Source: Acidaminococcus fermentans DSM 20731 (GTDB lineage: Bacteria > Bacillota > Negativicutes > Acidaminococcales > Acidaminococcaceae). From it: a DNA stretch of 64,000 bases. The stretch is taken from positions 124,001 through 188,000 of the forward strand of contig NC_013740.1 in the NCBI RefSeq assembly GCF_000025305.1, read 5' to 3'. Of the stretch, positions 1 to 64,000 are shown one piece after another. Numbering within the stretch: position 1 is the first letter of the stretch; each line of letters starts with the position of its first letter. The translations under genes and the position numbers were made by a program. A model generated the notes under the pieces. It worked only from the letters and a program-made list of their open reading frames with translations, was not told where the DNA came from and did no database searches.

Positions 1-63
1 GGGGGCCAGCCGGCAGCGGTGGGGGCAAAGGGAGCAGGTAAGGATTTTCTCCGGGGCCGTCAT
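1..63 (-). CDS. amrS: AmmeMemoRadiSam system radical SAM enzyme, N-terminus (partial)
   Basis: Only the first 21 codons lie in the window; the rest runs off the left edge. The reading starts at an ATG that overlaps the TGA of the upstream MEMO-AMMECR1 gene (ATGA overlap), so the two are translationally coupled. The visible residues include CSLCPHRC, the Cys-x2-CPH-x-C signature at the start of the AmmeMemoRadiSam radical SAM proteins; this is not the SAM-cluster CxxxCxxC motif, which would come later. The physiological substrate of this family is unknown to me. The identification rests on one short motif plus the gene order. Confidence 0.7.
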
Positions 64-1457
64 CTGTGTCTCACCACCTGGAACCGGAACAACTGGACTG
101 GCTCTGTGACCGCGATATTTCCTTTCTGACGGGCGATGGCAATCTGGTCACCAACGGTATCCACCCCGTCCAGATCGGGCAGCAGAAGGCCTCTCCGTTC
201 GTCCTGGGCGCTTTTCACAATGACACCGTACTTCCGGGGATCAAGCTGTTCCGGTCCGGAAACGGGTTCCGGGGTGGTGAGCACATCCACATTGTATTCC
301 AGATAGGGCAGTTCTTCCGGACGGACCGGCGGGAACCGGGGATCCCGGGTGGCGGCGGAGATCCCGTTCCGGAGGATTTCTTCCGCCAGGTTGTTCCGGG
401 TGGGCAGGAAGGTGCCGATACAGCCCCGGAGCTGGTCCCGGAGATGGAGGGACACAAAGGCCCCTGCCCGGGCGGAGAGCATTTCCGGCGGCAGTCCCTC
501 CGGCAGGGAAGGAATCTCCCGGTCTTTTACATACGTTTCCACCGCCAGCCGGGCCAGTTTCACATAGGGATCCTCCCGGGCGACCCGTTCCTCCCGTTGC
601 TTTTTTTCAGCGGCCAGCAGGGGTGACAGGAATTTTCTCCCGGGATCCGGCGCTCCCGGCAGGAAGGCGGCCACCCCGTAGCCCACGCCGAAGGGGCCTT
701 CATAGGACAGGAGACGGGCTTTCACATTCATCCCGTCCCAGGCGCCGGCCATGATCCAGAAAGACCGGAGACCGCATTCCGCGGCCCGGGTGCACAGGGA
801 ATGGTCCAGGGTCAGGAGCCGGAAAAAATCCCCCTGGCCCAGGGCTTCCGTACACTGCCGGTCGAAAACGGGGCCTTCGGGCACATAGCCGTAAGGACCG
901 TCTTCTTTCAGCTTGTGGGACAGATCCCCGCTGGCGATGAACACCGCCCGGCGGCCCAGTTTCTCCACTGCCTCCCGGATGCACCGGCCGAAGAGATAAT
1001 GGACATCGGGGCCCAGGCCGGACAGGCCGATCCGGACCACCTTCACCTTGTCCAGGGAACCGTATTTCCGGTAAAAATACAGGGGGATCATGGTACCGTG
1101 GTCCAGAGCCGGATCCCGTTCTCCCTCGAAACCGGCGGGGATCCCGGCTTCCCGGGCTTCCTCGGCAATCAGGGACGCCAGGTCCCGGTCATACCGGACG
1201 GACAGTTCCACCTGGGGAGCCCGGAACTGGGCGAAATCCCCCCGGGCTGTTGGGCCTGGGGCGATGTGGAAGTAATCCATGTACATTTCCCCATGGGGAC
1301 TGGTGATGATCAGGGTATCCGGCTGGAGACCGGCCGCCTTTTCCATGACCGTATCATAGGCGGCAATGGTTTTCCGGATTTTTTCCTCTTCCCCCTGTCC
1401 CACTTCCGGCAGGATGATGGGAGGGTGGGGGACTGCAAAAGAAGCAAGGATTGTCAT
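60..1457 (-). CDS. Fused MEMO-like / AMMECR1-domain protein (AmmeMemoRadiSam A/B fusion)
   Basis: This 465-residue protein joins two domains that are separate genes elsewhere. Residues 1 to about 270 form a MEMO/class III extradiol dioxygenase-like domain: it opens [20 protein letters not shown] and contains [24 protein letters not shown] and ASGDLSHKL, which supply the conserved His/Asp positions of the fold. From about residue 290 an AMMECR1 domain follows with the hallmark LRGCIGTF. The start was taken at the ATG directly before TILASF because the frame upstream lacks protein-like sequence. Its stop overlaps the start of a radical SAM partner, the third member of the AmmeMemoRadiSam set. 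No metal ligand set or substrate can be proven from sequence; the role is unknown. Confidence 0.88.
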
Positions 1458-1490
1458 AGAAAACACCTCTCTTTTCTTTATTTTAGCACA

Positions 1491-1520
1491 GAAAAAGCTG
1501 CCGCATGGCGGCAGCCTTTT
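1491..1520 (-). terminator. Rho-independent terminator after the uracil-DNA glycosylase gene
   Basis: An 8-bp GC-rich stem (GCTGCCGC paired with GCGGCAGC) has a 3-nt loop. On the minus strand it is followed by five T residues. It separates the glycosylase gene from the MEMO-AMMECR1 gene, which therefore needs its own promoter. Confidence 0.8.
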
Positions 1521-2167
1521 CAGCTTCTTTTCCTGAACAACGCAAACAGATGCACCGGAGCACCGCTGTTCCAGCAGTACCCGGGACACTGTTCCTCCAC
1601 TTTGGCCTTTACGGCTTCCAGATCGTGGAACACGTCCCATTTGGCGGCGATCTGGGCCTGGCCGGTGAGACGGAGGAGATAGGAGGGATGGAAGGTGGCC
1701 AGGCAGGGGATCCCTTCTCCGGTGGTGAACCACTGGCCCCGCTCCCGGGTGATCCGGGCTTCCGGCCCTTTGAAATACCGGAGGGCCACACTGCCCAGGG
1801 CCAGGATCACTTTGGGCCGGAGCAGCCGGATTTCCTGTTCCAGCCACAGCCGGGCACAGAAGGATCCTTCTTCCACCGTAGGGGTCCGGTTCCCTCTGGG
1901 CCGGCATTTGATCACGTTGGTGGTGTAGATCCGGTCCCGGGTAATCCGGACGGACCAGAGGGCTTTGTCCAGCAGCTGGCCGCTGGGGCCGATGAGGGGA
2001 CAGCCGTAGTCATCCTCCACGCCGCCGGGGCCTTCGCCCACGATCATCAGGGGGCTCTCCAGGTTGCCGAACCAGCCCACCGGGGCCTGGCAGTCCTTGC
2101 GGAGCGGGCAGGCGGCACAATCCTCCAGCTGTTTCTTCAGTTCATCAAAGGTTTTTGCAGGTTCCAT
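1520..2167 (-). CDS. Uracil-DNA glycosylase, iron-sulfur family 4/5 type
   Basis: This 215-residue protein would remove uracil from DNA as the first step of base-excision repair. Visible family features are an N-terminal [10 protein letters not shown] cysteine pair (Fe-S ligand candidates), the catalytic-site motif [30 protein letters not shown] in the middle, and HPSYLLR near the C-terminus. The start chosen is the ATG of MEPAKTF, which has AAAGGAG upstream although with a rather long 12-nt spacing; longer readings run into a structured intergenic repeat. The C-terminal tail after about residue 195 is basic and not conserved in the family as I know it. Confidence 0.87.
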
Positions 2168-2436
2168 GGGTTTTGATAGCTCCTTTGCAGAGCTGCCGTT
2201 GGCAGCTCGGTCATAAAGTGCTGCCAGGCAGCACCACAAGTCGGAAGTCCGGAGTCAGAAGCCTTAGGATAGAATCCGTCTTGCTGGATGGATTCTTCTG
2301 GCGGTGCAGAACCAGTGTCGAGGTTGTTCTGAGCAACTGTTTCGTGCAAAGGTTCTGCATGTTCAAAAATTTGCCTGCAAATTTGTCCTGGGGCTTCCGA
2401 CTTCTGACTTCTGACTCCCGACCAGGGCAGCGCCCT
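2168..2436. repeat. Structured intergenic repeat region
   Basis: No gene is visible here. The stretch contains hairpins around 2191-2209 and 2218-2234 (GTGCTGCCAGGCAGCAC). Outer arms built from TCGGAAGTC / GACTTCTGACTC type repeats (about 2239-2263 and 2393-2421) are mutually complementary. A nested pair GCAGAACC / GGTTCTGC lies between them. It belongs with the other hairpin-rich intergenic elements of this window. Confidence 0.6.
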
Positions 2437-2964
2437 TCAGGCGGCGCTGTCCTTTTCCTTCATCCTCTCCAAAAAGAATCCGGCCAGGAAGCCGGTGAAC
2501 AGACCGGTGGGGATGCCGATGGCGATCAGCACCGGCAGGTAGGAAAACAGGGCCGGGGTGCGCATAATGGCCACCGCCACCAGGATCTGGCCACAGTTGT
2601 GGAGAAAGGCGCCCAGGAGCCCTACCCCCACGGTGGAGAACCACTGGTGTTTCCGGGCCAGGGCCATGCCGGCGAAACTCAGGGCTGCCCCGCCCAGGCC
2701 GATCAGGAAGCCCGGGGTCAGGAGACCGGTGAACAGGAGGCCTGTGAGCAGGATCCGGCAGGTGAGGAAGAGGGCCGTTTTCCCGGGGCCGTACAGATAC
2801 AGGACGATGATGGTCACGGTGTTGGCCAGGCCCAGATGGGCGCCGGGCAGGGGCAGCAGCCAGGCCAGGCTGGTTTCCGCCAGCCGGAGGGCAATGGCGG
2901 CGGCCAGCAGGACCCCCAGCTGGGTCATTTCATGGATGGTGAGTTTATCGGAGGATGGCATCAT
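2437..2964 (-). CDS. Gx transporter family membrane protein (heptaprenyl diphosphate synthase component I-like)
   Basis: This 175-residue integral membrane protein has about five hydrophobic segments and the small-residue-rich stretches typical of the Gx transporter family, including PLPGAHLGLANTVTI near residues 37-51. The family is often found beside ApbE, NusG-domain-II proteins and polyprenyl synthases; no polyprenyl synthase follows here. I chose the ATG of MMPSS because GGAG lies 7 nt before it, whereas the earlier in-frame ATG is only one base from the same GGAG. It overlaps the end of the preceding gene by 20 bp, so the two are probably cotranslated. Substrate unknown. Confidence 0.8.
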   Translation of the reverse strand: MMPSSDKLTIHEMTQLGVLLAAAIALRLAETSLAWLLPLPGAHLGLANTVTIIVLYLYGPGKTALFLTCRILLTGLLFTGLLTPGFLIGLGGAALSFAGMALARKHQWFSTVGVGLLGAFLHNCGQILVAVAIMRTPALFSYLPVLIAIGIPTGLFTGFLAGFFLERMKEKDSAA

Positions 2965-3322
2965 GATCATTCTCCTTTGCAGCAGTGGTGAGGGTCACCA
3001 GGACTTTTTCCGGTACGCAGGCGATGGTCTGGCCGGACTGGGTGATCTTCCCCTGACGGACGCAGACCTGGTCCGGACAGGGAGAGGACAGGACCCGTCC
3101 CCCTTCCCGGTCGTAGACAATGACCACTTCACCATGTTCCGTGGGGACCATCAGCTTGGTTTCCGAGGTGACTTTTTTCAGTTCGATCCGCTGGATCACC
3201 TGCTGGTCCTGCCGGACCACCAGGACTTTATCCCTGTCAGAGGTCCGGGAACGGAACAGGAACCAGCTGCCCAGGGCCAGCAGGGCCAGTCCCAGGATCA
3301 GCCAAAAATCATTCTTGCGCAT
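2945..3322 (-). CDS. NusG domain II-containing protein
   Basis: This 125-residue protein begins with one membrane anchor (about residues 5-22, ILGLALLALGSWFLF) and continues as a beta-rich domain. Residues around CPDQVCVRQGKI and QTIACVPEKVLV match the NusG domain II (DUF1312-like) family. Such proteins frequently accompany ApbE, Gx transporter and Rnf genes, as here. There is a good Shine-Dalgarno (GAGGAG) before the ATG. The function is not established; an accessory role in flavoprotein or quinone-related membrane assembly is only inferred from the neighbourhood. Confidence 0.82.
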   Translation of the reverse strand: MRKNDFWLILGLALLALGSWFLFRSRTSDRDKVLVVRQDQQVIQRIELKKVTSETKLMVPTEHGEVVIVYDREGGRVLSSPCPDQVCVRQGKITQSGQTIACVPEKVLVTLTTAAKENDHDAILR

Positions 3323-3331
3323 AGGGTCTCC

Positions 3332-4333
3332 TCACTTTTCCGGGGTATAGATGGCTTTCAGGCCGGAGGACAGGAAGGTCTTCCCGTCCTGGTCCACGTA
3401 GAGCATTTCCAGGTTGGGATTGTCTTCCACCAGGGCCATGGCCTTGTCTTCCGGCAGGACGAACAGCAGGGTGGAATAGTAGTCTGCCCAGAAGGCGGAG
3501 CGGGTGACCACGGTGACGGAACGGGCGTGCCAGGCGGGCCAGCCGGTATGGGGATCCAGGATATGGTGGTACCGTTTCCCGTCCACTTCATAGTACCGCT
3601 GGTAGTCCCCGCTGGTGGCAATGGCCGTACCGTCCTTTACCGCCAGGGTCCCGATGATCCGCTGGGGATTCCGGGGATCCTGGACCCCGATCTTCCAGGG
3701 ACTGCCGTCTTCCTTGGTGCCCAGGACCTTGATGTTGCCTCCTGCATTGATCAGGGCGGTCTTCACCCGTTTGTCCCGGCTCAACAGGTCCGCAGTCTGT
3801 TCCACGGCGTAGCCTTTGGCTACCGCACCCAGATCCAGCTGGGCTCCCGGGGCCAGGGTCACCGTATTGGCGGCGGTATCCACCGTATAGGTCCCGGGGC
3901 CGGTTCTGGCCAGGGCCCGGGCGATTTCCTCCTGGCCGGGGACGGTCCTGGCTTCCTTGTGGGCATTCCAGACCTGGATCACCGGTCCCAGGGACAGGTC
4001 CAGATCCCGGTTCCCCATGGGCTGTACCTTGCTCAGGATGTCCATGAGATAGGGGGAGGCCTTGTGAGGTCCCTGACCGGCACTCTGGTTCACGGCATAC
4101 AGGTCTTCCGGTCCCTGTTCCGTGTAGGGGTCCGTCTGGTTGGCAATGGTCTGGAACAGCTGGAAGGCGTCGCTGGTGGCGGCTGCCAGGTCCTTTTTGC
4201 TGTCACCGGTGGTGGTGATGGTCACGATGGTGTCCATCATGAACCGGGTGTCTTCCTGTTTTTCGGTTTGAAAAAAGCAGCCTGCACAAGTCAGGCTGCT
4301 GAAAACCAGAAGCGATGCTAACAGTTTTTTCAT
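3332..4333 (-). CDS. apbE: FAD:protein FMN transferase (lipoprotein)
   Basis: ApbE uses FAD to attach FMN covalently to threonines of target proteins such as RnfG and RnfD. The 333-residue product has a lipoprotein signal ending in LTCAGC, placing it on the outer face of the cytoplasmic membrane. It shows MMDTIVTIT, a central GAVAKGYAVEQTADLL, and HILDPHTGWPA near residue 260, all family signatures. It starts 13 bp after rnfB in the same direction, so it probably belongs to the rnf transcript, next to its likely substrates. Confidence 0.95.
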   Translation of the reverse strand: MKKLLASLLVFSSLTCAGCFFQTEKQEDTRFMMDTIVTITTTGDSKKDLAAATSDAFQLFQTIANQTDPYTEQGPEDLYAVNQSAGQGPHKASPYLMDILSKVQPMGNRDLDLSLGPVIQVWNAHKEARTVPGQEEIARALARTGPGTYTVDTAANTVTLAPGAQLDLGAVAKGYAVEQTADLLSRDKRVKTALINAGGNIKVLGTKEDGSPWKIGVQDPRNPQRIIGTLAVKDGTAIATSGDYQRYYEVDGKRYHHILDPHTGWPAWHARSVTVVTRSAFWADYYSTLLFVLPEDKAMALVEDNPNLEMLYVDQDGKTFLSSGLKAIYTPEK

Positions 4334-4345
4334 GGAATCCTCGAT

Positions 4346-5263
4346 TTATTTCTGCTTTTGGGCCTGGGCGGAAGGGCACTGATCGGCCATGGCGCAGCAG
4401 GCGCAACCGGTGGGTTCCGGTTTGGCGGGAGCTTCCGGGGTGCCGGTTACCGGGTTGATCTTCACCAGGCACTTCCGGGGGCACTTCATGGTGCACAGGC
4501 CGCAGCCCACGCATTTGTCGTAGTCGATGACCGGGATGCTGCCGTTGGGCGTATCTTCCAGGGTGATGGCCTGTTTGGGGCAGGTCTTCACGCAGATGCC
4601 GCAGCTGATGCAGGACACCTTGCAGTCGGTCATGGCAGCTTTGCCCTTTTCCCGGTTGTTGCACTGTACCAGGACTTTCTTGTCCGCCGGGATCATTTCG
4701 ATCAGCAGCTGCGGGCAGGCTTTGGAGCAGGCGCCGCAGCTGACACATTTGTTGTAGTCGAATTCAGGCAGGCCGTTTTCGCCGATCTTCAGAGCGCCGA
4801 AGTTGCAGGCGTCCACGCAGGCGCCGTCCCCGAAGCAGCCGAAGTTGCACTGGCCGGGGCCGCCGGCATTGGCAGCCTTCACATAGCAGTTCTTGATGCC
4901 TTCCCGGTTGGCGATCGGGGTCCGGTTGGCGGTGCAGCCGTTGCAGTGGAGACGGGGGATGCTCCGGACGGCGTTTTCGTCATCGTTGCTTTCCACACCC
5001 ATCACAGCGGCAATGGCTTTCTTGTTTTCTGCGCTGCAGACCACGCATTTGGTGGCGTCTTTTTCCTGTCCGGAAACAATGGCGTCAGCCAGAGCGCCGC
5101 AGCCGGCAAACCCGCACCCGCCGCAGTTGGCGCCGGGCAGCAGGTTGGTGATTTCCCCGATCCGGGGATCTTCTTCAACGGCAAATTTCTTGCTGGCCGT
5201 AGCCAGTACCAGGCCGAACACGCCGCCCAGCACTGCGACCAGAATCACAGCAGTTGTAATCAT
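4346..5263 (-). CDS. rnfB: Rnf complex subunit B, ferredoxin-type
   Basis: RnfB is the iron-sulfur entry subunit of the ferredoxin:NAD+ oxidoreductase. The 305-residue product has an N-terminal membrane helix (about residues 3-22). A four-Cys domain with NCGGCGFAGCGALADAI follows at about residues 46-62. A long Cys-rich part carries several 4Fe-4S motifs, including CVSCGACSKACP, CISCGICVKTCP and CVGCGLCTMKCP. A short extra Cys cluster (CACCAMADQC) sits near the C-terminus. It lies between rnfA and apbE with AGGAG ahead of the ATG. Confidence 0.96.
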   Translation of the reverse strand: MITTAVILVAVLGGVFGLVLATASKKFAVEEDPRIGEITNLLPGANCGGCGFAGCGALADAIVSGQEKDATKCVVCSAENKKAIAAVMGVESNDDENAVRSIPRLHCNGCTANRTPIANREGIKNCYVKAANAGGPGQCNFGCFGDGACVDACNFGALKIGENGLPEFDYNKCVSCGACSKACPQLLIEMIPADKKVLVQCNNREKGKAAMTDCKVSCISCGICVKTCPKQAITLEDTPNGSIPVIDYDKCVGCGLCTMKCPRKCLVKINPVTGTPEAPAKPEPTGCACCAMADQCPSAQAQKQK

Positions 5264-5280
5264 AATTTTCAGCTCCTAAC

Positions 5281-5856
5281 TCAATGGATGCCGCTCATCC
5301 CCATCATGGAAATGGACATGCAGCTGGCGGTGATCAAGGCAATGGGAAGGTTCTGGAGGCATTTGGGCAGGGCCTTTTCGTCCAGACGTTCACGGATGCA
5401 GGAGAACAGCAGGATGGCCATGGTGTAACCGATGGACGTACCGATGGAGTTCACGCAGGAATCCAGGAAGCTGTAGTTGCTTTCCACGTTGATCAGCGCA
5501 ATACCCAGGATGGCGCAGTTGGTGGTGATCAGAGGCAGGTAGATACCCATGGCCTTGTGCAGGGAGGGCATGGCCTTTTTCATGAACATTTCAACCAGCT
5601 GTACCAGGGTGGCGATGGCCAGGATGAAGACCAGGGTCTTCAGGTATTCCAGGTGATAGGGCACCAGGAGCAGATGATAGCAGGCGTAGGACAGCATGGT
5701 GGACAGCAGCATTACGAAGGATACGGCAGCACTCATGCCCACGGAGTTCTTGAAGTTCTTGGAAACCCCCAGGAAGGAGCACATCCCCAGGAACCGGGAC
5801 AAGATGATGTTGGAAACGAAAATGGAACTGAAGAGAATGCCGAAAGTACTATGCAT
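5281..5856 (-). CDS. rnfA: Rnf complex subunit A
   Basis: This 191-residue polytopic membrane protein is one of the two paralogous core subunits (RnfA/RnfE) that form the transmembrane centre of the ion-translocating ferredoxin:NAD+ oxidoreductase. It shows about six hydrophobic helices and the conserved NIILSRFLGMCSFLGVS near the N-terminus, plus TTNCAILGIAL in the middle with the Cys implicated in the membrane Fe-S centre. The start at MHSTFG is supported by AGAGGTG upstream. It overlaps the rnfE stop by 8 bp. Confidence 0.96.
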   Translation of the reverse strand: MHSTFGILFSSIFVSNIILSRFLGMCSFLGVSKNFKNSVGMSAAVSFVMLLSTMLSYACYHLLLVPYHLEYLKTLVFILAIATLVQLVEMFMKKAMPSLHKAMGIYLPLITTNCAILGIALINVESNYSFLDSCVNSIGTSIGYTMAILLFSCIRERLDEKALPKCLQNLPIALITASCMSISMMGMSGIH

Positions 5857-6445
5857 TGTGAGCACCTCTTTCTTTGAAGTAGTTGACCGCAGCGAAGACA
5901 AAGCCCATGGTCAGGAAAGCGCCGGCCGGCAGGATGAAGATCAGGACCGGCTGATAGGCGGCGGGCAGGACGGCATGGTCGAACAGTTTGCCGGCTCCCA
6001 CCAGTTCCCGGAAGAAGGCGATGCAGCTCAGGGCGAAGGTGAAGCCGATGCCCATGCCGATGGCGTCCATGGCGGAATCAATGACTCCGTGGTCGCAGGC
6101 GAAGGCTTCCGCACGGCCCAGAACGATACAGTTAACAACGATCAGAGGAACGAATACGCCCAGGGCTGCATACAGCGCCGGAACGAAAGCGTTCATCAGC
6201 ATTTCCAGTACGGTTACCACGGAAGCGATAACCACGATGTAGCAGGGGATGTGGATCTGGTCCGGAATCAGTTTCCGGATGGCGGCGATGATCATGTTGG
6301 TGAATACCAGCACGAAGGTAAAGGCGCAGCCCATACCGATGGCGTTGGTCAGAGAAGTACTGGTGGCCAGGGACGGACACACACCCAGCAGCTGGACGAA
6401 CAACGGGTTTTCCTTAATGATACCTTTGGTCAATTCATGCAGCAT
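5849..6445 (-). CDS. rnfE: Rnf complex subunit E
   Basis: This 198-residue polytopic protein is the partner of RnfA in the membrane core. It carries KENPLFVQLLGVCPSLA at the N-terminus, with a Cys in the position equivalent to the RnfA CSFLG motif, and VNCIVLGRAEAFA in the centre. Length and hydropathy match the family. It starts 5 bp after the rnfG stop and overlaps rnfA, consistent with stoichiometric coupled translation. Confidence 0.96.
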   Translation of the reverse strand: MLHELTKGIIKENPLFVQLLGVCPSLATSTSLTNAIGMGCAFTFVLVFTNMIIAAIRKLIPDQIHIPCYIVVIASVVTVLEMLMNAFVPALYAALGVFVPLIVVNCIVLGRAEAFACDHGVIDSAMDAIGMGIGFTFALSCIAFFRELVGAGKLFDHAVLPAAYQPVLIFILPAGAFLTMGFVFAAVNYFKERGAHNA

Positions 6446-6450
6446 CTCGA

Positions 6451-7020
6451 TCAGTCCTTTCCGTTGGCATGATTTTTCATGTAGTCTTCCCGGGCGGCAT
6501 TGACGCCGGTGACCACAGCTCTGGAGGTGATGGTTGCTGCCGTGATGGCCTTGATTTCATTGGGCTTGGCCGGTTCCTGTTTGGTGACGGCCAGGGCATC
6601 CTTCAGGGCTTTGCCCTTGAACTGGGCCTGCCATTCCGGTTCCGTACTCTTGGCACCCAGGCCAGGAGTTTCACTGTGGTTCATGACTTTGATCCCGGTG
6701 ATCTTGTCCCCGTTCTTGGAGATGCCCACCATCAGGGTCACTTTTCCGCCGTACCCGCTGGGGGTTACGGTGTAGATGTAGCCGTTGGGTTTGCCGTCCT
6801 TGGAGGACTGCTGCACATCGGTGATCAGGCCGCCGGGAGCCGGCAGTTTCTTCAGATCGCCCAGCTCCGGCAGTACCACCTTGTAGGCGGCCCGGGTATC
6901 GGCTTCATGTTTCTTGGCAATGGTATCCTTGGTCCCTTCGTTGGCGGCGGCCACAAGACCTACGCTGACGCCGCAGATAATTGCCAGGATGCCGGTGTAT
7001 TTAACAAAGAGGTTGCTCAT
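6451..7020 (-). CDS. rnfG: Rnf complex subunit G, FMN-binding
   Basis: RnfG carries covalently bound FMN on the outer face of the membrane. The 189-residue product has an N-terminal membrane anchor (about residues 8-25) and an FMN-binding domain with HSETPGLGAK at about residue 115. The flavinylation motif near residue 162 reads TAATITS, a variant of the usual SGAT-x-T/S, so the second Thr of TAAT is the expected attachment site. The ATG overlaps the rnfD stop (ATGA). Confidence 0.95.
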   Translation of the reverse strand: MSNLFVKYTGILAIICGVSVGLVAAANEGTKDTIAKKHEADTRAAYKVVLPELGDLKKLPAPGGLITDVQQSSKDGKPNGYIYTVTPSGYGGKVTLMVGISKNGDKITGIKVMNHSETPGLGAKSTEPEWQAQFKGKALKDALAVTKQEPAKPNEIKAITAATITSRAVVTGVNAAREDYMKNHANGKD

Positions 7021-8057
7021 TTTTTCTGACCTCCTCCGAAGGATACGTTCCGAACGAAACGGTCAATCATGGGAGTGACCATGTTCATCATCAGGATGGA
7101 ATAGCACACGCCTTCCGTGTAGCTGCCCCGCAGACGGATCAGGGAAGTCAGGACACCCAGACCAATGGCATAGATGATCTTGCCTTTTTTGGTGATGGGG
7201 GAGGTGACCCAGTCAGTGGCCATGAAGAAGGCACCGATCATCAGGCCGCCAGCGAACAGATGGTACAGCGGGAAAGTGGAGGGATACCCCATCACAGCCC
7301 CGTAGATCCCGGTGAGAACGGCTACCGTGGCCAGATAAAACACGGGGATCCGCCAGTCAATGAGCTTTTTCCAGATCAGGTACAGGCCGCCCAGGACCAG
7401 AGCCGGTACGCAGGTTTCACCCAGGGAACCGCCCACATTGCCCATGAAGAGATCGGACAGGGGAGGCAGCTGGGAGGCGGCGGCACCGCCGGCCTGCCAT
7501 ACTTTTTCCGTCATCCGCATCACGGCCAGCGGCGTGGCAGCGGTGGTGGCATCAGCCCCGGCCGTGGCAGCCGTAACGGCAGCCGCTTTGGTGGCGGGGA
7601 TGACCCAGGTGGTCATCTGCTGGGGGAAAGAAGCCAGCAGGATGGCACGGCCGATATGGGCCGGGTTGAAGATGTTCTTGCCCAAGCCGCCGAAAATGGC
7701 TTTGCCGATGACCACGGCGAACATGCCGCCCAGGACAGCCATGTAGCTGGGCAGGGAAGCCGGCAGGCACAGGGCCAGCAGCAGACCGGTCAGGGCAGCG
7801 GAACCGTCTTTGACGGTGTCTTTCTTCACGCCCATGACCTTGTTGGCCAGCTTTTCAAAGATAATGGCAGAAAGCACGCAGCATACGATCACCCGGACCG
7901 CATCCACGCGGAAATAATAGACAGAAGCCAGGACAGCCGGTACCAGTGCCAGGATGACTTCCCGCATGGACTTGCTGATGGTGAGCCCACAGTGCATGTG
8001 GGGAGACGAGGAAACGAGAACCAGCGGTTTCGGTTCTTTAATAGGTTCCATAATCAA
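7017..8057 (-). CDS. rnfD: Rnf complex subunit D, FMN-binding membrane protein
   Basis: This 346-residue membrane protein has about eight to ten hydrophobic helices and carries the second covalent FMN of the complex. The attachment motif near residue 172 reads AATPLA, matching the family (S/T)GAT-P-L with the Thr retained. The start is probably the TTG at 8057: AAAGGA lies 7 nt before it, whereas the next ATG (two codons in) is 13 nt away. Both give nearly the same protein. It follows rnfC by 20 bp. Confidence 0.95.
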   Translation of the reverse strand: MIMEPIKEPKPLVLVSSSPHMHCGLTISKSMREVILALVPAVLASVYYFRVDAVRVIVCCVLSAIIFEKLANKVMGVKKDTVKDGSAALTGLLLALCLPASLPSYMAVLGGMFAVVIGKAIFGGLGKNIFNPAHIGRAILLASFPQQMTTWVIPATKAAAVTAATAGADATTAATPLAVMRMTEKVWQAGGAAASQLPPLSDLFMGNVGGSLGETCVPALVLGGLYLIWKKLIDWRIPVFYLATVAVLTGIYGAVMGYPSTFPLYHLFAGGLMIGAFFMATDWVTSPITKKGKIIYAIGLGVLTSLIRLRGSYTEGVCYSILMMNMVTPMIDRFVRNVSFGGGQKK

Positions 8058-8077
8058 TATCCAGTCCTTTCGCGAAA

Positions 8078-9445
8078 TTATTTGTCGAATTTATAGAAGG
8101 GGTTGTGACCGCCGTCACCTTTCCCTCTGATAAATTGCTTGCCCATCCGGATGTACTGCACCAGAGGAATATGGGCAGGGCATACGAAAGCACAGGAACC
8201 GCATTCGATGCAGGCATGGCAGAAGAACCGTTCTGCATCATCCCAGTTCTGCTTCTTCACGGCCTGGACGATTTCCGTCGGTTCCAGCTTCATGGGGCAG
8301 GCATCCACGCAGCGGGCGCAGTGGACGCAGGGATCCGGTTCCACATACTGGGCAAAAGGAGATTTGGAATTGAAGATCAGGAGACCGCTGGAACCCTTGG
8401 TGATGGGGTAATCCAGGGAGTTGACGGCAAAGCCCATCATCATCCCGCCGGCAACGATCTTGCCGGGATCCCCTTTCAGACCGCCGGCGGCTTTTTCCAC
8501 CGCGTCACTGAACAGGGTGCCCAGGCGGACGATATAGTTCCCCGGTTTGTTGACGCCGTCACCGCTGATGGTCACGACTCTTTCGTACAGGGGGATGTTG
8601 TTCTTTACGGCACGGCAGGCTGCCACGGCAGTACCCACGTTGTCCACGATCACACCTACATCTGCAGGCAGACCCCGGTCAGGGACCGTACGGCCGGTAG
8701 CGGCATAGATCAGGTGTTTTTCAGAACCCTGGGGATACTTTTCCTTGCAGACGCAGACTTCGATGTTGGCTTCGCCGGCCACTTTCTTCTGCATCAGCTC
8801 GATGGCATCGGGTTTGTTGTCTTCGATGCCGATGATGCCTTTGGCAGCGCCGGAGGCCAGCATGAAGTACTTCAGGCCCTGGATGATTTCGTCGGCGTAT
8901 TCCAGCAGGGTACGGTGGTCAGCCGTGACGAAGGGTTCGCATTCGATCCCGTTCAGCAGGATCGTGTCGATGGGGCAGTGGCCTTCCTTGGGAGGCGCAT
9001 ACTTTACAGCCGTGGGGAAGGTGGCGCCGCCCATGCCGGCAATCCCTTTTTCCCGCAGGACCTGACGGATCAGATCCGGGGTGATTTCTTCCTCACTGCG
9101 GGGCTTGATATCCTCGCACAGAGTGTCCTGGCCATCATTCTTGATGACCACGCACTGGGAAATCATGCCGTGGGGCATATACCGATTTTCCAGTTTCATG
9201 ACCATGCCGCTGACGCTGGCATGGATGTTGGTGCTGACGAAACCGCCTGCTTCACCAATCACCTGTCCGATCGTGACCTTATCCCCTGGTTTAACCACCG
9301 GTTTGGCCGGAGCACCAATGTGCTGGGAAAGAGGAATGTACACCACGTCCGGAGCCGGGCATCTTTCGATAGCCACTTTGTCGGTCAAGGACTTGCTGGG
9401 GGGTACTTCTACACCGCCCATGAAACTTGCTTCTTGTGCAGACAT
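8078..9445 (-). CDS. rnfC: Rnf complex subunit C, NADH-binding
   Basis: RnfC is the cytoplasmic subunit that binds NAD(H) and FMN. The 455-residue product has an N-terminal barrel-sandwich domain, a Gly-rich nucleotide site (GIAGMGGATFPTAVK, about residue 135), LLNGIECEPF, and two C-terminal 4Fe-4S motifs (CVHCARCVDACP and CIECGSCAFVCP). GAGGTG precedes the ATG at normal spacing. It is the first gene of the rnf transcript and lies right after the promoter. Confidence 0.96.
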   Translation of the reverse strand: MSAQEASFMGGVEVPPSKSLTDKVAIERCPAPDVVYIPLSQHIGAPAKPVVKPGDKVTIGQVIGEAGGFVSTNIHASVSGMVMKLENRYMPHGMISQCVVIKNDGQDTLCEDIKPRSEEEITPDLIRQVLREKGIAGMGGATFPTAVKYAPPKEGHCPIDTILLNGIECEPFVTADHRTLLEYADEIIQGLKYFMLASGAAKGIIGIEDNKPDAIELMQKKVAGEANIEVCVCKEKYPQGSEKHLIYAATGRTVPDRGLPADVGVIVDNVGTAVAACRAVKNNIPLYERVVTISGDGVNKPGNYIVRLGTLFSDAVEKAAGGLKGDPGKIVAGGMMMGFAVNSLDYPITKGSSGLLIFNSKSPFAQYVEPDPCVHCARCVDACPMKLEPTEIVQAVKKQNWDDAERFFCHACIECGSCAFVCPAHIPLVQYIRMGKQFIRGKGDGGHNPFYKFDK

Positions 9446-9487
9446 TCAGTTCACCTCTAACCTTTCATGTGTCAACTTCAAGTAAAA

Positions 9488-9516
9488 ATTATATATTGTT
9501 AAATCACAAAAAACAA
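9488..9516 (-). promoter_or_regulatory. Promoter of the rnfCDGEAB-apbE transcript
   Basis: On the minus strand TTGTTT (-35) and a consensus TATAAT (-10) are separated by 17 bp, about 43 bp before the rnfC start. The surrounding DNA is much richer in A/T than the genes. Confidence 0.6.
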
Positions 9517-9593
9517 GGGGTGAAAGGGGGATGAAAAAGGAAAGAGGAAGAATGGAAAAGAGAATTTTCTTCTCAAAAAGTTTACAAAAAAAC

Positions 9594-9622
9594 ATGACGA
9601 AAATTGTAAAATAGTTTATAAT
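9594..9622 (+). promoter_or_regulatory. Promoter of the radical SAM gene
   Basis: ATGACG and TATAAT are spaced by 17 bp, about 120 bp before the start codon. It is divergent from the rnf promoter inside the same A/T-rich spacer of roughly 300 bp. The purine-rich run between the two promoters (9515-9570) contains no gene. Confidence 0.5.
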
Positions 9623-9744
9623 AATGAACGTGGCAGATGGATTTTTGTACAGCTGAAAGAATTGAAGAAATCTTGTGAAAACACTGTCTATATAGCCATA
9701 TATATTTTAGGAAGAGATTTATCAAAAATCTGGAGGAAACGCTC

Positions 9745-10653
9745 ATGTTTGGTCTTTATTTCGATGATTACGATACGCCGGTGTTCCGTCCCCCCAGTGA
9801 AGCCAACAGCTTCATCCTGCGGGTGACCCGGGGCTGTGCCCACAACACCTGCACCTTCTGCGCCATGTACAAGGATGTGCGGTTTTCCGTCTGCCCGGAT
9901 GAGGAAATCTCCCGGCAGATCGCCCTGGCGGCCCGGTATGCCCGGAACCAGGTGAAACGGATCTTCCTGGCGGACGGGGATGCCCTGGTGCTGCCTACGG
10001 AAAAACTGCTGAAGATCCTGGCTGTGCTCTACCGGACTTTTCCCAATCTCCAGCGGGTCACCTCCTATGCCGGGCCCCGGGACATCCTGCGAAAAAGCGA
10101 TGAAGACATGGTCCGCCTCCGGGAAGCGGGACTGAAAATGCTGTATTTTGGCCTGGAAACCGGGGACGATTCCCTCCTGGCCCGGATCAAAAAAGGGGTC
10201 ACGGCGGAAGAAGCCGTTGCCGCCGGCCAGAAGGTGGTCCGCTGCGGTATGAAGCTGTCCATGATGGTGATCGCCGGACTGGGCGGAAAGGCGGACAGTG
10301 AACGCCATGCGGTGAACACCGGGAAAGCCGTCACCGCCATCCAGCCCAACATGCTCAGTGTGCTGACCCTGCGGCTGTACAAAGGGACGGAAATGCTCCG
10401 GCAGTTCGAAGCCGGGGAATTTGAGCTGCTGTCCCCGGCGGGGCTGGCCCGGGAAGTCCATACCATGCTGGAAAATGTGGAGATCCGGCCGGAAAACCAC
10501 ACCCTGTTCCGGAGCAACCACATCTCCAACTACGTGCCTCTGGCAGGCACCCTGCCCCAGGACCGGGACCGGCTGCTCCGGGAACTGGATGTTTCCATGG
10601 AAAAGCTTTCAAAATTGACGGATTGGGAAGTTTATACTAATATGGAGTATTGA
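9745..10653 (+). CDS. Radical SAM protein of unknown substrate
   Basis: This 302-residue protein opens with a radical SAM core. The cluster motif is C-AHNT-C-TF-C (residues about 31-39), a Cx4CxxC variant typical of Elp3/HemN-like branches rather than the classic Cx3CxxC. YFGLETGDD near residue 135 is a conserved radical SAM strand. Beyond about residue 220 there is no recognisable extra domain. SD TGGAGG precedes the ATG. It stands alone between divergent promoters and a hairpin, so context does not reveal the substrate. Confidence 0.83.
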   Translation: MFGLYFDDYDTPVFRPPSEANSFILRVTRGCAHNTCTFCAMYKDVRFSVCPDEEISRQIALAARYARNQVKRIFLADGDALVLPTEKLLKILAVLYRTFPNLQRVTSYAGPRDILRKSDEDMVRLREAGLKMLYFGLETGDDSLLARIKKGVTAEEAVAAGQKVVRCGMKLSMMVIAGLGGKADSERHAVNTGKAVTAIQPNMLSVLTLRLYKGTEMLRQFEAGEFELLSPAGLAREVHTMLENVEIRPENHTLFRSNHISNYVPLAGTLPQDRDRLLRELDVSMEKLSKLTDWEVYTNMEY

Positions 10654-10659
10654 GAATAA

Positions 10660-10835
10660 GGCTGCTGCATGGGAAGAGGAGCAGCCTGTCAACAGTCAGC
10701 TGTCAACGGTCAATGGCCAAAAGAGGCCAGCAAAGCTGGCTCCGAACAACGAAAAAAGGTCCGGTGGAACAACGTTTTTACAATTTCAAGGTCAATTTGC
10801 AAAAATCGATCTCCAACGGCTGCTGACCGCTGACC
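10660..10835. repeat. Hairpin plus dispersed intergenic repeat (short version)
   Basis: A 7-bp stem GGCTGCT/AGCAGCC (10660-10686) is followed by tandem GTCAACAGTCAGCTGTCAACGG-like units. Next come a GCCAGCAAAGCTGGC hairpin with GAACAACG (10727-10752) and a block ending GGCTGCTGACCGCTGACC (10782-10834). The last two blocks recur in the same order at 55080-55271, where an extra hairpin sits between them. No gene is visible. Confidence 0.7.
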
Positions 10836-10872
10836 AAAAGGCTCTTCCGGGTACAAGAAAAGAGGCACCAAA

Positions 10873-11571
10873 ATGAAACTGCATAAGCTCGTTACAGCGC
10901 TGATCCTGGCTGTGCTGGCTCTGCCCCTTTCAGCCGGTGCGGCTGCCCATCGGACAGCCCCTCTGAAAGTGGGAGACAAGGGCTGGAAAGTCAAAACGGT
11001 GCAGATCAAACTGAACGCCATCGGTATGAAAACACCCCAGACGGGAAAATACACCAGGGAACTGGAAGGCCAGGTCCGGAACTTCCAGAAGGAACACCGG
11101 CTGCCGGCCACCGGGAAAGTGGATGACACCACCTATTTCCGGATCCAGGAAGCCGCCTTCGAAAAAGAGGGCATCCATGGAATCAGGGGCGAAGACGTGG
11201 TCCGGACGGCCTCCCGGTACAAGGGTGTGCCCTACAGCTTCGGGGGAACCACGCCCCGGGCTTTCGACTGCTCCGGCTACGTCCAGTATGTGTTCCGCCA
11301 GCACCGGGCCCAGCTGCCCAGGACGGCGGATCTGCAGTATGAGAAGGGTCTTTTTGTGACCCAGCGGCAATTGAAACCGGGGGATCTGGTGTTCTTCTCC
11401 ACCTATGAACCCGGAGCGTCCCATGTGGGCATCTATGCAGGAAACGGGCTGTTCTGGAACGCCACCTCTTCCCGGGGAGTGCGGCTGTGCAGCCTGTCCG
11501 ATGATTATTGGAAATCCAGATATTACGGTGCAAAACGGGTCCTGGTCCCGGTGCACAAATCATATCGCTAA
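10873..11571 (+). CDS. Exported NlpC/P60 peptidoglycan endopeptidase with N-terminal peptidoglycan-binding domain
   Basis: This 232-residue protein has a signal peptide (about residues 1-25, ending SAGAAA). A PG_binding_1 domain covers about residues 32-95 (LKVGDKGWKVKTVQIKLN and FQKEHRLPATGKVDDTTY). The NlpC/P60 domain runs from about residue 112 to the end. The catalytic Cys is in FDCSGYVQYVF and the His in ASHVGIYAG; the third polar residue is probably the Asn of LFWNATSS. The family cleaves D-Glu-diamino acid bonds in stem peptides. It precedes an AcoR-like regulator with a 21-bp gap. Confidence 0.93.
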   Translation: MKLHKLVTALILAVLALPLSAGAAAHRTAPLKVGDKGWKVKTVQIKLNAIGMKTPQTGKYTRELEGQVRNFQKEHRLPATGKVDDTTYFRIQEAAFEKEGIHGIRGEDVVRTASRYKGVPYSFGGTTPRAFDCSGYVQYVFRQHRAQLPRTADLQYEKGLFVTQRQLKPGDLVFFSTYEPGASHVGIYAGNGLFWNATSSRGVRLCSLSDDYWKSRYYGAKRVLVPVHKSYR

Positions 11572-11592
11572 AGCGAATCAGGGGGTAAATCG

Positions 11593-13512
11593 ATGATTAG
11601 GGAACGACGCAACAAGGAAAAGCTGACCAGCTACTACAATAAATTTGTGGACGAGGGGATCATAGATCCCAACGTCCATCCGTGGGTGGCGGAGTCCTGG
11701 CGCCGGTGCGAAGCACGGAAACTGGAACATGAGACCATGCCGGCCAACGGGGTGCGGCTGTCTCCCCAGGAACTGGCCAAGGCACTGGAAGTCCATGAGG
11801 ACGTGGTGAAGTATGTGGACGGGCTCTTTGAACAGAACAAACAGTATTTCAATTCCCACAATCTGAGCATGCTGCTGGTGAATGAAGAGGGATATGTGCT
11901 GAAGAACTACGCCCTGCCCTTTTTCCAGCGGAGCATCGAGGATATCCAGGGCATGCGGGTCCTGGAGGAGGATGTGGGCACGTCCAGCATCTGTGTGGCC
12001 CGGAGCCACAATGTGCCTTTCCTGATGTTCGGACCGGAGATGTGGATCCGGGAAAGCCATTCCGGAGATGCCTGCTCCGCTCCCATCGAAGTGGGCGGCC
12101 AGTGCCGGTACATCCTGTCCCTGTTCTCCCTGGACCAGAATGATCTGCCCTACGACATCCTGCTGAGCCTGCTGATGACCATGAAATACTCTGTGGAGAA
12201 TTTCCTGAACATGCTGGCCTACTGGAAGGTCTGCGGCCTGATCTCGGAAGAGATCCCGGCTTCGGTCTACTGGGTGAACCAGGACGGCAGCCTGCGGTAC
12301 AGCAACACCAACGGGAAAAAGCGGCTGGATGGGAAGGAACGGCTGGACGAAGTGTTCCTGAACTATGAACACATCCCCATCCAGAAGGGATTGTCCGGGA
12401 AGAGCACCATCCGGAAGGAAATCACCTGGATCACCCAGGAACGGACCTATGAGGATGTGACCAGTGTACTGCCGGTGAAAGCCGGCGGCAAAGTGGACAG
12501 CGTGGTGATTATCACCATGGCCATCGAGGACCTGAAGACCACCATTGCCCATGCCACCGGATACAGCTCCCGGTACAGCCTTTACAGCATGGTGGGCAAC
12601 TCCAGCGAATTCCTGGCCCTCCAGCACAAAGCGGCCCGGGTGGCCCGGGGAGACAACAACCTGCTGCTCCAGGGCGAACCGGGTACCGGCAAGCAGCGGC
12701 TGGCCCACGGGATCCATCAGGCCAGCCCCCGGGCAGCGGCTCCTCTCATTACCGTCCGGGGCCATGACGGCTCGGAAGCGGAACTGGAAGCGGAATTCTT
12801 CGGCAGTGATGACGGCGCCGGCCATGTGACCGCCGGAGCCCTGGAACTGGCCAACGGGGGAACCCTGTTCCTGGATGAAATCGAAAAATTCCCCACCAAG
12901 CTGGAAGATGCCCTGGCGGATGCCCTGCGCAACGGGGTCCGGAACTGGGAAACCGGCACCCGCCGGAAATACAATGTGCGGGTGATCGCCGCCTGCGACT
13001 CCAACCTGAAACGACTGACGGACAAGGGACTGTTCTCCCGGAACCTGTATGAACAGGTGATCGGGACGGTGATCCGGGTTCCGCCCCTGCGGGAACGGGT
13101 GGAAGATGTGGAAGTGATCGCCAACCACATCCTGACGGAAATGGCCGCCCGGCACAACATGCCCAGCAAGACCCTTTCCCGGGAAGCTCTCCAGCTGCTG
13201 AACAGCTGCCAGTGGCCCGGCAACATCAAACAGCTCCAGGGGGTCATCGAACAGGCCTTCTTCCACACTTCCGGCAGTGTCATCGAAGCATCCCACATCA
13301 AACTGCCGGGAGAACACCGGATCGAAAAATCCTGGAAGCATGACAAGGATGCCTTTGTGGCCGCCTGGAAAGCTGCGGGAGGCAATATCAGCAAACTGGC
13401 GCTGATGCTGGATGTAAGCCGGGTGACCCTGTACCGGTATCTGAAAAAATTCAATCTGGGCCCGGAAGAAAAGAAAAACCGGGGCAAGAAAGCAAAGACG
13501 GAAGAAAAATAA
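11593..13512 (+). CDS. AcoR-like regulator with AAA+ domain lacking GAFTGA, Fis-type HTH
   Basis: This 639-residue protein resembles sigma-54-type activators of the AcoR branch. The N-terminal region has the family WVAESWRRC motif and a GAF-like sensor domain (about residues 75-210). The AAA+ domain runs from about residue 330 with Walker A GEPGTGKQ and Walker B TLFLDEIEKF. The C-terminus has a Fis-type HTH (NISKLALMLDVSRVTLYRYL). Where these activators carry ELFG..GAFTGA, this one reads EFFGSDDGAGHVTAGALELA, so the sigma-54-contacting loop is missing. The second arginine of the usual FREDLYYRL is also absent (LFSRNLYEQV). It may bind DNA without activating sigma-54 promoters, as TyrR does. 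Ligand unknown. Confidence 0.85.
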   Translation: MIRERRNKEKLTSYYNKFVDEGIIDPNVHPWVAESWRRCEARKLEHETMPANGVRLSPQELAKALEVHEDVVKYVDGLFEQNKQYFNSHNLSMLLVNEEGYVLKNYALPFFQRSIEDIQGMRVLEEDVGTSSICVARSHNVPFLMFGPEMWIRESHSGDACSAPIEVGGQCRYILSLFSLDQNDLPYDILLSLLMTMKYSVENFLNMLAYWKVCGLISEEIPASVYWVNQDGSLRYSNTNGKKRLDGKERLDEVFLNYEHIPIQKGLSGKSTIRKEITWITQERTYEDVTSVLPVKAGGKVDSVVIITMAIEDLKTTIAHATGYSSRYSLYSMVGNSSEFLALQHKAARVARGDNNLLLQGEPGTGKQRLAHGIHQASPRAAAPLITVRGHDGSEAELEAEFFGSDDGAGHVTAGALELANGGTLFLDEIEKFPTKLEDALADALRNGVRNWETGTRRKYNVRVIAACDSNLKRLTDKGLFSRNLYEQVIGTVIRVPPLRERVEDVEVIANHILTEMAARHNMPSKTLSREALQLLNSCQWPGNIKQLQGVIEQAFFHTSGSVIEASHIKLPGEHRIEKSWKHDKDAFVAAWKAAGGNISKLALMLDVSRVTLYRYLKKFNLGPEEKKNRGKKAKTEEK

Positions 13513-13518
13513 AAAATC

Positions 13519-13579
13519 AGCTGTCAACGGTCAACGGCTAAAAGAGGGTGTTGCATACAAGGTGCAACACCCCCCTATT
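13519..13579 (+). terminator. Terminator-like hairpin with adjoining GTCAACGG repeat
   Basis: A short tandem tract (CAGCTGTCAACGGTCAACGG) is followed by a 10-bp stem GGGTGTTGCA / TGCAACACCC and a weak CCCTATTT tail. It separates the regulator gene from trmB. The stem sequence GTGTTGCA recurs before luxS. Confidence 0.6.
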
Positions 13580-13602
13580 TCCATGACAAGGAGAAACAAC
13601 AC

Positions 13603-14244
13603 ATGCGTTTACGAAAGAAACCCTGGATCCCTCAGGCCCTGGAAGAGTACCGGGGAAAAGAACTGCTGGAAGACGGACTGGAACAGTATCGGGGCCAGTG
13701 GTCCCAACAGGTGCTGGGGGGCCGTCCGGTCCAGCTGGAAATCGGCTGCGGCAAGGGGCAGTTCCTGGCAGCCATGAGCCAGCTCCATCCGGAAATCGGC
13801 TACCTGGGCATTGAAACCCAGCGGGATGTGTGCTATTACGGCGTGAAGAAGATCCGGGAAGGGGAAATCCCCAATGCCCGGATCCTCCATGCTGACGCCG
13901 CCCATCTCCTGGACTGGTTCGCTCCGGGAGAAGTGGACCAGATCTACCTGAATTTCAGCGATCCCTGGCCCAAGGCCCGGCATGCCAAACGGCGGCTGAC
14001 TTACCGGACTTTCCTGGCCCAGTACAAAGAGATCCTGAAGCCGGGGGGACATCTCCGGTTCAAAACGGACAATGATGATCTGTTTGCCTTTTCTGTAGAG
14101 GAGTTCAAGGAATTTGGCCTGGAAATCGTGGCACTGTCCACGGATCTCCACCATACGGACATCCTCAACGAAGCCCAGACGGAATATGAGCAGAAGTTCA
14201 GTGCCCGGGGCAAGAACATCAACTTCTGCGAAGTGGCCTTTTAA
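13603..14244 (+). CDS. trmB: tRNA (guanine-N7-)-methyltransferase
   Basis: TrmB methylates G46 in the variable loop of tRNAs using S-adenosylmethionine. The 213-residue product contains the SAM-binding EIGCGKGQFLA (about residue 46) and YLGIETQ. The family signature NFSDPWPKARHAKRRL sits near residues 120-135 with the catalytic Asp, and FKTDNDDLFAFS follows. AAGGAG precedes the ATG. Length is typical. Confidence 0.96.
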   Translation: MRLRKKPWIPQALEEYRGKELLEDGLEQYRGQWSQQVLGGRPVQLEIGCGKGQFLAAMSQLHPEIGYLGIETQRDVCYYGVKKIREGEIPNARILHADAAHLLDWFAPGEVDQIYLNFSDPWPKARHAKRRLTYRTFLAQYKEILKPGGHLRFKTDNDDLFAFSVEEFKEFGLEIVALSTDLHHTDILNEAQTEYEQKFSARGKNINFCEVAF

Positions 14245-14262
14245 CGGCGCCGAGGCGGAGCT

Positions 14263-15468
14263 ATGGGAAAACGGTTTTTAATCTGGGACAATCCCCGGGA
14301 TGCACTGGTGAACCTGGTGTATTTCCTGATGATCCTGGGGGGCGTGAACATTTTCAGCGCCAGTTTCGTGGCGGCGGCGGATATGTTCGGCAACGGGTAC
14401 CATTATCTGATCCGGTATGCCATTTACGGGGCCATCGGACTGGGGCTGATGCACTGGGTGGGCCGGAAATGGGACTATCACCAGTTCTTCCGGGTTGACC
14501 AGCTGCTGTGCGTGGGCTGTACGGTCCTTTTGATTGCCGTGGACATTTTCGGCAAGGCCACCAAAGGGGCCCAGCGCTGGCTGATCCTGGGACCTTTTTC
14601 CTTTCAGCCTTCCGAATTCGTGAAACTGGCGGTGATCCTCCTGGGGGCCCATTTCCTGGGCCGGGTGATGGAACAGGGGAAAACACCCCATCTCCACCGG
14701 AAGGATACCTGTCAGGCCTTCCTGGAAGCGGCGTTCATGTCCTTCCTGGTGCTGATCCAGCCGGATATGGGGACGGCTTCCATTATCCTGACCCTGATGA
14801 TCGTACTGTACCTGCTGGCGGGACTGCCCTGGAAAGAATTCGGCATCCTGGTGGGGGTGCTCCTGGGCGGGGCTGTGGCGGCCGTGATCCAGGCTCCCTA
14901 CCGGCTGAACCGGATGCGGATCTGGCTGACGCCGGAACTGGATCCCCAGGGCAACGGGTACCAGGCGGTCCAGGCCAAAATGGCCATCGGCAGCGGGGGA
15001 ATCTTCGGTGAACCCTTCGGCATGGGCACCAGCAAGTTCTTTTACCTGCCGGAAGCCCATACGGATTTTGCCTTTGCCATTTTCTGCCAGGAATGGGGCT
15101 TTCTGGGAGCCCTGTTCCTGATGCTGGTATTCCTGCTCATGGGACTGGCCCTGTACCGGATCGGGCAGAATACCCAGGACCGGAAGGGGTTCCTGCTGGT
15201 CAGCGGGGTGAATTTCCTGGTGGTGGGCCAGGCCATTGCCAATATGGCCATGGTCTGCGGCATCCTGCCGGTAATCGGGGTTCCGCTGTCCTTCATCAGT
15301 TATGGGGGCACTTCCCTGATCATCACCCTGGTGGGCATCGGCCTGGTGCTTTCCGTGTACCGGATGGAAATGGAACGGGGAAAACAGCCGGCCGGGTCCC
15401 GGGTGCCGCCCTCCGGTAACAGACCGTTCCAGCCGGGACGGAAAGAGACGGGGAGGTGGACCCGGTGA
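14263..15468 (+). CDS. SEDS-family peptidoglycan glycosyltransferase (FtsW/RodA/SpoVE type)
   Basis: This 401-residue protein has about ten membrane helices and polymerises lipid II together with a class B penicillin-binding protein. SEDS hallmarks are GAQRWLILGPFSFQPSEFVK (about residues 103-122), LIQPDMGTA with the conserved Asp, and GIFGEPFGMGTSKFFYLPEAH-type sequence near residue 250. The C-terminal tail of about 30 residues is basic and Pro-rich. Its stop overlaps the GTG start of a class B PBP, so it is the matched partner. FtsW and RodA cannot be separated with certainty; the PASTA-bearing partner favours an FtsW/SpoVE role. Confidence 0.9.
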   Translation: MGKRFLIWDNPRDALVNLVYFLMILGGVNIFSASFVAAADMFGNGYHYLIRYAIYGAIGLGLMHWVGRKWDYHQFFRVDQLLCVGCTVLLIAVDIFGKATKGAQRWLILGPFSFQPSEFVKLAVILLGAHFLGRVMEQGKTPHLHRKDTCQAFLEAAFMSFLVLIQPDMGTASIILTLMIVLYLLAGLPWKEFGILVGVLLGGAVAAVIQAPYRLNRMRIWLTPELDPQGNGYQAVQAKMAIGSGGIFGEPFGMGTSKFFYLPEAHTDFAFAIFCQEWGFLGALFLMLVFLLMGLALYRIGQNTQDRKGFLLVSGVNFLVVGQAIANMAMVCGILPVIGVPLSFISYGGTSLIITLVGIGLVLSVYRMEMERGKQPAGSRVPPSGNRPFQPGRKETGRWTR

Positions 15469-17558
15469 AGATACCGCAGTTTTTGCAGAGAAAAAAGAAA
15501 AAAACGGGTCCGGCACCGGAAAAACCGGTGCTGAAGCTGGATCCCAATCACCAGGAAATCCTCCATGAGGGAAAGCTCCGGGCCGTGGGCCTGGGGAAAT
15601 TCCTGGGGCTGGCCGTGCTGGTCATTGTGGTCCGGCTGTTCTGGCTCCAGATTGTCCAGGGCAGTACCCTGGCCCAGGAGGCCAATGACCAGATCACCGG
15701 GGAACATACGGAAATCGCCCCCCGGGGCAGCATCGTGGACCGGAACGGGGAGGAGCTGGCGGTAAGCGTCATCAGCAAATCCCTCTATGTGGATCCCCAG
15801 GAACTGGTGGACAATCCGGACCGGTGGCCGGCGGGGAAAATGCCCAGCCGGGACCCCAAAAAGGTGGCAGCGGATGCCCTGGCACCGGTGCTGGGACTGA
15901 ATGCGAACAAACTGTACGAAGAATTCTGTGAGCCGGACCGGCGGTTCATCTGGGTGAAGCGGACCCTGGATCCCCATGTGGCGGACCAGGTGGAAGCCAT
16001 CCTGAAGGAACAGAAGCTCAGCGGGTTCCATTTCAAGGAAGAAAGCAAACGGTTCTATACGAAAAACGACCTGGCGGCCCAGGTCCTGGGCTTTGTGGGC
16101 ACCGATGACAAGGGGCTGGAGGGGGTGGAAGCCTCCATGGACGACCAGCTGAAGGGCCGGAACCAGAAAAAACGCAGCTTCTTCGACGCCAAGGGCAACC
16201 AGGTGGGCCAGAGTGCCATGAACCAGGTCCAGGTACGGCGGATGAACACGGTCCAGCTCACCATTGACGCCCGGATGCAGTTCATCCTGGAAAAGAGCCT
16301 GGATGAAGCCATCAAAAAGACCCATGCGGCCAGTGCGGCTGCCATCCTGATGGACCCCAACACCGGGGAGATCCTGGGGATGGCCAGCCGGCCCACCTTC
16401 GATCCCAACCATTTTGCCCAGGCCCCCAAAGGAGCCTATATGAACCGGGGCGTGGGCATCGTCTATGAACCCGGATCCGTGTTCAAACCCATTATGGGGT
16501 CCGCCGGGCTGATGGAAGGGGTCATCACCCCCAATACGCCCTTCAACGACCAGGGGTCCATCGACGTGGGAGGCCGGCGGATCCGGAACTGGGACGGCAA
16601 GGGCATGGGCCATGTGACCTTTACTGACGTGATCAAATTCTCCCTGAATACGGGGATGGCCGACCTGGGCCTGAAGCTGGGAGGCGAACGGGAAACCCAG
16701 TATGCCAAAGCCTTCGGCTTCGGCAGCGCCACCGGCAGTGATGTGCCCGGGGAAGAAGCGGGGATCCTGTACAACCCCAAGGATATGGTGCCTTCCGATG
16801 TGGCCACCATGGCCATCGGACAGGGGATTGCTGTGACTCCGCTCCAGATGCTCCGTGCCATTTGCGCCATTGCCAACGGTGGGAGCCTGGTAAAACCGTA
16901 TATTGTCAAAAAAGTCACAAGCCCGGATGGAAAAGTCCTCCAGGAAGGGAAAACAGAAGTGGTCCGCACGGTGATCACGCCGGAAGTGGCGGAAGAAATG
17001 CGGACCATGATGGAAAAGGTGGTTTCCGAAGGGGGCGGCAAAACGGCCCAGATCAAGGGCTACAAGATCGCCGGCAAGACTGGGACCGCAGAAAAACTGT
17101 CTCCCAAAGGCGGCTATATCCCCGGGGTGTACATTGCCTCCTTTGTGGGCTTTGTGCCCAGTGATGCCCCCAGATATGCCATGATCATCATGCTGGATTC
17201 GCCCAAGGGAGCCTTCTACGGATCCCAGGTGTCTGCGCCTATTTTCCGGGATACTCTCCAGCAGATCCTGGTGGCGGAAGGGGTCCAGCCCAGCAACTGG
17301 GACGGGCTTCCCACCGTGGAATCCCTGCTGGCCAAGACGGCCAAAGAGGCGGCGCCCCTGGCCACCCTGGAGGCGGACGGGAACGGAGCGGTGAAACTGC
17401 CCAACCTGGCCGGCCATGCCATCCGGGAGGTGGCCGCTGCCCTGAGTGGGGCCAACCTGGCCCTGATCCCCGTTGGCAGCGGTACCAGCTGGAAGCAGAA
17501 TCCCGCTCCGGGAACCATTCTCCACAAGGGAGATACGGTGACGGTGTATTTTCGGTAA
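15465..17558 (+). CDS. Class B penicillin-binding protein with PASTA domain (FtsI/SpoVD type)
   Basis: The 697-residue product is a membrane-anchored D,D-transpeptidase. Residues 1-20 are basic and a helix follows at about 40-60 (LGLAVLVIVVRLFWLQIV). The PBP dimerisation domain starts at RGSIVDRNGEELA. The transpeptidase domain has SxxK in EPGSVFKP (Ser near 340), SxN in FSLNTG and KTG in GKTGTAEKL. A C-terminal PASTA domain begins at KLPNLAGHAIREV. The start is the GTG with GGAGG eight bases ahead; it overlaps the upstream stop as GTGA. An earlier in-frame GTG overlaps the SD itself and was rejected. Confidence 0.93.
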   Translation: MKIPQFLQRKKKKTGPAPEKPVLKLDPNHQEILHEGKLRAVGLGKFLGLAVLVIVVRLFWLQIVQGSTLAQEANDQITGEHTEIAPRGSIVDRNGEELAVSVISKSLYVDPQELVDNPDRWPAGKMPSRDPKKVAADALAPVLGLNANKLYEEFCEPDRRFIWVKRTLDPHVADQVEAILKEQKLSGFHFKEESKRFYTKNDLAAQVLGFVGTDDKGLEGVEASMDDQLKGRNQKKRSFFDAKGNQVGQSAMNQVQVRRMNTVQLTIDARMQFILEKSLDEAIKKTHAASAAAILMDPNTGEILGMASRPTFDPNHFAQAPKGAYMNRGVGIVYEPGSVFKPIMGSAGLMEGVITPNTPFNDQGSIDVGGRRIRNWDGKGMGHVTFTDVIKFSLNTGMADLGLKLGGERETQYAKAFGFGSATGSDVPGEEAGILYNPKDMVPSDVATMAIGQGIAVTPLQMLRAICAIANGGSLVKPYIVKKVTSPDGKVLQEGKTEVVRTVITPEVAEEMRTMMEKVVSEGGGKTAQIKGYKIAGKTGTAEKLSPKGGYIPGVYIASFVGFVPSDAPRYAMIIMLDSPKGAFYGSQVSAPIFRDTLQQILVAEGVQPSNWDGLPTVESLLAKTAKEAAPLATLEADGNGAVKLPNLAGHAIREVAAALSGANLALIPVGSGTSWKQNPAPGTILHKGDTVTVYFR

Positions 17559-17573
17559 GGAAAGGAATGGAAG

Positions 17574-18392
17574 ATGGAACCAATCATTATGGCCGGGAAA
17601 CCGGTGGCGGAAGAAATCCGCAGAAATCTCCGGGAAAAGTTCGCCGGGAAGGAACTGACCCTGGCCACCTTTCTGGTGGGGGACAATCCGGCGGCCCATG
17701 TGTACAAACGGAGCCTGCTGAAGACGGCAGCCAGCCTGGGCATCCATACCCGGGATGTGGAACTGCCAGAAGGAGCCAGCCAGGAAGAAGCGGAACGCGC
17801 TCTCCGGGCTCTCAGTGAAGATCCCCGGGTGGACGGGATCCTGCCCCTGGTGCCTTTTCCCTGGCACATCAGCCGGATGCAGCTGATCCGGCAGCTGGAT
17901 CCGGAAAAGGACATGGACTGCATCCATCCCATCAACGGAGGGAAGCTGTACCTGGGGATCACCCCCTGGGGCCCCTGCACTCCCCGATCCTGCATGGCCC
18001 TGCTGGATTACTACAAGATCCCCCTGGAAGGGCAGCATGTGGTGATGGTGGGCTATGGAGAAGTGGTGGGACGGCCGCTGACCCTGATGCTCATGGGCCG
18101 GTACGCCACAGTGACCGTGTGCCGTTCCCGCACAAAAAATCTGCCTGCCATTACCAGGCAGGCAGATATCATCATCAGTGCAGTGGGCAAACCCGACCTG
18201 ATCACGGAAGACATGATCCGGGAAGGAGCCGTGGTGGTGGATGTGGGCATCAATTCCGTGGACGGGAAGCTGGTGGGGGATGTGTCCGAAGCGGCCAAAA
18301 AAGTCAAGGCTTCGGCCTACACCCCCGTTCCCGGCGGAGTGGGTGTGGTCAGCAACCTGATGGTCATGGAAACCCTCACCCGGCGTCTCTGA
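17574..18392 (+). CDS. folD: FolD-like protein with altered catalytic residues
   Basis: The 272-residue protein aligns along its whole length with methylenetetrahydrofolate dehydrogenase/cyclohydrolase: DGILPLVPFP, DPEKDMDCIHP, PCTPRS, a Rossmann segment MVGYGEVVGRP and TPVPGGVGVVSNL. Compared with human MTHFD1 and E. coli FolD from memory, the active-site Lys four residues after the conserved Tyr is Leu (VYKRSLLK). The Gln of the LVQLPLP motif is also Leu (ILPLVPFP). The Asp of KDxDG is kept. GRS becomes GYG and GGVGPMT becomes GGVGVVS. It may be a non-canonical paralogue rather than the housekeeping enzyme. It follows the PBP gene by 15 bp and abuts the next, convergent gene with no spacing. 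Confidence 0.82.
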   Translation: MEPIIMAGKPVAEEIRRNLREKFAGKELTLATFLVGDNPAAHVYKRSLLKTAASLGIHTRDVELPEGASQEEAERALRALSEDPRVDGILPLVPFPWHISRMQLIRQLDPEKDMDCIHPINGGKLYLGITPWGPCTPRSCMALLDYYKIPLEGQHVVMVGYGEVVGRPLTLMLMGRYATVTVCRSRTKNLPAITRQADIIISAVGKPDLITEDMIREGAVVVDVGINSVDGKLVGDVSEAAKKVKASAYTPVPGGVGVVSNLMVMETLTRRL

Positions 18393-18788
18393 TCATTTCT
18401 GATCCTTGGCCGCCAGTTTGCCCAGGAATTTGGCCTTGTTCACCAGGAACCGTTCATGGGTGCCCTGGCCGATGGTGCCGTAGTTGTCGGATACGGTGAT
18501 CTTGAAGGTCAGTTTCCGGCCGTCCACTCCGACCAGGACGGCTTTGGCGGTAACAGTCTTGCCCACGGCGGTGGCGGCATCATGGGACAGGTTCACGCCG
18601 ATCCCCACGCTGGTGGTTTCCTCATCCAGGCAGGGATTGACGATGCTGCAGGCCGCCTTTTCCATCAGGGCCAGCATGGCCGGGGTGGCGTAGACGTCCA
18701 GGGAGCCGCTGCCCATGGCGGCGGCAGTGTTGGTGTGGAGCACGGTATCCGTGGCTTCACCCACGGCGCCGATACGGAATTCTTTCAT
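18393..18788 (-). CDS. FlK-like hotdog thioesterase
   Basis: This 131-residue hotdog-fold protein has the layout of the FlK (fluoroacetyl-CoA thioesterase) superfamily: GSGSLDVYATPAMLALMEKAA carries the helix with the conserved Glu, and GTIGQGTHERFLV carries the conserved His. It probably hydrolyses a small acyl-CoA; the substrate is not evident. The ATG of MKEFRIG was taken, although a GTG three codons upstream lies closer to the purine-rich AGAGAG. It converges directly on folD. Confidence 0.75.
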   Translation of the reverse strand: MKEFRIGAVGEATDTVLHTNTAAAMGSGSLDVYATPAMLALMEKAACSIVNPCLDEETTSVGIGVNLSHDAATAVGKTVTAKAVLVGVDGRKLTFKITVSDNYGTIGQGTHERFLVNKAKFLGKLAAKDQK

Positions 18789-18926
18789 GATATCCACTTC
18801 TCTCTTTTAGATTTTTGACAATTCCATCTTACTCGTTTTTTCCCGGAAAGGCAAGGCGGCAGTCTGGAATCCTCCAGGTGCCGGCCGGGACAAGGGCGAA
18901 GAAAACAAGACAGCCGGGAGGGCTTT

Positions 18927-19685
18927 ATGAAAAAGATCATTCTTCTTGGGTGCCTGCTGCTGAGCCTTCTTCTCAGCGGCTGCGCCAAAGGCCACATTAC
19001 CATGGAAATCACCCGTCTGGGAGCGGCGGACCTTACCTGCAGACTGGTGGCGGCACCGGTGCTGAAACCTACGGTGGACGCCTTCCAGGAAGATTTCCGG
19101 AAGGACGGCTATGGAGTCCGGCCTGCCAAAGAAGGGCAGTATGAAGGGTTCGTGGCCACCAAGCATTACAATCAGGTGAAGGATATCAAAGACTCCAAAG
19201 TGCTGAAGACCTTTGACATCGGCACCTGGGAAAAAGCGGCCCAGGATGCCGCCGGATCCCAGAACGGGGATAAAGCCAAAACGGCCTCCGTTACCAAAGA
19301 AAAGAAAGATCCCATTGTCCGTCTCCAGGGAGGCCTGCTGTTCGATACCATCAGTGTCCATACCGGGATCAACATGGCCCCCAAAGAAGAACTGAAGAAC
19401 AGGGATGCCCAGGCCGTGCTCCAGAACGTGCTGAAACAGTTCGATCTGCGGTTCACCCTGGTGCTGCCCACCGGGGTGGATGCCACCAACGCTACCCAGG
19501 TCAGCGACGACAAACGGATCCTTACCTGGAAGCTGCCCCTGGGAGAAGAAACGCCCATGGAGGCCACCGTCACCTACCTGAACCCGGTGAAAGCCGCCGG
19601 CTGGCTCATGGTGCTGCTGGTAGTGGGGGGCGTGGGGAACGCCTATTACCGGAAGCGGAAGAGGATGGAAAAAGCTGGGGCGTGA
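18927..19685 (+). CDS. LppM-like (DUF3153) lipoprotein
   Basis: This 252-residue protein has a lipoprotein signal peptide ending LLSGC (Cys at about 19). A soluble domain begins ITMEITRLGAADLTCRLVAAP, as in DUF3153/LppM proteins. A C-terminal membrane helix (about residues 226-243, AAGWLMVLLVVGGVGNAYY) ends in a basic tail. Both ends would therefore be membrane-anchored with the domain outside. The middle (about 105-130) is Lys/Thr/Asp-rich and probably disordered. GGAGGG precedes the ATG. Function unknown. Confidence 0.75.
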   Translation: MKKIILLGCLLLSLLLSGCAKGHITMEITRLGAADLTCRLVAAPVLKPTVDAFQEDFRKDGYGVRPAKEGQYEGFVATKHYNQVKDIKDSKVLKTFDIGTWEKAAQDAAGSQNGDKAKTASVTKEKKDPIVRLQGGLLFDTISVHTGINMAPKEELKNRDAQAVLQNVLKQFDLRFTLVLPTGVDATNATQVSDDKRILTWKLPLGEETPMEATVTYLNPVKAAGWLMVLLVVGGVGNAYYRKRKRMEKAGA

Positions 19686-19878
19686 GCCCCAGCTTGTCTG
19701 CAGTCAATGGTTAATGGCCGGATGATAAAATTTGCAGGCAAATTTTATGGATGTGCAAATCGGAACCGTAGGGGCTGCACGCCGGGCAGCCCGCCAAATT
19801 GCCGATTGTCCGTACATCCTGCGGAGCAACCGGGCTGCATCCCCTACGGTCCATCCTATTACGAAAAAAATCAATTTA
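19686..19878. repeat. Intergenic repeat element with CCGTAGGGG/CCCCTACGG ends
   Basis: A short GTCAATGG tract and an AAAATTTGCAGGCAAATTTT palindrome precede an 84-bp unit (19766-19849). The unit starts CCGTAGGGGCTGCACGCCGG and ends GGGCTGCATCCCCTACGG, so its termini are inverted repeats. Related units occur near 47505, 55129 and 61421. No gene is visible. Confidence 0.75.
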
Positions 19879-19887
19879 TGTTACAAT
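19879..19887 (+). promoter_or_regulatory. Extended -10 promoter of the DUF190 gene
   Basis: TGT-TACAAT fits the extended -10 form (TGn before the hexamer), about 45 bp before the start codon. No convincing -35 hexamer is seen. Confidence 0.4.
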
Positions 19888-19931
19888 AAACATAAGAAAA
19901 GTGAGATTCATCCGAAATGGAGGGAAAGCAT

Positions 19932-20327
19932 ATGGCTGATTTTCTGCACCTGACCAAACTGACCATCTATGTAGGCGAAGATTTCTTTTACAAGGACAAA
20001 CCTTTTTACAAGGCAATCTTTGACATTGCCGGGAAATACAAAATCGCCGGCTGTACAGTGCTCCGGGGGACCCAGGGCTATGGGAGCCGGGTGCGGGGGA
20101 AGGAACGGAGACTGTTCATCAGTGTTTCCGAAGCCATCAACCTGCCGGTGATCATCACCATGATCGATACAAAGGAACAGATCGAACTGATGTATCCGTT
20201 CCTGGAGGAGAACCTGCGCCACGGGGTGGCTACAGTGGAAGAAATCGACATGCTGGCCACCAATTACGTGAAGGAAGAATACCGGAAAAAGATCGAGAAC
20301 CGGGACAATCCGGAGATGCAAAAATGA
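19932..20327 (+). CDS. DUF190-domain protein
   Basis: This 131-residue protein matches DUF190, a small PII-like fold family: LTKLTIYVGEDFFYKDKPFYKAIFD, GCTVLRGTQGYG and LPVIITMIDTKEQIE in the expected order. The start with GGAGGG seven bases upstream was chosen over an ATG five codons earlier that precedes the same SD. DUF190 genes often lie beside fluoride exporters (crcB); none is seen here. The molecular function is not known. Confidence 0.85.
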   Translation: MADFLHLTKLTIYVGEDFFYKDKPFYKAIFDIAGKYKIAGCTVLRGTQGYGSRVRGKERRLFISVSEAINLPVIITMIDTKEQIELMYPFLEENLRHGVATVEEIDMLATNYVKEEYRKKIENRDNPEMQK

Positions 20328-20329
20328 AA

Positions 20330-20408
20330 GGGGGGGGCTGCGGATGGGCAGCACCCCCGTCAGCTGTCAGCTGACAGGAAAGTGTTGCACGAATCGTGCA
20401 ACACTTCT
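20330..20408 (+). terminator. Two hairpins between the DUF190 gene and luxS
   Basis: A G-rich hairpin (GGGGGGCTGC ... GCAGCACCCCC) follows the stop codon at once. Then comes CAGCTGTCAGCTGACAGG repeat sequence and an 11-bp perfect stem GTGTTGCACGA / TCGTGCAACAC at 20382-20404 ending in TTCTTT. T-runs are short, so termination efficiency is uncertain. Confidence 0.55.
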
Positions 20409-20426
20409 TTCATTGGAGGAATGAAT

Positions 20427-20903
20427 ATGGAAAAAGTCATCATCGAAAGCTTCACCCTGGATCATACGAAAGTGAAGGCCCCTTATGTGCGGCTGATCGG
20501 GCAGGAAACCGGGGAACACGGGGACATCGTTTCCAACTTCGACATCCGGCTGTGCCAGCCCAACCAGCAGGAAATCCCCACCGGAGGGATGCATACCCTG
20601 GAACATCTGCTGGCCCTGTATCTGCGGCCCCGGATCAAAGGGTATCTGGACTGCTCTCCTTTCGGCTGCCGCACCGGGTTCCATCTCCTGTGCTGGGGGG
20701 TCCATGATCCCAAGGACGTGGCCAAAGCCCTGAAGGAAGCTCTGGAACTGGTGGTGGAGACCACCTGGGACCAGGTACCCGGGACAAAGGAAAAGGAATG
20801 CGGGAATTACAAAGACCATTCCCTGTTCTGTGCCCAGGAATGGGCCAAGGAGATCCTGGCCAAAGGAATCAGCAGTGATCCCTATGAGAGGAAGATTGTG
20901 TAA
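20427..20903 (+). CDS. luxS: S-ribosylhomocysteine lyase
   Basis: LuxS cleaves S-ribosylhomocysteine to homocysteine and DPD, the precursor of autoinducer-2. The 158-residue product shows the metal-binding HTLEHLLA (about residues 54-61), the catalytic Cys in [11 protein letters not shown] and the third metal ligand region with Cys near residue 124 (KECGNYKDH). GGAGGA lies six bases before the chosen ATG. The next gene is convergent, and no pfs (MTA/SAH nucleosidase) gene is adjacent. Confidence 0.97.
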
Positions 20904-20958
20904 GGTGCGTCAGAGACGCACCGAATGGGGGTGTGAATTTTTTCACACCCCCATTTTC
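20904..20958. terminator. Bidirectional terminator between luxS and the sensor kinase gene
   Basis: A first small hairpin GGTGCGTCAGAGACGCACC sits directly after luxS. A second, 13-bp stem (ATGGGGGTGTGAA / TTCACACCCCCAT) follows with T-rich flanks. Its core GGGGGTGTGAATTTTTTCAC occurs again after leuB. Confidence 0.85.
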
Positions 20959-22687
20959 ACGCTCTCGGCAGTTGGACTTCTATGGAGGTCCCTTCATTCA
21001 CCCGGCTGGTGAGTCTGATCTTGCCCCGGTGCTGTTCTACGATGTGTTTCACGATGGACAGGCCCAGACCGCTGCCGCCGCTTTGCTTGCTCCGGCTCCC
21101 TTCCACCCGGTAGAACCGTTCGAAGACCCGCTCCTGGACATCTTCCGGGATGCCGATGCCGGTGTCCTTCACCGTTAGCACCACCTGGTCTCCGTCCCGT
21201 CCCATGGTCACGTACACATGGCCTCCGGGCCGGTTGTACTTGACCCCGTTGTCGATGAGATTCATGGCCATTTCCCGGAGCATGCTGCTGCTGCCCCGGA
21301 CTTTGTCTTCCGTCAGATGGCAGTGGATGGTCACCTGCCTGTCTTTGCAGAAGGGGTCCATGAATTCCACCACGGACTGGATCAGGCCGCCCAGGGGAAC
21401 TTCTTCCTGGAGGGCCTCCGCCGGCACTTCTTCGATCCGGGACAGGAAGATGATGCTGTTGATCATTTCCAGCAGCCGGGCCGCCTCTTTCCGGATCAGC
21501 TGTCCGAAATGGGTGATGTCCTCTTTTTTCTGGTACATCCCGGCGGCCATCAGTTCGGCGAATCCGCTGATGGAAGTCAGGGGCGTCTTCAGTTCATGGG
21601 TCACGTTGGCAGTAAAATCCCGCCGCAGCTGCTCCCGTTCCCGGGCTTCAGTAATGTCCTGGATGATCAGCATCCGGCTGGCCCGGCCCTGGGGCGGTTC
21701 CAGAGGCTGGAGGTCCAACTGGTACTGGCGGCTCCGGTATTTGACGGTCCGGTTCCAGGCCCGGCTGTTCCGGAGCTGATCCAGGGAAGTCCGGGCCTCC
21801 GGGGGCAGGAAGGGCATGAGGAATTTTCCCAGGATCCGGGGGCGGCCGGCGGTGGGCCGTTCTTCCTGCTGGAGCAGCTGGAAGCCCCAGGCGTTGATCC
21901 ACTGGATCCGCATCTGGTCATCCAGCAGGATCACCCCTTCCTTCAGGCTGTCGGTGATCCGTTTCATGGTGTTCCGTTCCTGTTCCAGGTTCCGCAGGCT
22001 CTGGTCCAGCTGTTTTCCCTGCCGGTCGATGGTGGCCAGGAAGGGCAGCAGTTCCGGGTAGGATGTGTGGAACAGCTGTTTTTCTTCTTCCGAAGTGTCT
22101 CCCTGACCGATCTGGGACAGGTACCGGGTGGCCTGTTCCAGGGGATCCAGCAGCCCCTGGGTGAGCCGCCGCACGGTGAACTGGCAGATCAGGATCAGCA
22201 GGAGCAGGGAGAAGAGCCACCAGGGCAGCAGAGCTTCCAGGGGACGGAGCAGGTCCGTCTGGGTCCGGGCCAGCCGGAGCACGCTGCCGTCCGATAGCCG
22301 CTGGGCCGCATACAGGGTCACTTCCTGGAGGGTGGCGGAATGACGGGCGTTGCTGCCCTGGCCTTCGCCCAGGGCCTGGGCGATTTCCGGCCGCTCCCGG
22401 TGGTTGGGCATGGCTGTTGCGTCTTCAAAGGAATCATAGAGGACGGTGCCATGGGTATCCACCCAGGTCAGCCGCAGATCCGGAGACGCCTGGCCGGACC
22501 GTTTCAGGAACACATAGGGGTCGCTGTGGTGTTCCAGGTCCGTCCCCAGGACCTGGGCCACCTGCTGGAGATCGGCCAGGGTCTGCTGTTTGGCCGTCTG
22601 CCAGGAGGCAAAGGCGCAGACCAGGGCGGTGACCAGGATGCAGGCCAGACCCACCAGGAACAGATGGAGATAAATCTGCTTTTTCAT
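20957..22687 (-). CDS. Sensor histidine kinase, PhoR/WalK-like
   Basis: This 576-residue membrane kinase has two helices (about residues 7-28 and 155-172) around an extracytoplasmic sensor. HAMP-like and PAS regions follow (PAS from about 240, GVILLDDQMRIQWINAWG). The HisKA box is FTANVTHELKTPLTSISGF and the ATPase domain has NLIDNGVKYNRPGG, DTGIGIPED and SGGSGLGLSIVK. It lies 15 bp downstream of its response regulator gene. The stimulus is unknown; phosphate sensing is possible by resemblance to PhoR, but no pho genes are nearby. Confidence 0.93.
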   Translation of the reverse strand: MKKQIYLHLFLVGLACILVTALVCAFASWQTAKQQTLADLQQVAQVLGTDLEHHSDPYVFLKRSGQASPDLRLTWVDTHGTVLYDSFEDATAMPNHRERPEIAQALGEGQGSNARHSATLQEVTLYAAQRLSDGSVLRLARTQTDLLRPLEALLPWWLFSLLLLILICQFTVRRLTQGLLDPLEQATRYLSQIGQGDTSEEEKQLFHTSYPELLPFLATIDRQGKQLDQSLRNLEQERNTMKRITDSLKEGVILLDDQMRIQWINAWGFQLLQQEERPTAGRPRILGKFLMPFLPPEARTSLDQLRNSRAWNRTVKYRSRQYQLDLQPLEPPQGRASRMLIIQDITEAREREQLRRDFTANVTHELKTPLTSISGFAELMAAGMYQKKEDITHFGQLIRKEAARLLEMINSIIFLSRIEEVPAEALQEEVPLGGLIQSVVEFMDPFCKDRQVTIHCHLTEDKVRGSSSMLREMAMNLIDNGVKYNRPGGHVYVTMGRDGDQVVLTVKDTGIGIPEDVQERVFERFYRVEGSRSKQSGGSGLGLSIVKHIVEQHRGKIRLTSRVNEGTSIEVQLPRA

Positions 22688-22702
22688 ACGCTGTGCTCCC
22701 GG

Positions 22703-23380
22703 TCACTGGATCCGGTAGCCCACGCCCCGGACGGTCTGGATGATCCGTCCGGCTTCTCCCAGCTTCTGGCGCAGGCTCCGGATGTGCATGTCGATGGTGC
22801 GGCTTTCTCCCGCATAGGAAAAGGACCATACGGCTTCCATGATCTGGTCCCGGCTCAGGACAATGCCTGCATTGGCCATGAGATAGTGGAGCAGATCGAA
22901 TTCCTTGACGGTGAGTTCACAGGGCTGGCCCTGAGTAGTCACCCGGTGTTTCTTCAGGTCCAGGGTAATGTCTCCGCAGACCAGCAGGTTCCGGTCCTGG
23001 GGCTTCTGCCGGCCGCCCCGGCGGAGGACGGCCTTGACCCGGCTCAGCAGTTCCATGATGCCGAAGGGTTTGGAGATATAATCGTCCGCCCCGGCATCCA
23101 GTCCGGTGACCACGTCGTATTCACTGGTCCGGGCGGTGAGCATGATTACGGGCAGACCGCTGGTGGCCTGGCTGTCCCGGAGCTTCTTCAGGATGTCCAG
23201 GCCGCTTTCTCCCGGCAGCATAATGTCCAGGAGCACCAGATCCGGCTGTTTGGCTTCCAGGGCCTTCCAGAAAGAGGGACCGTCAGGAAAGGCTTCCGCC
23301 TGGAATTTCTGGCTGCAAAGGGCATAACGGACCAGTTCCCGGATGTTTTCATCGTCTTCCACACAATAGATCAGCGCCAT
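22703..23380 (-). CDS. Response regulator, OmpR/PhoB family
   Basis: The 225-residue regulator has a receiver domain with acidic pocket EDDENIRE, the phospho-acceptor Asp in LVLLDIMLPG (about residue 51), MLTART and the Lys of YISKPF. A winged-helix C-terminal domain follows with RTIDMHIRSLRQKLG and TVRGVGYRI. The ATG of MALIYC, eight bases after AAGGAAGG, was taken over a GTG three codons earlier. It is the first gene of the pair with the kinase downstream. Confidence 0.94.
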   Translation of the reverse strand: MALIYCVEDDENIRELVRYALCSQKFQAEAFPDGPSFWKALEAKQPDLVLLDIMLPGESGLDILKKLRDSQATSGLPVIMLTARTSEYDVVTGLDAGADDYISKPFGIMELLSRVKAVLRRGGRQKPQDRNLLVCGDITLDLKKHRVTTQGQPCELTVKEFDLLHYLMANAGIVLSRDQIMEAVWSFSYAGESRTIDMHIRSLRQKLGEAGRIIQTVRGVGYRIQ

Positions 23381-23508
23381 CCACTGCACCTTCCTTTACA
23401 GGGTTTTCTTTCCATTATAGCCCACTTTCCTTGATTCCAACAGGGGGGGAAGAGTTATGGCGGGGCGAAATCGGAGGGAAAACAAACGAACAAAGTTTCA
23501 TTAAATAC

Positions 23509-23537
23509 TTGATTTAACGAACAAAACGTGATAATAT
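23509..23537 (+). promoter_or_regulatory. Promoter of the LysM gene
   Basis: TTGATT and TAATAT are spaced by 17 bp, about 38 bp before the start codon, in an A/T-rich stretch that otherwise shows no feature. Confidence 0.6.
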
Positions 23538-23574
23538 ACAAACAACAAACAAAAGTTCGTGTGGAGGGAGAAAA

Positions 23575-23883
23575 ATGAAGAAACTTTTATTGGGACTGGT
23601 ACTGGTTCTGCTGGGTGTTTCTTCGTATGGGGTCCTGCAGATGGAAGCGGCTCCCACCCGGTACCGGAATCAGCAGGTGGTGGTGTTCCGGGGGGACAGT
23701 CTGTGGGGCATTGCCCGGCGGTATACCCGGCCGGAAGAAGATGTGCGGGAAGTGATCGACCGGATCGCCAAGGCCAACCATCTGGACCTGCGCCAGGCCA
23801 TCCAGCCGGGTCAGAAGCTGACGGTGCCGGTGAAACAGGGAAAACCGGAAAAAACAGAGAAGATGATGGCCAGCCGCAGCTGA
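23575..23883 (+). CDS. Small exported LysM-domain protein
   Basis: The 102-residue protein has an N-terminal signal or anchor (MKKLLLGLVLVLLGVSSYG) and one LysM domain (about residues 36-86), with VFRGDSLWGIARRY at the start and IQPGQKLTVPV at the end. It would bind peptidoglycan. The layout is like the cell-division inhibitor YneA, but no lexA or recA-type gene is adjacent, so that role is unproven. It is a single-gene unit between a strong promoter and a terminator. Confidence 0.85.
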   Translation: MKKLLLGLVLVLLGVSSYGVLQMEAAPTRYRNQQVVVFRGDSLWGIARRYTRPEEDVREVIDRIAKANHLDLRQAIQPGQKLTVPVKQGKPEKTEKMMASRS

Positions 23884-23904
23884 TGGTTTCCATGGCCGCT
23901 GGCC

Positions 23905-23950
23905 GGGAGTGCTGTACATGTGTTTTCACACGTGCAACACTCCCTTTTTT
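23905..23950 (+). terminator. Terminator after the LysM gene
   Basis: A long imperfect stem starting GGGAGTG and ending CAACACTCCC, with an inner ACATGTG/CACGTG pairing, is followed by six T residues. Confidence 0.8.
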
Positions 23951-23989
23951 GTTGTACAATGGAACCATATTGACTGGGGAGAAAGGACA

Positions 23990-24298
23990 ATGGACGAGGG
24001 GAAAGCACCGGGGACCCTCCGGGTCTGCCGGGGGAAAAGACCGCCAACTATTTCATCGGAGTATTGGGGAACCTGGAACAGGGACTGATCCCGGCTGAAG
24101 GCAGCGGTGACCCTGCCCTGTCTGCCGGAATCCCTGCGGAAGCAGTTTCCGTCGGAAATCCAGAAAGGGGCGGACCGGATCCAGTCCAGCCTGGAAGCAT
24201 CGGCTGCCCAAGACCGCAGCGGACAGATGCAGCATCTCCTGCAGCTGTATCCTGTAAACCGATGGGAGGAAAACCAGAATCATGAGCAACCGAAATGA
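23990..24298 (+). pseudogene. Frameshifted gene of unknown function upstream of the AAA ATPase
   Basis: A start with a purine-rich SD (GAAAGGA) begins MDEGKAPG, but that frame hits a stop after about 33 codons. The reading with normal codon bias moves to another frame after the GGGG run near 23998 (KTANYFIGVLGNLEQGLI). It returns near the CCC at about 24096 (RLKAAVTLPCLPESLRKQF) and ends 17 bases inside the next gene. Two compensating one-base shifts would restore a single protein of about 102 residues. They could be true decay or base-calling errors in homopolymers. No known domain is recognised. Confidence 0.55.
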
Positions 24299-25245
24299 GG
24301 CCAAACAGCTGCTGCGCCAGTATCTCATCGCCCGGATCCCCTTCATTGTGCTCCAGACCATCGAGGTGCCCCGGGCTTTGGAACTGCTCCGGGAAGTGGC
24401 CCTGGAACTGTCCCGGGAACACTGGCTGGACCAGCAGAGCTTCTTTGCCCACACCCTGAGCAAGGGGGTCTATGAACTGTGCACCAACCGGAGCGTGGAG
24501 GAAAATGCCAAATCCGTCCTGGGGGCCGGAGATTTCTTCATTGGCCGGATGCGCCAGGAACAGCGGGAATACCAGACCCTGATCCTGACGGAAATCCCTG
24601 TCCGCCAAGGCCATCGCTGCCAATTGGGAACTGCCCCTGTACCGGCTGGATTTCGCCACAGTCCAGGGCAGCTATGTGGGCCAGTCGGAACGGCAGCTCC
24701 GGGACGCCCTGACCACGGCGGAACGGGTGTCTCCCTGCATCCTGTGGATCGATGAGATTGAAAAGGGACTGGCAGGGGCCGGTTCGTCCAACGATGGCGG
24801 GGTCTCCACCCGGATGGTGGGCCAGTTCCTGTTCTGGCTCCAGGAATGCCGGAAAGCGGTGTTTGTGGTGGCCACCGCCAACGATGTGTCCCAGCTGCCT
24901 TCAGAACTGCTCCGCCGGGGCCGGTTCGATGAACTGTTCTTCGTGGATCTGCCCACGGAGGAGGAAAGGGAAGACATCCTGGGGCTGTACTTCCAGCGGT
25001 ATCTCCAGGTGGACATCCATACCAATGAAACCTTTGCCCGGCAGCTGGTGGAACTGACGGAAGGGTTCACCGGAGCGGATCTGGAATCCGCCGTCCGGGA
25101 ACTGGCCTACCGGAAGGTGGCGGATCCGGACCATGACCTGACCCGGAGCCTGGCCCTGTACGGAGGCTATGTTTTTGTGGAGGTCTATACGGACTGCTGC
25201 CGGGGCGTTTTTCCGGACGGCAAAGTGGCGGTGATCCCCGACTGA
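24282..25245 (+). pseudogene. Ycf46-like AAA ATPase with internal deletion and frameshift
   Basis: The first about 105 codons (MSNRNEAKQLLRQYLIARIP ... QTLILTE) look like the N-terminal domain of Ycf46-like AAA ATPases. The family sequence then resumes in a different frame at KSLSAKAIAANWELPLYRLD, exactly at the end of Walker A. It continues with YVGQSERQLRDAL, Walker B ILWIDEIEKGLAG, FVVATANDVSQLP, the Arg-finger region LLRRGRFDELFFVDLP and a C-terminal GFTGADLESAVRELAYRK. The glycine loop of Walker A and probably more than 100 preceding residues are missing, and the join is out of frame. The product cannot be a working ATPase unless the sequence is wrong. Confidence 0.7.
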
Positions 25246-25275
25246 ACGGGTATTTGTGACACTTTTTGGATACCC

Positions 25276-25315
25276 TTCCCCAGCTCCTGACGGGGCTGGG
25301 GAAATATGCTATACT
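25276..25315 (+). promoter_or_regulatory. Hairpin and extended -10 promoter before the DUF697-like gene
   Basis: A stem TTCCCCAGC / GCTGGGGAA (25276-25303) may terminate the upstream transcript. It is followed at 25307-25315 by TGC-TATACT, an extended -10 element, about 50 bp before the start codon. Confidence 0.5.
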
Positions 25316-25364
25316 TAAGGCAGAATACAGGTTTGTTGTGAAGACACTGACAGGAGGGATTCTT

Positions 25365-26612
25365 ATGACAGAAGAAATGGATAAACGGGATGCCATGGAT
25401 CAGGAAGAAGATGCCGTAGAGGCGGAAACCCGCCCCATGGATGAAGAAGTAGAGGAAGAAGACACCCTGGGGCCGGAAGACATTGCCCGGGAATCCGAAC
25501 GGATTATCCGCTGGGGGGCCGCCCGGGCCAGTGTCATCGTCATGACGCCTTTCCTGGGAAGCCTGGCTCTCATGGCCAACGAAGTATACATGATCACCCG
25601 GCTCTGCGATCTCCGGGGGGTGGAACTGGAAACCGGCGCCATTGCCGGCCTGGTGGGCTCCCTGGGAGCTTCCTTCGTGGGGCAGACCGTGTTTACGGTG
25701 ATCCCCTTCCCGCCTCTCCAGGTTCCTATGGCCGTAGGCATCACCTATGCGGTGGGGAAAGCCGCCAATGCCTGGCTGGATGCTGGCCGGCCCGATGACC
25801 TGAGCCAGTTCAAGGGTCTCTATGAACAGGCCCGGAAGGAAGGCATGGAAAAATTCCGGGAATTCACCAGGGACAAGAACCGGAACATCCCCCTGGGGGA
25901 TGAACGGCGGAAAGTGGCGGAAAAAGCCAAACCCATTTTTGACAAGCTGAAGACCAGGGCGGACGAAGCCGCCGACCGGCTGGGTGAAGTGGCGGAAAAC
26001 ATGGGGACCTATGTGGAGGATTTCAATATGCTGGTGGCACCTTTCAAGGATGCCGTGAGCCGCTGGGTGAATGCCCAGACCTGGGAACAGCTGCGCCGGG
26101 GCGAACTGGCCGTGCCCTATACGGATCTGGCCAAGGGGCTGGGAGAAGCCATGAAGGACAGCGAATTCCAGTTCCGGGAATGCCGGTACAAAGGGGATCA
26201 TCAGCTGGAAATCACCGTGGAACATGAAAAGTACGGGACCCTGACCGCCGATGTGGAGATCGAAGCCCTGGCCCTGAACAACACGGCTTCCTATGCCCGG
26301 TTCCGGATCCATGACTTTGCCATTGCCGACAACAAACTGGGCGAACTGCTGGTGCGGCTCCTGGGGACCCGGATCATCATGAGCCTGGTGAACGCCATCT
26401 TCAACATGACGGTGGTGAACCGGGACGACCTGATCTGCACCTTCAGCGACAAGAGCCTGACGGTGGACTTCACCGACGTGATCAAGAAGAGCAAACTGGC
26501 CCAGATGACCATCAAAGGGTTCAATCTGTTTGATCTTGTACGGCTCACCGGACTGGTGCCGGAAGCGGATGGACTCCATATCTACAGTCAATGGGGACTG
26601 AAAAAGAAGTAA
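25365..26612 (+). CDS. DUF697-like membrane-associated protein of unknown function
   Basis: The 415-residue protein starts with a very acidic segment (about residues 1-40). A hydrophobic, Gly/Ala-rich region follows (about 45-135) that resembles the DUF697 membrane domain found attached to small GTPases: IRWGAARASVIVMTPFLGSL and GLVGSLGASFVGQTVFTVIP. No GTPase motif is present. A charged helical part (about 140-230) leads to a beta-rich C-terminal domain. AGGAGG lies before the ATG. It follows the broken AAA ATPase locus but has its own promoter-like element. Confidence 0.65.
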   Translation: MTEEMDKRDAMDQEEDAVEAETRPMDEEVEEEDTLGPEDIARESERIIRWGAARASVIVMTPFLGSLALMANEVYMITRLCDLRGVELETGAIAGLVGSLGASFVGQTVFTVIPFPPLQVPMAVGITYAVGKAANAWLDAGRPDDLSQFKGLYEQARKEGMEKFREFTRDKNRNIPLGDERRKVAEKAKPIFDKLKTRADEAADRLGEVAENMGTYVEDFNMLVAPFKDAVSRWVNAQTWEQLRRGELAVPYTDLAKGLGEAMKDSEFQFRECRYKGDHQLEITVEHEKYGTLTADVEIEALALNNTASYARFRIHDFAIADNKLGELLVRLLGTRIIMSLVNAIFNMTVVNRDDLICTFSDKSLTVDFTDVIKKSKLAQMTIKGFNLFDLVRLTGLVPEADGLHIYSQWGLKKK

Positions 26613-26655
26613 AAACGGGAAAGTGTCTACACTCAAAATCACATGTGTTTACAGA

Positions 26656-26688
26656 AAAAGGGAAGGTGATACACCTTCCCTTTTTATT
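26656..26688 (+). terminator. Terminator after the DUF697-like gene
   Basis: Stem AAAAGGGAAGGTG / ACCTTCCCTTTTT with a short loop, followed by T-rich sequence. Confidence 0.88.
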
Positions 26689-26731
26689 TAACAAAATATA
26701 GTAAATATACACATAATTACCGCAATTCTTA

Positions 26732-26760
26732 TGGATTTTTTGTGAAAGAAGGATTATAAT
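26732..26760 (+). promoter_or_regulatory. Promoter of cstA
   Basis: A consensus TATAAT lies 17 bp after TGGATT, about 57 bp before the start codon, in strongly A/T-rich DNA. Confidence 0.5.
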
Positions 26761-26816
26761 GAACCCGACAGTAAAATTTGCGAATTGAAGGGGTTCGCAG
26801 AAGGGGGTTTTATTCA

Positions 26817-28256
26817 ATGATTAGCTTCTTTGTGTGTCTTGCTATTTTAATTGGTGGTTATTTCATTTATGGCGGATACGTGGAAAGCTGCTTCCGTCCT
26901 CCTATCGATGACAGAAAGACTCCTGCCTATCGTCTGGAAGATGGGGTTGACTACGTACCCATGGAAAACTGGCGTGTTTTCCTGATTCAGCTGCTGAACA
27001 TCGCAGGTCTGGGTCCTATTTTCGGTGCCCTGGCTGGTGCTATGTGGGGTCCTGCCGTGTTCCTGTGGATCACTTTTGGTACCGTCTTTGCCGGCGGTGT
27101 CCATGACTTCATCTCCGGCGTGCTGTCCGAACGGAACGATGGGGCTTCCATTTCCGAACTGTGCGGCAAATACCTTGGGCCGACCATGAGACATATCATG
27201 CGTGGGTTCTCCGTTGTCCTGCTGATCCTGGTAGGCGTTGCCTTCACCACTGGCCCTGCCGGCCTGCTGACCAAGATCACTCCCATGAGCTATAACTTCT
27301 GGCTGGTTGTCTTACTGATCTATTATTTCTGTGCTACCTTCCTGCCGGTGGATAAACTGATCGGGAAACTGTATCCGTTCTTCGGATTCTGCCTGATCTT
27401 CATGGCTGTGGGCGTTGGGACGATGCTCTTTGCCGAAGGGTACCATGTACCTGAAATCGCTCTGACCAATATGCATCCGAAAGGAACTCCGATCTGGCCG
27501 ATCATGTTCATCACCGTAGCCTGCGGTGCCATTTCCGGTTTCCATTCCACCCAGTCCCCGATTATGGCCCGCTGCATCAAGAGTGAACGGGACTGCCACA
27601 AGATCTTCTACGGAGCCATGGTCTGCGAAGGGATTATTGCTCTGATCTGGGCGGCTGCCGGTGTTTCCTTCTATGGCAACACTGCCGGCCTGGGCGAAGC
27701 TTTCGTGAAATACCATGGCGCCGGCGGCGTTGTGTATGACATCTGCTCCGGCCTGATGGGCTACCTGGGCACCGTTATCGCCATGATCGGTGTTATCGCC
27801 TGCCCTGTATCCTCTGCTGATACCGCATTCCGGTCCGCCCGGTACACCCTGGTTGACTGGTTCAAGATCGACCAGCACACCCTGTCTTCCCGTCTGAGAC
27901 TGGCTGTGCCCATCATTGCTGTGGGCGGCATCCTGACCCAGGTTGACGTAACCATCCTGTGGAGATACTTCTCCTGGACCAACCAGACCCTGGCCATGCT
28001 GGTGCTGTGGTCCGGTGCCATGTACCTGTATGCCAACAAGGGCAATGCCTGGATCGCCATCATCCCTGCAACCTTCATGAGTGCTGTATCCTGTACCTAC
28101 ATCCTGGTTGCCAAGGAAGGGCTGCAGCTGAGCACTTCCGTGGCTTATCCTGTGGGTGTTGCTTTCGCCATCGTTGCTTTCTGCCTGTTCTGGAAACGGG
28201 CCAAGAAAGTGGACCGGGGCGAACTGGATATTGCCGACAAACCTGTCCAAGGCTGA
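26817..28256 (+). CDS. cstA: CstA family carbon starvation / peptide or pyruvate transporter
   Basis: This 479-residue polytopic membrane protein has about 13 hydrophobic segments. CstA features are GYFIYGGYVESCF, PAYRLEDGVDYVP, GPIFGALAGAMWGPAVFLWI, GGVHDFISGVLSERNDG and ISGFHSTQSPIMARC. Members take up peptides or pyruvate. It is shorter than E. coli CstA (about 700 residues), in line with the compact Firmicute type. AAGGGGG precedes the ATG. Codons use more GTT, GCT and CGT than neighbouring genes, which suggests either strong expression or a different history. Single-gene transcript. Confidence 0.92.
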   Translation: MISFFVCLAILIGGYFIYGGYVESCFRPPIDDRKTPAYRLEDGVDYVPMENWRVFLIQLLNIAGLGPIFGALAGAMWGPAVFLWITFGTVFAGGVHDFISGVLSERNDGASISELCGKYLGPTMRHIMRGFSVVLLILVGVAFTTGPAGLLTKITPMSYNFWLVVLLIYYFCATFLPVDKLIGKLYPFFGFCLIFMAVGVGTMLFAEGYHVPEIALTNMHPKGTPIWPIMFITVACGAISGFHSTQSPIMARCIKSERDCHKIFYGAMVCEGIIALIWAAAGVSFYGNTAGLGEAFVKYHGAGGVVYDICSGLMGYLGTVIAMIGVIACPVSSADTAFRSARYTLVDWFKIDQHTLSSRLRLAVPIIAVGGILTQVDVTILWRYFSWTNQTLAMLVLWSGAMYLYANKGNAWIAIIPATFMSAVSCTYILVAKEGLQLSTSVAYPVGVAFAIVAFCLFWKRAKKVDRGELDIADKPVQG

Positions 28257-28284
28257 TTCCTTGTAAAACGAATCTTATCCCTTC

Positions 28285-28321
28285 AAAAATTCCCGGGAGC
28301 TTGTCTCCCGGGAATTTTTTT
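28285..28321 (+). terminator. Terminator after cstA
   Basis: A 14-bp stem AAAATTCCCGGGAG / CTCCCGGGAATTTT is followed by a T run. Confidence 0.92.
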
Positions 28322-28518
28322 ATATCCGGGAGCTGTCCGTTACAACAAGGCTGTTGTATCAATGGAAAAGAAAAATGAAATGTAATAAAAAATAATTCAT
28401 ATGCGCGTAAAACGAAAATTCTCCGTCTTTTTATAAAAAACATTACAAAAAACATGAAAAAATCCCATAAAAATGATGAATAGTATGTAGATGTGACGGA
28501 GAGGGGAGAAAAAAGCCC
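28322..28518. other. A/T-rich intergenic spacer without a gene
   Basis: Apart from a small ACAACA/TGTTGT hairpin near 28341 this stretch shows only A-rich runs (TTTTTATAAAAAACATTACA-like). No coding potential or known RNA is recognised. It may act as an upstream activating region for the next promoter. Confidence 0.4.
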
Positions 28519-28546
28519 TTTACTTGTATACAGAATGTGGTATACT
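28519..28546 (+). promoter_or_regulatory. Promoter of the GlcD-like oxidase gene
   Basis: TTTACT and TATACT are spaced by 16 bp, with TGG before the -10 (extended form). The start codon lies about 75 bp downstream. Confidence 0.6.
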
Positions 28547-28620
28547 AGGGAACATCATCGTCAACGAGCGAAAGACGGAAAAAGAAACAGCTTACAGAAT
28601 AACGGAAAGAAGGCCTTGGA

Positions 28621-30048
28621 ATGGAACATAAGTATAATCCTGTTACACCGGAACTGGTGGAAGAACTGAAAAAAGTGGTGGGCGACCGCTATGTAAAGAC
28701 CGATGAGGAATATCTGGAACAGTACCAGACGGACGAAGAAGGGAACCCCCATTTCTTCAAGAAACCGGAAGTGGTGGTGTTCCCCGGCACCACGGAAGAA
28801 GTGGCGGAAGTGGTGAAACTGGCCAACAAATTCCTGGTTCCCATCACTCCCCGGTCCGCCGGCACCGGCGTGGCCTGCGGCGCCATCCCCATCTACCATG
28901 GGATGGTGGTAGAACTCCAGCGGATGAACAAGATCCTGAAACTGGATGCGGACAACTTCTATGCAGTCTGCCAGACCGGGGTGTTCACCGGCCAGCTCCA
29001 GGCAGAAGCCAGAAAGGCCGGCGTCATGTACGCCGGGGATCCTTCCAGTGCGGAATCCTGCCAGATCGGCGGCAACGTGGCCAACAACGCCGGGGGCAAC
29101 CGGGCTGTACGGTACGGTACCACCCGGGATCAGATCTATGCCCTGAAGGTGGTCACCCCCACCGGGGACATTGTGGATGTGGGCGCCCGGCTGAAGAAAT
29201 GCTCCACCGGCCTGTGCCTGGAACAGCTCTTTGCCGGCAGTGAAGGGACCCTGGGAATCATCACGGAAGTCACCGTGAAGCTCCGTCCCCTGCCTCCCTA
29301 TTCCTTCAATATGGTCTGTGTGTTCAACACCGACAAGGAAGCCTTTGCCCTGCCCAACAAGATCCTGAAAGCGGGGATCGATCCCACCTCCATCGAATAC
29401 ATGGGCAATTCCGCCATCGACATGACCTGCAAATACCTGGACAACATGGACATGCCCCATGTAAAGGAAGGGTGCTGCTACGTAATCGTAACGGTGGAAA
29501 GCTTCGATCAGGATGAATCCGACCGGAAGATGGAAAAACTCTGCGACCTGGCGGAAGCCAACGGTTCCATCGACGAATTCGAAGCGGATCAGCGGATCTG
29601 GACCCTGCGGAAACAGTTTGCGGAAGCGGCCCGGGATATCGACCGGATGTTCCAGACCGAAGACTTCGTGGTGCCTCTGGACAAAATCGCGGAAATGACC
29701 GCCCAGATCCCCGAACTGGAAAAGAAATACAACCTGTACACGGTGACCGTGGCCCATATCGGGGACGGGAACATCCATGTACTGCCTCTGAACAAATATG
29801 GCCTGTCTCCGGAAGAATGGTTCAAGACCATCAAGGCTTTCCATGCAGACCTGTTCCCCCGGGTATATGCCCTGGGCGGCAAAATGAGCGGCGAACACGG
29901 CATTGGCTACAAGAAGCTGGAAGAATTCGCCCGCTGCACTCCCGAAGGGGAAGTGAAACTGATCAAAGCCATCAAACAGGCCCTGGATCCCAACAACATC
30001 ATGAATCCCGGGAAACTGGTGGATGTGAACGGAGATTTTGTGGCGTAA
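28621..30048 (+). CDS. FAD-binding 2-hydroxyacid dehydrogenase, GlcD/D-lactate dehydrogenase type
   Basis: The 475-residue flavoprotein has a PCMH-type FAD-binding domain (about residues 48-226) with VVVFPGTTEEVAEVVKLANK, PRSAGTGVACGAIP and IGGNVANNAGG. The C-terminal FAD-oxidase domain carries VAHIGDGNIHVLPL and GEHGIGYKKLE. Relatives oxidise D-lactate, glycolate or D-2-hydroxyglutarate, often with an electron-transferring flavoprotein; no etf genes are adjacent. In a glutamate-fermenting Negativicute a 2-hydroxyglutarate role is conceivable, but D-lactate is equally likely. Confidence 0.9.
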   Translation: MEHKYNPVTPELVEELKKVVGDRYVKTDEEYLEQYQTDEEGNPHFFKKPEVVVFPGTTEEVAEVVKLANKFLVPITPRSAGTGVACGAIPIYHGMVVELQRMNKILKLDADNFYAVCQTGVFTGQLQAEARKAGVMYAGDPSSAESCQIGGNVANNAGGNRAVRYGTTRDQIYALKVVTPTGDIVDVGARLKKCSTGLCLEQLFAGSEGTLGIITEVTVKLRPLPPYSFNMVCVFNTDKEAFALPNKILKAGIDPTSIEYMGNSAIDMTCKYLDNMDMPHVKEGCCYVIVTVESFDQDESDRKMEKLCDLAEANGSIDEFEADQRIWTLRKQFAEAARDIDRMFQTEDFVVPLDKIAEMTAQIPELEKKYNLYTVTVAHIGDGNIHVLPLNKYGLSPEEWFKTIKAFHADLFPRVYALGGKMSGEHGIGYKKLEEFARCTPEGEVKLIKAIKQALDPNNIMNPGKLVDVNGDFVA

Positions 30049-30054
30049 AAAGAA

Positions 30055-30086
30055 GGGCTGTTGCGCAAGCAACAGCCCCCTTTTTT
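30055..30086 (+). terminator. Terminator after the GlcD-like gene
   Basis: Stem GGGCTGTTGC / GCAACAGCCC with a short GCAA loop and six T residues. Confidence 0.93.
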
Positions 30087-30165
30087 CCTTTTCCCGTATG
30101 GATTATAATAGGAACTGTATCGAATCATCCAACAGAAAGGGCCTGCTGGCCCGGAGGGAGTTCCT

Positions 30166-31446
30166 ATGAAGCCATCCAAGGGAAAGAGGCTGCTCCTGGC
30201 ACTGGTGCTGTGGGGAAGCCTGCTGCCGGCGGCCTGGGCCGCCGGAACAGGAACAACTGAATACGGAATGGGGGCGGAATCCCTGGCAGCGGCCGGACCG
30301 GCTCCGTCAGGCAAGCTTGCCGTCAGCCAGCCGCTGGGGGAAACCGGGGCTCTCCGGCAAAAAGACCTGAAAGCGGAACTGCTGGCCCGGTACGGGGAAC
30401 GGAAAAAACGGCAGCCGGTGGTCTTCCGGGATCCCAAAAACGATGTGCATTTTGCCCTGCCGGACGGATTTTCTCTCCAGGGGGTCTATGGCCGGGGGAA
30501 GAATCAGGAAGACATCCTGATGCGGGCGTCCCGGGGCGATACCCTCCTGGTCTACATGGCCAACGGGGCCATGATGAAAACTGAGGGCCAGAAGGAGGCC
30601 AAGCCCTTCCAGTCGGAAAAAGTCATGCTGGAACTCACGGCCCGGACCTATGAGGAAGAAGCCAGGACCCGGGGAATCCCGGTCCAGGTTTCGGAAATGG
30701 GCACCTTTGCCGGCCGGGACGGGCTCCATATCCGGCAGCTGGAAGAAGGGAAGGTATCGGACCGGTATTTCTTCGGGGACCGGAAAAAACTGTACAGCCT
30801 CAGCTTCCTGAGCCCGGAAAAAGAGGCAGGGACCCTGGATCCGGCCGTGCGCCAGGTGCTGGATTCCCTGGAAATCGGCACGGCCTATGAACGGGTCCGG
30901 CTGCCTCACAGCGGCGTATCTTATGAGATCCCCTTTGGGAGCGTGGACATCCAGAAAGCGGCGGATCCTGATGATCCCCATCGTCTGACCCGGCTCCATC
31001 TGGACAGCCAGCTGATCACCGGGGTGATCTTCCAGCCCCTCCAGGAAAGCCAGGACTATGCCTTCCTGCCGGACAGTCTGGAAGGCCTGTGTCCCCAGGA
31101 CCGGGAGAACCTGTGCCGTCTGATGACGGAGAACCGGCGGACCCGGTGGGAACGGAGCCATCCCGGCCAGATCCTGAAAGAAAACCGCACGTATTTTTCC
31201 CAGGCAGCGGGACGGCCCTGCATTGTGGAGGACATGGTCCTGCCGGGAGGCAAAAGCCTGGGCTATGTGTTCCTGCGGAAGGGAACCCTCCTCTCCCTGG
31301 ATTATTTCCAGCTGGGAGCCCGGGATCAGCAGAAAATCATCGACTATTCCATAAACAGCCTCCAGTGGAAAGATACGGATACGGTGGTCCGGGCCGGGAA
31401 AAAAGGTCCGGAAAAACCACTGAAACCCAAATACGGGGGAGAATGA
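30166..31446 (+). CDS. Exported protein of unknown function
   Basis: I do not recognise a family. The 426-residue product has a clear signal peptide (about residues 1-25, cleavage after AAWAA). A low-complexity linker follows, then two similar halves. Each half begins with an amphipathic beta strand plus FALPDGF or YEIPFGS and ends with a LYSLSFLSPE- or LLSLDYFQLG-type strand and a helix (VRQVLDSLEI, IIDYSINSLQW). That suggests a duplicated DcrB/PsbP-like domain, which is only an impression. It lies upstream of a sirtuin gene with a 27-bp gap and may be cotranscribed with it. Confidence 0.75.
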   Translation: MKPSKGKRLLLALVLWGSLLPAAWAAGTGTTEYGMGAESLAAAGPAPSGKLAVSQPLGETGALRQKDLKAELLARYGERKKRQPVVFRDPKNDVHFALPDGFSLQGVYGRGKNQEDILMRASRGDTLLVYMANGAMMKTEGQKEAKPFQSEKVMLELTARTYEEEARTRGIPVQVSEMGTFAGRDGLHIRQLEEGKVSDRYFFGDRKKLYSLSFLSPEKEAGTLDPAVRQVLDSLEIGTAYERVRLPHSGVSYEIPFGSVDIQKAADPDDPHRLTRLHLDSQLITGVIFQPLQESQDYAFLPDSLEGLCPQDRENLCRLMTENRRTRWERSHPGQILKENRTYFSQAAGRPCIVEDMVLPGGKSLGYVFLRKGTLLSLDYFQLGARDQQKIIDYSINSLQWKDTDTVVRAGKKGPEKPLKPKYGGE

Positions 31447-31473
31447 ACGGACTGACAAAGGAGCTGATTATCC

Positions 31474-32247
31474 ATGGAACAGAAAGAATTTGCACAGGAT
31501 GTGGATACCCTGGACGCCTGGATCAGGGAGGCGGACCACATTGTATTCTTTGGGGGGGCCGGGGTTTCCACGGCCAGCGGGATCCCGGATTTCCGCAGCA
31601 AGGACGGGCTGTACAACCAGCATGATGTGCGGTTCGACCAGTACCGGCCGGAATATCTCCTCAGCCACAGCTGCCTGGTGAACGAACCCAAGGTCTATTT
31701 CGAGTTCCACCGGCAGAAAATGGATACCCGGAAGATCCAGCCCAACAATGCCCACAAATACCTGGCAGCCCTGGAAAAGACCGGGAAACTGGATGGCATC
31801 GTGACCCAGAACATCGACGGGCTGCACCAGAAAGCCGGCAGCCGGAAGGTCTATGAGATCCACGGCAGCGCCCTGCGGAACTACTGCATGAGCTGCGGGA
31901 AACGGTATCCATCAGATTACATTTTCGAATCCAAAGAGCCCATCCCCCACTGCACCTGCGGAGGCGTGATCCGGCCGGACATCACCCTTTATGAAGAGAT
32001 GCTGCCGGATGAGGCGGTGGAAAACGCGGTCCGGGCCATTTCCCGGGCGGATCTGATGATTATTGCCGGCACGTCCCTGACGGTGTATCCGGCGGCTTCC
32101 TTCATCAACTATTTCCACGGGAAACGGCTGGTGATCCTGAACCGGGACCCTTTGTCCGTCCACATGAAGGCGGAAACCCTGGTGATCACGGAAAACATGG
32201 ACAAGGTGTTCAAAGCCCTGGCAGAAAAAGAGGGAATTGCCCTGTAA
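31474..32247 (+). CDS. NAD-dependent protein deacylase (sirtuin)
   Basis: The 257-residue protein removes acyl groups from lysines at the expense of NAD+. It has FFGGAGVSTASGIPDFRS (NAD-binding), TQNIDGLHQKAG, the catalytic His in YEIHGS, and a zinc site made by CMSCGKRY and CTCGG. IIAGTSLTVYPAASF follows in the Rossmann part. AAGGAG precedes the ATG. Class cannot be assigned firmly. Confidence 0.95.
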   Translation: MEQKEFAQDVDTLDAWIREADHIVFFGGAGVSTASGIPDFRSKDGLYNQHDVRFDQYRPEYLLSHSCLVNEPKVYFEFHRQKMDTRKIQPNNAHKYLAALEKTGKLDGIVTQNIDGLHQKAGSRKVYEIHGSALRNYCMSCGKRYPSDYIFESKEPIPHCTCGGVIRPDITLYEEMLPDEAVENAVRAISRADLMIIAGTSLTVYPAASFINYFHGKRLVILNRDPLSVHMKAETLVITENMDKVFKALAEKEGIAL

Positions 32248-32279
32248 GGCAGGAAAGGATGCTTTTTGCCGGTCTTTTG

Positions 32280-32288
32280 TGCTATAAT
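32280..32288 (+). promoter_or_regulatory. Extended -10 promoter of serS
   Basis: TGC-TATAAT lies about 40 bp before the start codon. The leader is too short for a T-box. Confidence 0.5.
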
Positions 32289-32290
32289 GA

Positions 32291-33607
<1,317 letters not shown>

Positions 33608-33644
33608 TAAAGTTTTGATATTCGCTACAATTGAATATTTATTC

Positions 33645-33676
33645 AATACCCGCCGTTCCTGGCGGGTATTTTCTTT
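33645..33676 (+). terminator. Terminator after serS
   Basis: Stem ATACCCGCC / GGCGGGTAT with loop GTTCCT and a T-rich tail. The 130 bp after it, up to the next promoter, contain pyrimidine-rich direct repeats (TCCTCGATTTTCCTTGATTT) and no gene. Confidence 0.88.
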
Positions 33677-33845
33677 CCCGGGGAAATACCCGCACGGGCT
33701 CATTCGGGCTCATACGCCCTGAATCGTCTTATTTCTGGCAAAAGTGAAAAATAAAGCGTTATTGTGAGTAAAACCTGGTGGTGAATATTTTTCTTTGAAC
33801 TCCTCAAAACTCCTTTGTTCTCCTCGATTTTCCTTGATTTTCCTC

Positions 33846-33881
33846 TTGCACTTTCTTCTCATCGTAGTATAATGAACTACG
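33846..33881 (+). promoter_or_regulatory. Promoter and operator-like inverted repeat of the decarboxylase gene
   Basis: TTGCAC and TATAAT are spaced by 16 bp. A perfect inverted repeat CGTAGT-N7-ACTACG (33863-33881) covers the -10 hexamer, a typical position for a repressor site. Confidence 0.6.
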
Positions 33882-33949
33882 AATTTACGATGGCCGTGTC
33901 TGTGCCGGCAGGTCCGGACCGCAGCTGCAGGCCCAAAGGGGGATGGATA

Positions 33950-35119
33950 ATGAACGAACAAAGTTTTTTCCAATTGACTCAAGATGCTGTCACCAGCCTG
34001 GCGGAAAGGTATGGAACTCCTCTTCTGGTACTGTCGCTGGAGCAGGTTGAGAAAAACTATGATATCCTGCGGGAACATATCCCGCAATTGAAAATACATT
34101 ATGCCATGAAAGCCAATCCGGATCTCCATATCCTGGATCTGCTGATCAACAAGGGAGCCTGCTTCGATGTGGCCAGTGACGGAGAGATCCGGACCCTGAG
34201 CCAGCTGGGGGTTTCCGGAGACCGGATGATCTATGCCAACCCCATCAAACTGGATGCCGGGTTCCGGGCCTGCAACGATGCCGGGGTGTACCGGATGACC
34301 TACGACAGCGAAAGTGAAATCAGAAAGATTGCGGAACACTGTCCGGGAGCCACGGTGCTGCTGCGGCTGCGGATCGACAATGCCAAGGCCCATGTGGACC
34401 TGAACAAGAAATTCGGCTGCCCCCGGGAAAAAGCCCTGGATCTGATGCTGAAGGCCAAAGAAGCCGGACTGGATGTGGCCGGCATCGCCTTCCATGTAGG
34501 CAGCCAGACTGTTTCGGCGGATCCCTATTTCCACGCCATGGACATTACCCGGGAACTGATGGCGGAAGCCCGGGCCAGGGGCCTTTCCATGCGGGTGCTG
34601 GACATCGGCGGCGGTTTCCCCATTCCGGAAACCGGGGTCCATTACAATCTGACAGCCCTGCTGGATCAGGTGGCTGCCCGGCTGCGGGAGGACTTCTCTG
34701 ATCTGGAGATCTGGGCGGAACCGGGCCGGTACATGTGCGGCACGGCGGTGAACCTGATCACCCGGGTGATCGGGGAGAACGAACGGAACGGACAGAACTG
34801 GTATTTCCTGGATGACGGGATTTACGGGACCTTTTCCGGAGTGATCTTCGACCAGTGGGATTTCAAACTGATCAGCTTCAAGGACGGAAAAAAGATTCCT
34901 GCCACGTTTGCAGGACCCAGCTGCGATTCCCTGGACATCATGTTCCGGGGCAAGATGACGGAACCCCTGGAAGTGGGGGACCTGCTGCTGGTGCCGGTGT
35001 GCGGGGCTTATACATCGGCTTCCGCCACCACCTTCAACGGCTTCAAAAAAGCCCGGACGGTGATCTGGGAAGAAGTCCGGGAGGAACTGGGACTGGATGC
35101 CATGAGTGTGGCGGTGTAA
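33950..35119 (+). CDS. Lysine/ornithine decarboxylase, PLP fold type III
   Basis: The 389-residue protein belongs to the alanine-racemase-fold decarboxylases. It has the PLP Lys in YAMKANPDLHIL, AFHVGSQTVS, LDIGGGFPIPETG, WAEPGRYMCGTAVNL and AGPSCDSLD with the Cys of the partner active site. As remembered, its closest look-alike is Selenomonas ruminantium lysine/ornithine decarboxylase rather than LysA; the CGTAVNL and SATTFNGF stretches match that enzyme. In Selenomonas the product cadaverine is attached to peptidoglycan and anchors the outer membrane. The same role here is inference. AAAGGGGG precedes the ATG. Confidence 0.88.
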   Translation: MNEQSFFQLTQDAVTSLAERYGTPLLVLSLEQVEKNYDILREHIPQLKIHYAMKANPDLHILDLLINKGACFDVASDGEIRTLSQLGVSGDRMIYANPIKLDAGFRACNDAGVYRMTYDSESEIRKIAEHCPGATVLLRLRIDNAKAHVDLNKKFGCPREKALDLMLKAKEAGLDVAGIAFHVGSQTVSADPYFHAMDITRELMAEARARGLSMRVLDIGGGFPIPETGVHYNLTALLDQVAARLREDFSDLEIWAEPGRYMCGTAVNLITRVIGENERNGQNWYFLDDGIYGTFSGVIFDQWDFKLISFKDGKKIPATFAGPSCDSLDIMFRGKMTEPLEVGDLLLVPVCGAYTSASATTFNGFKKARTVIWEEVREELGLDAMSVAV

Positions 35120-35124
35120 AGAGA

Positions 35125-35164
35125 GCCAATAAAAAAGGTGCCGGAAGGCACCTTTTTTATTGGC
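35125..35164. terminator. Bidirectional terminator between the decarboxylase gene and nagA
   Basis: GCCAATAAAAAAGGTGCC / GGCACCTTTTTTATTGGC forms a long stem with T runs on both strands. Confidence 0.93.
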
Positions 35165-35166
35165 CG

Positions 35167-36300
35167 TCACTGGTCTGTGGTATATACCGCAGACCCCTTT
35201 ACGTATGTCCCCAAAATCCGGAAATCTTCATCGAACACGGTGATATCCGCCCGTTTGCCCGGTTCCAGGGTGCCCCGGTCGGTGAGGCCCAGCTCCCTGG
35301 CCGGGTTGACGGTGGCCAGCTGGACGGCCTGGGGCAGGGTCAGATGGGCCCAGCTGCGGATGTTCCGGACCGCCCGGTCCATGGTCAGGATGCTGCCGGC
35401 CAGGGTGCCGTCTTCCAGGGTGGCCCGGCCGTCTTTTACGTATACGGTCTGGCCCCCCAGCTCGCTTTTTCCTTCTCCCAGGAGGCAGGCCCGCATGGAA
35501 TCGGTGATCAGTTCCACCCGGTCCAGCCCTTTGGCCTGGATGGCCAGGGCCAGGGCCGCCGGATGGATGTGGATCCCGTCGGCGATCAGTTCACAGGTCA
35601 CCGGCAGGGTCAGGGCCGCCCCCACCAGCCCCGGCTTCCGGTGATGGAGGGGGCTCATGGCGTTGTACAGGTGGGTGATGTGGCTGGCACCGGCGGTCAC
35701 GGCACGGGCAGCCTCTTCCCAGGTGGCGTCGCTGTGCCCCAGGGAAACGATGATCCCGGCCCGGCGGCAGCGGGAAATGAAATCCATGTCCTCCAGGGTC
35801 TCCGGGGCCAGGGTCAGGAGCCGGATCAGGCCGGCAAAGGGTTCCACCAGCTCCCAGCAGGCTTTCCGGATGTGGCAGGCTTTCTGGGCACCCTTGTATT
35901 TTTCGCTGATGAAGGGGCCTTCCAGGTTGGCCCCCAGGATCTCTGCCCCGGGAACCCGGCCCCGGGCCTCCCGGATGGCGGAAAGAGCCTGGGAAATAGC
36001 GGTTTCACTGGAGGTCATGGTGGTGGGGAGCCAGCCGGTGACCCCGGTGGCGGGCAGCAGCCGGCTCATGGTTTCCAGGGCTTCCCGGCTGCCGTCCATG
36101 GCATCCCGGCCTCCGCAGCCGTGGATGTGAAGGTTGAGGAATCCCGGTGACACATAGGCACCCTGGACATCGATCCGTTCCGCTTCCGGAGGGATCCGGT
36201 CCGGGGAACAGAAGCCCCGGATCCGTTCATCGAACACCAGTGCCTGTCCCTCCCGGATTTCTTGTGGTAAAATAAATCTGCCGTTGCATATGGCTTTCAT
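35167..36300 (-). CDS. nagA: N-acetylglucosamine-6-phosphate deacetylase
   Basis: NagA makes glucosamine-6-phosphate and acetate from GlcNAc-6-P, the product of MurQ. The 377-residue amidohydrolase shows NLHIHGCGG, the metal-binding Glu in NLEGPFIS, SLGHSDATWEE, ITHLYNAMSPLHHR, IADGIHIHP and the catalytic Asp in LITDSM. AAAGGAG lies before the ATG. It is divergent from murQ-murP-mupG, with which it forms one salvage pathway. nagB is not in the window. Confidence 0.95.
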   Translation of the reverse strand: MKAICNGRFILPQEIREGQALVFDERIRGFCSPDRIPPEAERIDVQGAYVSPGFLNLHIHGCGGRDAMDGSREALETMSRLLPATGVTGWLPTTMTSSETAISQALSAIREARGRVPGAEILGANLEGPFISEKYKGAQKACHIRKACWELVEPFAGLIRLLTLAPETLEDMDFISRCRRAGIIVSLGHSDATWEEAARAVTAGASHITHLYNAMSPLHHRKPGLVGAALTLPVTCELIADGIHIHPAALALAIQAKGLDRVELITDSMRACLLGEGKSELGGQTVYVKDGRATLEDGTLAGSILTMDRAVRNIRSWAHLTLPQAVQLATVNPARELGLTDRGTLEPGKRADITVFDEDFRILGTYVKGSAVYTTDQ

Positions 36301-36366
36301 GGCATGCTCCTTTTCCGGCCGTCCCCGGGAAAGGAATCAGGGACGGCACATGGACGAATCCTTTTT

Positions 36367-36375
36367 ATTATAGCA
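36367..36375 (-). promoter_or_regulatory. Extended -10 promoter of nagA
   Basis: On the minus strand TGC-TATAAT lies about 67 bp before nagA, inside the divergent spacer shared with murQ. Confidence 0.5.
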
Positions 36376-36397
36376 CAGGGCTGGAGGTTTCTTTGCA

Positions 36398-37234
36398 ATG
36401 ATCGATTTGGACAGGCTTTCTACGGAACAGCGGAATCCCGCTTCCGTGGCCATTGATAAAGTATCTACACAGGAAATGATGGAAATCATCAACCGGGAAG
36501 ACCACAAGGTGGCCGATGCAGTGGAAAAGATCCTGCCGGCCATTGCCCTGGCGGTGGACCTGGTGGCGGACCGGCTGAGCCGGGGCGGCCGGCTGTTCTA
36601 CATGGGCAGCGGTACTTCCGGACGGCTGGGGATCCTGGATGCGGTGGAATGTCCGCCCACCTACAGCACGGATCCGGAACAGATCCAGGGGCTGATCGCC
36701 GGCGGCTATGAAGCCATCTTCCGGGCCAAAGAAGGGGCGGAAGACAGCGAGGAGCAGGGCCGGGACGATATCTGGAACAAGGAACTGACGCCGCTGGACG
36801 TGGTGATGGGGATCAGTGCTTCCGGCCGGACGCCCTATGTGCTGGGGGGGATGAAGGAAGCCCGGGAACGGGGCTGTGCCGTACTGGGCCTGTGCTGCAG
36901 CCGGCAGTCCGCTATGGCCAAACTGGCGGATCTGTGCCTGACGGTGCTGCCGGGGCCGGAAGTGATCACCGGATCCACCCGGATGAAGGCCGGCACGGCC
37001 ACCAAAATGGTCCTGAACATGATTACCACCGGGGCCATGGTGAAACTGGGAAAAGTCCGGGGCAACCTGATGATCGATGTCCGGGCCACCAATGAAAAGC
37101 TGCTGGAACGGGCCCTCCACATTGTCTGCACCGTTACCGGCTGCAGCCGGGAAGAAGCCCGGCTGAGCCTGGCCCGGAACCGGGGCAGTGCCCGGAAGGC
37201 GGTAGAGGAATGGGAGGCGGCCCATGGAAAATAA
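36398..37234 (+). CDS. murQ: N-acetylmuramic acid 6-phosphate etherase
   Basis: MurQ splits the D-lactyl ether of MurNAc-6-P, giving GlcNAc-6-P. The 278-residue SIS-domain protein has LSTEQRNPAS at the start, YMGSGTSGRLGILDAVECPP with the catalytic-loop Glu, GISASGRTPYV and GSTRMKAGTATKMVLNMI. It is about 20 residues shorter than many MurQ proteins but has all recognised motifs. SD TGGAGG. The stop lies 11 bp inside the next gene. Confidence 0.96.
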   Translation: MIDLDRLSTEQRNPASVAIDKVSTQEMMEIINREDHKVADAVEKILPAIALAVDLVADRLSRGGRLFYMGSGTSGRLGILDAVECPPTYSTDPEQIQGLIAGGYEAIFRAKEGAEDSEEQGRDDIWNKELTPLDVVMGISASGRTPYVLGGMKEARERGCAVLGLCCSRQSAMAKLADLCLTVLPGPEVITGSTRMKAGTATKMVLNMITTGAMVKLGKVRGNLMIDVRATNEKLLERALHIVCTVTGCSREEARLSLARNRGSARKAVEEWEAAHGK

Positions 37235-38627
37235 GGAGCTGGCCCGGGAAATCTTCCGGATCGTGGGGCCCGGGGAAAACGTACGCCAGGCCAGCCACTG
37301 CATGACCCGGCTCCGGCTCCAGCTGGACCGCCAGGATGTGGACCGGGACGCTCTGAAGAAATTGCCCGGGGTCATGGGGGTCAACCAGGCCGGACCGGAG
37401 CTCCAAATCATCCTGGGGCCGGGAAAGGCAGCCCAGGTGACCGAGGCCTTCCAGGCCCTGCTCCAGGAAGCTCCGGACGGGACGGAACCGGGAAAGCCGG
37501 ACGCACAGGAACCGGATCTCCGGGCGTTTGCCGGAAAAGTGGGGGACGGAAAAGAGCTCCATGAGGCCATCCGGGCCCGGAATGCCACCCCGGGAAAACT
37601 GTTTCTGAAACGGATCGCCGGGATCTTTGTACCCCTGATCCCCGGGTTCATCGGCTGCGGGCTCCTTACCGGGATCCTGAACATCGTCCGGCGTCTGGAT
37701 CCCCAGCTGGCGGGCCATGGCTTTTTCCAGATCCTGGGTCTGGCCGGCAGTACCGTGTTCTGGGGCATGAATCTGTTTGTGGGCTGGAACGCCGCCCGGG
37801 AATTCGGCGGTTCCCCTGTGCTGGGAGGGGCCCTGGGGGCTCTCATCAGCCATCCGGGGCTGGCCGGGCTGACTTTGTACGGACAGCCCCTGACCCCGGG
37901 CCGGGGCGGCGTGGTGGCGGTGCTCCTGGCAGCAGCCTTGGGGGCCCTGCTGGAGAAAAAAATCCGCCGGATGGTCCCGGAGGCCCTGGACCTGTTCCTG
38001 ACCCCCTTCCTGGTGCTGGGCATCATGGCCTTTGCCACCCTGTGCGTATTCCAGCCGGTGGGGGGCTGGGCGGCGGAAGGCATCGGCTATGCCGCCACGG
38101 AAGCGGTAAGCCGGGGCGGAGCCTTTACCGGTTTTGTGCTGGGCGGGCTCTTCCTGCCTCTGGTGATGCTGGGGGTCCATCAGGGGCTCACTCCCATCCA
38201 TGCCCAGCTGATTGCCCAGTACGGGTACACCATCCTGCTGCCCATCCTGGCCATGGCCGGCGGCGGCCAGGTGGGCGCGGCCCTGGCGGTGTATCTGAAG
38301 ACGAAGGATCCCCGGATCCGGAAAGTGGTGGCTTCCGCCCTGCCGGTGGGACTGCTGGGGGTGGGAGAACCTCTGATCTACGGGGTGACCCTGCCCCTGG
38401 GGCGGCCCTTTATCGGCGCCTGCATCGGAGGTGCTGCCGGGGGCGCGGTCCAGGCGGCCTTCCAGGTGGGGGCCGGAGCCCTGGGGATTTCCGGCCTGCC
38501 CCTGGCGCCCAGCACCACCAACGTGCCCATGTACCTGCTGGGTCTCCTGGTATCCTACGGCGTGGGATTCCTGGCCACCTGGGTGCTGGGGTTTGAGGAA
38601 AAGAGTGCAGGAGGCATGCAATCGTGA
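37224..38627 (+). CDS. murP: PTS EIIBC component, MurNAc-type (glucose superfamily)
   Basis: The 467-residue permease imports and phosphorylates its sugar. The N-terminal EIIB domain carries the phospho-Cys in SHCMTRLRLQL (about residue 27). The EIIC domain (from about 120) has roughly ten helices and the motif LLGVGEPLIYGVTLPL. There is no EIIA domain, which must be supplied by another protein. MurNAc specificity is inferred from the overlap with murQ and from the following mupG. Confidence 0.88.
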   Translation: MENKELAREIFRIVGPGENVRQASHCMTRLRLQLDRQDVDRDALKKLPGVMGVNQAGPELQIILGPGKAAQVTEAFQALLQEAPDGTEPGKPDAQEPDLRAFAGKVGDGKELHEAIRARNATPGKLFLKRIAGIFVPLIPGFIGCGLLTGILNIVRRLDPQLAGHGFFQILGLAGSTVFWGMNLFVGWNAAREFGGSPVLGGALGALISHPGLAGLTLYGQPLTPGRGGVVAVLLAAALGALLEKKIRRMVPEALDLFLTPFLVLGIMAFATLCVFQPVGGWAAEGIGYAATEAVSRGGAFTGFVLGGLFLPLVMLGVHQGLTPIHAQLIAQYGYTILLPILAMAGGGQVGAALAVYLKTKDPRIRKVVASALPVGLLGVGEPLIYGVTLPLGRPFIGACIGGAAGGAVQAAFQVGAGALGISGLPLAPSTTNVPMYLLGLLVSYGVGFLATWVLGFEEKSAGGMQS

Positions 38628-39694
38628 CGAAACTGACAAAAGGCATATCTCTGTATCCTGGCCTGGGGCGGCCGCTGGAGGAGAATCTCCGGCGGCTGGA
38701 GAAGGCGGCGGAACTGGGGATCACCCGGCTGTTCCTGTCTTTCCACATCCCGGAGACGGATCCGGCCGCCTTTGACCGGGAAGTGGAGCCTTTGCTCCGG
38801 CGGGCCCGGTCCCTGGGCCTGGAAACGGTGGGGGATCTGGTGCCCGGGCGGCCGGTGCCGGAGGATCTGACCTTTCTGCGGCTGGATGACGGCTATACCC
38901 CGGAAGCCATGGCCGCCCTCCAGAAAAAGTATCCGGACCGGACCCTGGTGCTCAATGCCTCGGCCCTGACGGAGGACCAGCTGGAAACCCTGGACCGCCA
39001 GGGAGTGGACCTGGGCCGGGTGGCCGCTCTCCACAATTTCTATCCCCATCCCCATACCGGTCTTTCTGAAGAATATCTGCTCCGGCAGAACCGGCTGTTC
39101 CACCGGTACGGTATCCCGGTGGGCGCCTTTGCGGCCAGCCAGTCCGGGAAACGGGGCCCGCTTGGGGAAGGACTTCCCACCCTGGAACAAGCCCGGCACC
39201 GGAGTGTGTCCCTGGCTGCCCGGCAGCTGGCGGCCCTGGGGATTGACGGAATCTATATCGGGGATGATGGACCGGACCGGCAGGAACTGGAGGCCCTGGC
39301 CAGGGTTTCCGGGGAGGTGCTGGAACTGACCCTCCAGGTGTGGGAAGACCGTCCTCTGTACGGCGTCCTGGCCGGCCATGTGTATGAAACCCGGCCGGAC
39401 GAGGCGGAAGAAGTGATCCGCACCGTCAACAGCCGGGCCCTGTGGAAGGGCGTGGAGATCCCGGAATATCCTTTCCGCCGCTGCCATGCCGGGGATGTGA
39501 CGCTGGACAATCCCCTTTACGGCCGCTATGCCGGGGAACTGGAAATCTGCAAAACGGAACTTCCGGCGGACCGGCGGGTGGATGTGCTGGGTCGGATCCC
39601 GGAAGAGGAACGGTTCCTGCTCCGGTACCTGAAAGGCGGGAAGAAGTTCCGGTTCCGGGTGGTGGAAATGAACCCTCGCGGCTCCGGAATATGA
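38624..39694 (+). CDS. mupG: MupG-like 6-phospho-N-acetylmuramidase (DUF871)
   Basis: The 356-residue protein matches DUF871: GISLYPGLGRPLEENLRRLE at the N-terminus, LSFHIPETD, LRLDDGYTPEAM, ALHNFYPHPHTGLS and a C-terminal cyclophilin-like part (GDVTLDNPLYGRYAGELEIC). In Staphylococcus aureus MupG cleaves MurNAc-6-P-GlcNAc imported by MurP. The GTG start overlaps the murP stop (GTGA). No MurR regulator is present in the cluster. Confidence 0.9.
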   Translation: MTKLTKGISLYPGLGRPLEENLRRLEKAAELGITRLFLSFHIPETDPAAFDREVEPLLRRARSLGLETVGDLVPGRPVPEDLTFLRLDDGYTPEAMAALQKKYPDRTLVLNASALTEDQLETLDRQGVDLGRVAALHNFYPHPHTGLSEEYLLRQNRLFHRYGIPVGAFAASQSGKRGPLGEGLPTLEQARHRSVSLAARQLAALGIDGIYIGDDGPDRQELEALARVSGEVLELTLQVWEDRPLYGVLAGHVYETRPDEAEEVIRTVNSRALWKGVEIPEYPFRRCHAGDVTLDNPLYGRYAGELEICKTELPADRRVDVLGRIPEEERFLLRYLKGGKKFRFRVVEMNPRGSGI

Positions 39695-39732
39695 TATAAT
39701 AAACGATAGTATGCATGAAGGAGAGATATGAT

Positions 39733-40842
39733 ATGAGTTCTACCAATCTGGAAATGGGGATCGTGGGCCTGCCCAACGTGGGCAAGAGCACCCTGTTCAA
39801 TGCCATCACCAAAGCAGGGGCCGAAGCGGCCAACTATCCTTTCTGTACCATAGAGCCCAATGTGGGCGTGGTGGATGTGCCCGATGCCCGGCTGAAGGTA
39901 CTGGCGGACATGTTTCATTCCAAAAAGATCGTCCCGGCAGGCATGAAGTTCGTGGATATCGCCGGCCTGGTGAAAGGGGCTTCCAAAGGGGAAGGCCTGG
40001 GGAACAAATTCCTGTCCCATATCCGGCAGACCGATGCCATCGCGGAAGTGGTCCGCTGTTTTGAAGACGGGAACATCACCCATGTGGAAGGGTCCATCGA
40101 TCCGGTCCGGGACGTGGAAATCATCAATACGGAACTGTGCCTGGCTGATCTGGAAAGCGTGGAAAAGCAGCTGGTGAAGGCCCAGAAGCTGATCAAGGCC
40201 GGGGACAAGAAAGCTGCCGCCCGGGCTGCCCTGCTCCAGCGGATCTCCGATGCCCTGGGAGAAGGGATCCCGGTGCGCCGGGTGGAGATGACCGACGATG
40301 AAAAAGCCGGTCTGAAGGAACTGGACCTGCTGACCTCCAAACCCATCCTGTACGTGGCCAATGTGGCGGAAGAGGAAGCCGCCGACTGGTCCGGCAATGC
40401 CTATGTAAAGACCCTGGAAGACTATGCCGCCCAGGAAAACGCCCAGGTGATCGTGATTTCCGCCAAGGTGGAAGAAGAAATCGCCGAACTGCCGGAAGAC
40501 GAGGCCAAGGAATACCTGGAAATGGAAGGACTGACGGAAGCCGGCCTGGACCGTCTCATCAAAGCCGGGTTCAAGCTGCTGGGTCTCCAGACTTTCCTGA
40601 CGGCCGGAGAAATGGAATCCCGGGCCTGGACCATCGTCCAGGGCTCCACGGCACCCCAGGCGGCAGGCAAGATCCACACGGACTTTGAAAAAGGCTTCAT
40701 CCGGGCGGAAATCGTGTCCTATGATGACCTGGTGAAATGCGGTTCCAAACAGGCTGCCAAGGAAAAAGGACTGGTCCGTCTGGAAGGCAAGGATTACATC
40801 ATGCAGGACGGCGACGTGGTGGAATTCCGCTTCAACGTGTAA
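39733..40842 (+). CDS. ychF: Redox-regulated / ribosome-binding ATPase YchF
   Basis: The 369-residue OBG-family protein has the P-loop GLPNVGKSTLFNAIT, DIAGLVKGASKGEGLGNKFL and KPILYVANVAEE, the altered G4 region that favours ATP. A helical insert covers about residues 135-200. The C-terminal TGS domain ends DGDVVEFRFNV. The ATG chosen follows GGAGAG. It stands between the MurNAc operon and a PHP phosphatase and has a potential -10 (TATAAT) just upstream. Confidence 0.97.
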   Translation: MSSTNLEMGIVGLPNVGKSTLFNAITKAGAEAANYPFCTIEPNVGVVDVPDARLKVLADMFHSKKIVPAGMKFVDIAGLVKGASKGEGLGNKFLSHIRQTDAIAEVVRCFEDGNITHVEGSIDPVRDVEIINTELCLADLESVEKQLVKAQKLIKAGDKKAAARAALLQRISDALGEGIPVRRVEMTDDEKAGLKELDLLTSKPILYVANVAEEEAADWSGNAYVKTLEDYAAQENAQVIVISAKVEEEIAELPEDEAKEYLEMEGLTEAGLDRLIKAGFKLLGLQTFLTAGEMESRAWTIVQGSTAPQAAGKIHTDFEKGFIRAEIVSYDDLVKCGSKQAAKEKGLVRLEGKDYIMQDGDVVEFRFNV

Positions 40843-40876
40843 GGGGCTTTCCCCAGGAAGAAAGAGGTGTGTGTCC

Positions 40877-41650
40877 ATGCTGTTTGATACCCATACCCAT
40901 GCGGATTATTCCTGCGATGCGGAGCAGACCATCGGAGAAGCGGCTGCTGCGGCCAAAGCCCGGGGCATCGGGATCATCCTGACGGAACACTGGGACCGGT
41001 ACTATCCCACCAATCCGGAGATGTTCCTGTTCGACATCGACGACTATTTCAAAAAGGACGGCCCCTTCCGCAGCGACCGGGTGCTCCTGGGCATTGAAGT
41101 GGGGCTCCAGCCCCGGGCAATCGAAGAGGACCGGAAAATGGTCCAGGCTCATCCCTTTGACGAAGTGGTAGGGTCCATGCACTGTTTCGACGGGCTGGAC
41201 ATGTACGAACCCACCACCTATGATGGGCTCACCAAGGACCAGGCGGTGCGCCGGTACCTGGAGGATTCCGTCCGGTGTCTGGAAAGGAAGCCGGATTTCG
41301 ATTCCTACGGGCACATCGATTACATTTCCCGGTACATGCCCTATCCGGATCCCAACCTGTACTATGAGGACCATCCGGAACTGTGGGACCGGGTGTTCCG
41401 GCTGCTGATCGCCGGAGACAAGGCCCTGGAGATCAACACCCGGCGACTGGGGGATGACAGCACCATCCCGCCCCTCATGAAACTGTACAAACGGTTCCGG
41501 GAACTGGGGGGAAAGTACGCCACCCTGGGCAGCGACGCCCATTATAAGGAACATGTGGGCCGGGACTTTGCCAAAGGGAAACAGATCGCCGACGAAGCGG
41601 GACTGACCCTGGTGTACTACAAGGACCGGAAACGGATGCTGTGCGAATAG
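40877..41650 (+). CDS. PHP-domain phosphoesterase, histidinol-phosphatase type
   Basis: The 257-residue protein has PHP motifs FDTHTHADYSCDA, GIEVGLQPR, VVGSMHCFDG, YGHIDYISRY and LGSDAHYKEHVG, which provide the metal ligands. It resembles HisJ/HisK-type histidinol phosphatases, but no his genes are near, so the substrate is open. The ATG nine bases after AGAGG was taken; an earlier GTG is too close to it. Confidence 0.82.
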   Translation: MLFDTHTHADYSCDAEQTIGEAAAAAKARGIGIILTEHWDRYYPTNPEMFLFDIDDYFKKDGPFRSDRVLLGIEVGLQPRAIEEDRKMVQAHPFDEVVGSMHCFDGLDMYEPTTYDGLTKDQAVRRYLEDSVRCLERKPDFDSYGHIDYISRYMPYPDPNLYYEDHPELWDRVFRLLIAGDKALEINTRRLGDDSTIPPLMKLYKRFRELGGKYATLGSDAHYKEHVGRDFAKGKQIADEAGLTLVYYKDRKRMLCE

Positions 41651-41725
41651 GTGCTGCTGCGTGGCAACAGCACCGTCAACGGTCACTGGACGAAGGAAGG
41701 CAGCCGGGCTGCGGCTGCCTTTTTT
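41651..41725 (+). terminator. Two hairpins with GTCAACGG repeat after the PHP gene
   Basis: GTGCTG / CAGCAC (41651-41673) is followed by CGTCAACGGTCACTGG. A second stem, AGGCAGCC / GGCTGCCT, has a run of T at 41697-41725. Confidence 0.82.
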
Positions 41726-41749
41726 CCATACATTTGTCACGTCTTTTCC

Positions 41750-41778
41750 TTGTTTTCGTCCATTTTCCCTGTTATAAT
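41750..41778 (+). promoter_or_regulatory. Promoter of the nadD operon
   Basis: TTGTTT and TATAAT are spaced by 17 bp, about 38 bp before nadD. Confidence 0.6.
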
Positions 41779-41815
41779 ACTCTGGTATCACCATGATAAA
41801 GGAGAGTGGAGAACC

Positions 41816-42427
41816 ATGGGACGTCAGCGCCTGGGCATCCTGGGAGGGACCTTTGATCCCATCCACAACGGACATCTGATGATTGCCCGCGCCATGCTGG
41901 ACAAGCTGGGACTGGACCGGATCCTGTTCATTCCGGATTATATCCCGCCCCACAAACGGGGCTGGCACTGTTCTCCCTCGGCGGACCGGCTGGCCATGAC
42001 CATCCTGGCAGCGGCGGAAGACCCCCGGTATACGGTTTCCCCCATGGAACTGGACCGGGGCGGGGTATCCTACACCTGCGATACCCTCCGACAGCTCTAC
42101 CGGAAATGGCACCGGTTCTACGACCTGTACTTTATCATCGGTGCCGATTCGGCGGAACAGCTGCCTACCTGGCACCATATCCGGGAAGCCATGACCTATG
42201 CCACCTTTGCGGCGGCAGCCCGGCCCGGCTTTGCCCCTCACAAGGAGAAGGTCAGCGAAGAACTGGCCCGGCAGGGGCTGCGGAATCTGGTGTGGGTGGA
42301 GACTCCGGAACTGGACATATCTTCCACAGCGATCCGGGAACGGATCCGGAAAGGCGAACCGGTGGATACCATGATCCCCAAGGCAGTAGCGGAATACATC
42401 GAACAGAGAGACCTCTACCGTCAGTAG
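41816..42427 (+). CDS. nadD: Nicotinate-nucleotide adenylyltransferase
   Basis: NadD adenylates nicotinate mononucleotide in NAD synthesis. The 203-residue protein has ILGGTFDPIHNGHLMIAR, FIPDYIPPHK, YFIIGADSAEQLPTWH and the C-terminal ISSTAIRERIRKGEP. It opens a conserved gene run nadD-yqeK-LCP-rsfS. A terminator-like hairpin overlaps its 3' end, so downstream expression may be partly attenuated. Confidence 0.96.
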   Translation: MGRQRLGILGGTFDPIHNGHLMIARAMLDKLGLDRILFIPDYIPPHKRGWHCSPSADRLAMTILAAAEDPRYTVSPMELDRGGVSYTCDTLRQLYRKWHRFYDLYFIIGADSAEQLPTWHHIREAMTYATFAAAARPGFAPHKEKVSEELARQGLRNLVWVETPELDISSTAIRERIRKGEPVDTMIPKAVAEYIEQRDLYRQ

Positions 42428-42445
42428 GGGCTTCTCTGTTTTTTT
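42403..42445 (+). terminator. Terminator-like hairpin at the end of nadD
   Basis: ACAGAGA ... TCTCTGT, followed by seven T residues. It overlaps the last codons of nadD and may reduce read-through into yqeK. Confidence 0.65.
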
Positions 42446-42462
42446 CTTGGGAGGGAAAACCT

Positions 42463-43050
42463 ATGGAATTCAAAGAAATGCAGGAACGGCTGGAAAAAGA
42501 ACTGCCGGCCAAACGCTTCCATCATACCCTGGCCGTCAGTGAAACGGCGGTGAAACTGGCCCGGCGCTATGGGGTGGATGAAAAGAAGGCCGCCATTGCC
42601 GGTCTCCTCCACGACAGCGGACGGCAGATCCCCACAAAGGAATTCATCGCCAAGGCCGCGGAACTGGGCATCCCTCTGGATGAGGTGGAAAAGAACCAGC
42701 CCATCCTGATCCATGCCAAGCTGGGAGTCTATTATGCCCAACAGGAATTCGGCGTCACGGATCCGGATATCCTGTCCAGCATCCGGTACCATACCACCGG
42801 TGCCGCCCATATGAGCCCTCTGGCTATGGTCATCTACCTGGCGGATCTGGTGGAGCCCAATCGGGATTTCCCCGGGGTGGACACCATGCGGGAAGAAGTG
42901 AAGAAGGGACTGGAGAACGGCATGCGGAAGGCCTATGCCCACACTATGGAATATCTGCTGGACCAGGGCCTGCTGATCCATCCCGACTGCCTGGCCGGGT
43001 ACAATGAACTGGTGCTGAAACAGAAAGAAAAACAGAACGGACAGGAGTAG
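42463..43050 (+). CDS. yqeK: HD-domain symmetrical diadenosine tetraphosphatase
   Basis: The 195-residue HD-superfamily protein has RFHHTLAVSETAVKLARRYG, the HD pair in AAIAGLLHDSGRQIP, ILIHAKLGVYYAQ, IRYHTTGAAHMS and VIYLADLVEPNRDFPG. YqeK enzymes cleave Ap4A symmetrically. GGGAGGG lies before the ATG. Its place after nadD is conserved in Firmicutes. Confidence 0.95.
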   Translation: MEFKEMQERLEKELPAKRFHHTLAVSETAVKLARRYGVDEKKAAIAGLLHDSGRQIPTKEFIAKAAELGIPLDEVEKNQPILIHAKLGVYYAQQEFGVTDPDILSSIRYHTTGAAHMSPLAMVIYLADLVEPNRDFPGVDTMREEVKKGLENGMRKAYAHTMEYLLDQGLLIHPDCLAGYNELVLKQKEKQNGQE

Positions 43051-43053
43051 TGT

Positions 43054-44031
43054 ATGACAGACCAAAAGAAACAAGGACCCCGGCGGTACAAGAAACGCCT
43101 GCGGAAAGGACGGGCGTTCTTTTCCCTGGTGATGATCCTTTTCCTCATGGCCAGCTGCTTTGCGGCGGGTATGAGGATCTACAACCGGTTCTTCCGGCCC
43201 CGGGCCCAGGTGGCGGACAGCCAGCAGGAGTCCCTGACCACGGAGGGGTTCTCCAACCGGATCAATGTGCTGCTCCTGGGGACGGACGATGGGGACAGCG
43301 ATGACTTTGACAAGGACGTGCCCAAGCGGACGGACGCCATGCTGCTGGTGAGCTTCGACCCGGAAAACAGCCAGGTTTCCGTTCTGAGCCTGCCCCGGGA
43401 TACCCGGGTGACCATTCCCGGCCGGCGGGGCCATGACAAGATCAACGCGGCCTATGCCTACGGGGGGGTACCTCTGGCCAAACGGACTGTGGCCAATCTG
43501 CTCCAGGTGCCCATCAACCACTATATGCAGGTGGACTGGCAGGGCTTCATCAAGGTGGTGGACATGCTGGGGGGCGTGGATCTGGATGTGGAACAGAACA
43601 TGGACTACGAAGATCCCTATGCGGACCTGAAGATCCACCTGGAAAAAGGCAAACAGCATCTGAACGGGGAAAAAGCCGGGGAATACGTCCGGTTCCGCCA
43701 TGATGAAATGGGGGACATCGGCCGGGTGGAACGGCAGCAGAAATTCATGAAAGCCCTGGCCAAACAGGCCTTCACCGTGGGGAACATGGTGAAGCTGCCC
43801 GTGATCATCGGCACGGCGTCAGAGTATGTGAAAACGGACATGACCTTCATCCAGCTGGTGAAGGCGGCCAACTGCCTGCGGCTCTTCGGCGAAGGGGGCG
43901 TGAAGAGCGCCAGCCTGAAGGGGGATTTCGGGGACATCGGCGGCGTCAGCTACTGGGTCACCACTCCCTCCAAGATTGCTGCCACCCTGGATGAACTGAA
44001 GATTCCCCACCGGCGGATTCCCAGCATCTGA
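43054..44031 (+). CDS. LytR-CpsA-Psr (LCP) family cell-wall ligase
   Basis: The 325-residue protein has a short basic cytoplasmic head and one membrane helix (about residues 22-42). The LCP domain shows INVLLLGTDDG, KRTDAMLLVSFDP, VLSLPRDTRVTIP, KINAAYAYGG and the Arg-rich end AGEYVRFRHDEMGDIGRVER. LCP enzymes transfer lipid-linked polymers to peptidoglycan. It starts 3 bp after yqeK. The attached polymer is not revealed by context. Confidence 0.94.
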   Translation: MTDQKKQGPRRYKKRLRKGRAFFSLVMILFLMASCFAAGMRIYNRFFRPRAQVADSQQESLTTEGFSNRINVLLLGTDDGDSDDFDKDVPKRTDAMLLVSFDPENSQVSVLSLPRDTRVTIPGRRGHDKINAAYAYGGVPLAKRTVANLLQVPINHYMQVDWQGFIKVVDMLGGVDLDVEQNMDYEDPYADLKIHLEKGKQHLNGEKAGEYVRFRHDEMGDIGRVERQQKFMKALAKQAFTVGNMVKLPVIIGTASEYVKTDMTFIQLVKAANCLRLFGEGGVKSASLKGDFGDIGGVSYWVTTPSKIAATLDELKIPHRRIPSI

Positions 44032-44092
44032 GTGCACAAACGTTCTGCGAAACGAGAAATATGAGTTTTTATGAGAAAGGAAGGATGACACC

Positions 44093-44446
44093 ATGACCGG
44101 AAAAGAACTGGCCAACAAAATTGCAGCGGCGGCTGCGGACAAAAAAGCACGGGATATCCTGCTGCTGAACATGGAAGGACTGTCTTCCGTAACCGACTAC
44201 TTCATGATCTGCTCGGCTCCCAGCACCACCCAGGTGCGGGCCATTGCCGACGGTATCGAAGACAAACTGGCCCAGGAAGGGAAGCTGCCGGCCCACAAGG
44301 AAGGGTACAGCGAAGGCAACTGGGTGCTCCTGGATTACGGCGACTGTGTGGCCCATGTGTTCCAGGAATCCCAGCGGAATTTCTACAACCTGGAACAGCT
44401 GTGGGCGGATGCTCCCAGCGAAAGCTATACGGAGACAGAAGCATGA
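44093..44446 (+). CDS. rsfS: Ribosomal silencing factor RsfS
   Basis: The 117-residue protein binds ribosomal protein uL14 and blocks subunit joining. It has KARDILLLNMEGLSSVTDYF, SAPSTTQVRAIAD, EGYSEGNWVLLDYGDCVAHV and FYNLEQLWADAP. Typical length. Its stop overlaps the next start (ATGA). Confidence 0.97.
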   Translation: MTGKELANKIAAAAADKKARDILLLNMEGLSSVTDYFMICSAPSTTQVRAIADGIEDKLAQEGKLPAHKEGYSEGNWVLLDYGDCVAHVFQESQRNFYNLEQLWADAPSESYTETEA

Positions 44447-45336
44447 GAAAGGAACGTGGACCGGTAACCGTCAAGACTGTGGGCCGGTACCGGGTGGGGG
44501 ACGTGTGCGAGATGACCGTGGCCCGGCTGGGGGAAGTGGGCGCTTTCCTGGACGCCGGCACCGGCAACACCTCCGATGACATCCTGCTCCACCAGCATCA
44601 GCAGACCAGCCCGGTGAAAGTGGGAGACAAAGTAAAAGTCTACCTGTACCTGGATGCCAAGGGCCGGATGACCGCCAGCATGAAGCTGCCCAAGATGCGG
44701 GAAGGCCAGCTGGGGTATGTGAAGGTCCTGTCCGTCACCCGGCAGGGTGGCTTTGTGGACATCGGCGCGGAACGGGGGGTGTTCCTGCCCTACAGCGAAA
44801 TGCGGGGCCATGTGTCTCCGGGACAGCTGGTATGGGTGAAGCTCTACCGGGACAAAAGCGGCCGGCAGGCGGTGACCATGCGGGTGGAAGAGGATATGGT
44901 CCGGGCTTCCGTACCGGCTGAAGATGTGAAGGTGGGGGATGAACTTACCGGCACCGTCTACAACATTCTGCCGGAAGGTTTCTTCCTGCTGACCACCCAG
45001 CGGTATCTGGCCTTCATCCACCGGAGCGAAGTGCCCAGCGGACGGCTGGACTTCGGCCAGAAGGTCACCGGCCGGGTCACCTTTGTCCGGGAAGACGGCC
45101 GGGTGGACATGTCCCTCCGGGAAGTGAAGGAAAAGGCCATGATCACCGACAGTGAGCGGATCCTGGCCCTGCTGGAAAAACGCCAGGGCACCATGCCCTA
45201 CAGCGACGCCACCCCGCCGGAAATCATCAAGGACGCCTTCGGGATCTCCAAGGCCGCCTTCAAGCGGGCCCTGGGAAAACTGATGAAAGAAGGAAAGATC
45301 ACCCAGGAAAACGGGTGGACGAGCCTGGTGAAATAA
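44443..45336 (+). CDS. S1-domain RNA-binding protein, CvfB/YitL type
   Basis: The 297-residue protein contains successive S1-like beta-barrels: YRVGDVCEMTVARLGEVGAFL, LGYVKVLSVTRQGGFVDIGA with VFLPYSEM, and FGQKVTGRVTFVREDGRVDMSLRE. It closes with a winged-helix region (ALLEKRQGTMPYSD ... GISKAAFKRALGKLMKEGKI). This is the CvfB layout. The ATG overlaps the rsfS stop. Confidence 0.9.
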   Translation: MRKERGPVTVKTVGRYRVGDVCEMTVARLGEVGAFLDAGTGNTSDDILLHQHQQTSPVKVGDKVKVYLYLDAKGRMTASMKLPKMREGQLGYVKVLSVTRQGGFVDIGAERGVFLPYSEMRGHVSPGQLVWVKLYRDKSGRQAVTMRVEEDMVRASVPAEDVKVGDELTGTVYNILPEGFFLLTTQRYLAFIHRSEVPSGRLDFGQKVTGRVTFVREDGRVDMSLREVKEKAMITDSERILALLEKRQGTMPYSDATPPEIIKDAFGISKAAFKRALGKLMKEGKITQENGWTSLVK

Positions 45337-45340
45337 GGCT

Positions 45341-45400
45341 ATCAGCGGTCAGCTGTCAACGGTCAGCGGCTGAGGGATGCCTGCCAGGCAGGCTTTGAAA
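45341..45400. repeat. Short tandem repeat tract and hairpin before the tRNA gene
   Basis: Tandem CAGCGGTCAGCTGTCAACGG-like units are followed by the hairpin GCCTGCCAGGCAGGC. The same building blocks occur in other intergenic spaces of the window. Confidence 0.6.
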
Positions 45401-45416
45401 AAAATAAAAAAAGTTG

Positions 45417-45445
45417 TTGACAGAAACCCTGTTTCGGGGTATACT
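45417..45445 (+). promoter_or_regulatory. Promoter of tRNA-Ala
   Basis: Consensus TTGACA and TATACT are spaced by 17 bp, and the tRNA starts 13 bp after the -10. Confidence 0.85.
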
Positions 45446-45458
45446 TAAGAAGTCGTTT

Positions 45459-45534
<76 letters not shown>

Positions 45535-45547
45535 AATGAAAAGTCAG

Positions 45548-45582
45548 TACCCTTGCGGTTGTGAGACCGCAAGGGTATTTTT
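45548..45582 (+). terminator. Terminator after tRNA-Ala
   Basis: A 12-bp stem TACCCTTGCGGT / ACCGCAAGGGTA is followed by five T residues. Confidence 0.92.
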
Positions 45583-45722
45583 GTAGTTGGTAGATGAACA
45601 AGAGAGAATGCAGAGATACAGCAAAGATCGTATGTGTCAACAAGTTCTCGGTAAAGTCTTCATCACAGTATGATTATGCAGCAAAGTGCAGAGTGAAGAG
45701 TGAAGAGTACGGACGATGAAAG
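45583..45722. repeat. Left half of an intergenic repeat split by the IS element
   Basis: Non-coding spacer that ends in GTGCAGAGTGAAGAGT-type tandem units and GGACGATGAAAG. The matching right half continues after the IS at 47483 (TCCAATGACCCATTGCGATG). An uninterrupted relative is at 61362-61425. Confidence 0.7.
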
Positions 45723-45895
45723 TAAACCGTACTCCTTGTCAAGGACAGTTTCTAAAAGTAGGACCCCTTGTTTTAGACAGTTCAACAATCCTGGTACCTT
45801 TAAAATGGACGTTTGGTAATTGTCTATCAGAAGGCCCCTAACCATCCAATCTTATGCACTGGCTCCTTACTCATAAAATGGCTGCTTTTGCCATT

Positions 45896-46894
45896 TTATG
45901 AGGTGAGCTGGTTCCCCAGCTCACAGGCTCTCCGCTTCAATGTAGGAACCTCGGGCATCTTGGGAATATCGAGCGGATAAACCCCTGTTGTTACAAATTG
46001 GTAGAACTCGTTTGGCGACAGTTTCGCCAGTTCCCACTGGTAGCGCTCGTTGTTGTAATAATCCATGTAATCATCTACGATGGCCTTCACCTCCCCAAAG
46101 CTCACTGCTGCTGCAATTTTCTTTTTCACATGGTCTTTCATACGGCCGAAGAAGCTTTCCTGCGGCGCATTGTCCCAGCAATTCCCCCGCCGTGACATGG
46201 ATTGTCTGAGATCCTTGTCATGGAGGATATCGATGAAGCTGTGACTCGTGTAATGGCAACCCTGGTCAGAATGCACGATGGTTTCAGCATGCAGTGAGAC
46301 GCCGTGATCTCGAATCAGGTTGTTCACCGTTTCTACCACGAAATCCACCTCCAAAGAATCGCTGAGGACATACGCCAGAATCTGCTTGGTATAGGCATCC
46401 AGTATGGTGGAAAGATAAGCAAAGATCCCATTGTAAGGAAGATAGGTAATATCTGTCAGCAGTACCATGCGAGGACCATAGTCCTCAAACTGGCGCTGCA
46501 GCAGATTATCGGCCACCGTATTGGTCTTCAGGGCTTTCGCCAGCTGCCGATAGGGATTCGCCTTCCTGATGGGGCAAAGCAGGTGGAACTTTTTCATCAG
46601 ACGACGGATTTTCTTCACATTCATAATGACGGGCGGATCCATGTGGAGCAGCTCCATATAGATGCTGCGGGCGTCCTTCTTGTACCCTCGTCTTTTGTAA
46701 GCGGCAAGGATCAGTTCAAAGTCCTTGCGGTCCTGTTCTTCCTGGGCCTGCCGAAATGCTTCCGCCTTTACCCAGGCATAATAACCGCTTCGGGACACGC
46801 CTGCCATCTTGCATAAACTGCTGATGGAAAGTCTGTTCTCGCTGGTACTTACCGTCTTTTCTATGATTTCGAACACACAAGAGGAATCGTTCAT
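45896..46894 (-). CDS. IS3-family transposase OrfB (DDE integrase domain)
   Basis: The 332-residue protein has an HTH_21-like N-terminal region (ISSLCKMAGVSRSGYYAW) and an rve domain with the catalytic triad: Asp in LLTDITYLPYNG, Asp in IVHSDQGCHYTS, and Glu in NAPQESFFGRMKDH, 35 residues after the second Asp as in the family. CWDNAPQES is the IS150/IS3 signature. It is intact. The frame is open upstream of the ATG into the end of OrfA, so it may be made as an OrfAB fusion through a -1 shift. Confidence 0.95.
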   Translation of the reverse strand: MNDSSCVFEIIEKTVSTSENRLSISSLCKMAGVSRSGYYAWVKAEAFRQAQEEQDRKDFELILAAYKRRGYKKDARSIYMELLHMDPPVIMNVKKIRRLMKKFHLLCPIRKANPYRQLAKALKTNTVADNLLQRQFEDYGPRMVLLTDITYLPYNGIFAYLSTILDAYTKQILAYVLSDSLEVDFVVETVNNLIRDHGVSLHAETIVHSDQGCHYTSHSFIDILHDKDLRQSMSRRGNCWDNAPQESFFGRMKDHVKKKIAAAVSFGEVKAIVDDYMDYYNNERYQWELAKLSPNEFYQFVTTGVYPLDIPKMPEVPTLKRRACELGNQLTS

Positions 46895-46905
46895 GAGCAG
46901 AGAAC

Positions 46906-47310
46906 CTACCTTTTTGTGTTCTTGATCGCGGAAATTTTTTTTAAATATTCCACTTCCTGCCGCAAGTATTCAACTTCATGTCTGAGGGCCTTAATGTCAT
47001 CTTCAGGCTTGACCTTGGCGGCGGTGTCAGACCTGTCGGCGGGTCTCCTGCCTTCATAGAAACAACCATATTTGGCATATTCCTCTTTGATATGCTGGAG
47101 AGCACCGCCAATGCGTCTTTCGCCCAGCACAGCAGGGTCAAAGCCGTATTTTTTGAAGACGTCTTTAGGATAGACTCCTTCCATATATTCGGTGTAAAAG
47201 ATTTCTTTAAAGGACTTCCTCAGGACCAGGGTAGAGCGGCTTACGCTATACACATAAGGGTTCTGGCGCAACGCTGCAATCTGCTCCTCAGTAAAAAGTT
47301 TTCTGCTCAT
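46906..47310 (-). CDS. IS3-family transposase OrfA (HTH protein)
   Basis: The 134-residue protein begins MSRKLFTEEQIAALRQNPY, has a HTH-like region (VYPKDVFKKYGFDPAVLG) and ends in a charged helix with leucine-zipper character (LRHEVEYLRQEVEYLKKI), as usual for OrfA multimerisation. The last codons read ACA-AAA-AGG-TAG; a slip of -1 on the A run would enter the OrfB frame. Confidence 0.88.
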   Translation of the reverse strand: MSRKLFTEEQIAALRQNPYVYSVSRSTLVLRKSFKEIFYTEYMEGVYPKDVFKKYGFDPAVLGERRIGGALQHIKEEYAKYGCFYEGRRPADRSDTAAKVKPEDDIKALRHEVEYLRQEVEYLKKISAIKNTKR

Positions 47311-47482
47311 GTGGATTCTCCTTGGCTTTATTGGATTTGAGGATACCACATGCATATGATTGTGTTCAATAGGTTGGGTCCAAAATGAGCACGCCAATTT
47401 TAAAGGATTCAAATTGTAGCCTGTCCAATTTTGTGGGCAGGTGCTACTCTTAAAAAGTGTCCACACTTATGGGGACAGTATA

Positions 47483-47652
47483 AAGTCCAATGACCCATTG
47501 CGATGCCGTAGGGGGCGCAGGCTGGTTGACCCGTCAGATGTACGAGTTTCTGACACCAACGCCGTAGGGGTACCCAAAGGCAAGCCCGTCCCGGCCGCCC
47601 AAGGGGCGAAAACTTCTACATGTATCCACTGGCCGTTGACAGTTGACCGTTG
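47483..47652. repeat. Right half of the split repeat, with GTAGGGG module and GTTGACAG tract
   Basis: TCCAATGACCCATTGCGATG leads into CCGTAGGGGGCGCAGGCTGG and a second CGCCGTAGGGG with CCAAAGGCAAGCCC. It ends with CCGTTGACAGTTGACCGTTG tandem units directly before a terminator hairpin. No gene is seen. Confidence 0.7.
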
Positions 47653-47693
47653 ACAGGGGGTGTGAAAGCTATTTTTCACACCCCCTGTTTTTT
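47653..47693. terminator. Terminator hairpin overlapping the 3' end of the AbrB-family gene
   Basis: Stem ACAGGGGGTGTGAAA / TTTCACACCCCCTGT. The T run is on the plus-strand side; on the minus strand the hairpin includes the stop codon of the permease gene and is preceded by the A run. The core is shared with hairpins after luxS and leuB. Confidence 0.7.
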
Positions 47694-48746
47694 CTCTCCG
47701 GACGGTTTGAAGAATTTCCGGATCACGAAGGGCACCCCCATGGCCAGCATCAGGACCCGAACCAGCTGATAGGTAAGGATCACGGCCACATCCTGGTGCA
47801 TTTCCAGGCCGGTGAGGCACATTTCCGCAATGCCGCCGGGGGCCAGGGCCAGGAAGGCGGTGAGGGTGGTGAAGCCATAGAGCCGGGACAGGAGCAGGGA
47901 CAGGCCGGCACTGGAAGCCACCATCAGCAGGGAGCCAAGGAGCACGTTGGGGATCAGGGCCCGGGTCTTCAGCAGTTTTTCCCGGTCCAGCATGGTGCCG
48001 ATGTACAGGCCGATATGGAGCTGGGCGAAGGCCATGGCCGGGGCGGGCACCCGGGGCACCCGGCCCATCCACAGGGCCAGCAGGGCTGTGATCATAATGG
48101 GGCCCAGCAGCTGGCCGGTGGGCATGTGGATCTTTTTGGCCAGGGTCTGTCCCACCAGCACTACCGGGACTACCAGCAGCCAGCCCGGATGGAACAGGCT
48201 CAGGAAATCTGCCCGGGAGGCGTCCCACAGGCCGACTCCCGCCAGACGGGTGACCTGGCCGCCGAACAGATTGATGGCCAGGAGGGGGACGCTGATTTCC
48301 ACCACGAACAGCCGCAGGCACTGGGAGACCACCACCACGTTCTCATCGGCTTCTTCATAGTCATCCATCAGGACGGTCATGGCTGTGAGCCCTCCCGGCA
48401 GGCAGCCCATGATGGAACTGAGCAGGTTGGCAAAGGTGTGCCGGTGCATGTAAACGGCCACGGCCACCGAGACGGCCAGGGTGAACAGGCTGGCCCCCAG
48501 GGTCCCCAGGGTTTCCTGGCTCAGTTTGAAAAAGGTATCCGGGGTGCAGTTGCTGCCGATGCCGTAGCCGGCCACCCCCAGCATAAGGCCCCGCCAGGAA
48601 CGGGGCCAGAAAAAGGTGTTGTCCAGAAAGGTCCGGAGAAGAAATCCCACGGCAATGCCCCCCAGCATATAGGGAATGGGGACGGACAGCTGCCGCAGCA
48701 GGAAGCCTGCCAGGGCCGCTGCCAGGAATGCGGTGAATCGTTTCAT
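47676..48746 (-). CDS. AbrB-family membrane protein (putative permease)
   Basis: The 356-residue protein has about ten membrane helices in two similar halves. Each half has a Gly/Pro-rich start (PIPYMLGGIAVGFLLR and MPTGQLLGPIMITALLALW) and a small-residue motif (GCLPGGLTAMTVLMDD and LAPGGIAEMCLTGLEM), which is the AbrB duplication family (PF05145). These are presumed transporters or regulators of unknown substrate. AAGGAG precedes the ATG; earlier in-frame starts lack an SD. It is divergent from a LysR gene that probably controls it. Confidence 0.88.
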   Translation of the reverse strand: MKRFTAFLAAALAGFLLRQLSVPIPYMLGGIAVGFLLRTFLDNTFFWPRSWRGLMLGVAGYGIGSNCTPDTFFKLSQETLGTLGASLFTLAVSVAVAVYMHRHTFANLLSSIMGCLPGGLTAMTVLMDDYEEADENVVVVSQCLRLFVVEISVPLLAINLFGGQVTRLAGVGLWDASRADFLSLFHPGWLLVVPVVLVGQTLAKKIHMPTGQLLGPIMITALLALWMGRVPRVPAPAMAFAQLHIGLYIGTMLDREKLLKTRALIPNVLLGSLLMVASSAGLSLLLSRLYGFTTLTAFLALAPGGIAEMCLTGLEMHQDVAVILTYQLVRVLMLAMGVPFVIRKFFKPSGEKKQGV

Positions 48747-48801
48747 GGAAAAGAGCTCCTTCCAAGGGTACAAAGGATGGTTTGTACGGTAAGATAATTT
48801 T

Positions 48802-48830
48802 ATTATAGACAATCTGTTCCATACTGTAAA
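48802..48830 (-). promoter_or_regulatory. Promoter of the AbrB-family gene
   Basis: On the minus strand TTTACA and TATAAT are spaced by 17 bp. Confidence 0.7.
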
Positions 48831-48831
48831 A

Positions 48832-48856
48832 TCCTAATAGTATAATAGGACTATAG
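48832..48856. promoter_or_regulatory. Candidate LysR-type operator
   Basis: ATAGT-N8-ACTAT sits within TCCTA-N9-TAGGA, just upstream of the permease -35 and across a TATAAT for the lysR gene. The T-N11-A geometry fits LysR-type autoregulation. Confidence 0.5.
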
Positions 48857-48886
48857 CAAAAATGATATGACAAAAGGAGAAAGCCC

Positions 48887-49816
48887 ATGTTCCATGAAAA
48901 ATATCTCCGGGATTTCCTGACGGTCTGTGAAACGGGAAACATTACGGCAGCTGCCGCCCGTCTGGGACTTTCCCAACCGGCCCTGAGCCGGATCGTGAAA
49001 ATGGTGGAAAAGGAAGCGGGGATGCCCCTGCTGGTCCGGGAAGCCAGCGGGGTGTATCTGACCCAGGCAGGAGAAATCTACGCCCGGATGGCCCGGACCA
49101 TGCTGGAAAGCTACCGGAACGGGCTCCGGGAGATCCACGATATCCGGGATTCCCAGAGTGGACAGATCCGGCTGGGGCTCTCCCGGATTTCCAGCGAAAC
49201 CCTGCTGCCGGTGATCCTGGAGCAGTTCCGCACCCTGTATCCCCATGTGGAACTCCACCTGACGGAAACCCTGATCCGGCAGCTGAATCCCCTGCTCCGG
49301 CAGGGGAAGCTGGACCTGGCCCTGACTTATTTCACCGATGATCCGGAACTGGAATACGCCCGGTTGCTGACGGATACGGTCTATCTGGAAGCTCCGCCGT
49401 TTTTCTGGCAGAAACAGCCCCGCTGGAAGCCCGGAACCGGCAACTGTCTGGAGAATGTCCGTCTGCTCCAGAACCAGCCCTTCATCTTGCTGAAACCGGG
49501 ACGGGGGCTCCGGTACAAGGCGGACCAGTTTTTCCGGGAGGCCGGGATCCGGCCCCGGATCATCCTGGAAACGGACAGTGTGGAACTGGCCCATCGGCTG
49601 GCCCAGGACAATCACGGGTTCACCCTGATCCCCGGTCTGGCTTTTCGGACCCTGCACCGGACGGAACGGTCTGTTTTCTTCCAGGTGGCAGGCCATCCCC
49701 TGGACCGGACCCTGTACCTGGTCAGGCGGAAGGGGGCTTATCTGACCCGGGCCATGGAAGCCCTCAGTACACTGATCCGAAGCCGTGTAACAGGCACCGG
49801 TTCTATGGTAAAATAG
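48887..49816 (+). CDS. LysR-family transcriptional regulator
   Basis: The 309-residue protein has an N-terminal winged HTH (LRDFLTVCETGNITAAAARLGLSQPALSRIVKMVEKEAG) and a periplasmic-binding-protein-like effector domain from about residue 90 (SGQIRLGLSRISSETLLPVI, GKLDLALTYF). It is divergent from the AbrB-family permease with an inverted repeat between them, so that gene is the likely target. Effector unknown. Confidence 0.93.
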   Translation: MFHEKYLRDFLTVCETGNITAAAARLGLSQPALSRIVKMVEKEAGMPLLVREASGVYLTQAGEIYARMARTMLESYRNGLREIHDIRDSQSGQIRLGLSRISSETLLPVILEQFRTLYPHVELHLTETLIRQLNPLLRQGKLDLALTYFTDDPELEYARLLTDTVYLEAPPFFWQKQPRWKPGTGNCLENVRLLQNQPFILLKPGRGLRYKADQFFREAGIRPRIILETDSVELAHRLAQDNHGFTLIPGLAFRTLHRTERSVFFQVAGHPLDRTLYLVRRKGAYLTRAMEALSTLIRSRVTGTGSMVK

Positions 49817-49840
49817 GGCCAGGGAACGGAGGTGTTTTCT

Positions 49841-51247
49841 ATGAACAGAAAACAGATGGCTCTGCTGCTGGGACTTTCCCTGGCCCTGGGGCAGACGGCT
49901 TTTGCCGCCGACCATGTGGCCGTGGTGGAGAAGAACGGAAAACAGGGCGTCATTGACCAGGGGGGAAAGGAAATCCTGCCCCTGGCTTATAAAAAGATCC
50001 TGGTGGGGGATCCCAAAGAGGATCCGGTGATCCTGGTCCAGCAGAAGGGCCGGTACGGCCTGTATGACCGGGACGGGAAACAGCTGCTGGCCCCCACCCT
50101 GAAAAAAATCACCGATATCAATGAAGGGATCATCGGAGGCGTGGCAGAGAAAAAATGGAACTTCTACACCCTCCAGGGAGAAAAGCTGCCCGGGGAGTAC
50201 GACGAAGCCCGGGCGTTCCAGGAAGGGCTGGCGGCGGTGAAGCTCCAGGGCAAATGGGGCTTTGCGGACAAAACTGGCAAAGTGGTGATCCAGCCCCAGT
50301 ACAAGGAAGTCCACAGCTTCAGTGAGGGGCTGGCGGCTGTAAAAAAGGACAGCCAGTGGTTTTATATCCGGAAAGACGGGACCCTGCTGCCCACCGTGAG
50401 CGTCAGGAAAGCCGGGGATTTCCACCAGGGTGTGGCCGTGGTGGACGGCAGCTGGCTCATGGATACCCAGGGAAAAAAATACGCCAAACTGAAATCCTAC
50501 TCCTTTGTGGGGGATTTCCAGGAAAACGGACTGGCGGAAGTGGGGGTCCGCCGGGCCAGCCGCAGCCTCCTGGATTATATCTCCATCGGCTGGGGCTGGG
50601 GTGACGGCTGGGGCTGGGGCGGTCCCGTATGGGGCGTGGGCCCGGGCTGGGGTCCCTACTGGGGCGGCTACGGCTATCACCACCATCATCACCATCACGG
50701 CTGGGGCGGGGGCATCGGCATCTCGCCCGGGGTGGTGATGCCCTCCAGCCTGTACCGGGGCTATGTGAACAAAAAGGCCCAGGAAGTAATTTCTCCCACC
50801 TACAGCTATGTGTCTCCCTTCTATGGAAAGCTGGCCCTGATCCGGGAGGACGGCCACTGGGGCATGGTGGATACCAAGGGGCAGGTGGTGATCCCGGCGG
50901 CCTACGATGCCCTGCTGCCTTTCAGTGAGGGGCTGGCAGCCTTCGGATCGGACAAAAAATGGGGCTTCATCGATGAAAGCAACAAAGTGGTGATTCCCAA
51001 CCGGTTCGACAGTGTCCAGAGCTTCTTCCAGGACCGGACCACGGCGGTGGAAAAGGACAAGGGCGGCATCATCGACAAAGCCGGGAATCCGGTGGCGCCG
51101 TTCCGGGGAGAACTCCGGGAACTGGGGCCTCTCACGGCGGACCGGGCGGCCTACCGGGATCCGGAAAAGAAAAAATGGGGGTATGTGGATGAGAATGCAA
51201 AGACGGTAATCTCTCCGCAATATGACAAGGCTGGAATTTTTGACTGA
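49841..51247 (+). CDS. Exported WG-repeat protein with Trp/Gly/His-rich insert
   Basis: The 468-residue protein has a signal peptide (cleavage after QTAFA) and about nine WG repeats of the form GKWGFADKTGKVVIQPQY, split into two groups. Between them, about residues 250-292, lies a low-complexity segment rich in Gly, Trp and Tyr that ends in seven consecutive His residues. WG repeats form beta-propeller-like surfaces; the His run could bind metal. The ATG eight bases after GGAGG was used. It follows the lysR gene by 24 bp. Function unknown. Confidence 0.85.
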   Translation: MNRKQMALLLGLSLALGQTAFAADHVAVVEKNGKQGVIDQGGKEILPLAYKKILVGDPKEDPVILVQQKGRYGLYDRDGKQLLAPTLKKITDINEGIIGGVAEKKWNFYTLQGEKLPGEYDEARAFQEGLAAVKLQGKWGFADKTGKVVIQPQYKEVHSFSEGLAAVKKDSQWFYIRKDGTLLPTVSVRKAGDFHQGVAVVDGSWLMDTQGKKYAKLKSYSFVGDFQENGLAEVGVRRASRSLLDYISIGWGWGDGWGWGGPVWGVGPGWGPYWGGYGYHHHHHHHGWGGGIGISPGVVMPSSLYRGYVNKKAQEVISPTYSYVSPFYGKLALIREDGHWGMVDTKGQVVIPAAYDALLPFSEGLAAFGSDKKWGFIDESNKVVIPNRFDSVQSFFQDRTTAVEKDKGGIIDKAGNPVAPFRGELRELGPLTADRAAYRDPEKKKWGYVDENAKTVISPQYDKAGIFD

Positions 51248-51273
51248 ATTTCCAAATCGGCTACAAAAAACCA

Positions 51274-51302
51274 TTGACATAATGGGTTTAAAATGTCATA
51301 AT
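51274..51302 (+). promoter_or_regulatory. Promoter of the leuCDB transcript
   Basis: Consensus TTGACA and CATAAT spaced by 17 bp, directly before the T-box leader. Confidence 0.75.
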
Positions 51303-51308
51303 GTAAAC

Positions 51309-51545
51309 CATACCATTTCAAACAAACACAGGTAATGAACGGGAGCGGAATCGTAGAAACTTCCAGAGAGCCGGCGGTCGGTGCGAGCCGGTAAGCTTTG
51401 AGGATTCCTCTCACCCGGGAGCCGCAGGGGGGAAAAATCAGTAGTCCCTGCCGTCCACAGTGCGTTAAGCTGAATGAGTCCCAACATAGGGTGGTACCGC
51501 GTTCATTCGCCCCTATCTGCTTTGCAGCAGGTAGGGGCTTTTTGG
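51309..51545 (+). ncRNA. T-box leader (leucine-type) of leuCDB
   Basis: The leader contains stem I with an AGAGAG bulge-type motif and the T-box sequence AGGGTGGTACCGCG at 51488-51501. A terminator follows (GCCCCTATCTGC / GCAGGTAGGGGC plus T run, 51509-51543). A CTC triplet at 51408-51410 is the likely specifier for Leu, which fits the downstream genes, but I could not fold stem I with certainty. Uncharged tRNA-Leu would stabilise the antiterminator. Confidence 0.9.
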
Positions 51546-51570
51546 TGCAAGAAAGAGAGGAGTCCGAACT

Positions 51571-52836
51571 ATGGGTATGACAAGAACACAGAAAATCCTG
51601 GCCCGGCATGCCGGCCGCCCGGAGGTGGAAGAGGGAGAACTGCTGGTTTCCCAGGTTGACCTGACCCTGGCCAACGATATTACCGGGCCACCGGCCATCG
51701 ACGAATTCGACAAAATCGGCCGTCCTGTATTCAACAAGGACAAGATCGCTTTGGTGCCGGATCATTTCTCTCCCCCCAAAGACATCAAATCCGCCACCCT
51801 GTGCAAGCATATGCGGGATTTTGCCCGGAAACACAACATCACCAACTACTTCGAAGTGGGCCGGATGGGCATCGAACATGCCCTGGTGCCGGACAGCGGT
51901 CTGGTGGCCCCCGGGGAACTGGTGATCGGGGCGGATTCCCACACCTGCACCTACGGGGCTGTCAACGCCTTCTCCACCGGGGTGGGCCAGACGGACCTGG
52001 GGGCGGCCATGGCCAGCGGCCAGACCTGGTTCAAGGTCCCCAAGGCCATCAAAGTGGTGCTCACCGGAAAGAAGCCGGATTACATTTCCGGCAAGGATGT
52101 GATCCTGACCCTGATCGGCATGATCGGGGTGGACGGGGCCCTGTACCAGTCCCTGGAATTTTTCGGGGAAGGGGTGGGCGAACTGTCCATGGCGGACCGG
52201 TTCACCATCTGCAACATGGCCATTGAAGCCGGCGGCAAGAACGGAATCTTCCCGGTGGATGACAAGACCCGGGAATACCTGAAGGAACGGGGCGTAACCC
52301 GTCCCTGGGAAGCGGTGGAAGCGGATGAGGATGCCGTGTACGCCCGGACCATTACCATCGAGCTGGACAAGCTGGTGCCGGTGGTGGCCTATCCCCATCT
52401 GCCGGAAAACACCCATCCCGCCGCGGAAGGAAAAGACCTGGCCATCGATCAGGTGGTGATCGGGTCCTGCACCAACGGACGGTATGAGGACCTGGTTTCC
52501 GCAGCCCGGATCCTGAAGGGGCGGAAAGTGGATCCCCGGGTGCGCTGCATCATCATCCCGGCCACCCAGGAAATCTACAAACGGGCCATGGACAACGGCC
52601 TGCTGGATATCTTCATCGAAGCCGGTGCGGCGGTTTCCACCCCCACCTGCGGACCCTGCCTGGGCGGTTACATGGGCATCCTGGCCGCCGGGGAACGGTG
52701 CGTGTCCACCACCAACCGGAATTTCCGGGGCCGCATGGGCCATGTGGACAGTGAAGTCTATCTGGCCAGCCCGCTGACCGCTGCGGCCAGCGCTGTTACC
52801 GGCCATATCACGGATCCCAGGGAGGTACTGAAATGA
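51571..52836 (+). CDS. leuC: 3-isopropylmalate dehydratase large subunit
   Basis: LeuC with LeuD isomerises 2- to 3-isopropylmalate. The 421-residue aconitase-type protein has [33 protein letters not shown] and the 4Fe-4S cysteines in [11 protein letters not shown] and [13 protein letters not shown]. It is of the shorter, anaerobe/archaeal subtype. Its stop overlaps the leuD start. Confidence 0.96.
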
Positions 52837-53315
52837 GTAAAGTATGGCGTTATGGAGACCATGTGGATACGGATGTGATCATCCCCGCCCGCTATCTGAA
52901 CATCTCCGATTTCAAGGAACTGAGTGAACATGCCATGGAAGACATCGACACCACCTTTGCCCCCAATGTGAAGCCCGGGGACATCATTGTGGCCGGCCGG
53001 AACTTCGGCTGCGGGTCTTCCCGGGAACATGCCCCCATTGTCATCCAGCAGAAGGGGGTGGCCTGCATCATTGCGGAAAGTTTTGCCCGTATCTTCTACC
53101 GGAATGCCATCAATATCGGGTTGCCGGTACTGGAAATCGGGGAAGAAGCCAAAAAGATCCAGGCCGGGGACCAGGTGGAAGTGGATTTTGACAAGGGCGA
53201 GATCCGTGTGGTGAACAAGGGCCTGGTGATCAAGACCCATCCTCTGCCGGCCTTCGTCCGGAAAATCGCCGAAGCCGGCGGTCTCATCAACTATGTGAAA
53301 GGAGTCCATGCCTGA
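52833..53315 (+). CDS. leuD: 3-isopropylmalate dehydratase small subunit
   Basis: The 160-residue swivel-domain subunit has [34 protein letters not shown], and [19 protein letters not shown]. It overlaps leuC by 4 bp and touches leuB through a shared A (TGATG). Confidence 0.97.
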
Positions 53316-54388
53316 TGAAAGTCACTGTATTGGCCGGGGACGGCATCGGTCCTGAGATCACCGATGCGGCTCTGGTTGTTTTGAAGAAAACTGCGGACGT
53401 GTTCGGACTGGACATTTCCTATGACCACAAACTCATGGGGGGCTGTGCCTACGACCGGTTCGGCACCCCCCTGCCGGAAGAAACCATCGCCAGCGCCAAG
53501 GCTGCTGACGGGGTGCTGCTGGGGGCCGTGGGAGGCCCCAAATGGGATCACATCGAAGACGTGACCAAACGGCCGGAAAAGGGCCTCCTGGGTATCCGGA
53601 AGGCCCTGGGACTCTACTGCAACCTGCGGCCGGTCCAGGTGCGGCCCTACATGGCCCATCTGTCCCCCCTGAAGACGGAACGGGTGGAAGGGGCCGATCT
53701 GGTCATCGTCCGGGAACTCACCGGGGGCATCTATTTCGGGGAACACCGGGAAGCGGCTCTGGTGGACGGGGTGGAAACCGCCTCTGACGTGGAAAAATAC
53801 ACCCGTCCGGAAGTGGAACGGATCGCTGTCAAGGCCTTTGAAGCCGCCCGGCTGCGCCGGGGAAAGGTGACCAGCGTGGACAAGGCCAATGTGCTGGGGG
53901 CCTCCCGGATGTGGCGGAAAATTGTGGAGGAAATCCACGATGCCCACTATCCTGATGTGGAACTGAACCATTTCTACGTGGACAACTGTGCCATGCAGCT
54001 GGTGCTGAACCCGAAACAGTTCGATGTGATCCTCACCAACAATATTTTCGGGGACATCCTGAGCGACGAAGCCTCCACCATTGCCGGCAGCATCGGGCTC
54101 CTGCCCTCTGCCAGCCTGGGGGACGGCACCGGGCTCTATGAACCCATCCATGGCAGCGCTCCGGACATTGCCGGGAAGGATATCGCCAATCCTCTGGGGA
54201 CCATCCTGTCCGCCGCCATGCTGCTCCGGTATTCCCTCTATCAGGAAGAAGCCGCCCGGGCCATTGAAAGGGCCGTGGACGATGTAATGAAGGCCGGGTA
54301 CCGGACACCGGATCTGGCCGGGGAAGGCCTGACCACTGTAGGCACAAAGAAAATGGGCCAGCTGGTGGCAGAAGCGGTGAGAAAATAA
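53315..54388 (+). CDS. leuB: 3-isopropylmalate dehydrogenase
   Basis: LeuB oxidatively decarboxylates 3-isopropylmalate with NAD+. The 357-residue enzyme has VLAGDGIGPEI, VGGPKWD, the substrate-binding RKALGLYCNLRPVQV, RELTGGIYFGEHRE, VDKANVLGASRMWR, LTNNIFGDILSDEAS and EPIHGSAPDIAGKDIANP. Confidence 0.98.
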   Translation: MKVTVLAGDGIGPEITDAALVVLKKTADVFGLDISYDHKLMGGCAYDRFGTPLPEETIASAKAADGVLLGAVGGPKWDHIEDVTKRPEKGLLGIRKALGLYCNLRPVQVRPYMAHLSPLKTERVEGADLVIVRELTGGIYFGEHREAALVDGVETASDVEKYTRPEVERIAVKAFEAARLRRGKVTSVDKANVLGASRMWRKIVEEIHDAHYPDVELNHFYVDNCAMQLVLNPKQFDVILTNNIFGDILSDEASTIAGSIGLLPSASLGDGTGLYEPIHGSAPDIAGKDIANPLGTILSAAMLLRYSLYQEEAARAIERAVDDVMKAGYRTPDLAGEGLTTVGTKKMGQLVAEAVRK

Positions 54389-54404
54389 GGATTGGTGGGA
54401 GACC

Positions 54405-54435
54405 GGGGGTGTGAATTTTTTCACACCCCCTTTTT
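54405..54435 (+). terminator. Terminator after leuB
   Basis: GGGGGTGTGAA / TTCACACCCCC followed by T residues; the stem core is identical to the one after luxS. Confidence 0.92.
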
Positions 54436-54475
54436 GGAATGGAATACCAGAAACCATGCAGGGAGGGAAATCAAT

Positions 54476-55045
54476 ATGACCCAATGGGCGGACGGGAAAC
54501 AGCGGTGCTTCTGGGCCAACCCCGGCAATCCCCGGTACATCCGCTACCATGATGAAGAATGGGGACGGCCGGTCCATGAAGACCGGAAACTGTTTGAAAT
54601 GCTGCTGCTGGAAACCTTCCAGGCCGGGCTTTCCTGGGAATGTGTGCTGAACAAGCGGGAAGGGTTCCGCCGGGCCTTTGACGGGTTCGATCCGGAAATC
54701 ATCGCCGGCTATACGGAAGAAAAACTGGAGGCTCTGGGCCAGGATCCTGCCATTATCCGGAACCGGCTGAAGATCCGGGCGGCGGTGACCAACGCCCGGG
54801 TGTTCCTGGCCATACGCCGGGAATGGAGCACTTTCGACCGGTATCTGTGGCACTGGACAGAGGGAAAGACCCTCCGGGAAACTGATCTCACCCATTCGCC
54901 CCTGTCCGATGCAATTTCCAAAGACCTGAAGAAATGGGGCATGAAATTCGTGGGCACCATAGTAATCTATTCCCTGCTCCAGGCCGTGGGCATCATCTGG
55001 AGCCACGAAAAGGGATGTTTTTTGGAGCGGGAAAAAGGGAAATGA
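54476..55045 (+). CDS. tag: DNA-3-methyladenine glycosylase I
   Basis: Tag excises 3-methyladenine from alkylated DNA. The 189-residue protein has RCFWANPGNPRYIRYHDEEWG with the zinc Cys and His. ETFQAGLSWECVLNKREGFR contains the base-binding Glu, and IIWSHEKGCF provides the remaining zinc His and Cys. GGAGGG precedes the ATG. It is an independent unit after the leu terminator. Confidence 0.97.
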   Translation: MTQWADGKQRCFWANPGNPRYIRYHDEEWGRPVHEDRKLFEMLLLETFQAGLSWECVLNKREGFRRAFDGFDPEIIAGYTEEKLEALGQDPAIIRNRLKIRAAVTNARVFLAIRREWSTFDRYLWHWTEGKTLRETDLTHSPLSDAISKDLKKWGMKFVGTIVIYSLLQAVGIIWSHEKGCFLEREKGK

Positions 55046-55060
55046 AAAAATTCACACCCC

Positions 55061-55284
55061 CTGTCAACGGCCAAAGGAAGCCAGCAAAGCTGGCTTTGAA
55101 CAACGGCAACCGTTATATAAATTGTTTTCGTAGGGGCGACAGGCCCGGCCGCCCGCCAAATCAGCCGTTGACCATGTGTTTTGCGGGGCGCCGGGCCTGC
55201 GCCCCCTACGGTTTATGCTGTTTCAAAATCAATCTGCAAAAATTGATTTCCATCGGCTGCTGACAGCTGACCGTTGACAGCCGA
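55061..55284. repeat. Dispersed intergenic repeat (long version with GTAGGGG hairpin)
   Basis: It begins CTGTCAACGGCCAAAGGAAG and contains GCCAGCAAAGCTGGCTTTGAACAACG, then an 82-bp module with ends CGTAGGGGCG / CGCCCCCTACG (55129-55210). It closes TTTCAAAATCAATCTGCAAA ... GGCTGCTGACAGCTGACCG. The outer blocks match 10727-10834, which lacks the inner module. No gene is present. Confidence 0.8.
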
Positions 55285-55326
55285 CAAAAAAGCAGGTTCC
55301 GCATTTTGCGAAACCTGCTTTTTTTA
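55285..55326. terminator. Bidirectional terminator between tag and ilvN
   Basis: AAAAAAGCAGGTT / AACCTGCTTTTTT with loop CCGCATTTTGCG; T runs on both strands serve the convergent genes. Confidence 0.9.
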
Positions 55327-55830
55327 CTACATCTTCTTCACCGGCACCAGCCCCCGGCTCAGGGAAATCTGCCCGGTCCGGGCGATTTCGATGATTTCGT
55401 AGTCCTCCAGGACTTCCAGCAGGGCATCGATATGGTCCTCCCGGCCGGTGAGCCGGAGCACCAGGGATTTTTTCTGCACGTCCACCACCTTGGCGTGGAA
55501 CAGTTCCGCCAGGCTGGCCACTTCTTCCCGCACCTGGGGGGTGGGGGCGCTGACCTTGATCATGGCCAGTTCGTAGCTGACAAAGGGCGCGTCGTCCAGG
55601 TTCACCACCTTGATCACATCGATGAGCTTGGCCAGCTGTTTGATGGCCTGGTCCAGCTCATACCGGTCTTCCACCGATACCACGATGTTGATCCGGGTCA
55701 CGTCCCGTTCTTCCGTGTAGCCGGCATTGATGAACTCGATGTTGATGGCCCGGCGGCTGATCAGTCCGGCTACATGGGTCAGGACCCCGGGTTTGTTGTC
55801 GGCCAGGATGGCCAGATGCTGTCGGATCAT
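55327..55830 (-). CDS. ilvN: Acetolactate synthase small (regulatory) subunit, copy 1
   Basis: The 167-residue protein has an N-terminal ACT domain (LAILADNKPGVLTHVAGLISRRAINIEFINAG) and a C-terminal ALS_ss_C domain. It activates IlvB and confers valine feedback control. The ATG overlaps the ilvB stop. It is the last gene of ilvC-ilvB-ilvN. Confidence 0.96.
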   Translation of the reverse strand: MIRQHLAILADNKPGVLTHVAGLISRRAINIEFINAGYTEERDVTRINIVVSVEDRYELDQAIKQLAKLIDVIKVVNLDDAPFVSYELAMIKVSAPTPQVREEVASLAELFHAKVVDVQKKSLVLRLTGREDHIDALLEVLEDYEIIEIARTGQISLSRGLVPVKKM

Positions 55831-57524
55831 GCGTTGTCGCCTCCCGTTACCATTTCATCCAGTTTCTTTCCGCCAGGGACCATGGGATAGACATTTTCGT
55901 CCGGCGGGATGGTCACTTCCAGGAGCGCCGGTCCTTCCTGGGCAAAGAGTCTGTCCAGGGCTGCCGGCAGCTCTTCTTCTTTTTCCACCGTCCAGGCCGG
56001 AACCCCCATGGACCGGGCTACGCCGGCAATGGACGGGTTGGCGGTCAGGTCGGATTCGGCAAAATGCCCTTTGTAGAACATCCCCTGCCACTGATGGACC
56101 ATGCCCAGGGTGTTGTTCCGCAGGACCACGGTCTTGACGGCGATGCCGTATTTGTGAAGGGTGGCAAATTCCTGGCAGTTCATCATGATGCTGCCGTCCC
56201 CGGTGATCAGTACCACCGGTTTGTCCGGTTCGCCCAGCTGGGCCCCCAGGGCGGCGGGCAGGCCGTAGCCCATGGTGCCCAGACCGCCGGAGGTGATGAA
56301 ATGATGGGGCTGGGAAACCGGATAGAACTGGGCCGCCCACATCTGGTGCTGGCCCACATCCGTAGCCACCAGGGCTTCCGGACCGGCTTTCTTCGCTGTC
56401 TCTTCCAGCACCACCTGGGGAGACAGGCCTTTTTCCGAAGAAGGACGGGTCCCGGCCGGGTGACCGGCTTTCATTTCCTGGAGCTCCTGGCGCCAGGTGA
56501 CGGTCTGGACCGCCGGAATGGGACTGGCTTCCAGCTGTTTCCGGAAGGCCGGCAGGGACCAGCGGAGATCCCCGTTGACACTCAGGTCCGCGTGGACGAT
56601 CTTGTTGATCTCCACCTGGTCGATGTCGAAATGGACGATCCGGGCTTTGGGAGCGAAATTGGCTACGGACCCGGTGACCCGGTCGTCGAACCGGGCCCCT
56701 ACGGTCAGCAGCAGATCACACTGGGTGATGGCCATGTTGGCGGTCCAGGTGCCGTGCATCCCGGCCATGCCCAGGTTTTCCTCCCAGTCATCGGGGATGG
56801 CCCCTTTGCCCATGAGGGTGTACACCACCGGCAGGCTGGCATCCCGGACAATCTGCCGCAGAGGTTCCGCTGTATCGGACAGAACCACCCCGCCCCCCAC
56901 CATCAGCAGGGGACGGCGGGCCTGGCGGAGGGCCGCCAGGGCGGCGGACACTTCCGCTTCCCGGCCTTCCTGGAGGGGCTGATAGCCCCGCAGGGATACG
57001 GTTTCCGGATACTCGTAGTCAAAGGGGGTGTCGAACACGTCCTTGGCCACGTCCACCAGCACTGGCCCGGGACGGCCGCTCCGGGCGATGTAGAAGGCTT
57101 CCTTCAGTACCCGGGGCAGATCCTGGACTCTCTTCACCAGGTAATTGTGCTTGGTGATGGGGGTGGTGATGCCGGAAATATCCGCTTCCTGGAAGGAATC
57201 CCGGCCGATCAGAGGGGTGGCCACCTGGCCGCTGATCACCACCAGGGGAATGGAATCCATGTTGGCGGTGGCAATGCCAGTGACCATGTTGCAGACCCCG
57301 GGGCCGCTGGTGGCAAAACAGACGCCCACCTGTCCCGTGGCCCGGGCATAGCCGTCCGCTGCATGGACGGCGCCCTGTTCATGGCCGGTGAGGATATGGG
57401 GGAACTTCATCCGGTACAGAGCATCATACAGGCTCAGTACGGCTCCTCCAGGGTATCCGAAGACAACCTGGACCTGTTCCTTTCGCAAACTTTCGATGAC
57501 GGCTTCTGCACCGGTGATCTTCAT
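55827..57524 (-). CDS. ilvB: Acetolactate synthase large subunit, copy 1
   Basis: The 565-residue ThDP enzyme condenses pyruvate with pyruvate or 2-ketobutyrate. It shows VFGYPGGAVLSLYDAL with the following HEQGAVHAADGYAR (catalytic Glu), GARFDDRVTGSVANFAPKA, LGTMGYGLPAALGA, the ThDP motif GDGSIMMNCQE, and GMVHQWQGMFYKGHF, in which the specificity Trp is kept though the usual RYSxT is altered. GGAGG precedes the ATG. A hairpin and a GACTAGTGACTAGAG repeat lie between it and ilvC. Confidence 0.96.
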   Translation of the reverse strand: MKITGAEAVIESLRKEQVQVVFGYPGGAVLSLYDALYRMKFPHILTGHEQGAVHAADGYARATGQVGVCFATSGPGVCNMVTGIATANMDSIPLVVISGQVATPLIGRDSFQEADISGITTPITKHNYLVKRVQDLPRVLKEAFYIARSGRPGPVLVDVAKDVFDTPFDYEYPETVSLRGYQPLQEGREAEVSAALAALRQARRPLLMVGGGVVLSDTAEPLRQIVRDASLPVVYTLMGKGAIPDDWEENLGMAGMHGTWTANMAITQCDLLLTVGARFDDRVTGSVANFAPKARIVHFDIDQVEINKIVHADLSVNGDLRWSLPAFRKQLEASPIPAVQTVTWRQELQEMKAGHPAGTRPSSEKGLSPQVVLEETAKKAGPEALVATDVGQHQMWAAQFYPVSQPHHFITSGGLGTMGYGLPAALGAQLGEPDKPVVLITGDGSIMMNCQEFATLHKYGIAVKTVVLRNNTLGMVHQWQGMFYKGHFAESDLTANPSIAGVARSMGVPAWTVEKEEELPAALDRLFAQEGPALLEVTIPPDENVYPMVPGGKKLDEMVTGGDNA

Positions 57525-57572
57525 GGTTCCTCCTTTGTGAATGATGGTTGTTGGTTGGATTCATTAAGTAGA

Positions 57573-57635
57573 AAGGCAATCCCGCAGGATTGCCTTCCTT
57601 TGGCTGTAGACTAGTGACTAGAGACTAGTGACTGC
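57573..57635 (-). repeat. Hairpin and CTAGTGACT tandem repeat between ilvC and ilvB
   Basis: Stem AAGGCAATCC / GGATTGCCTT (57573-57596) has no strong T run on the minus strand. It is followed by GACTAGTGACTAGAGACTAG-type tandem units (57607-57632). It may weakly attenuate the operon. Confidence 0.55.
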
Positions 57636-57645
57636 TCCCGCCTGC

Positions 57646-59010
<1,365 letters not shown>

Positions 59011-59017
59011 TGAGGTA

Positions 59018-59046
59018 AGTATACATTGTACAAAAACAACTGTCAA
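59018..59046 (-). promoter_or_regulatory. Promoter of the ilvC T-box leader
   Basis: Consensus TTGACA and TATACT on the minus strand with a 17-bp spacer. Confidence 0.88.
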
Positions 59047-59116
59047 CAGGATTTTTGAAAAAGTTTCAAAATGGCGGAAACAAAATAAAAAGTGTAATGA
59101 ATGGAATAGTCCGGCT

Positions 59117-59803
59117 TCATTTCCGGAACCGGTACCCCACGCCCCAGACGGTTTCAATGTATTCCGGTTTGGCGGTGGAGGGTTCGATCTTTTCCCGGAT
59201 CCGGTTCACGTGGACGGATACGGTGGCGGTATCTCCCAGGGAATCCTCTCCCCAGATCCGTTCGAACAGGGTTTCCTTGCTGAAGACCACACCGGGGTTT
59301 TCGGCAAGGAACAGGAGCAGAGAAAATTCCTTGTTGGGCATGGCGATCTCTTTTCCCTTCAGGTACACATGATGGCCTTTCCGGTCGATGGTCAGGTCTT
59401 TCCGCCGGAGCAGCTGGTCCCCGGAATGCTGCCCGGTGAGCTGCCGGTACCGCTGGAGATGGGCCTTGACCCGGGCTACCAGTTCCCCGGGGCTGAAGGG
59501 CTTGACGATGTAGTCATCGGCTCCCAGACCCAGACCCCGGATTTTGTCCACGTCCTCCTGTCGGGCGGATACCAGCAGGATGGGGATGTTCCGCTTTTCC
59601 CGGATCCGCCGGCAGACCTGGAATCCGTCCATCCCAGGCAGCATAATGTCCAGGAGCACCAGGTCCACTTTTTCATCCAGGGCCGCCTTTTCTCCGGCCA
59701 GGCCGTCTCCGGCAATGGCCACCGCAAACCCGTTGGCTTCCAGATAATCCCGTTCCAGTTCGGCAATATCCAGGTCATCTTCCACGATCAGGATTTTTTC
59801 CAT
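59117..59803 (-). CDS. Response regulator, OmpR family (second two-component system)
   Basis: The 228-residue regulator has the acidic pocket VEDDLDIAELE, phospho-Asp in LVLLDIMLPGMDGFQ, LVSARQ and the Lys of YIVKPFSPGEL. A winged-helix domain ends VHVNRIREKIEPS and TVWGVGYRFRK. Its start lies 29 bp inside the upstream kinase gene, so the two are coupled. Targets unknown. Confidence 0.94.
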   Translation of the reverse strand: MEKILIVEDDLDIAELERDYLEANGFAVAIAGDGLAGEKAALDEKVDLVLLDIMLPGMDGFQVCRRIREKRNIPILLVSARQEDVDKIRGLGLGADDYIVKPFSPGELVARVKAHLQRYRQLTGQHSGDQLLRRKDLTIDRKGHHVYLKGKEIAMPNKEFSLLLFLAENPGVVFSKETLFERIWGEDSLGDTATVSVHVNRIREKIEPSTAKPEYIETVWGVGYRFRK

Positions 59804-61286
59804 TGTTCAGGTCCTCCTCCAAAGGAAATGTCATGCAGATTTTCAGTCCATGGGGTTGGTTGGCTTCCGCCCGGATGGTCCCCTTCATGGTGGTGGTGAT
59901 TTTCCGGACCACCGCCAGTCCCAGGCCGCTGCCGGCGGACACATGGCTTCGGGCCCGGTCCGTCCGGTAAAAACTTTCGAAGATCCGGTCCAGCTGCTCC
60001 GGAGCCACGCCGGGACCGTCATCTGCCAGTTCCAGCCGGACCTGGTTTTTTCCCTGGGGCTTCAGGGCGATGGCCAAGGTACCGGCTTTCTCCGTTTTGT
60101 ATTTCCAGCTGTTGCCCAGCAGGTTCTCCAGCACCCGGGCAAACTGGTCCCGGTCCATCCGGATGGGGGCTGCTGTGAGGGCGGTGGAAAAGGTGAGATG
60201 GAGGCCGTTCTGCTCCCAGTGCTCCCGCTGTTTTTCCACATAATCCCTCATCCAGGAACACAGATCCACCGTTTCCCAGTGGAAGGGGACCTGGTCCAGA
60301 TCCAGTTTGGAAAACAGGAACAGGGTCTGGTTCAGTTTGGCCATGTTCTCCGTGGTTTCCAGGATCTTCTGGAGATAGCGCTGCCGCTTTTCCGGGGTAT
60401 CCGCAATGCCGTCCTGGATTCCCGCCGCATAGCCCTGGATCTTGGTCAGGGGGGTGGCCAGGTCATGGGCGATGCCGGCCAGCATTTCCTTCCGGCTTCG
60501 TTCATCCTGCTCCCGTTTCTGCCGGGCCCGGCACAGTTCCAGACGGCTTTTTTCAAAGGCCCGGAGGGTGTCCCCGATTTCATCCCGGCTGTCCGCCCGG
60601 ATGGGGGTATCCAGGTCCCCCCGGCTCACCTGGGCCGCAACCCGGCGCAGTTTTCCCAGGGGCTTCAGCAGCTGCCGGGCCATGAGCCGGCTGAGGAGCA
60701 GGCCCACCAGGGCGGCGGCCAGCAGCACCAGGAGGAAGGCGCCGATGAAACTGCCTTTGAACAGTTCTTTGGAATGGAGGGTGAACAGGTCATCCCCCTC
60801 TACCAGCGGGTCCGGTCCCGTGACCCAGGCCTCCACCCCCGTCTGGAGGGAGCGGTAATGGAAAGCCAGGCCCTTCTTGCCCCAGCTGATGCCTCCCTGG
60901 CCTTCCGGCACCTGCTGGAGAGCAGTGGTGCGGATTTCGTCCGGCTGCTGTCCCTTTGTTGTATAGAAGGGATGACCATGCTGTTCCAGCACTACCCGGA
61001 GCCCCTGGTCTTCCAGATGTTCGGTGACCCGCATCAGGGGATGGGGATTGTCCGGTTCGAAATGGTCGGACCGGACCCGGAGCCGGGTCAGTTCGAACTG
61101 GATGGTCAGATTGGGGCCGCTTTCCGGCCAGATAAAGGAAATGATGCTGCTGCGGTTCAGATTTTCCAGACCGAAGATCCAGAAAATCCCCAGACTGAGC
61201 AGGGCGAAACAGAGGACGGGCATCAGGATCATCAGATAGTTGGCGGCCAGCAGCCGCTTCCGGATGGGCAGATCTTTCCAGCGCAT
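59775..61286 (-). CDS. Sensor histidine kinase (second two-component system)
   Basis: The 503-residue membrane kinase has helices at about residues 15-40 and 185-205, a roughly 140-residue extracytoplasmic sensor between them, and a HAMP segment (RQLLKPLGKLRRVAAQVSRG). The phospho-His is in AGIAHDLATPLTKIQGY. The ATPase domain has LLGNSWKYK, ADDGPGVAPEQ and SAGSGLGLAVVRK. The start is the ATG of MRWKDLPIRKR; longer readings run into intergenic repeat. It is transcribed before its regulator, between the two ilv loci. Confidence 0.93.
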   Translation of the reverse strand: MRWKDLPIRKRLLAANYLMILMPVLCFALLSLGIFWIFGLENLNRSSIISFIWPESGPNLTIQFELTRLRVRSDHFEPDNPHPLMRVTEHLEDQGLRVVLEQHGHPFYTTKGQQPDEIRTTALQQVPEGQGGISWGKKGLAFHYRSLQTGVEAWVTGPDPLVEGDDLFTLHSKELFKGSFIGAFLLVLLAAALVGLLLSRLMARQLLKPLGKLRRVAAQVSRGDLDTPIRADSRDEIGDTLRAFEKSRLELCRARQKREQDERSRKEMLAGIAHDLATPLTKIQGYAAGIQDGIADTPEKRQRYLQKILETTENMAKLNQTLFLFSKLDLDQVPFHWETVDLCSWMRDYVEKQREHWEQNGLHLTFSTALTAAPIRMDRDQFARVLENLLGNSWKYKTEKAGTLAIALKPQGKNQVRLELADDGPGVAPEQLDRIFESFYRTDRARSHVSAGSGLGLAVVRKITTTMKGTIRAEANQPHGLKICMTFPLEEDLNNGKNPDRGR

Positions 61287-61297
61287 AAGGTCCACTT

Positions 61298-61315
61298 CCT
61301 GCTGTGCACAGCAGG
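61298..61315. promoter_or_regulatory. Perfect 18-bp palindrome at the sensor kinase ribosome-binding site
   Basis: CCTGCTGTGCACAGCAGG lies just upstream of, and partly over, the SD of the kinase gene; a TATAAT is about 30 bp farther upstream on the minus strand. It could be an operator or an RNA hairpin. Confidence 0.5.
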
Positions 61316-61361
61316 TACTCCTTTCTTTTGTACTGTTTCTTATTATACCATTCATGGCCGG

Positions 61362-61535
61362 AAGTGCAGAGTGCAGAGTGAAGAGCACAGACGATGAAAA
61401 TCCTATGACCCATTGCGATGCCGTAGGGGCCGCACGCCGGGCGGCCCGCCAAATGCCCGTCCCTCCGACACCAACGGCTGTAGGGGCTTTTCGGGGGAAG
61501 CCCCTACAGCCCGGCCGTCGGTCGGGCTGTATCCT
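61362..61535. repeat. Uninterrupted intergenic repeat with GTAGGGG modules
   Basis: AGTGCAGAGTGCAGAGTGAA tandem units are followed by GACGATGAAAATCCTATGAC, CCATTGCGATGCCGTAGGGG, CACCAACGGCTGTAGGGGC and a GGGGCTTTTCGGGGGAAGCC hairpin. It is the intact counterpart of the copy split by the IS near 45.7-47.6 kb. There is no gene in the stretch up to the next promoter. Confidence 0.8.
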
Positions 61536-61618
61536 GCCTGTGACGGATGGAACATTGTATGATTCGTTACAATATCCATGGAGAAAGAATGAAAGTGCAA
61601 CATTTTTCGGAAATACAG

Positions 61619-61647
61619 TTGACACACGTCCGTAGGGAAGGTAAAAT
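61619..61647 (+). promoter_or_regulatory. Promoter of the second ilvBN locus
   Basis: TTGACA and TAAAAT with a 17-bp spacer. Confidence 0.8.
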
Positions 61648-61653
61648 AATTCC

Positions 61654-61927
61654 AATTCACAATTTCACATCCCAAGCCCATGAGGGGAAAGAGTAGTCCG
61701 GGGAAACCTTGCAGAGAGATGGCGGCTGGTGGAAGCCATCAGGGGAACCTGGAGGAAACTGGTCCCGGAGGAGACAGGCCGAAGCAGTGCAGTAGGCCTG
61801 GACGGCATTCCCCGTTATCGGAAGCGCGTATGATTGTACGTGGCAAAGTGTCCCGGACCAGCAATGGCCGGGGAAACAGGGTGGTACCGCGGATTTTTCC
61901 GTCCCTTTTCAGGGACGGTTTTTTTAT
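61654..61927 (+). ncRNA. T-box leader of the second ilvBN locus
   Basis: Stem I with GCAGAGAGATGGCGGC, T-box AGGGTGGTACCGCGG (61879-61893) and terminator CCGTCCC / GGGACGG plus seven T residues (61900-61926). GTC at 61762-61764 is a possible Val specifier, unproven. The stretch CCCCGTTATCGGAAGCGCG to CAGCAATGGCCGGGG is clearly related to the ilvC leader. Confidence 0.9.
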
Positions 61928-62055
61928 TTCTGCGGCCCCCGTCAAATCGACTTTCCCCCATGCCGGGTTCAGGATACCAGAACCCATTGAAAAGGATGCA
62001 GGCCCCGATACCAGGGCCATTTGAAAAGGACAGGATACATGAAGGAGGACCTTTT

Positions 62056-63753
62056 ATGGAAATGACCGGCGCAGAAGCCATCCTTGCATGTCTCAAGGCA
62101 GAACAGGTCCCGGTGGTCTTCGGCTACCCGGGCGGAGCCGTACTGGGCCTGTATGATGCCATTTACAAAACCCATTTTCCCCATATCCTTACCGGCCACG
62201 AACAGGGGGCCATCCATGCGGCGGACGGCTATGCCCGGGCCACGGGAAAGGTGGGGGTATGCATTGCCACCAGCGGCCCCGGGGTCTGCAACATGGTGAC
62301 AGGCATTGCCACCGCCAACATGGATTCCATCCCCCTGGTGATCATCAGCGGACAGGTGGCCACTTCCCTGATCGGCCAGGATGCCTTCCAGGAAGCGGAC
62401 ACCGCCGGGATCACCACCCCCATCACCAAGTACAACTATCTGGTCCGGAAGGTGGGGAACCTGCCCCAGGTGCTGAAGGAGGCCTTTTACATTGCCCGGA
62501 CCGGACGGCCGGGGCCGGTGCTCATCGACATTGTCACCGACGTGTTCGATGCCCGGCTGGACTTCCAGTATCCCAACGAAGTCCATCTCCTGGGCTACCA
62601 GGGCAGCCAGCATGCCCGGCAGGCCGATGTCCAGCGGGCGGCGGAAGCCCTCCGCCGGGCCCGTCGGCCGGTGATCATGGCCGGAGGCGGGGTGATCCTC
62701 TCCGAAACGGCCGGAGAACTGACTGCCCTGGCGGAAAAAACTGGAATCCCGGTGGTGACCACCCTGATGGGAAAAGGCGCCGTACCCGATTCCCTGCCCC
62801 AGAACCTGGGGATGCTGGGGATGCACGGCAGCTATGCCGCCAATATGGCCGTATCCGGTTGCGACCTGCTGCTGGCGTTCGGGGTCCGGTTCGATGAACG
62901 GTCCACTGCCAAGGCCGGACTCTTTGCCCCGGCGGCCCGGATCGTCCATTTCAATGTGGAACCGGGAGAAATCAACAAGATCATCCCGGTCCAGGTGGCG
63001 GTGCCCGGGGATCTGAAAGAATCCCTGCCCCTGTTCAGCCAGCTGGTGGAACCGCTGGCGGAAGAATTCCGGGAACAGGTAGCTCCCTGGCGAGAACAGG
63101 CGGAAGAAATGAAGGCGGAAATCCCCTGCAGTGCCCATGCCTGCCAGGGGGGCATCTCCCCGGAAATAGCACTGAAACAGGCGGCGGCCCGGGCTCCCAG
63201 GGATACCATTGTGGTGACGGATGTGGGCCAGCACCAGATGTGGGCTGCCCAGTTCTTCCCTACGGAACAGCCCCGGCACTTCCTCACCTCCGGGGGCCTG
63301 GGCACCATGGGCTTCGGCCTGCCCGCCGCCCTGGGCGCCAAGGTGGGAGAACCGGAGAAAACGGTGCTGCTGATCACTGGGGACGGGAGCATCCTGATGA
63401 ACTGTCAGGAATTCACCACCCTGCCCACCTACGGCATCCAGGTGAAGACCATCGTCCTGAAAAACGGCCAGCTGGGCATGGTGCGCCAGCTCCAGGGCCT
63501 GTTCCGGGGCGGCCGGTATTCCCAGACGAAACTGATCCGGAAGCCCTCCATGGCCAAAATCGCCGAAGCCATGGGCATCCCGTCCCGGAGCATTTCCCGG
63601 CCGGAAGAACTGGCGGAAGGACTGGATTTCCTGTTCGGGTCGGAGGACTCCGCCCTGCTGGAAATCACCATCCCGGAGGATGAGCGGGTCTACCCGGTGG
63701 TCCCGGGCAGCAAAGGCCTGGATCAGATGATCCTGGGTCCTGAGGAAAAATAA
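62056..63753 (+). CDS. ilvB: Acetolactate synthase large subunit, copy 2 (Trp-to-Leu variant)
   Basis: The 565-residue ThDP enzyme shares VFGYPGGAVLGLYDAI, HEQGAIHAADGYAR with the catalytic Glu, LGTMGFGLPAALGA and GDGSILMNCQE. It differs from copy 1 in RFDERSTAKAGLF where RFDDRVTG is usual, and in GMVRQLQGLFRGGRYSQT. The latter has Leu where almost all AHAS large subunits have Trp (GMVRQWQ). That Trp is known to favour 2-ketobutyrate and to be a herbicide-resistance site. AGGAGG precedes the ATG. ilvN follows 14 bp downstream. Confidence 0.95.
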   Translation: MEMTGAEAILACLKAEQVPVVFGYPGGAVLGLYDAIYKTHFPHILTGHEQGAIHAADGYARATGKVGVCIATSGPGVCNMVTGIATANMDSIPLVIISGQVATSLIGQDAFQEADTAGITTPITKYNYLVRKVGNLPQVLKEAFYIARTGRPGPVLIDIVTDVFDARLDFQYPNEVHLLGYQGSQHARQADVQRAAEALRRARRPVIMAGGGVILSETAGELTALAEKTGIPVVTTLMGKGAVPDSLPQNLGMLGMHGSYAANMAVSGCDLLLAFGVRFDERSTAKAGLFAPAARIVHFNVEPGEINKIIPVQVAVPGDLKESLPLFSQLVEPLAEEFREQVAPWREQAEEMKAEIPCSAHACQGGISPEIALKQAAARAPRDTIVVTDVGQHQMWAAQFFPTEQPRHFLTSGGLGTMGFGLPAALGAKVGEPEKTVLLITGDGSILMNCQEFTTLPTYGIQVKTIVLKNGQLGMVRQLQGLFRGGRYSQTKLIRKPSMAKIAEAMGIPSRSISRPEELAEGLDFLFGSEDSALLEITIPEDERVYPVVPGSKGLDQMILGPEEK

Positions 63754-63767
63754 GGAGGAGAAATCCC

Positions 63768-64000
63768 ATGAAATGGCAGCATATGGCCCTTCTGGTTAAC
63801 AACCGGCCGGGGGTCCTGTCCCATGTGGCAGGGCTCATTGCCCGCCGGAACATCAATATCGAATGTCTGAACGTAGGCTATACGGAAATCCCGGAAATCA
63901 GCCGGATCAATCTGGTGGTGGGGGTGGAAAGCCGGTTCCAGCTGGACCAGGCCATCCACCAGCTGAGTCATCTCATCGACGTAATCAAGGTGGTGAACCT
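63768..64000 (+). CDS. ilvN: Acetolactate synthase small subunit, copy 2 (partial)
   Basis: The first 77 codons are present and the gene runs off the right edge. The ACT domain is clear (ALLVNNRPGVLSHVAGLIAR, RNINIECLNVGYTE), parallel to copy 1. AAGGAGGAG precedes the ATG. Confidence 0.93.
   Translation, partial: MKWQHMALLVNNRPGVLSHVAGLIARRNINIECLNVGYTEIPEISRINLVVGVESRFQLDQAIHQLSHLIDVIKVVN

Follow-up and report, generated by a model that had tools for sequence, protein, structure and literature searches.

The folD-like gene in a 64,000-nucleotide stretch of the Acidaminococcus fermentans DSM 20731 genome (the window) probably encodes a dehydrogenase-only FolD, with the cyclohydrolase step performed by a separate protein of the FchA/FTCD_C type, as judged from sequence comparison and from analogy with characterized enzymes. 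In the proposed mechanism, this FolD descendant would keep the dehydrogenase half of the reaction (methylene-THF + NAD(P)+ to methenyl-THF) but would no longer convert methenyl-THF to 10-formyl-THF, the cyclohydrolase half, since a hydrophobic pair has taken the place of Lys54, the general acid/base, and of Gln98, which assists it (E. coli numbering). The missing step would be taken over by the FchA/FTCD_C-type protein, encoded beside a formate-THF ligase gene. The loss of cyclohydrolase activity is argued by analogy with E. coli mutants, and we infer both the retention of dehydrogenase activity and the cyclohydrolase role of the FchA-type protein in this species.

The reading frame of the gene (Table 1) is uninterrupted from ATG to stop. 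Alignment of its product, referred to here as the query, to E. coli FolD bore out the original prediction that Leu occupies both the position four residues after the conserved Tyr and that of Gln98, that the Asp of the KDVDG motif is retained, and that the GRS and GGVGPMT motifs are altered. HMMER alignments between the query and solved FolDs were gap-free at the active-site positions, and no other Lys or Gln shifts into columns 54 and 98 when the query is aligned to E. coli FolD and the solved FolDs. The possibility of a second, canonical FolD elsewhere in the genome, which the original prediction had proposed to check, was rejected, as a search of the single contig (2.33 Mb, 99.96% completeness) gave no other FolD, the next match having an E-value of 0.32.

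Table 1. Features of the folD-like gene and its surroundings in the window, and additional loci in other genomes (positions are those of the window unless a locus is named)
Feature	Position	Strand	Basis or remark
PBP/FtsI-like gene	15456..17558	+	ORF; ends 15 bases upstream of folD
folD-like gene	17574..18392	+	ORF, PF00763 and PF02882; product of 272 aa, a putative 5,10-methylene-THF dehydrogenase lacking cyclohydrolase activity
Tyr44, equivalent to E. coli Tyr50, kept	17703..17705	+	alignments
Leu48, replacing catalytic Lys54 of E. coli FolD	17715..17717	+	alignments
Leu92, replacing Gln98 of E. coli FolD	17847..17849	+	alignments
Asp115, equivalent to E. coli Asp121, kept	17916..17918	+	alignments
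GYG, replacing GRS in the NAD(P)-binding loop	18051..18059	+	alignments
GGVGVVS, replacing GGVGPMT	18333..18353	+	alignments
Transposase-like ORF near FTCD_C	L152:8126-9703 (genome C1 286125-287702)		presumed, recognized by eye
Second, distant FolD of G007	L033:5142-6092	-	
Second, distant FolD of G008	L034:5303-6208	+	
Genomes with two FolD-like genes, tandem	L364/L378, L366/L379, L367/L377, L368/L381, L372/L382, L365/L384		
Genomes with two FolD-like genes, others	L369/L380; L374/L388, L375/L389, L376/L387, L370/L386, L371/L385		

The query belongs to the FolD family, as both THF_DHG_CYH domains are present at full length and above cut-off (PF00763, E 3.1e-26; PF02882, E 2.7e-54). The features of a bifunctional FolD are found in part, with the Tyr50 and Asp121 equivalents present and Lys54 and Gln98 absent. 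The matched NCBI models label the family as bifunctional, and the query scored below the cut-off of every one of the 25 NCBIfam models listed, out of 32 matched (best, 247.1 bits versus a cut-off of 465); these scores weigh little because those cut-offs are lineage-specific. An AlphaFold2 model built on a 16-row alignment had a mean pLDDT of 93.6, and the top 40 entries in its ranking against solved structures were all FolD or MTHFD proteins (Z 37.0 to 21.4), including 4cjx, an MTHFD (Z 37.0), E. coli 1b0a (Z 32.9), and yeast Mtd1 1edz (Z 29.0). The MTHFD/FolD fold is thus predicted by the model to be unchanged. Domains, fold, Tyr50, Asp121, and overall length are common to the query and to bifunctional enzymes such as E. 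coli FolD and human MTHFD1/MTHFD2, with an identity in structural alignment of 38% to 1b0a and 42% to 3p2o, whereas the query differs from them in the Leu residues at positions 54 and 98 and in the changed GRS and GGVGPMT loops. Upstream of folD lies an ORF that, from its sequence, we take to be a PBP/FtsI-like gene, and the two are possibly co-transcribed, judging by their spacing. Matches of 401-450 aa to the C-terminal 450 aa of this PBP were found beside folD in all nine genus loci, and no match was found in 21 other family loci with flanks of up to 1.5 kb on each side.

The replacement of both residues is shared by the whole family, the Acidaminococcaceae, to which the record Acidaminococcaceae bacterium STF2_16 (L153) also belongs; it agrees with same-family genome G028 in the C-terminus of FolD and in the position of FchA. 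Of the other 54 genomes of the family in which FolD was matched, none has Gln98, and none of the 53 with a readable residue 54 has Lys54; every readable same-family row was doubly replaced. The dN/dS values between the query and eight genus members ranged from 0.12 to 0.23, which indicates that the variant is kept by purifying selection; a pseudogene, a sequencing error, or chance was rejected on the basis of the open frame, the family-wide conservation, and these values. In a wider set of 120 relatives, which includes the query genome and for which every FolD match was fetched regardless of FchA, 118 FolD rows were fully readable: 40 with Lys/Gln, 77 with both residues replaced (45 Leu/Met, 13 Leu/Leu, one Leu/Thr, and the remainder other hydrophobic pairs), and one with Gln/Gln. 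The idea that Lys54 and Gln98 always change together was rejected, as it held in 117 of these 118 rows, the exception being Gln/Gln, and rows combining Lys with Glu98 were found later. Several further columns vary together with the hydrophobic pair, namely 123 (Phe to Leu), 170 (Ile to Val), 265 (Pro to Ser or Val), and 268 (to Thr or Asn) in E. coli numbering. Of these, positions 170, 265, and 268 also contact carolacton in E. coli FolD, where Lys54 anchors the inhibitor, according to the available part of PMC5688156. The GYG loop is more restricted, being present in all nine genus members, including the query, and absent from the remaining family rows; outside the genus it occurs only in L404 and L410 among 357 rows. 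The adjacent CHSKT reads CRSRT or CRSKT in three aligned genus rows. The corresponding loop of E. coli FolD, assayed with NADP+, is GAS (PMC5688156), and the change from GRS to GYG may have altered the NAD/NADP preference.

The catalytic residues of FolD have been described as strictly conserved among orthologues (PMC3338484), and mutants inform on their role, as far as the available portions of the reports go. In E. coli FolD, the K54N substitution made cyclohydrolase activity undetectable and left about 19% of dehydrogenase activity, whereas Q98H left about 1% and 8%, respectively (PMC5688156). In the dehydrogenase step of the human enzyme, the Lys was assigned to binding and not to catalysis, and its part in the cyclohydrolase reaction could not be settled (PMC9173628). 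Taken together, the mutant data and the binding role of the human Lys predict that the natural pair would abolish cyclohydrolase activity while dehydrogenase activity would still be possible. Loss of the Lys alone would be costly, given that E. coli K54N retains only a fifth of its dehydrogenase activity. Spontaneous hydrolysis of methenyl-THF is possible and was proposed as a turnover route in the FolD mutants (PMC5688156), and therefore a partner enzyme need not be essential.

A candidate for the separate cyclohydrolase was found as the single PF04961 (FTCD_C) match in the query genome (C1:285409-286029, 229.7 bits). Among solved structures, its closest relative is 7vg4, annotated as "Methenyltetrahydrofolate cyclohydrolase" (E 5.2e-42), which we take to be the FchA of Methylorubrum, followed by FTCD 1tt9 (E 4.7e-28) and the cyclodeaminase 1o5h (E 7.8e-17), all members of the same family. 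The gene begins 19 bases after the formate-THF ligase gene, and folD lies elsewhere. It forms part of a histidine cluster in the order HutD, formiminotransferase, formate-THF ligase, FTCD_C, and, further on, a HutH-like lyase (PF00221). A transposase-like ORF follows FTCD_C directly and separates it from the gene for the HutH-like lyase. Since the FTCD_C gene sits in a histidine cluster, its product could be a cyclodeaminase only; in the query genus, the protein may have cyclodeaminase activity, cyclohydrolase activity, or the two together. In a tree of 70 FTCD_C rows, seven of the nine rows from genomes with only Lys/Gln FolD fall in one starred group of 17, and 16 of these 17 rows come from genomes with formiminotransferase, so the members of this group are likely cyclodeaminases. 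The query FTCD_C belongs to another starred group, whose 14 rows derive from genomes in which FolD lacks Lys/Gln; four of these genomes have no formiminotransferase. This position favours cyclohydrolase ability in the partner.

FchA accompanied the absence of a Lys/Gln FolD in nearly all cases. Among the relatives, including the query, strong FchA (at least 150 bits, weaker matches counted as absent) was detected in 68 of the 72 genomes that lack a Lys/Gln FolD versus 11 of 39 with one, a tally that omits G017, G043, G057, and G080, whose FolD rows are partial. The four genomes with neither are G011, G025, G034, and G051 (72, 81, 92, and 60% complete, respectively). Formiminotransferase was found in nine of the 11 Lys/Gln genomes with strong FchA. 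Of the genomes devoid of a Lys/Gln FolD, 46 carry FchA yet gave no match to formiminotransferase; histidine breakdown is therefore no explanation for FchA in those 46 relatives. A sample of 249 genomes from the phylum of genome G127 gave strong FchA (E at most 1e-45, weaker matches counted as absent, fused frames retained) in 88 of 90 genomes without a Lys/Gln FolD versus 35 of 144 with one. Of the 239 genomes with a FolD match in this sample, 134 were classed by reading the residues and 100 by two profile scores only, and the tally of 234 excludes five set aside for short or weak matches and the 10 without a FolD match. The two exceptions are G399, with folD at a contig end, and G333. Strong FchA was also seen in five of the 10 genomes without a FolD match at E 1e-20 (G244, G284, G290, G314, and G384). 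In the named genomes (50 of 80 fetched, comprising nine with a non-Lys/Gln FolD, two of which repeat relatives, and 41 others), FchA was present in nine of nine, counting G125 at 147.8 bits, versus any PF04961 match in five of 41, four of these five matches lying in frames of 522-620 aa; such long fused frames were counted as absent in the pooled tallies. The sets overlap: going by FolD sequence, G120 is the same as G028, G121 as G041, and G240 as G065, while coordinates show G343 and G367 to be repeats of G099 and G106. About a quarter of genomes with a Lys/Gln FolD carry FchA too.

The classing by score separated the rows that were read first but is not clean, as genomes with a Lys/Gln FolD occur at score differences of 0 to 12. 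Fifteen phylum genomes were first classed as non-canonical without strong FchA, 14 by score and G399 by reading; searching those 14 revealed a Lys/Gln FolD in 13 (12 with a second, divergent copy) and none in G333. Conversely, 30 of the 33 genomes scored as non-canonical with FchA were read, and none holds a Lys/Gln FolD. When only read genomes are tallied, strong FchA occurs in 157 of 163 versus 37 of 122 (duplicates merged), or in 155 of 161 versus 11 of 94 minus the L333-L362 genomes, and these figures are outcome-selected, given that the phylum rows were read partly by FchA: L303-L332 were for the most part non-canonical candidates that had FchA close by or elsewhere in the genome, L333-L362 were high scorers from genomes with PF04961, and a later batch was scored non-canonical with FchA. 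The conclusion is therefore based on the relatives and phylum tallies given above. Fisher values calculated for such tallies take no account of relatedness. At the level of loci, FchA was included in the retrieved stretch for 39 of 115 class-by-locus entries whose FolD is not Lys/Gln versus none of 94 with Lys/Gln, for entries in which flank lengths vary, some loci overlap, and part were chosen with FchA known. In addition, a FastTree gene tree of 287 FolD rows requires about four changes between canonical and non-canonical states, two of them forced by starred branches, and therefore most of the association between FolD state and FchA reflects shared ancestry and few independent events. Restricted to starred branches, the tree yields a single independent pair, which does not allow a test by independent pairs; with all branches there are four. 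An earlier tree of 197 rows placed 83 doubly replaced rows on one side of a branch with a support of 61. The trees omit seven rows (fragments, duplicates, and one with X).

Other interpretations of the query were weighed against this evidence. The protein could still be bifunctional, with another residue or a bound water replacing Lys54 and FTCD_C serving only histidine breakdown, which we consider unlikely. The location of FTCD_C inside a histidine-degradation cluster in the query genus is consistent with it, as are the unsettled contribution of the Lys to cyclohydrolase activity (PMC9173628) and the presence of Lys50 two residues from the vacated position. However, Lys50 aligns with E. coli Lys56 (Tyr+6), and this column is already Lys or Arg in 154 of 163 Lys54/Gln98 rows, so Lys50 was rejected as a stand-in for Lys54; moreover, E. 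coli K54N has Lys56 intact, yet its cyclohydrolase activity is undetectable (PMC5688156). The 46 genomes that have FchA and lack both a Lys/Gln FolD and formiminotransferase also argue against bifunctionality. A loss of cyclohydrolase that went unreplaced in the query genus, with spontaneous methenyl-THF hydrolysis sufficing and FTCD_C acting as a cyclodeaminase, would fit the turnover route proposed for the E. coli mutants and the position of FTCD_C in the hut cluster. This is quite improbable, considering the near-universal presence of FchA where a Lys/Gln FolD is missing, the very slow growth of the E. coli K54N strain (PMC5688156), and FchA being the closest solved relative of FTCD_C.

The original prediction had also suggested that the protein may have taken on another substrate. 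The altered pocket lining, for example at columns 123, 170, 265, and 268, could be read in this way, but all 131 of 131 rows with the hydrophobic pair retain the equivalents of Tyr50 and Asp121, the residues that hold the substrate in position, the query is the sole FolD of its genome, and its predicted fold is the same as that of an MTHFD. This part of the prediction found no support, and a change of substrate appears very improbable. Its other part, a possible loss of cyclohydrolase activity, is well supported by the family-wide replacement, the E. coli mutants as far as described in the available text, and the co-occurrence with FchA.

Further FolD variants were observed among these genomes. 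A group of 34 rows (among them L303-L310, L312-L320, L391-L397, L399-L401, L404, L406, and L408-L411) keeps Lys54 and carries Glu in place of Gln98, mostly with a VGRGETVGKP loop and often with fchA directly adjacent; strong FchA was found in 33 of these 34 genomes, which were read mostly because FchA presence was already known. Rows L321, L398, L402, L403, and L405 have a loop of this same type with Leu at 54 and Leu or Met at 98, a possible sign that the hydrophobic pair arose a second time. Gln or Ile at position 54, in many cases with Glu at 121, was found in nine genomes without a Lys/Gln FolD, eight of them with FchA. Twelve genomes encode two FolD-like proteins (Table 1), one with Lys-Gln-Asp and a companion that combines Gln or Ile at 54 with Glu121, and strong FchA was found in none of the 12. 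GWSIEIGKP and GDSFDL are examples of the loops in the Lys-Gln-Asp copies, and a glycine of the nucleotide loop is missing from GDSFDL; the arrangement looks like a split of FolD into two specialized paralogues. Within the query genus, G007 and G008 possess a second, distant FolD with Ile/Phe and Ala/Phe at 54/98, less than about 7 kb from FchA.

Some elements of this arrangement are already known, namely a monofunctional methylene-THF dehydrogenase in yeast and separate dehydrogenase and cyclohydrolase enzymes in acetogens, as far as the accessible parts of the sources describe them. Yeast Mtd1 (1edz), an NAD-dependent 5,10-methylene-THF dehydrogenase that probably also lacks the active-site Lys, has the same fold and would work like the query if the dehydrogenase-only reading is right, although it is far from it in sequence (26% identity in structural alignment, E 3.4e-08 by sequence). 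Titles in the reference list of PMC11064299 describe Mtd1 as a monofunctional dehydrogenase, whereas the body of that paper, contrary to those titles, calls it cyclohydrolase-only. Separate annotated fchA and folD genes, often close together, are described for the acetogens and acetate oxidizers C. autoethanogenum, T. acetatoxydans, and Sporomusa carbonis in the available parts of PMC9040625, PMC3584212, and PMC12003927, which do not mention Lys54 or Gln98, with the Sporomusa folD labelled as bifunctional (PMC12003927), and titles in the reference list of PMC7793690 indicate that a dehydrogenase and a cyclohydrolase were purified as separate enzymes from Clostridium formicoaceticum. In the query genome, FchA is not adjacent to folD. 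A link between the Lys54/Gln98 state and FchA was not found in the literature searched, which consisted of titles and the beginnings of abstracts, with most subscription journals outside it.

The query probably exemplifies a division of labour that recurs among these bacteria. A broader proposal, to which we would give somewhat less than an even chance, is that FolD was reduced to a dehydrogenase several times in Bacillota, with the cyclohydrolase held elsewhere each time: a hydrophobic 54/98 pair with FchA, as in the query; Gln98 to Glu with FchA; and Gln or Ile at 54 (often with Glu121) with either FchA or a second, Lys-Gln-Asp FolD. Residues 54 and 98 would then predict reliance on FchA, and the histidine-pathway FTCD_C of Acidaminococcus would act as both cyclodeaminase and cyclohydrolase. 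Whole lineages lack catalytic residues that had been described as strictly conserved, and therefore it is probably incorrect to label their FolD as bifunctional, and metabolic models would attribute one of the two steps to a gene that does not carry it out. The state of residues 54 and 98 combined with the presence of FchA would provide a simple sequence rule. These lineages are also predicted from their residues to be naturally insensitive to carolacton, and they offer natural sequences for probing hydride transfer without Lys54.
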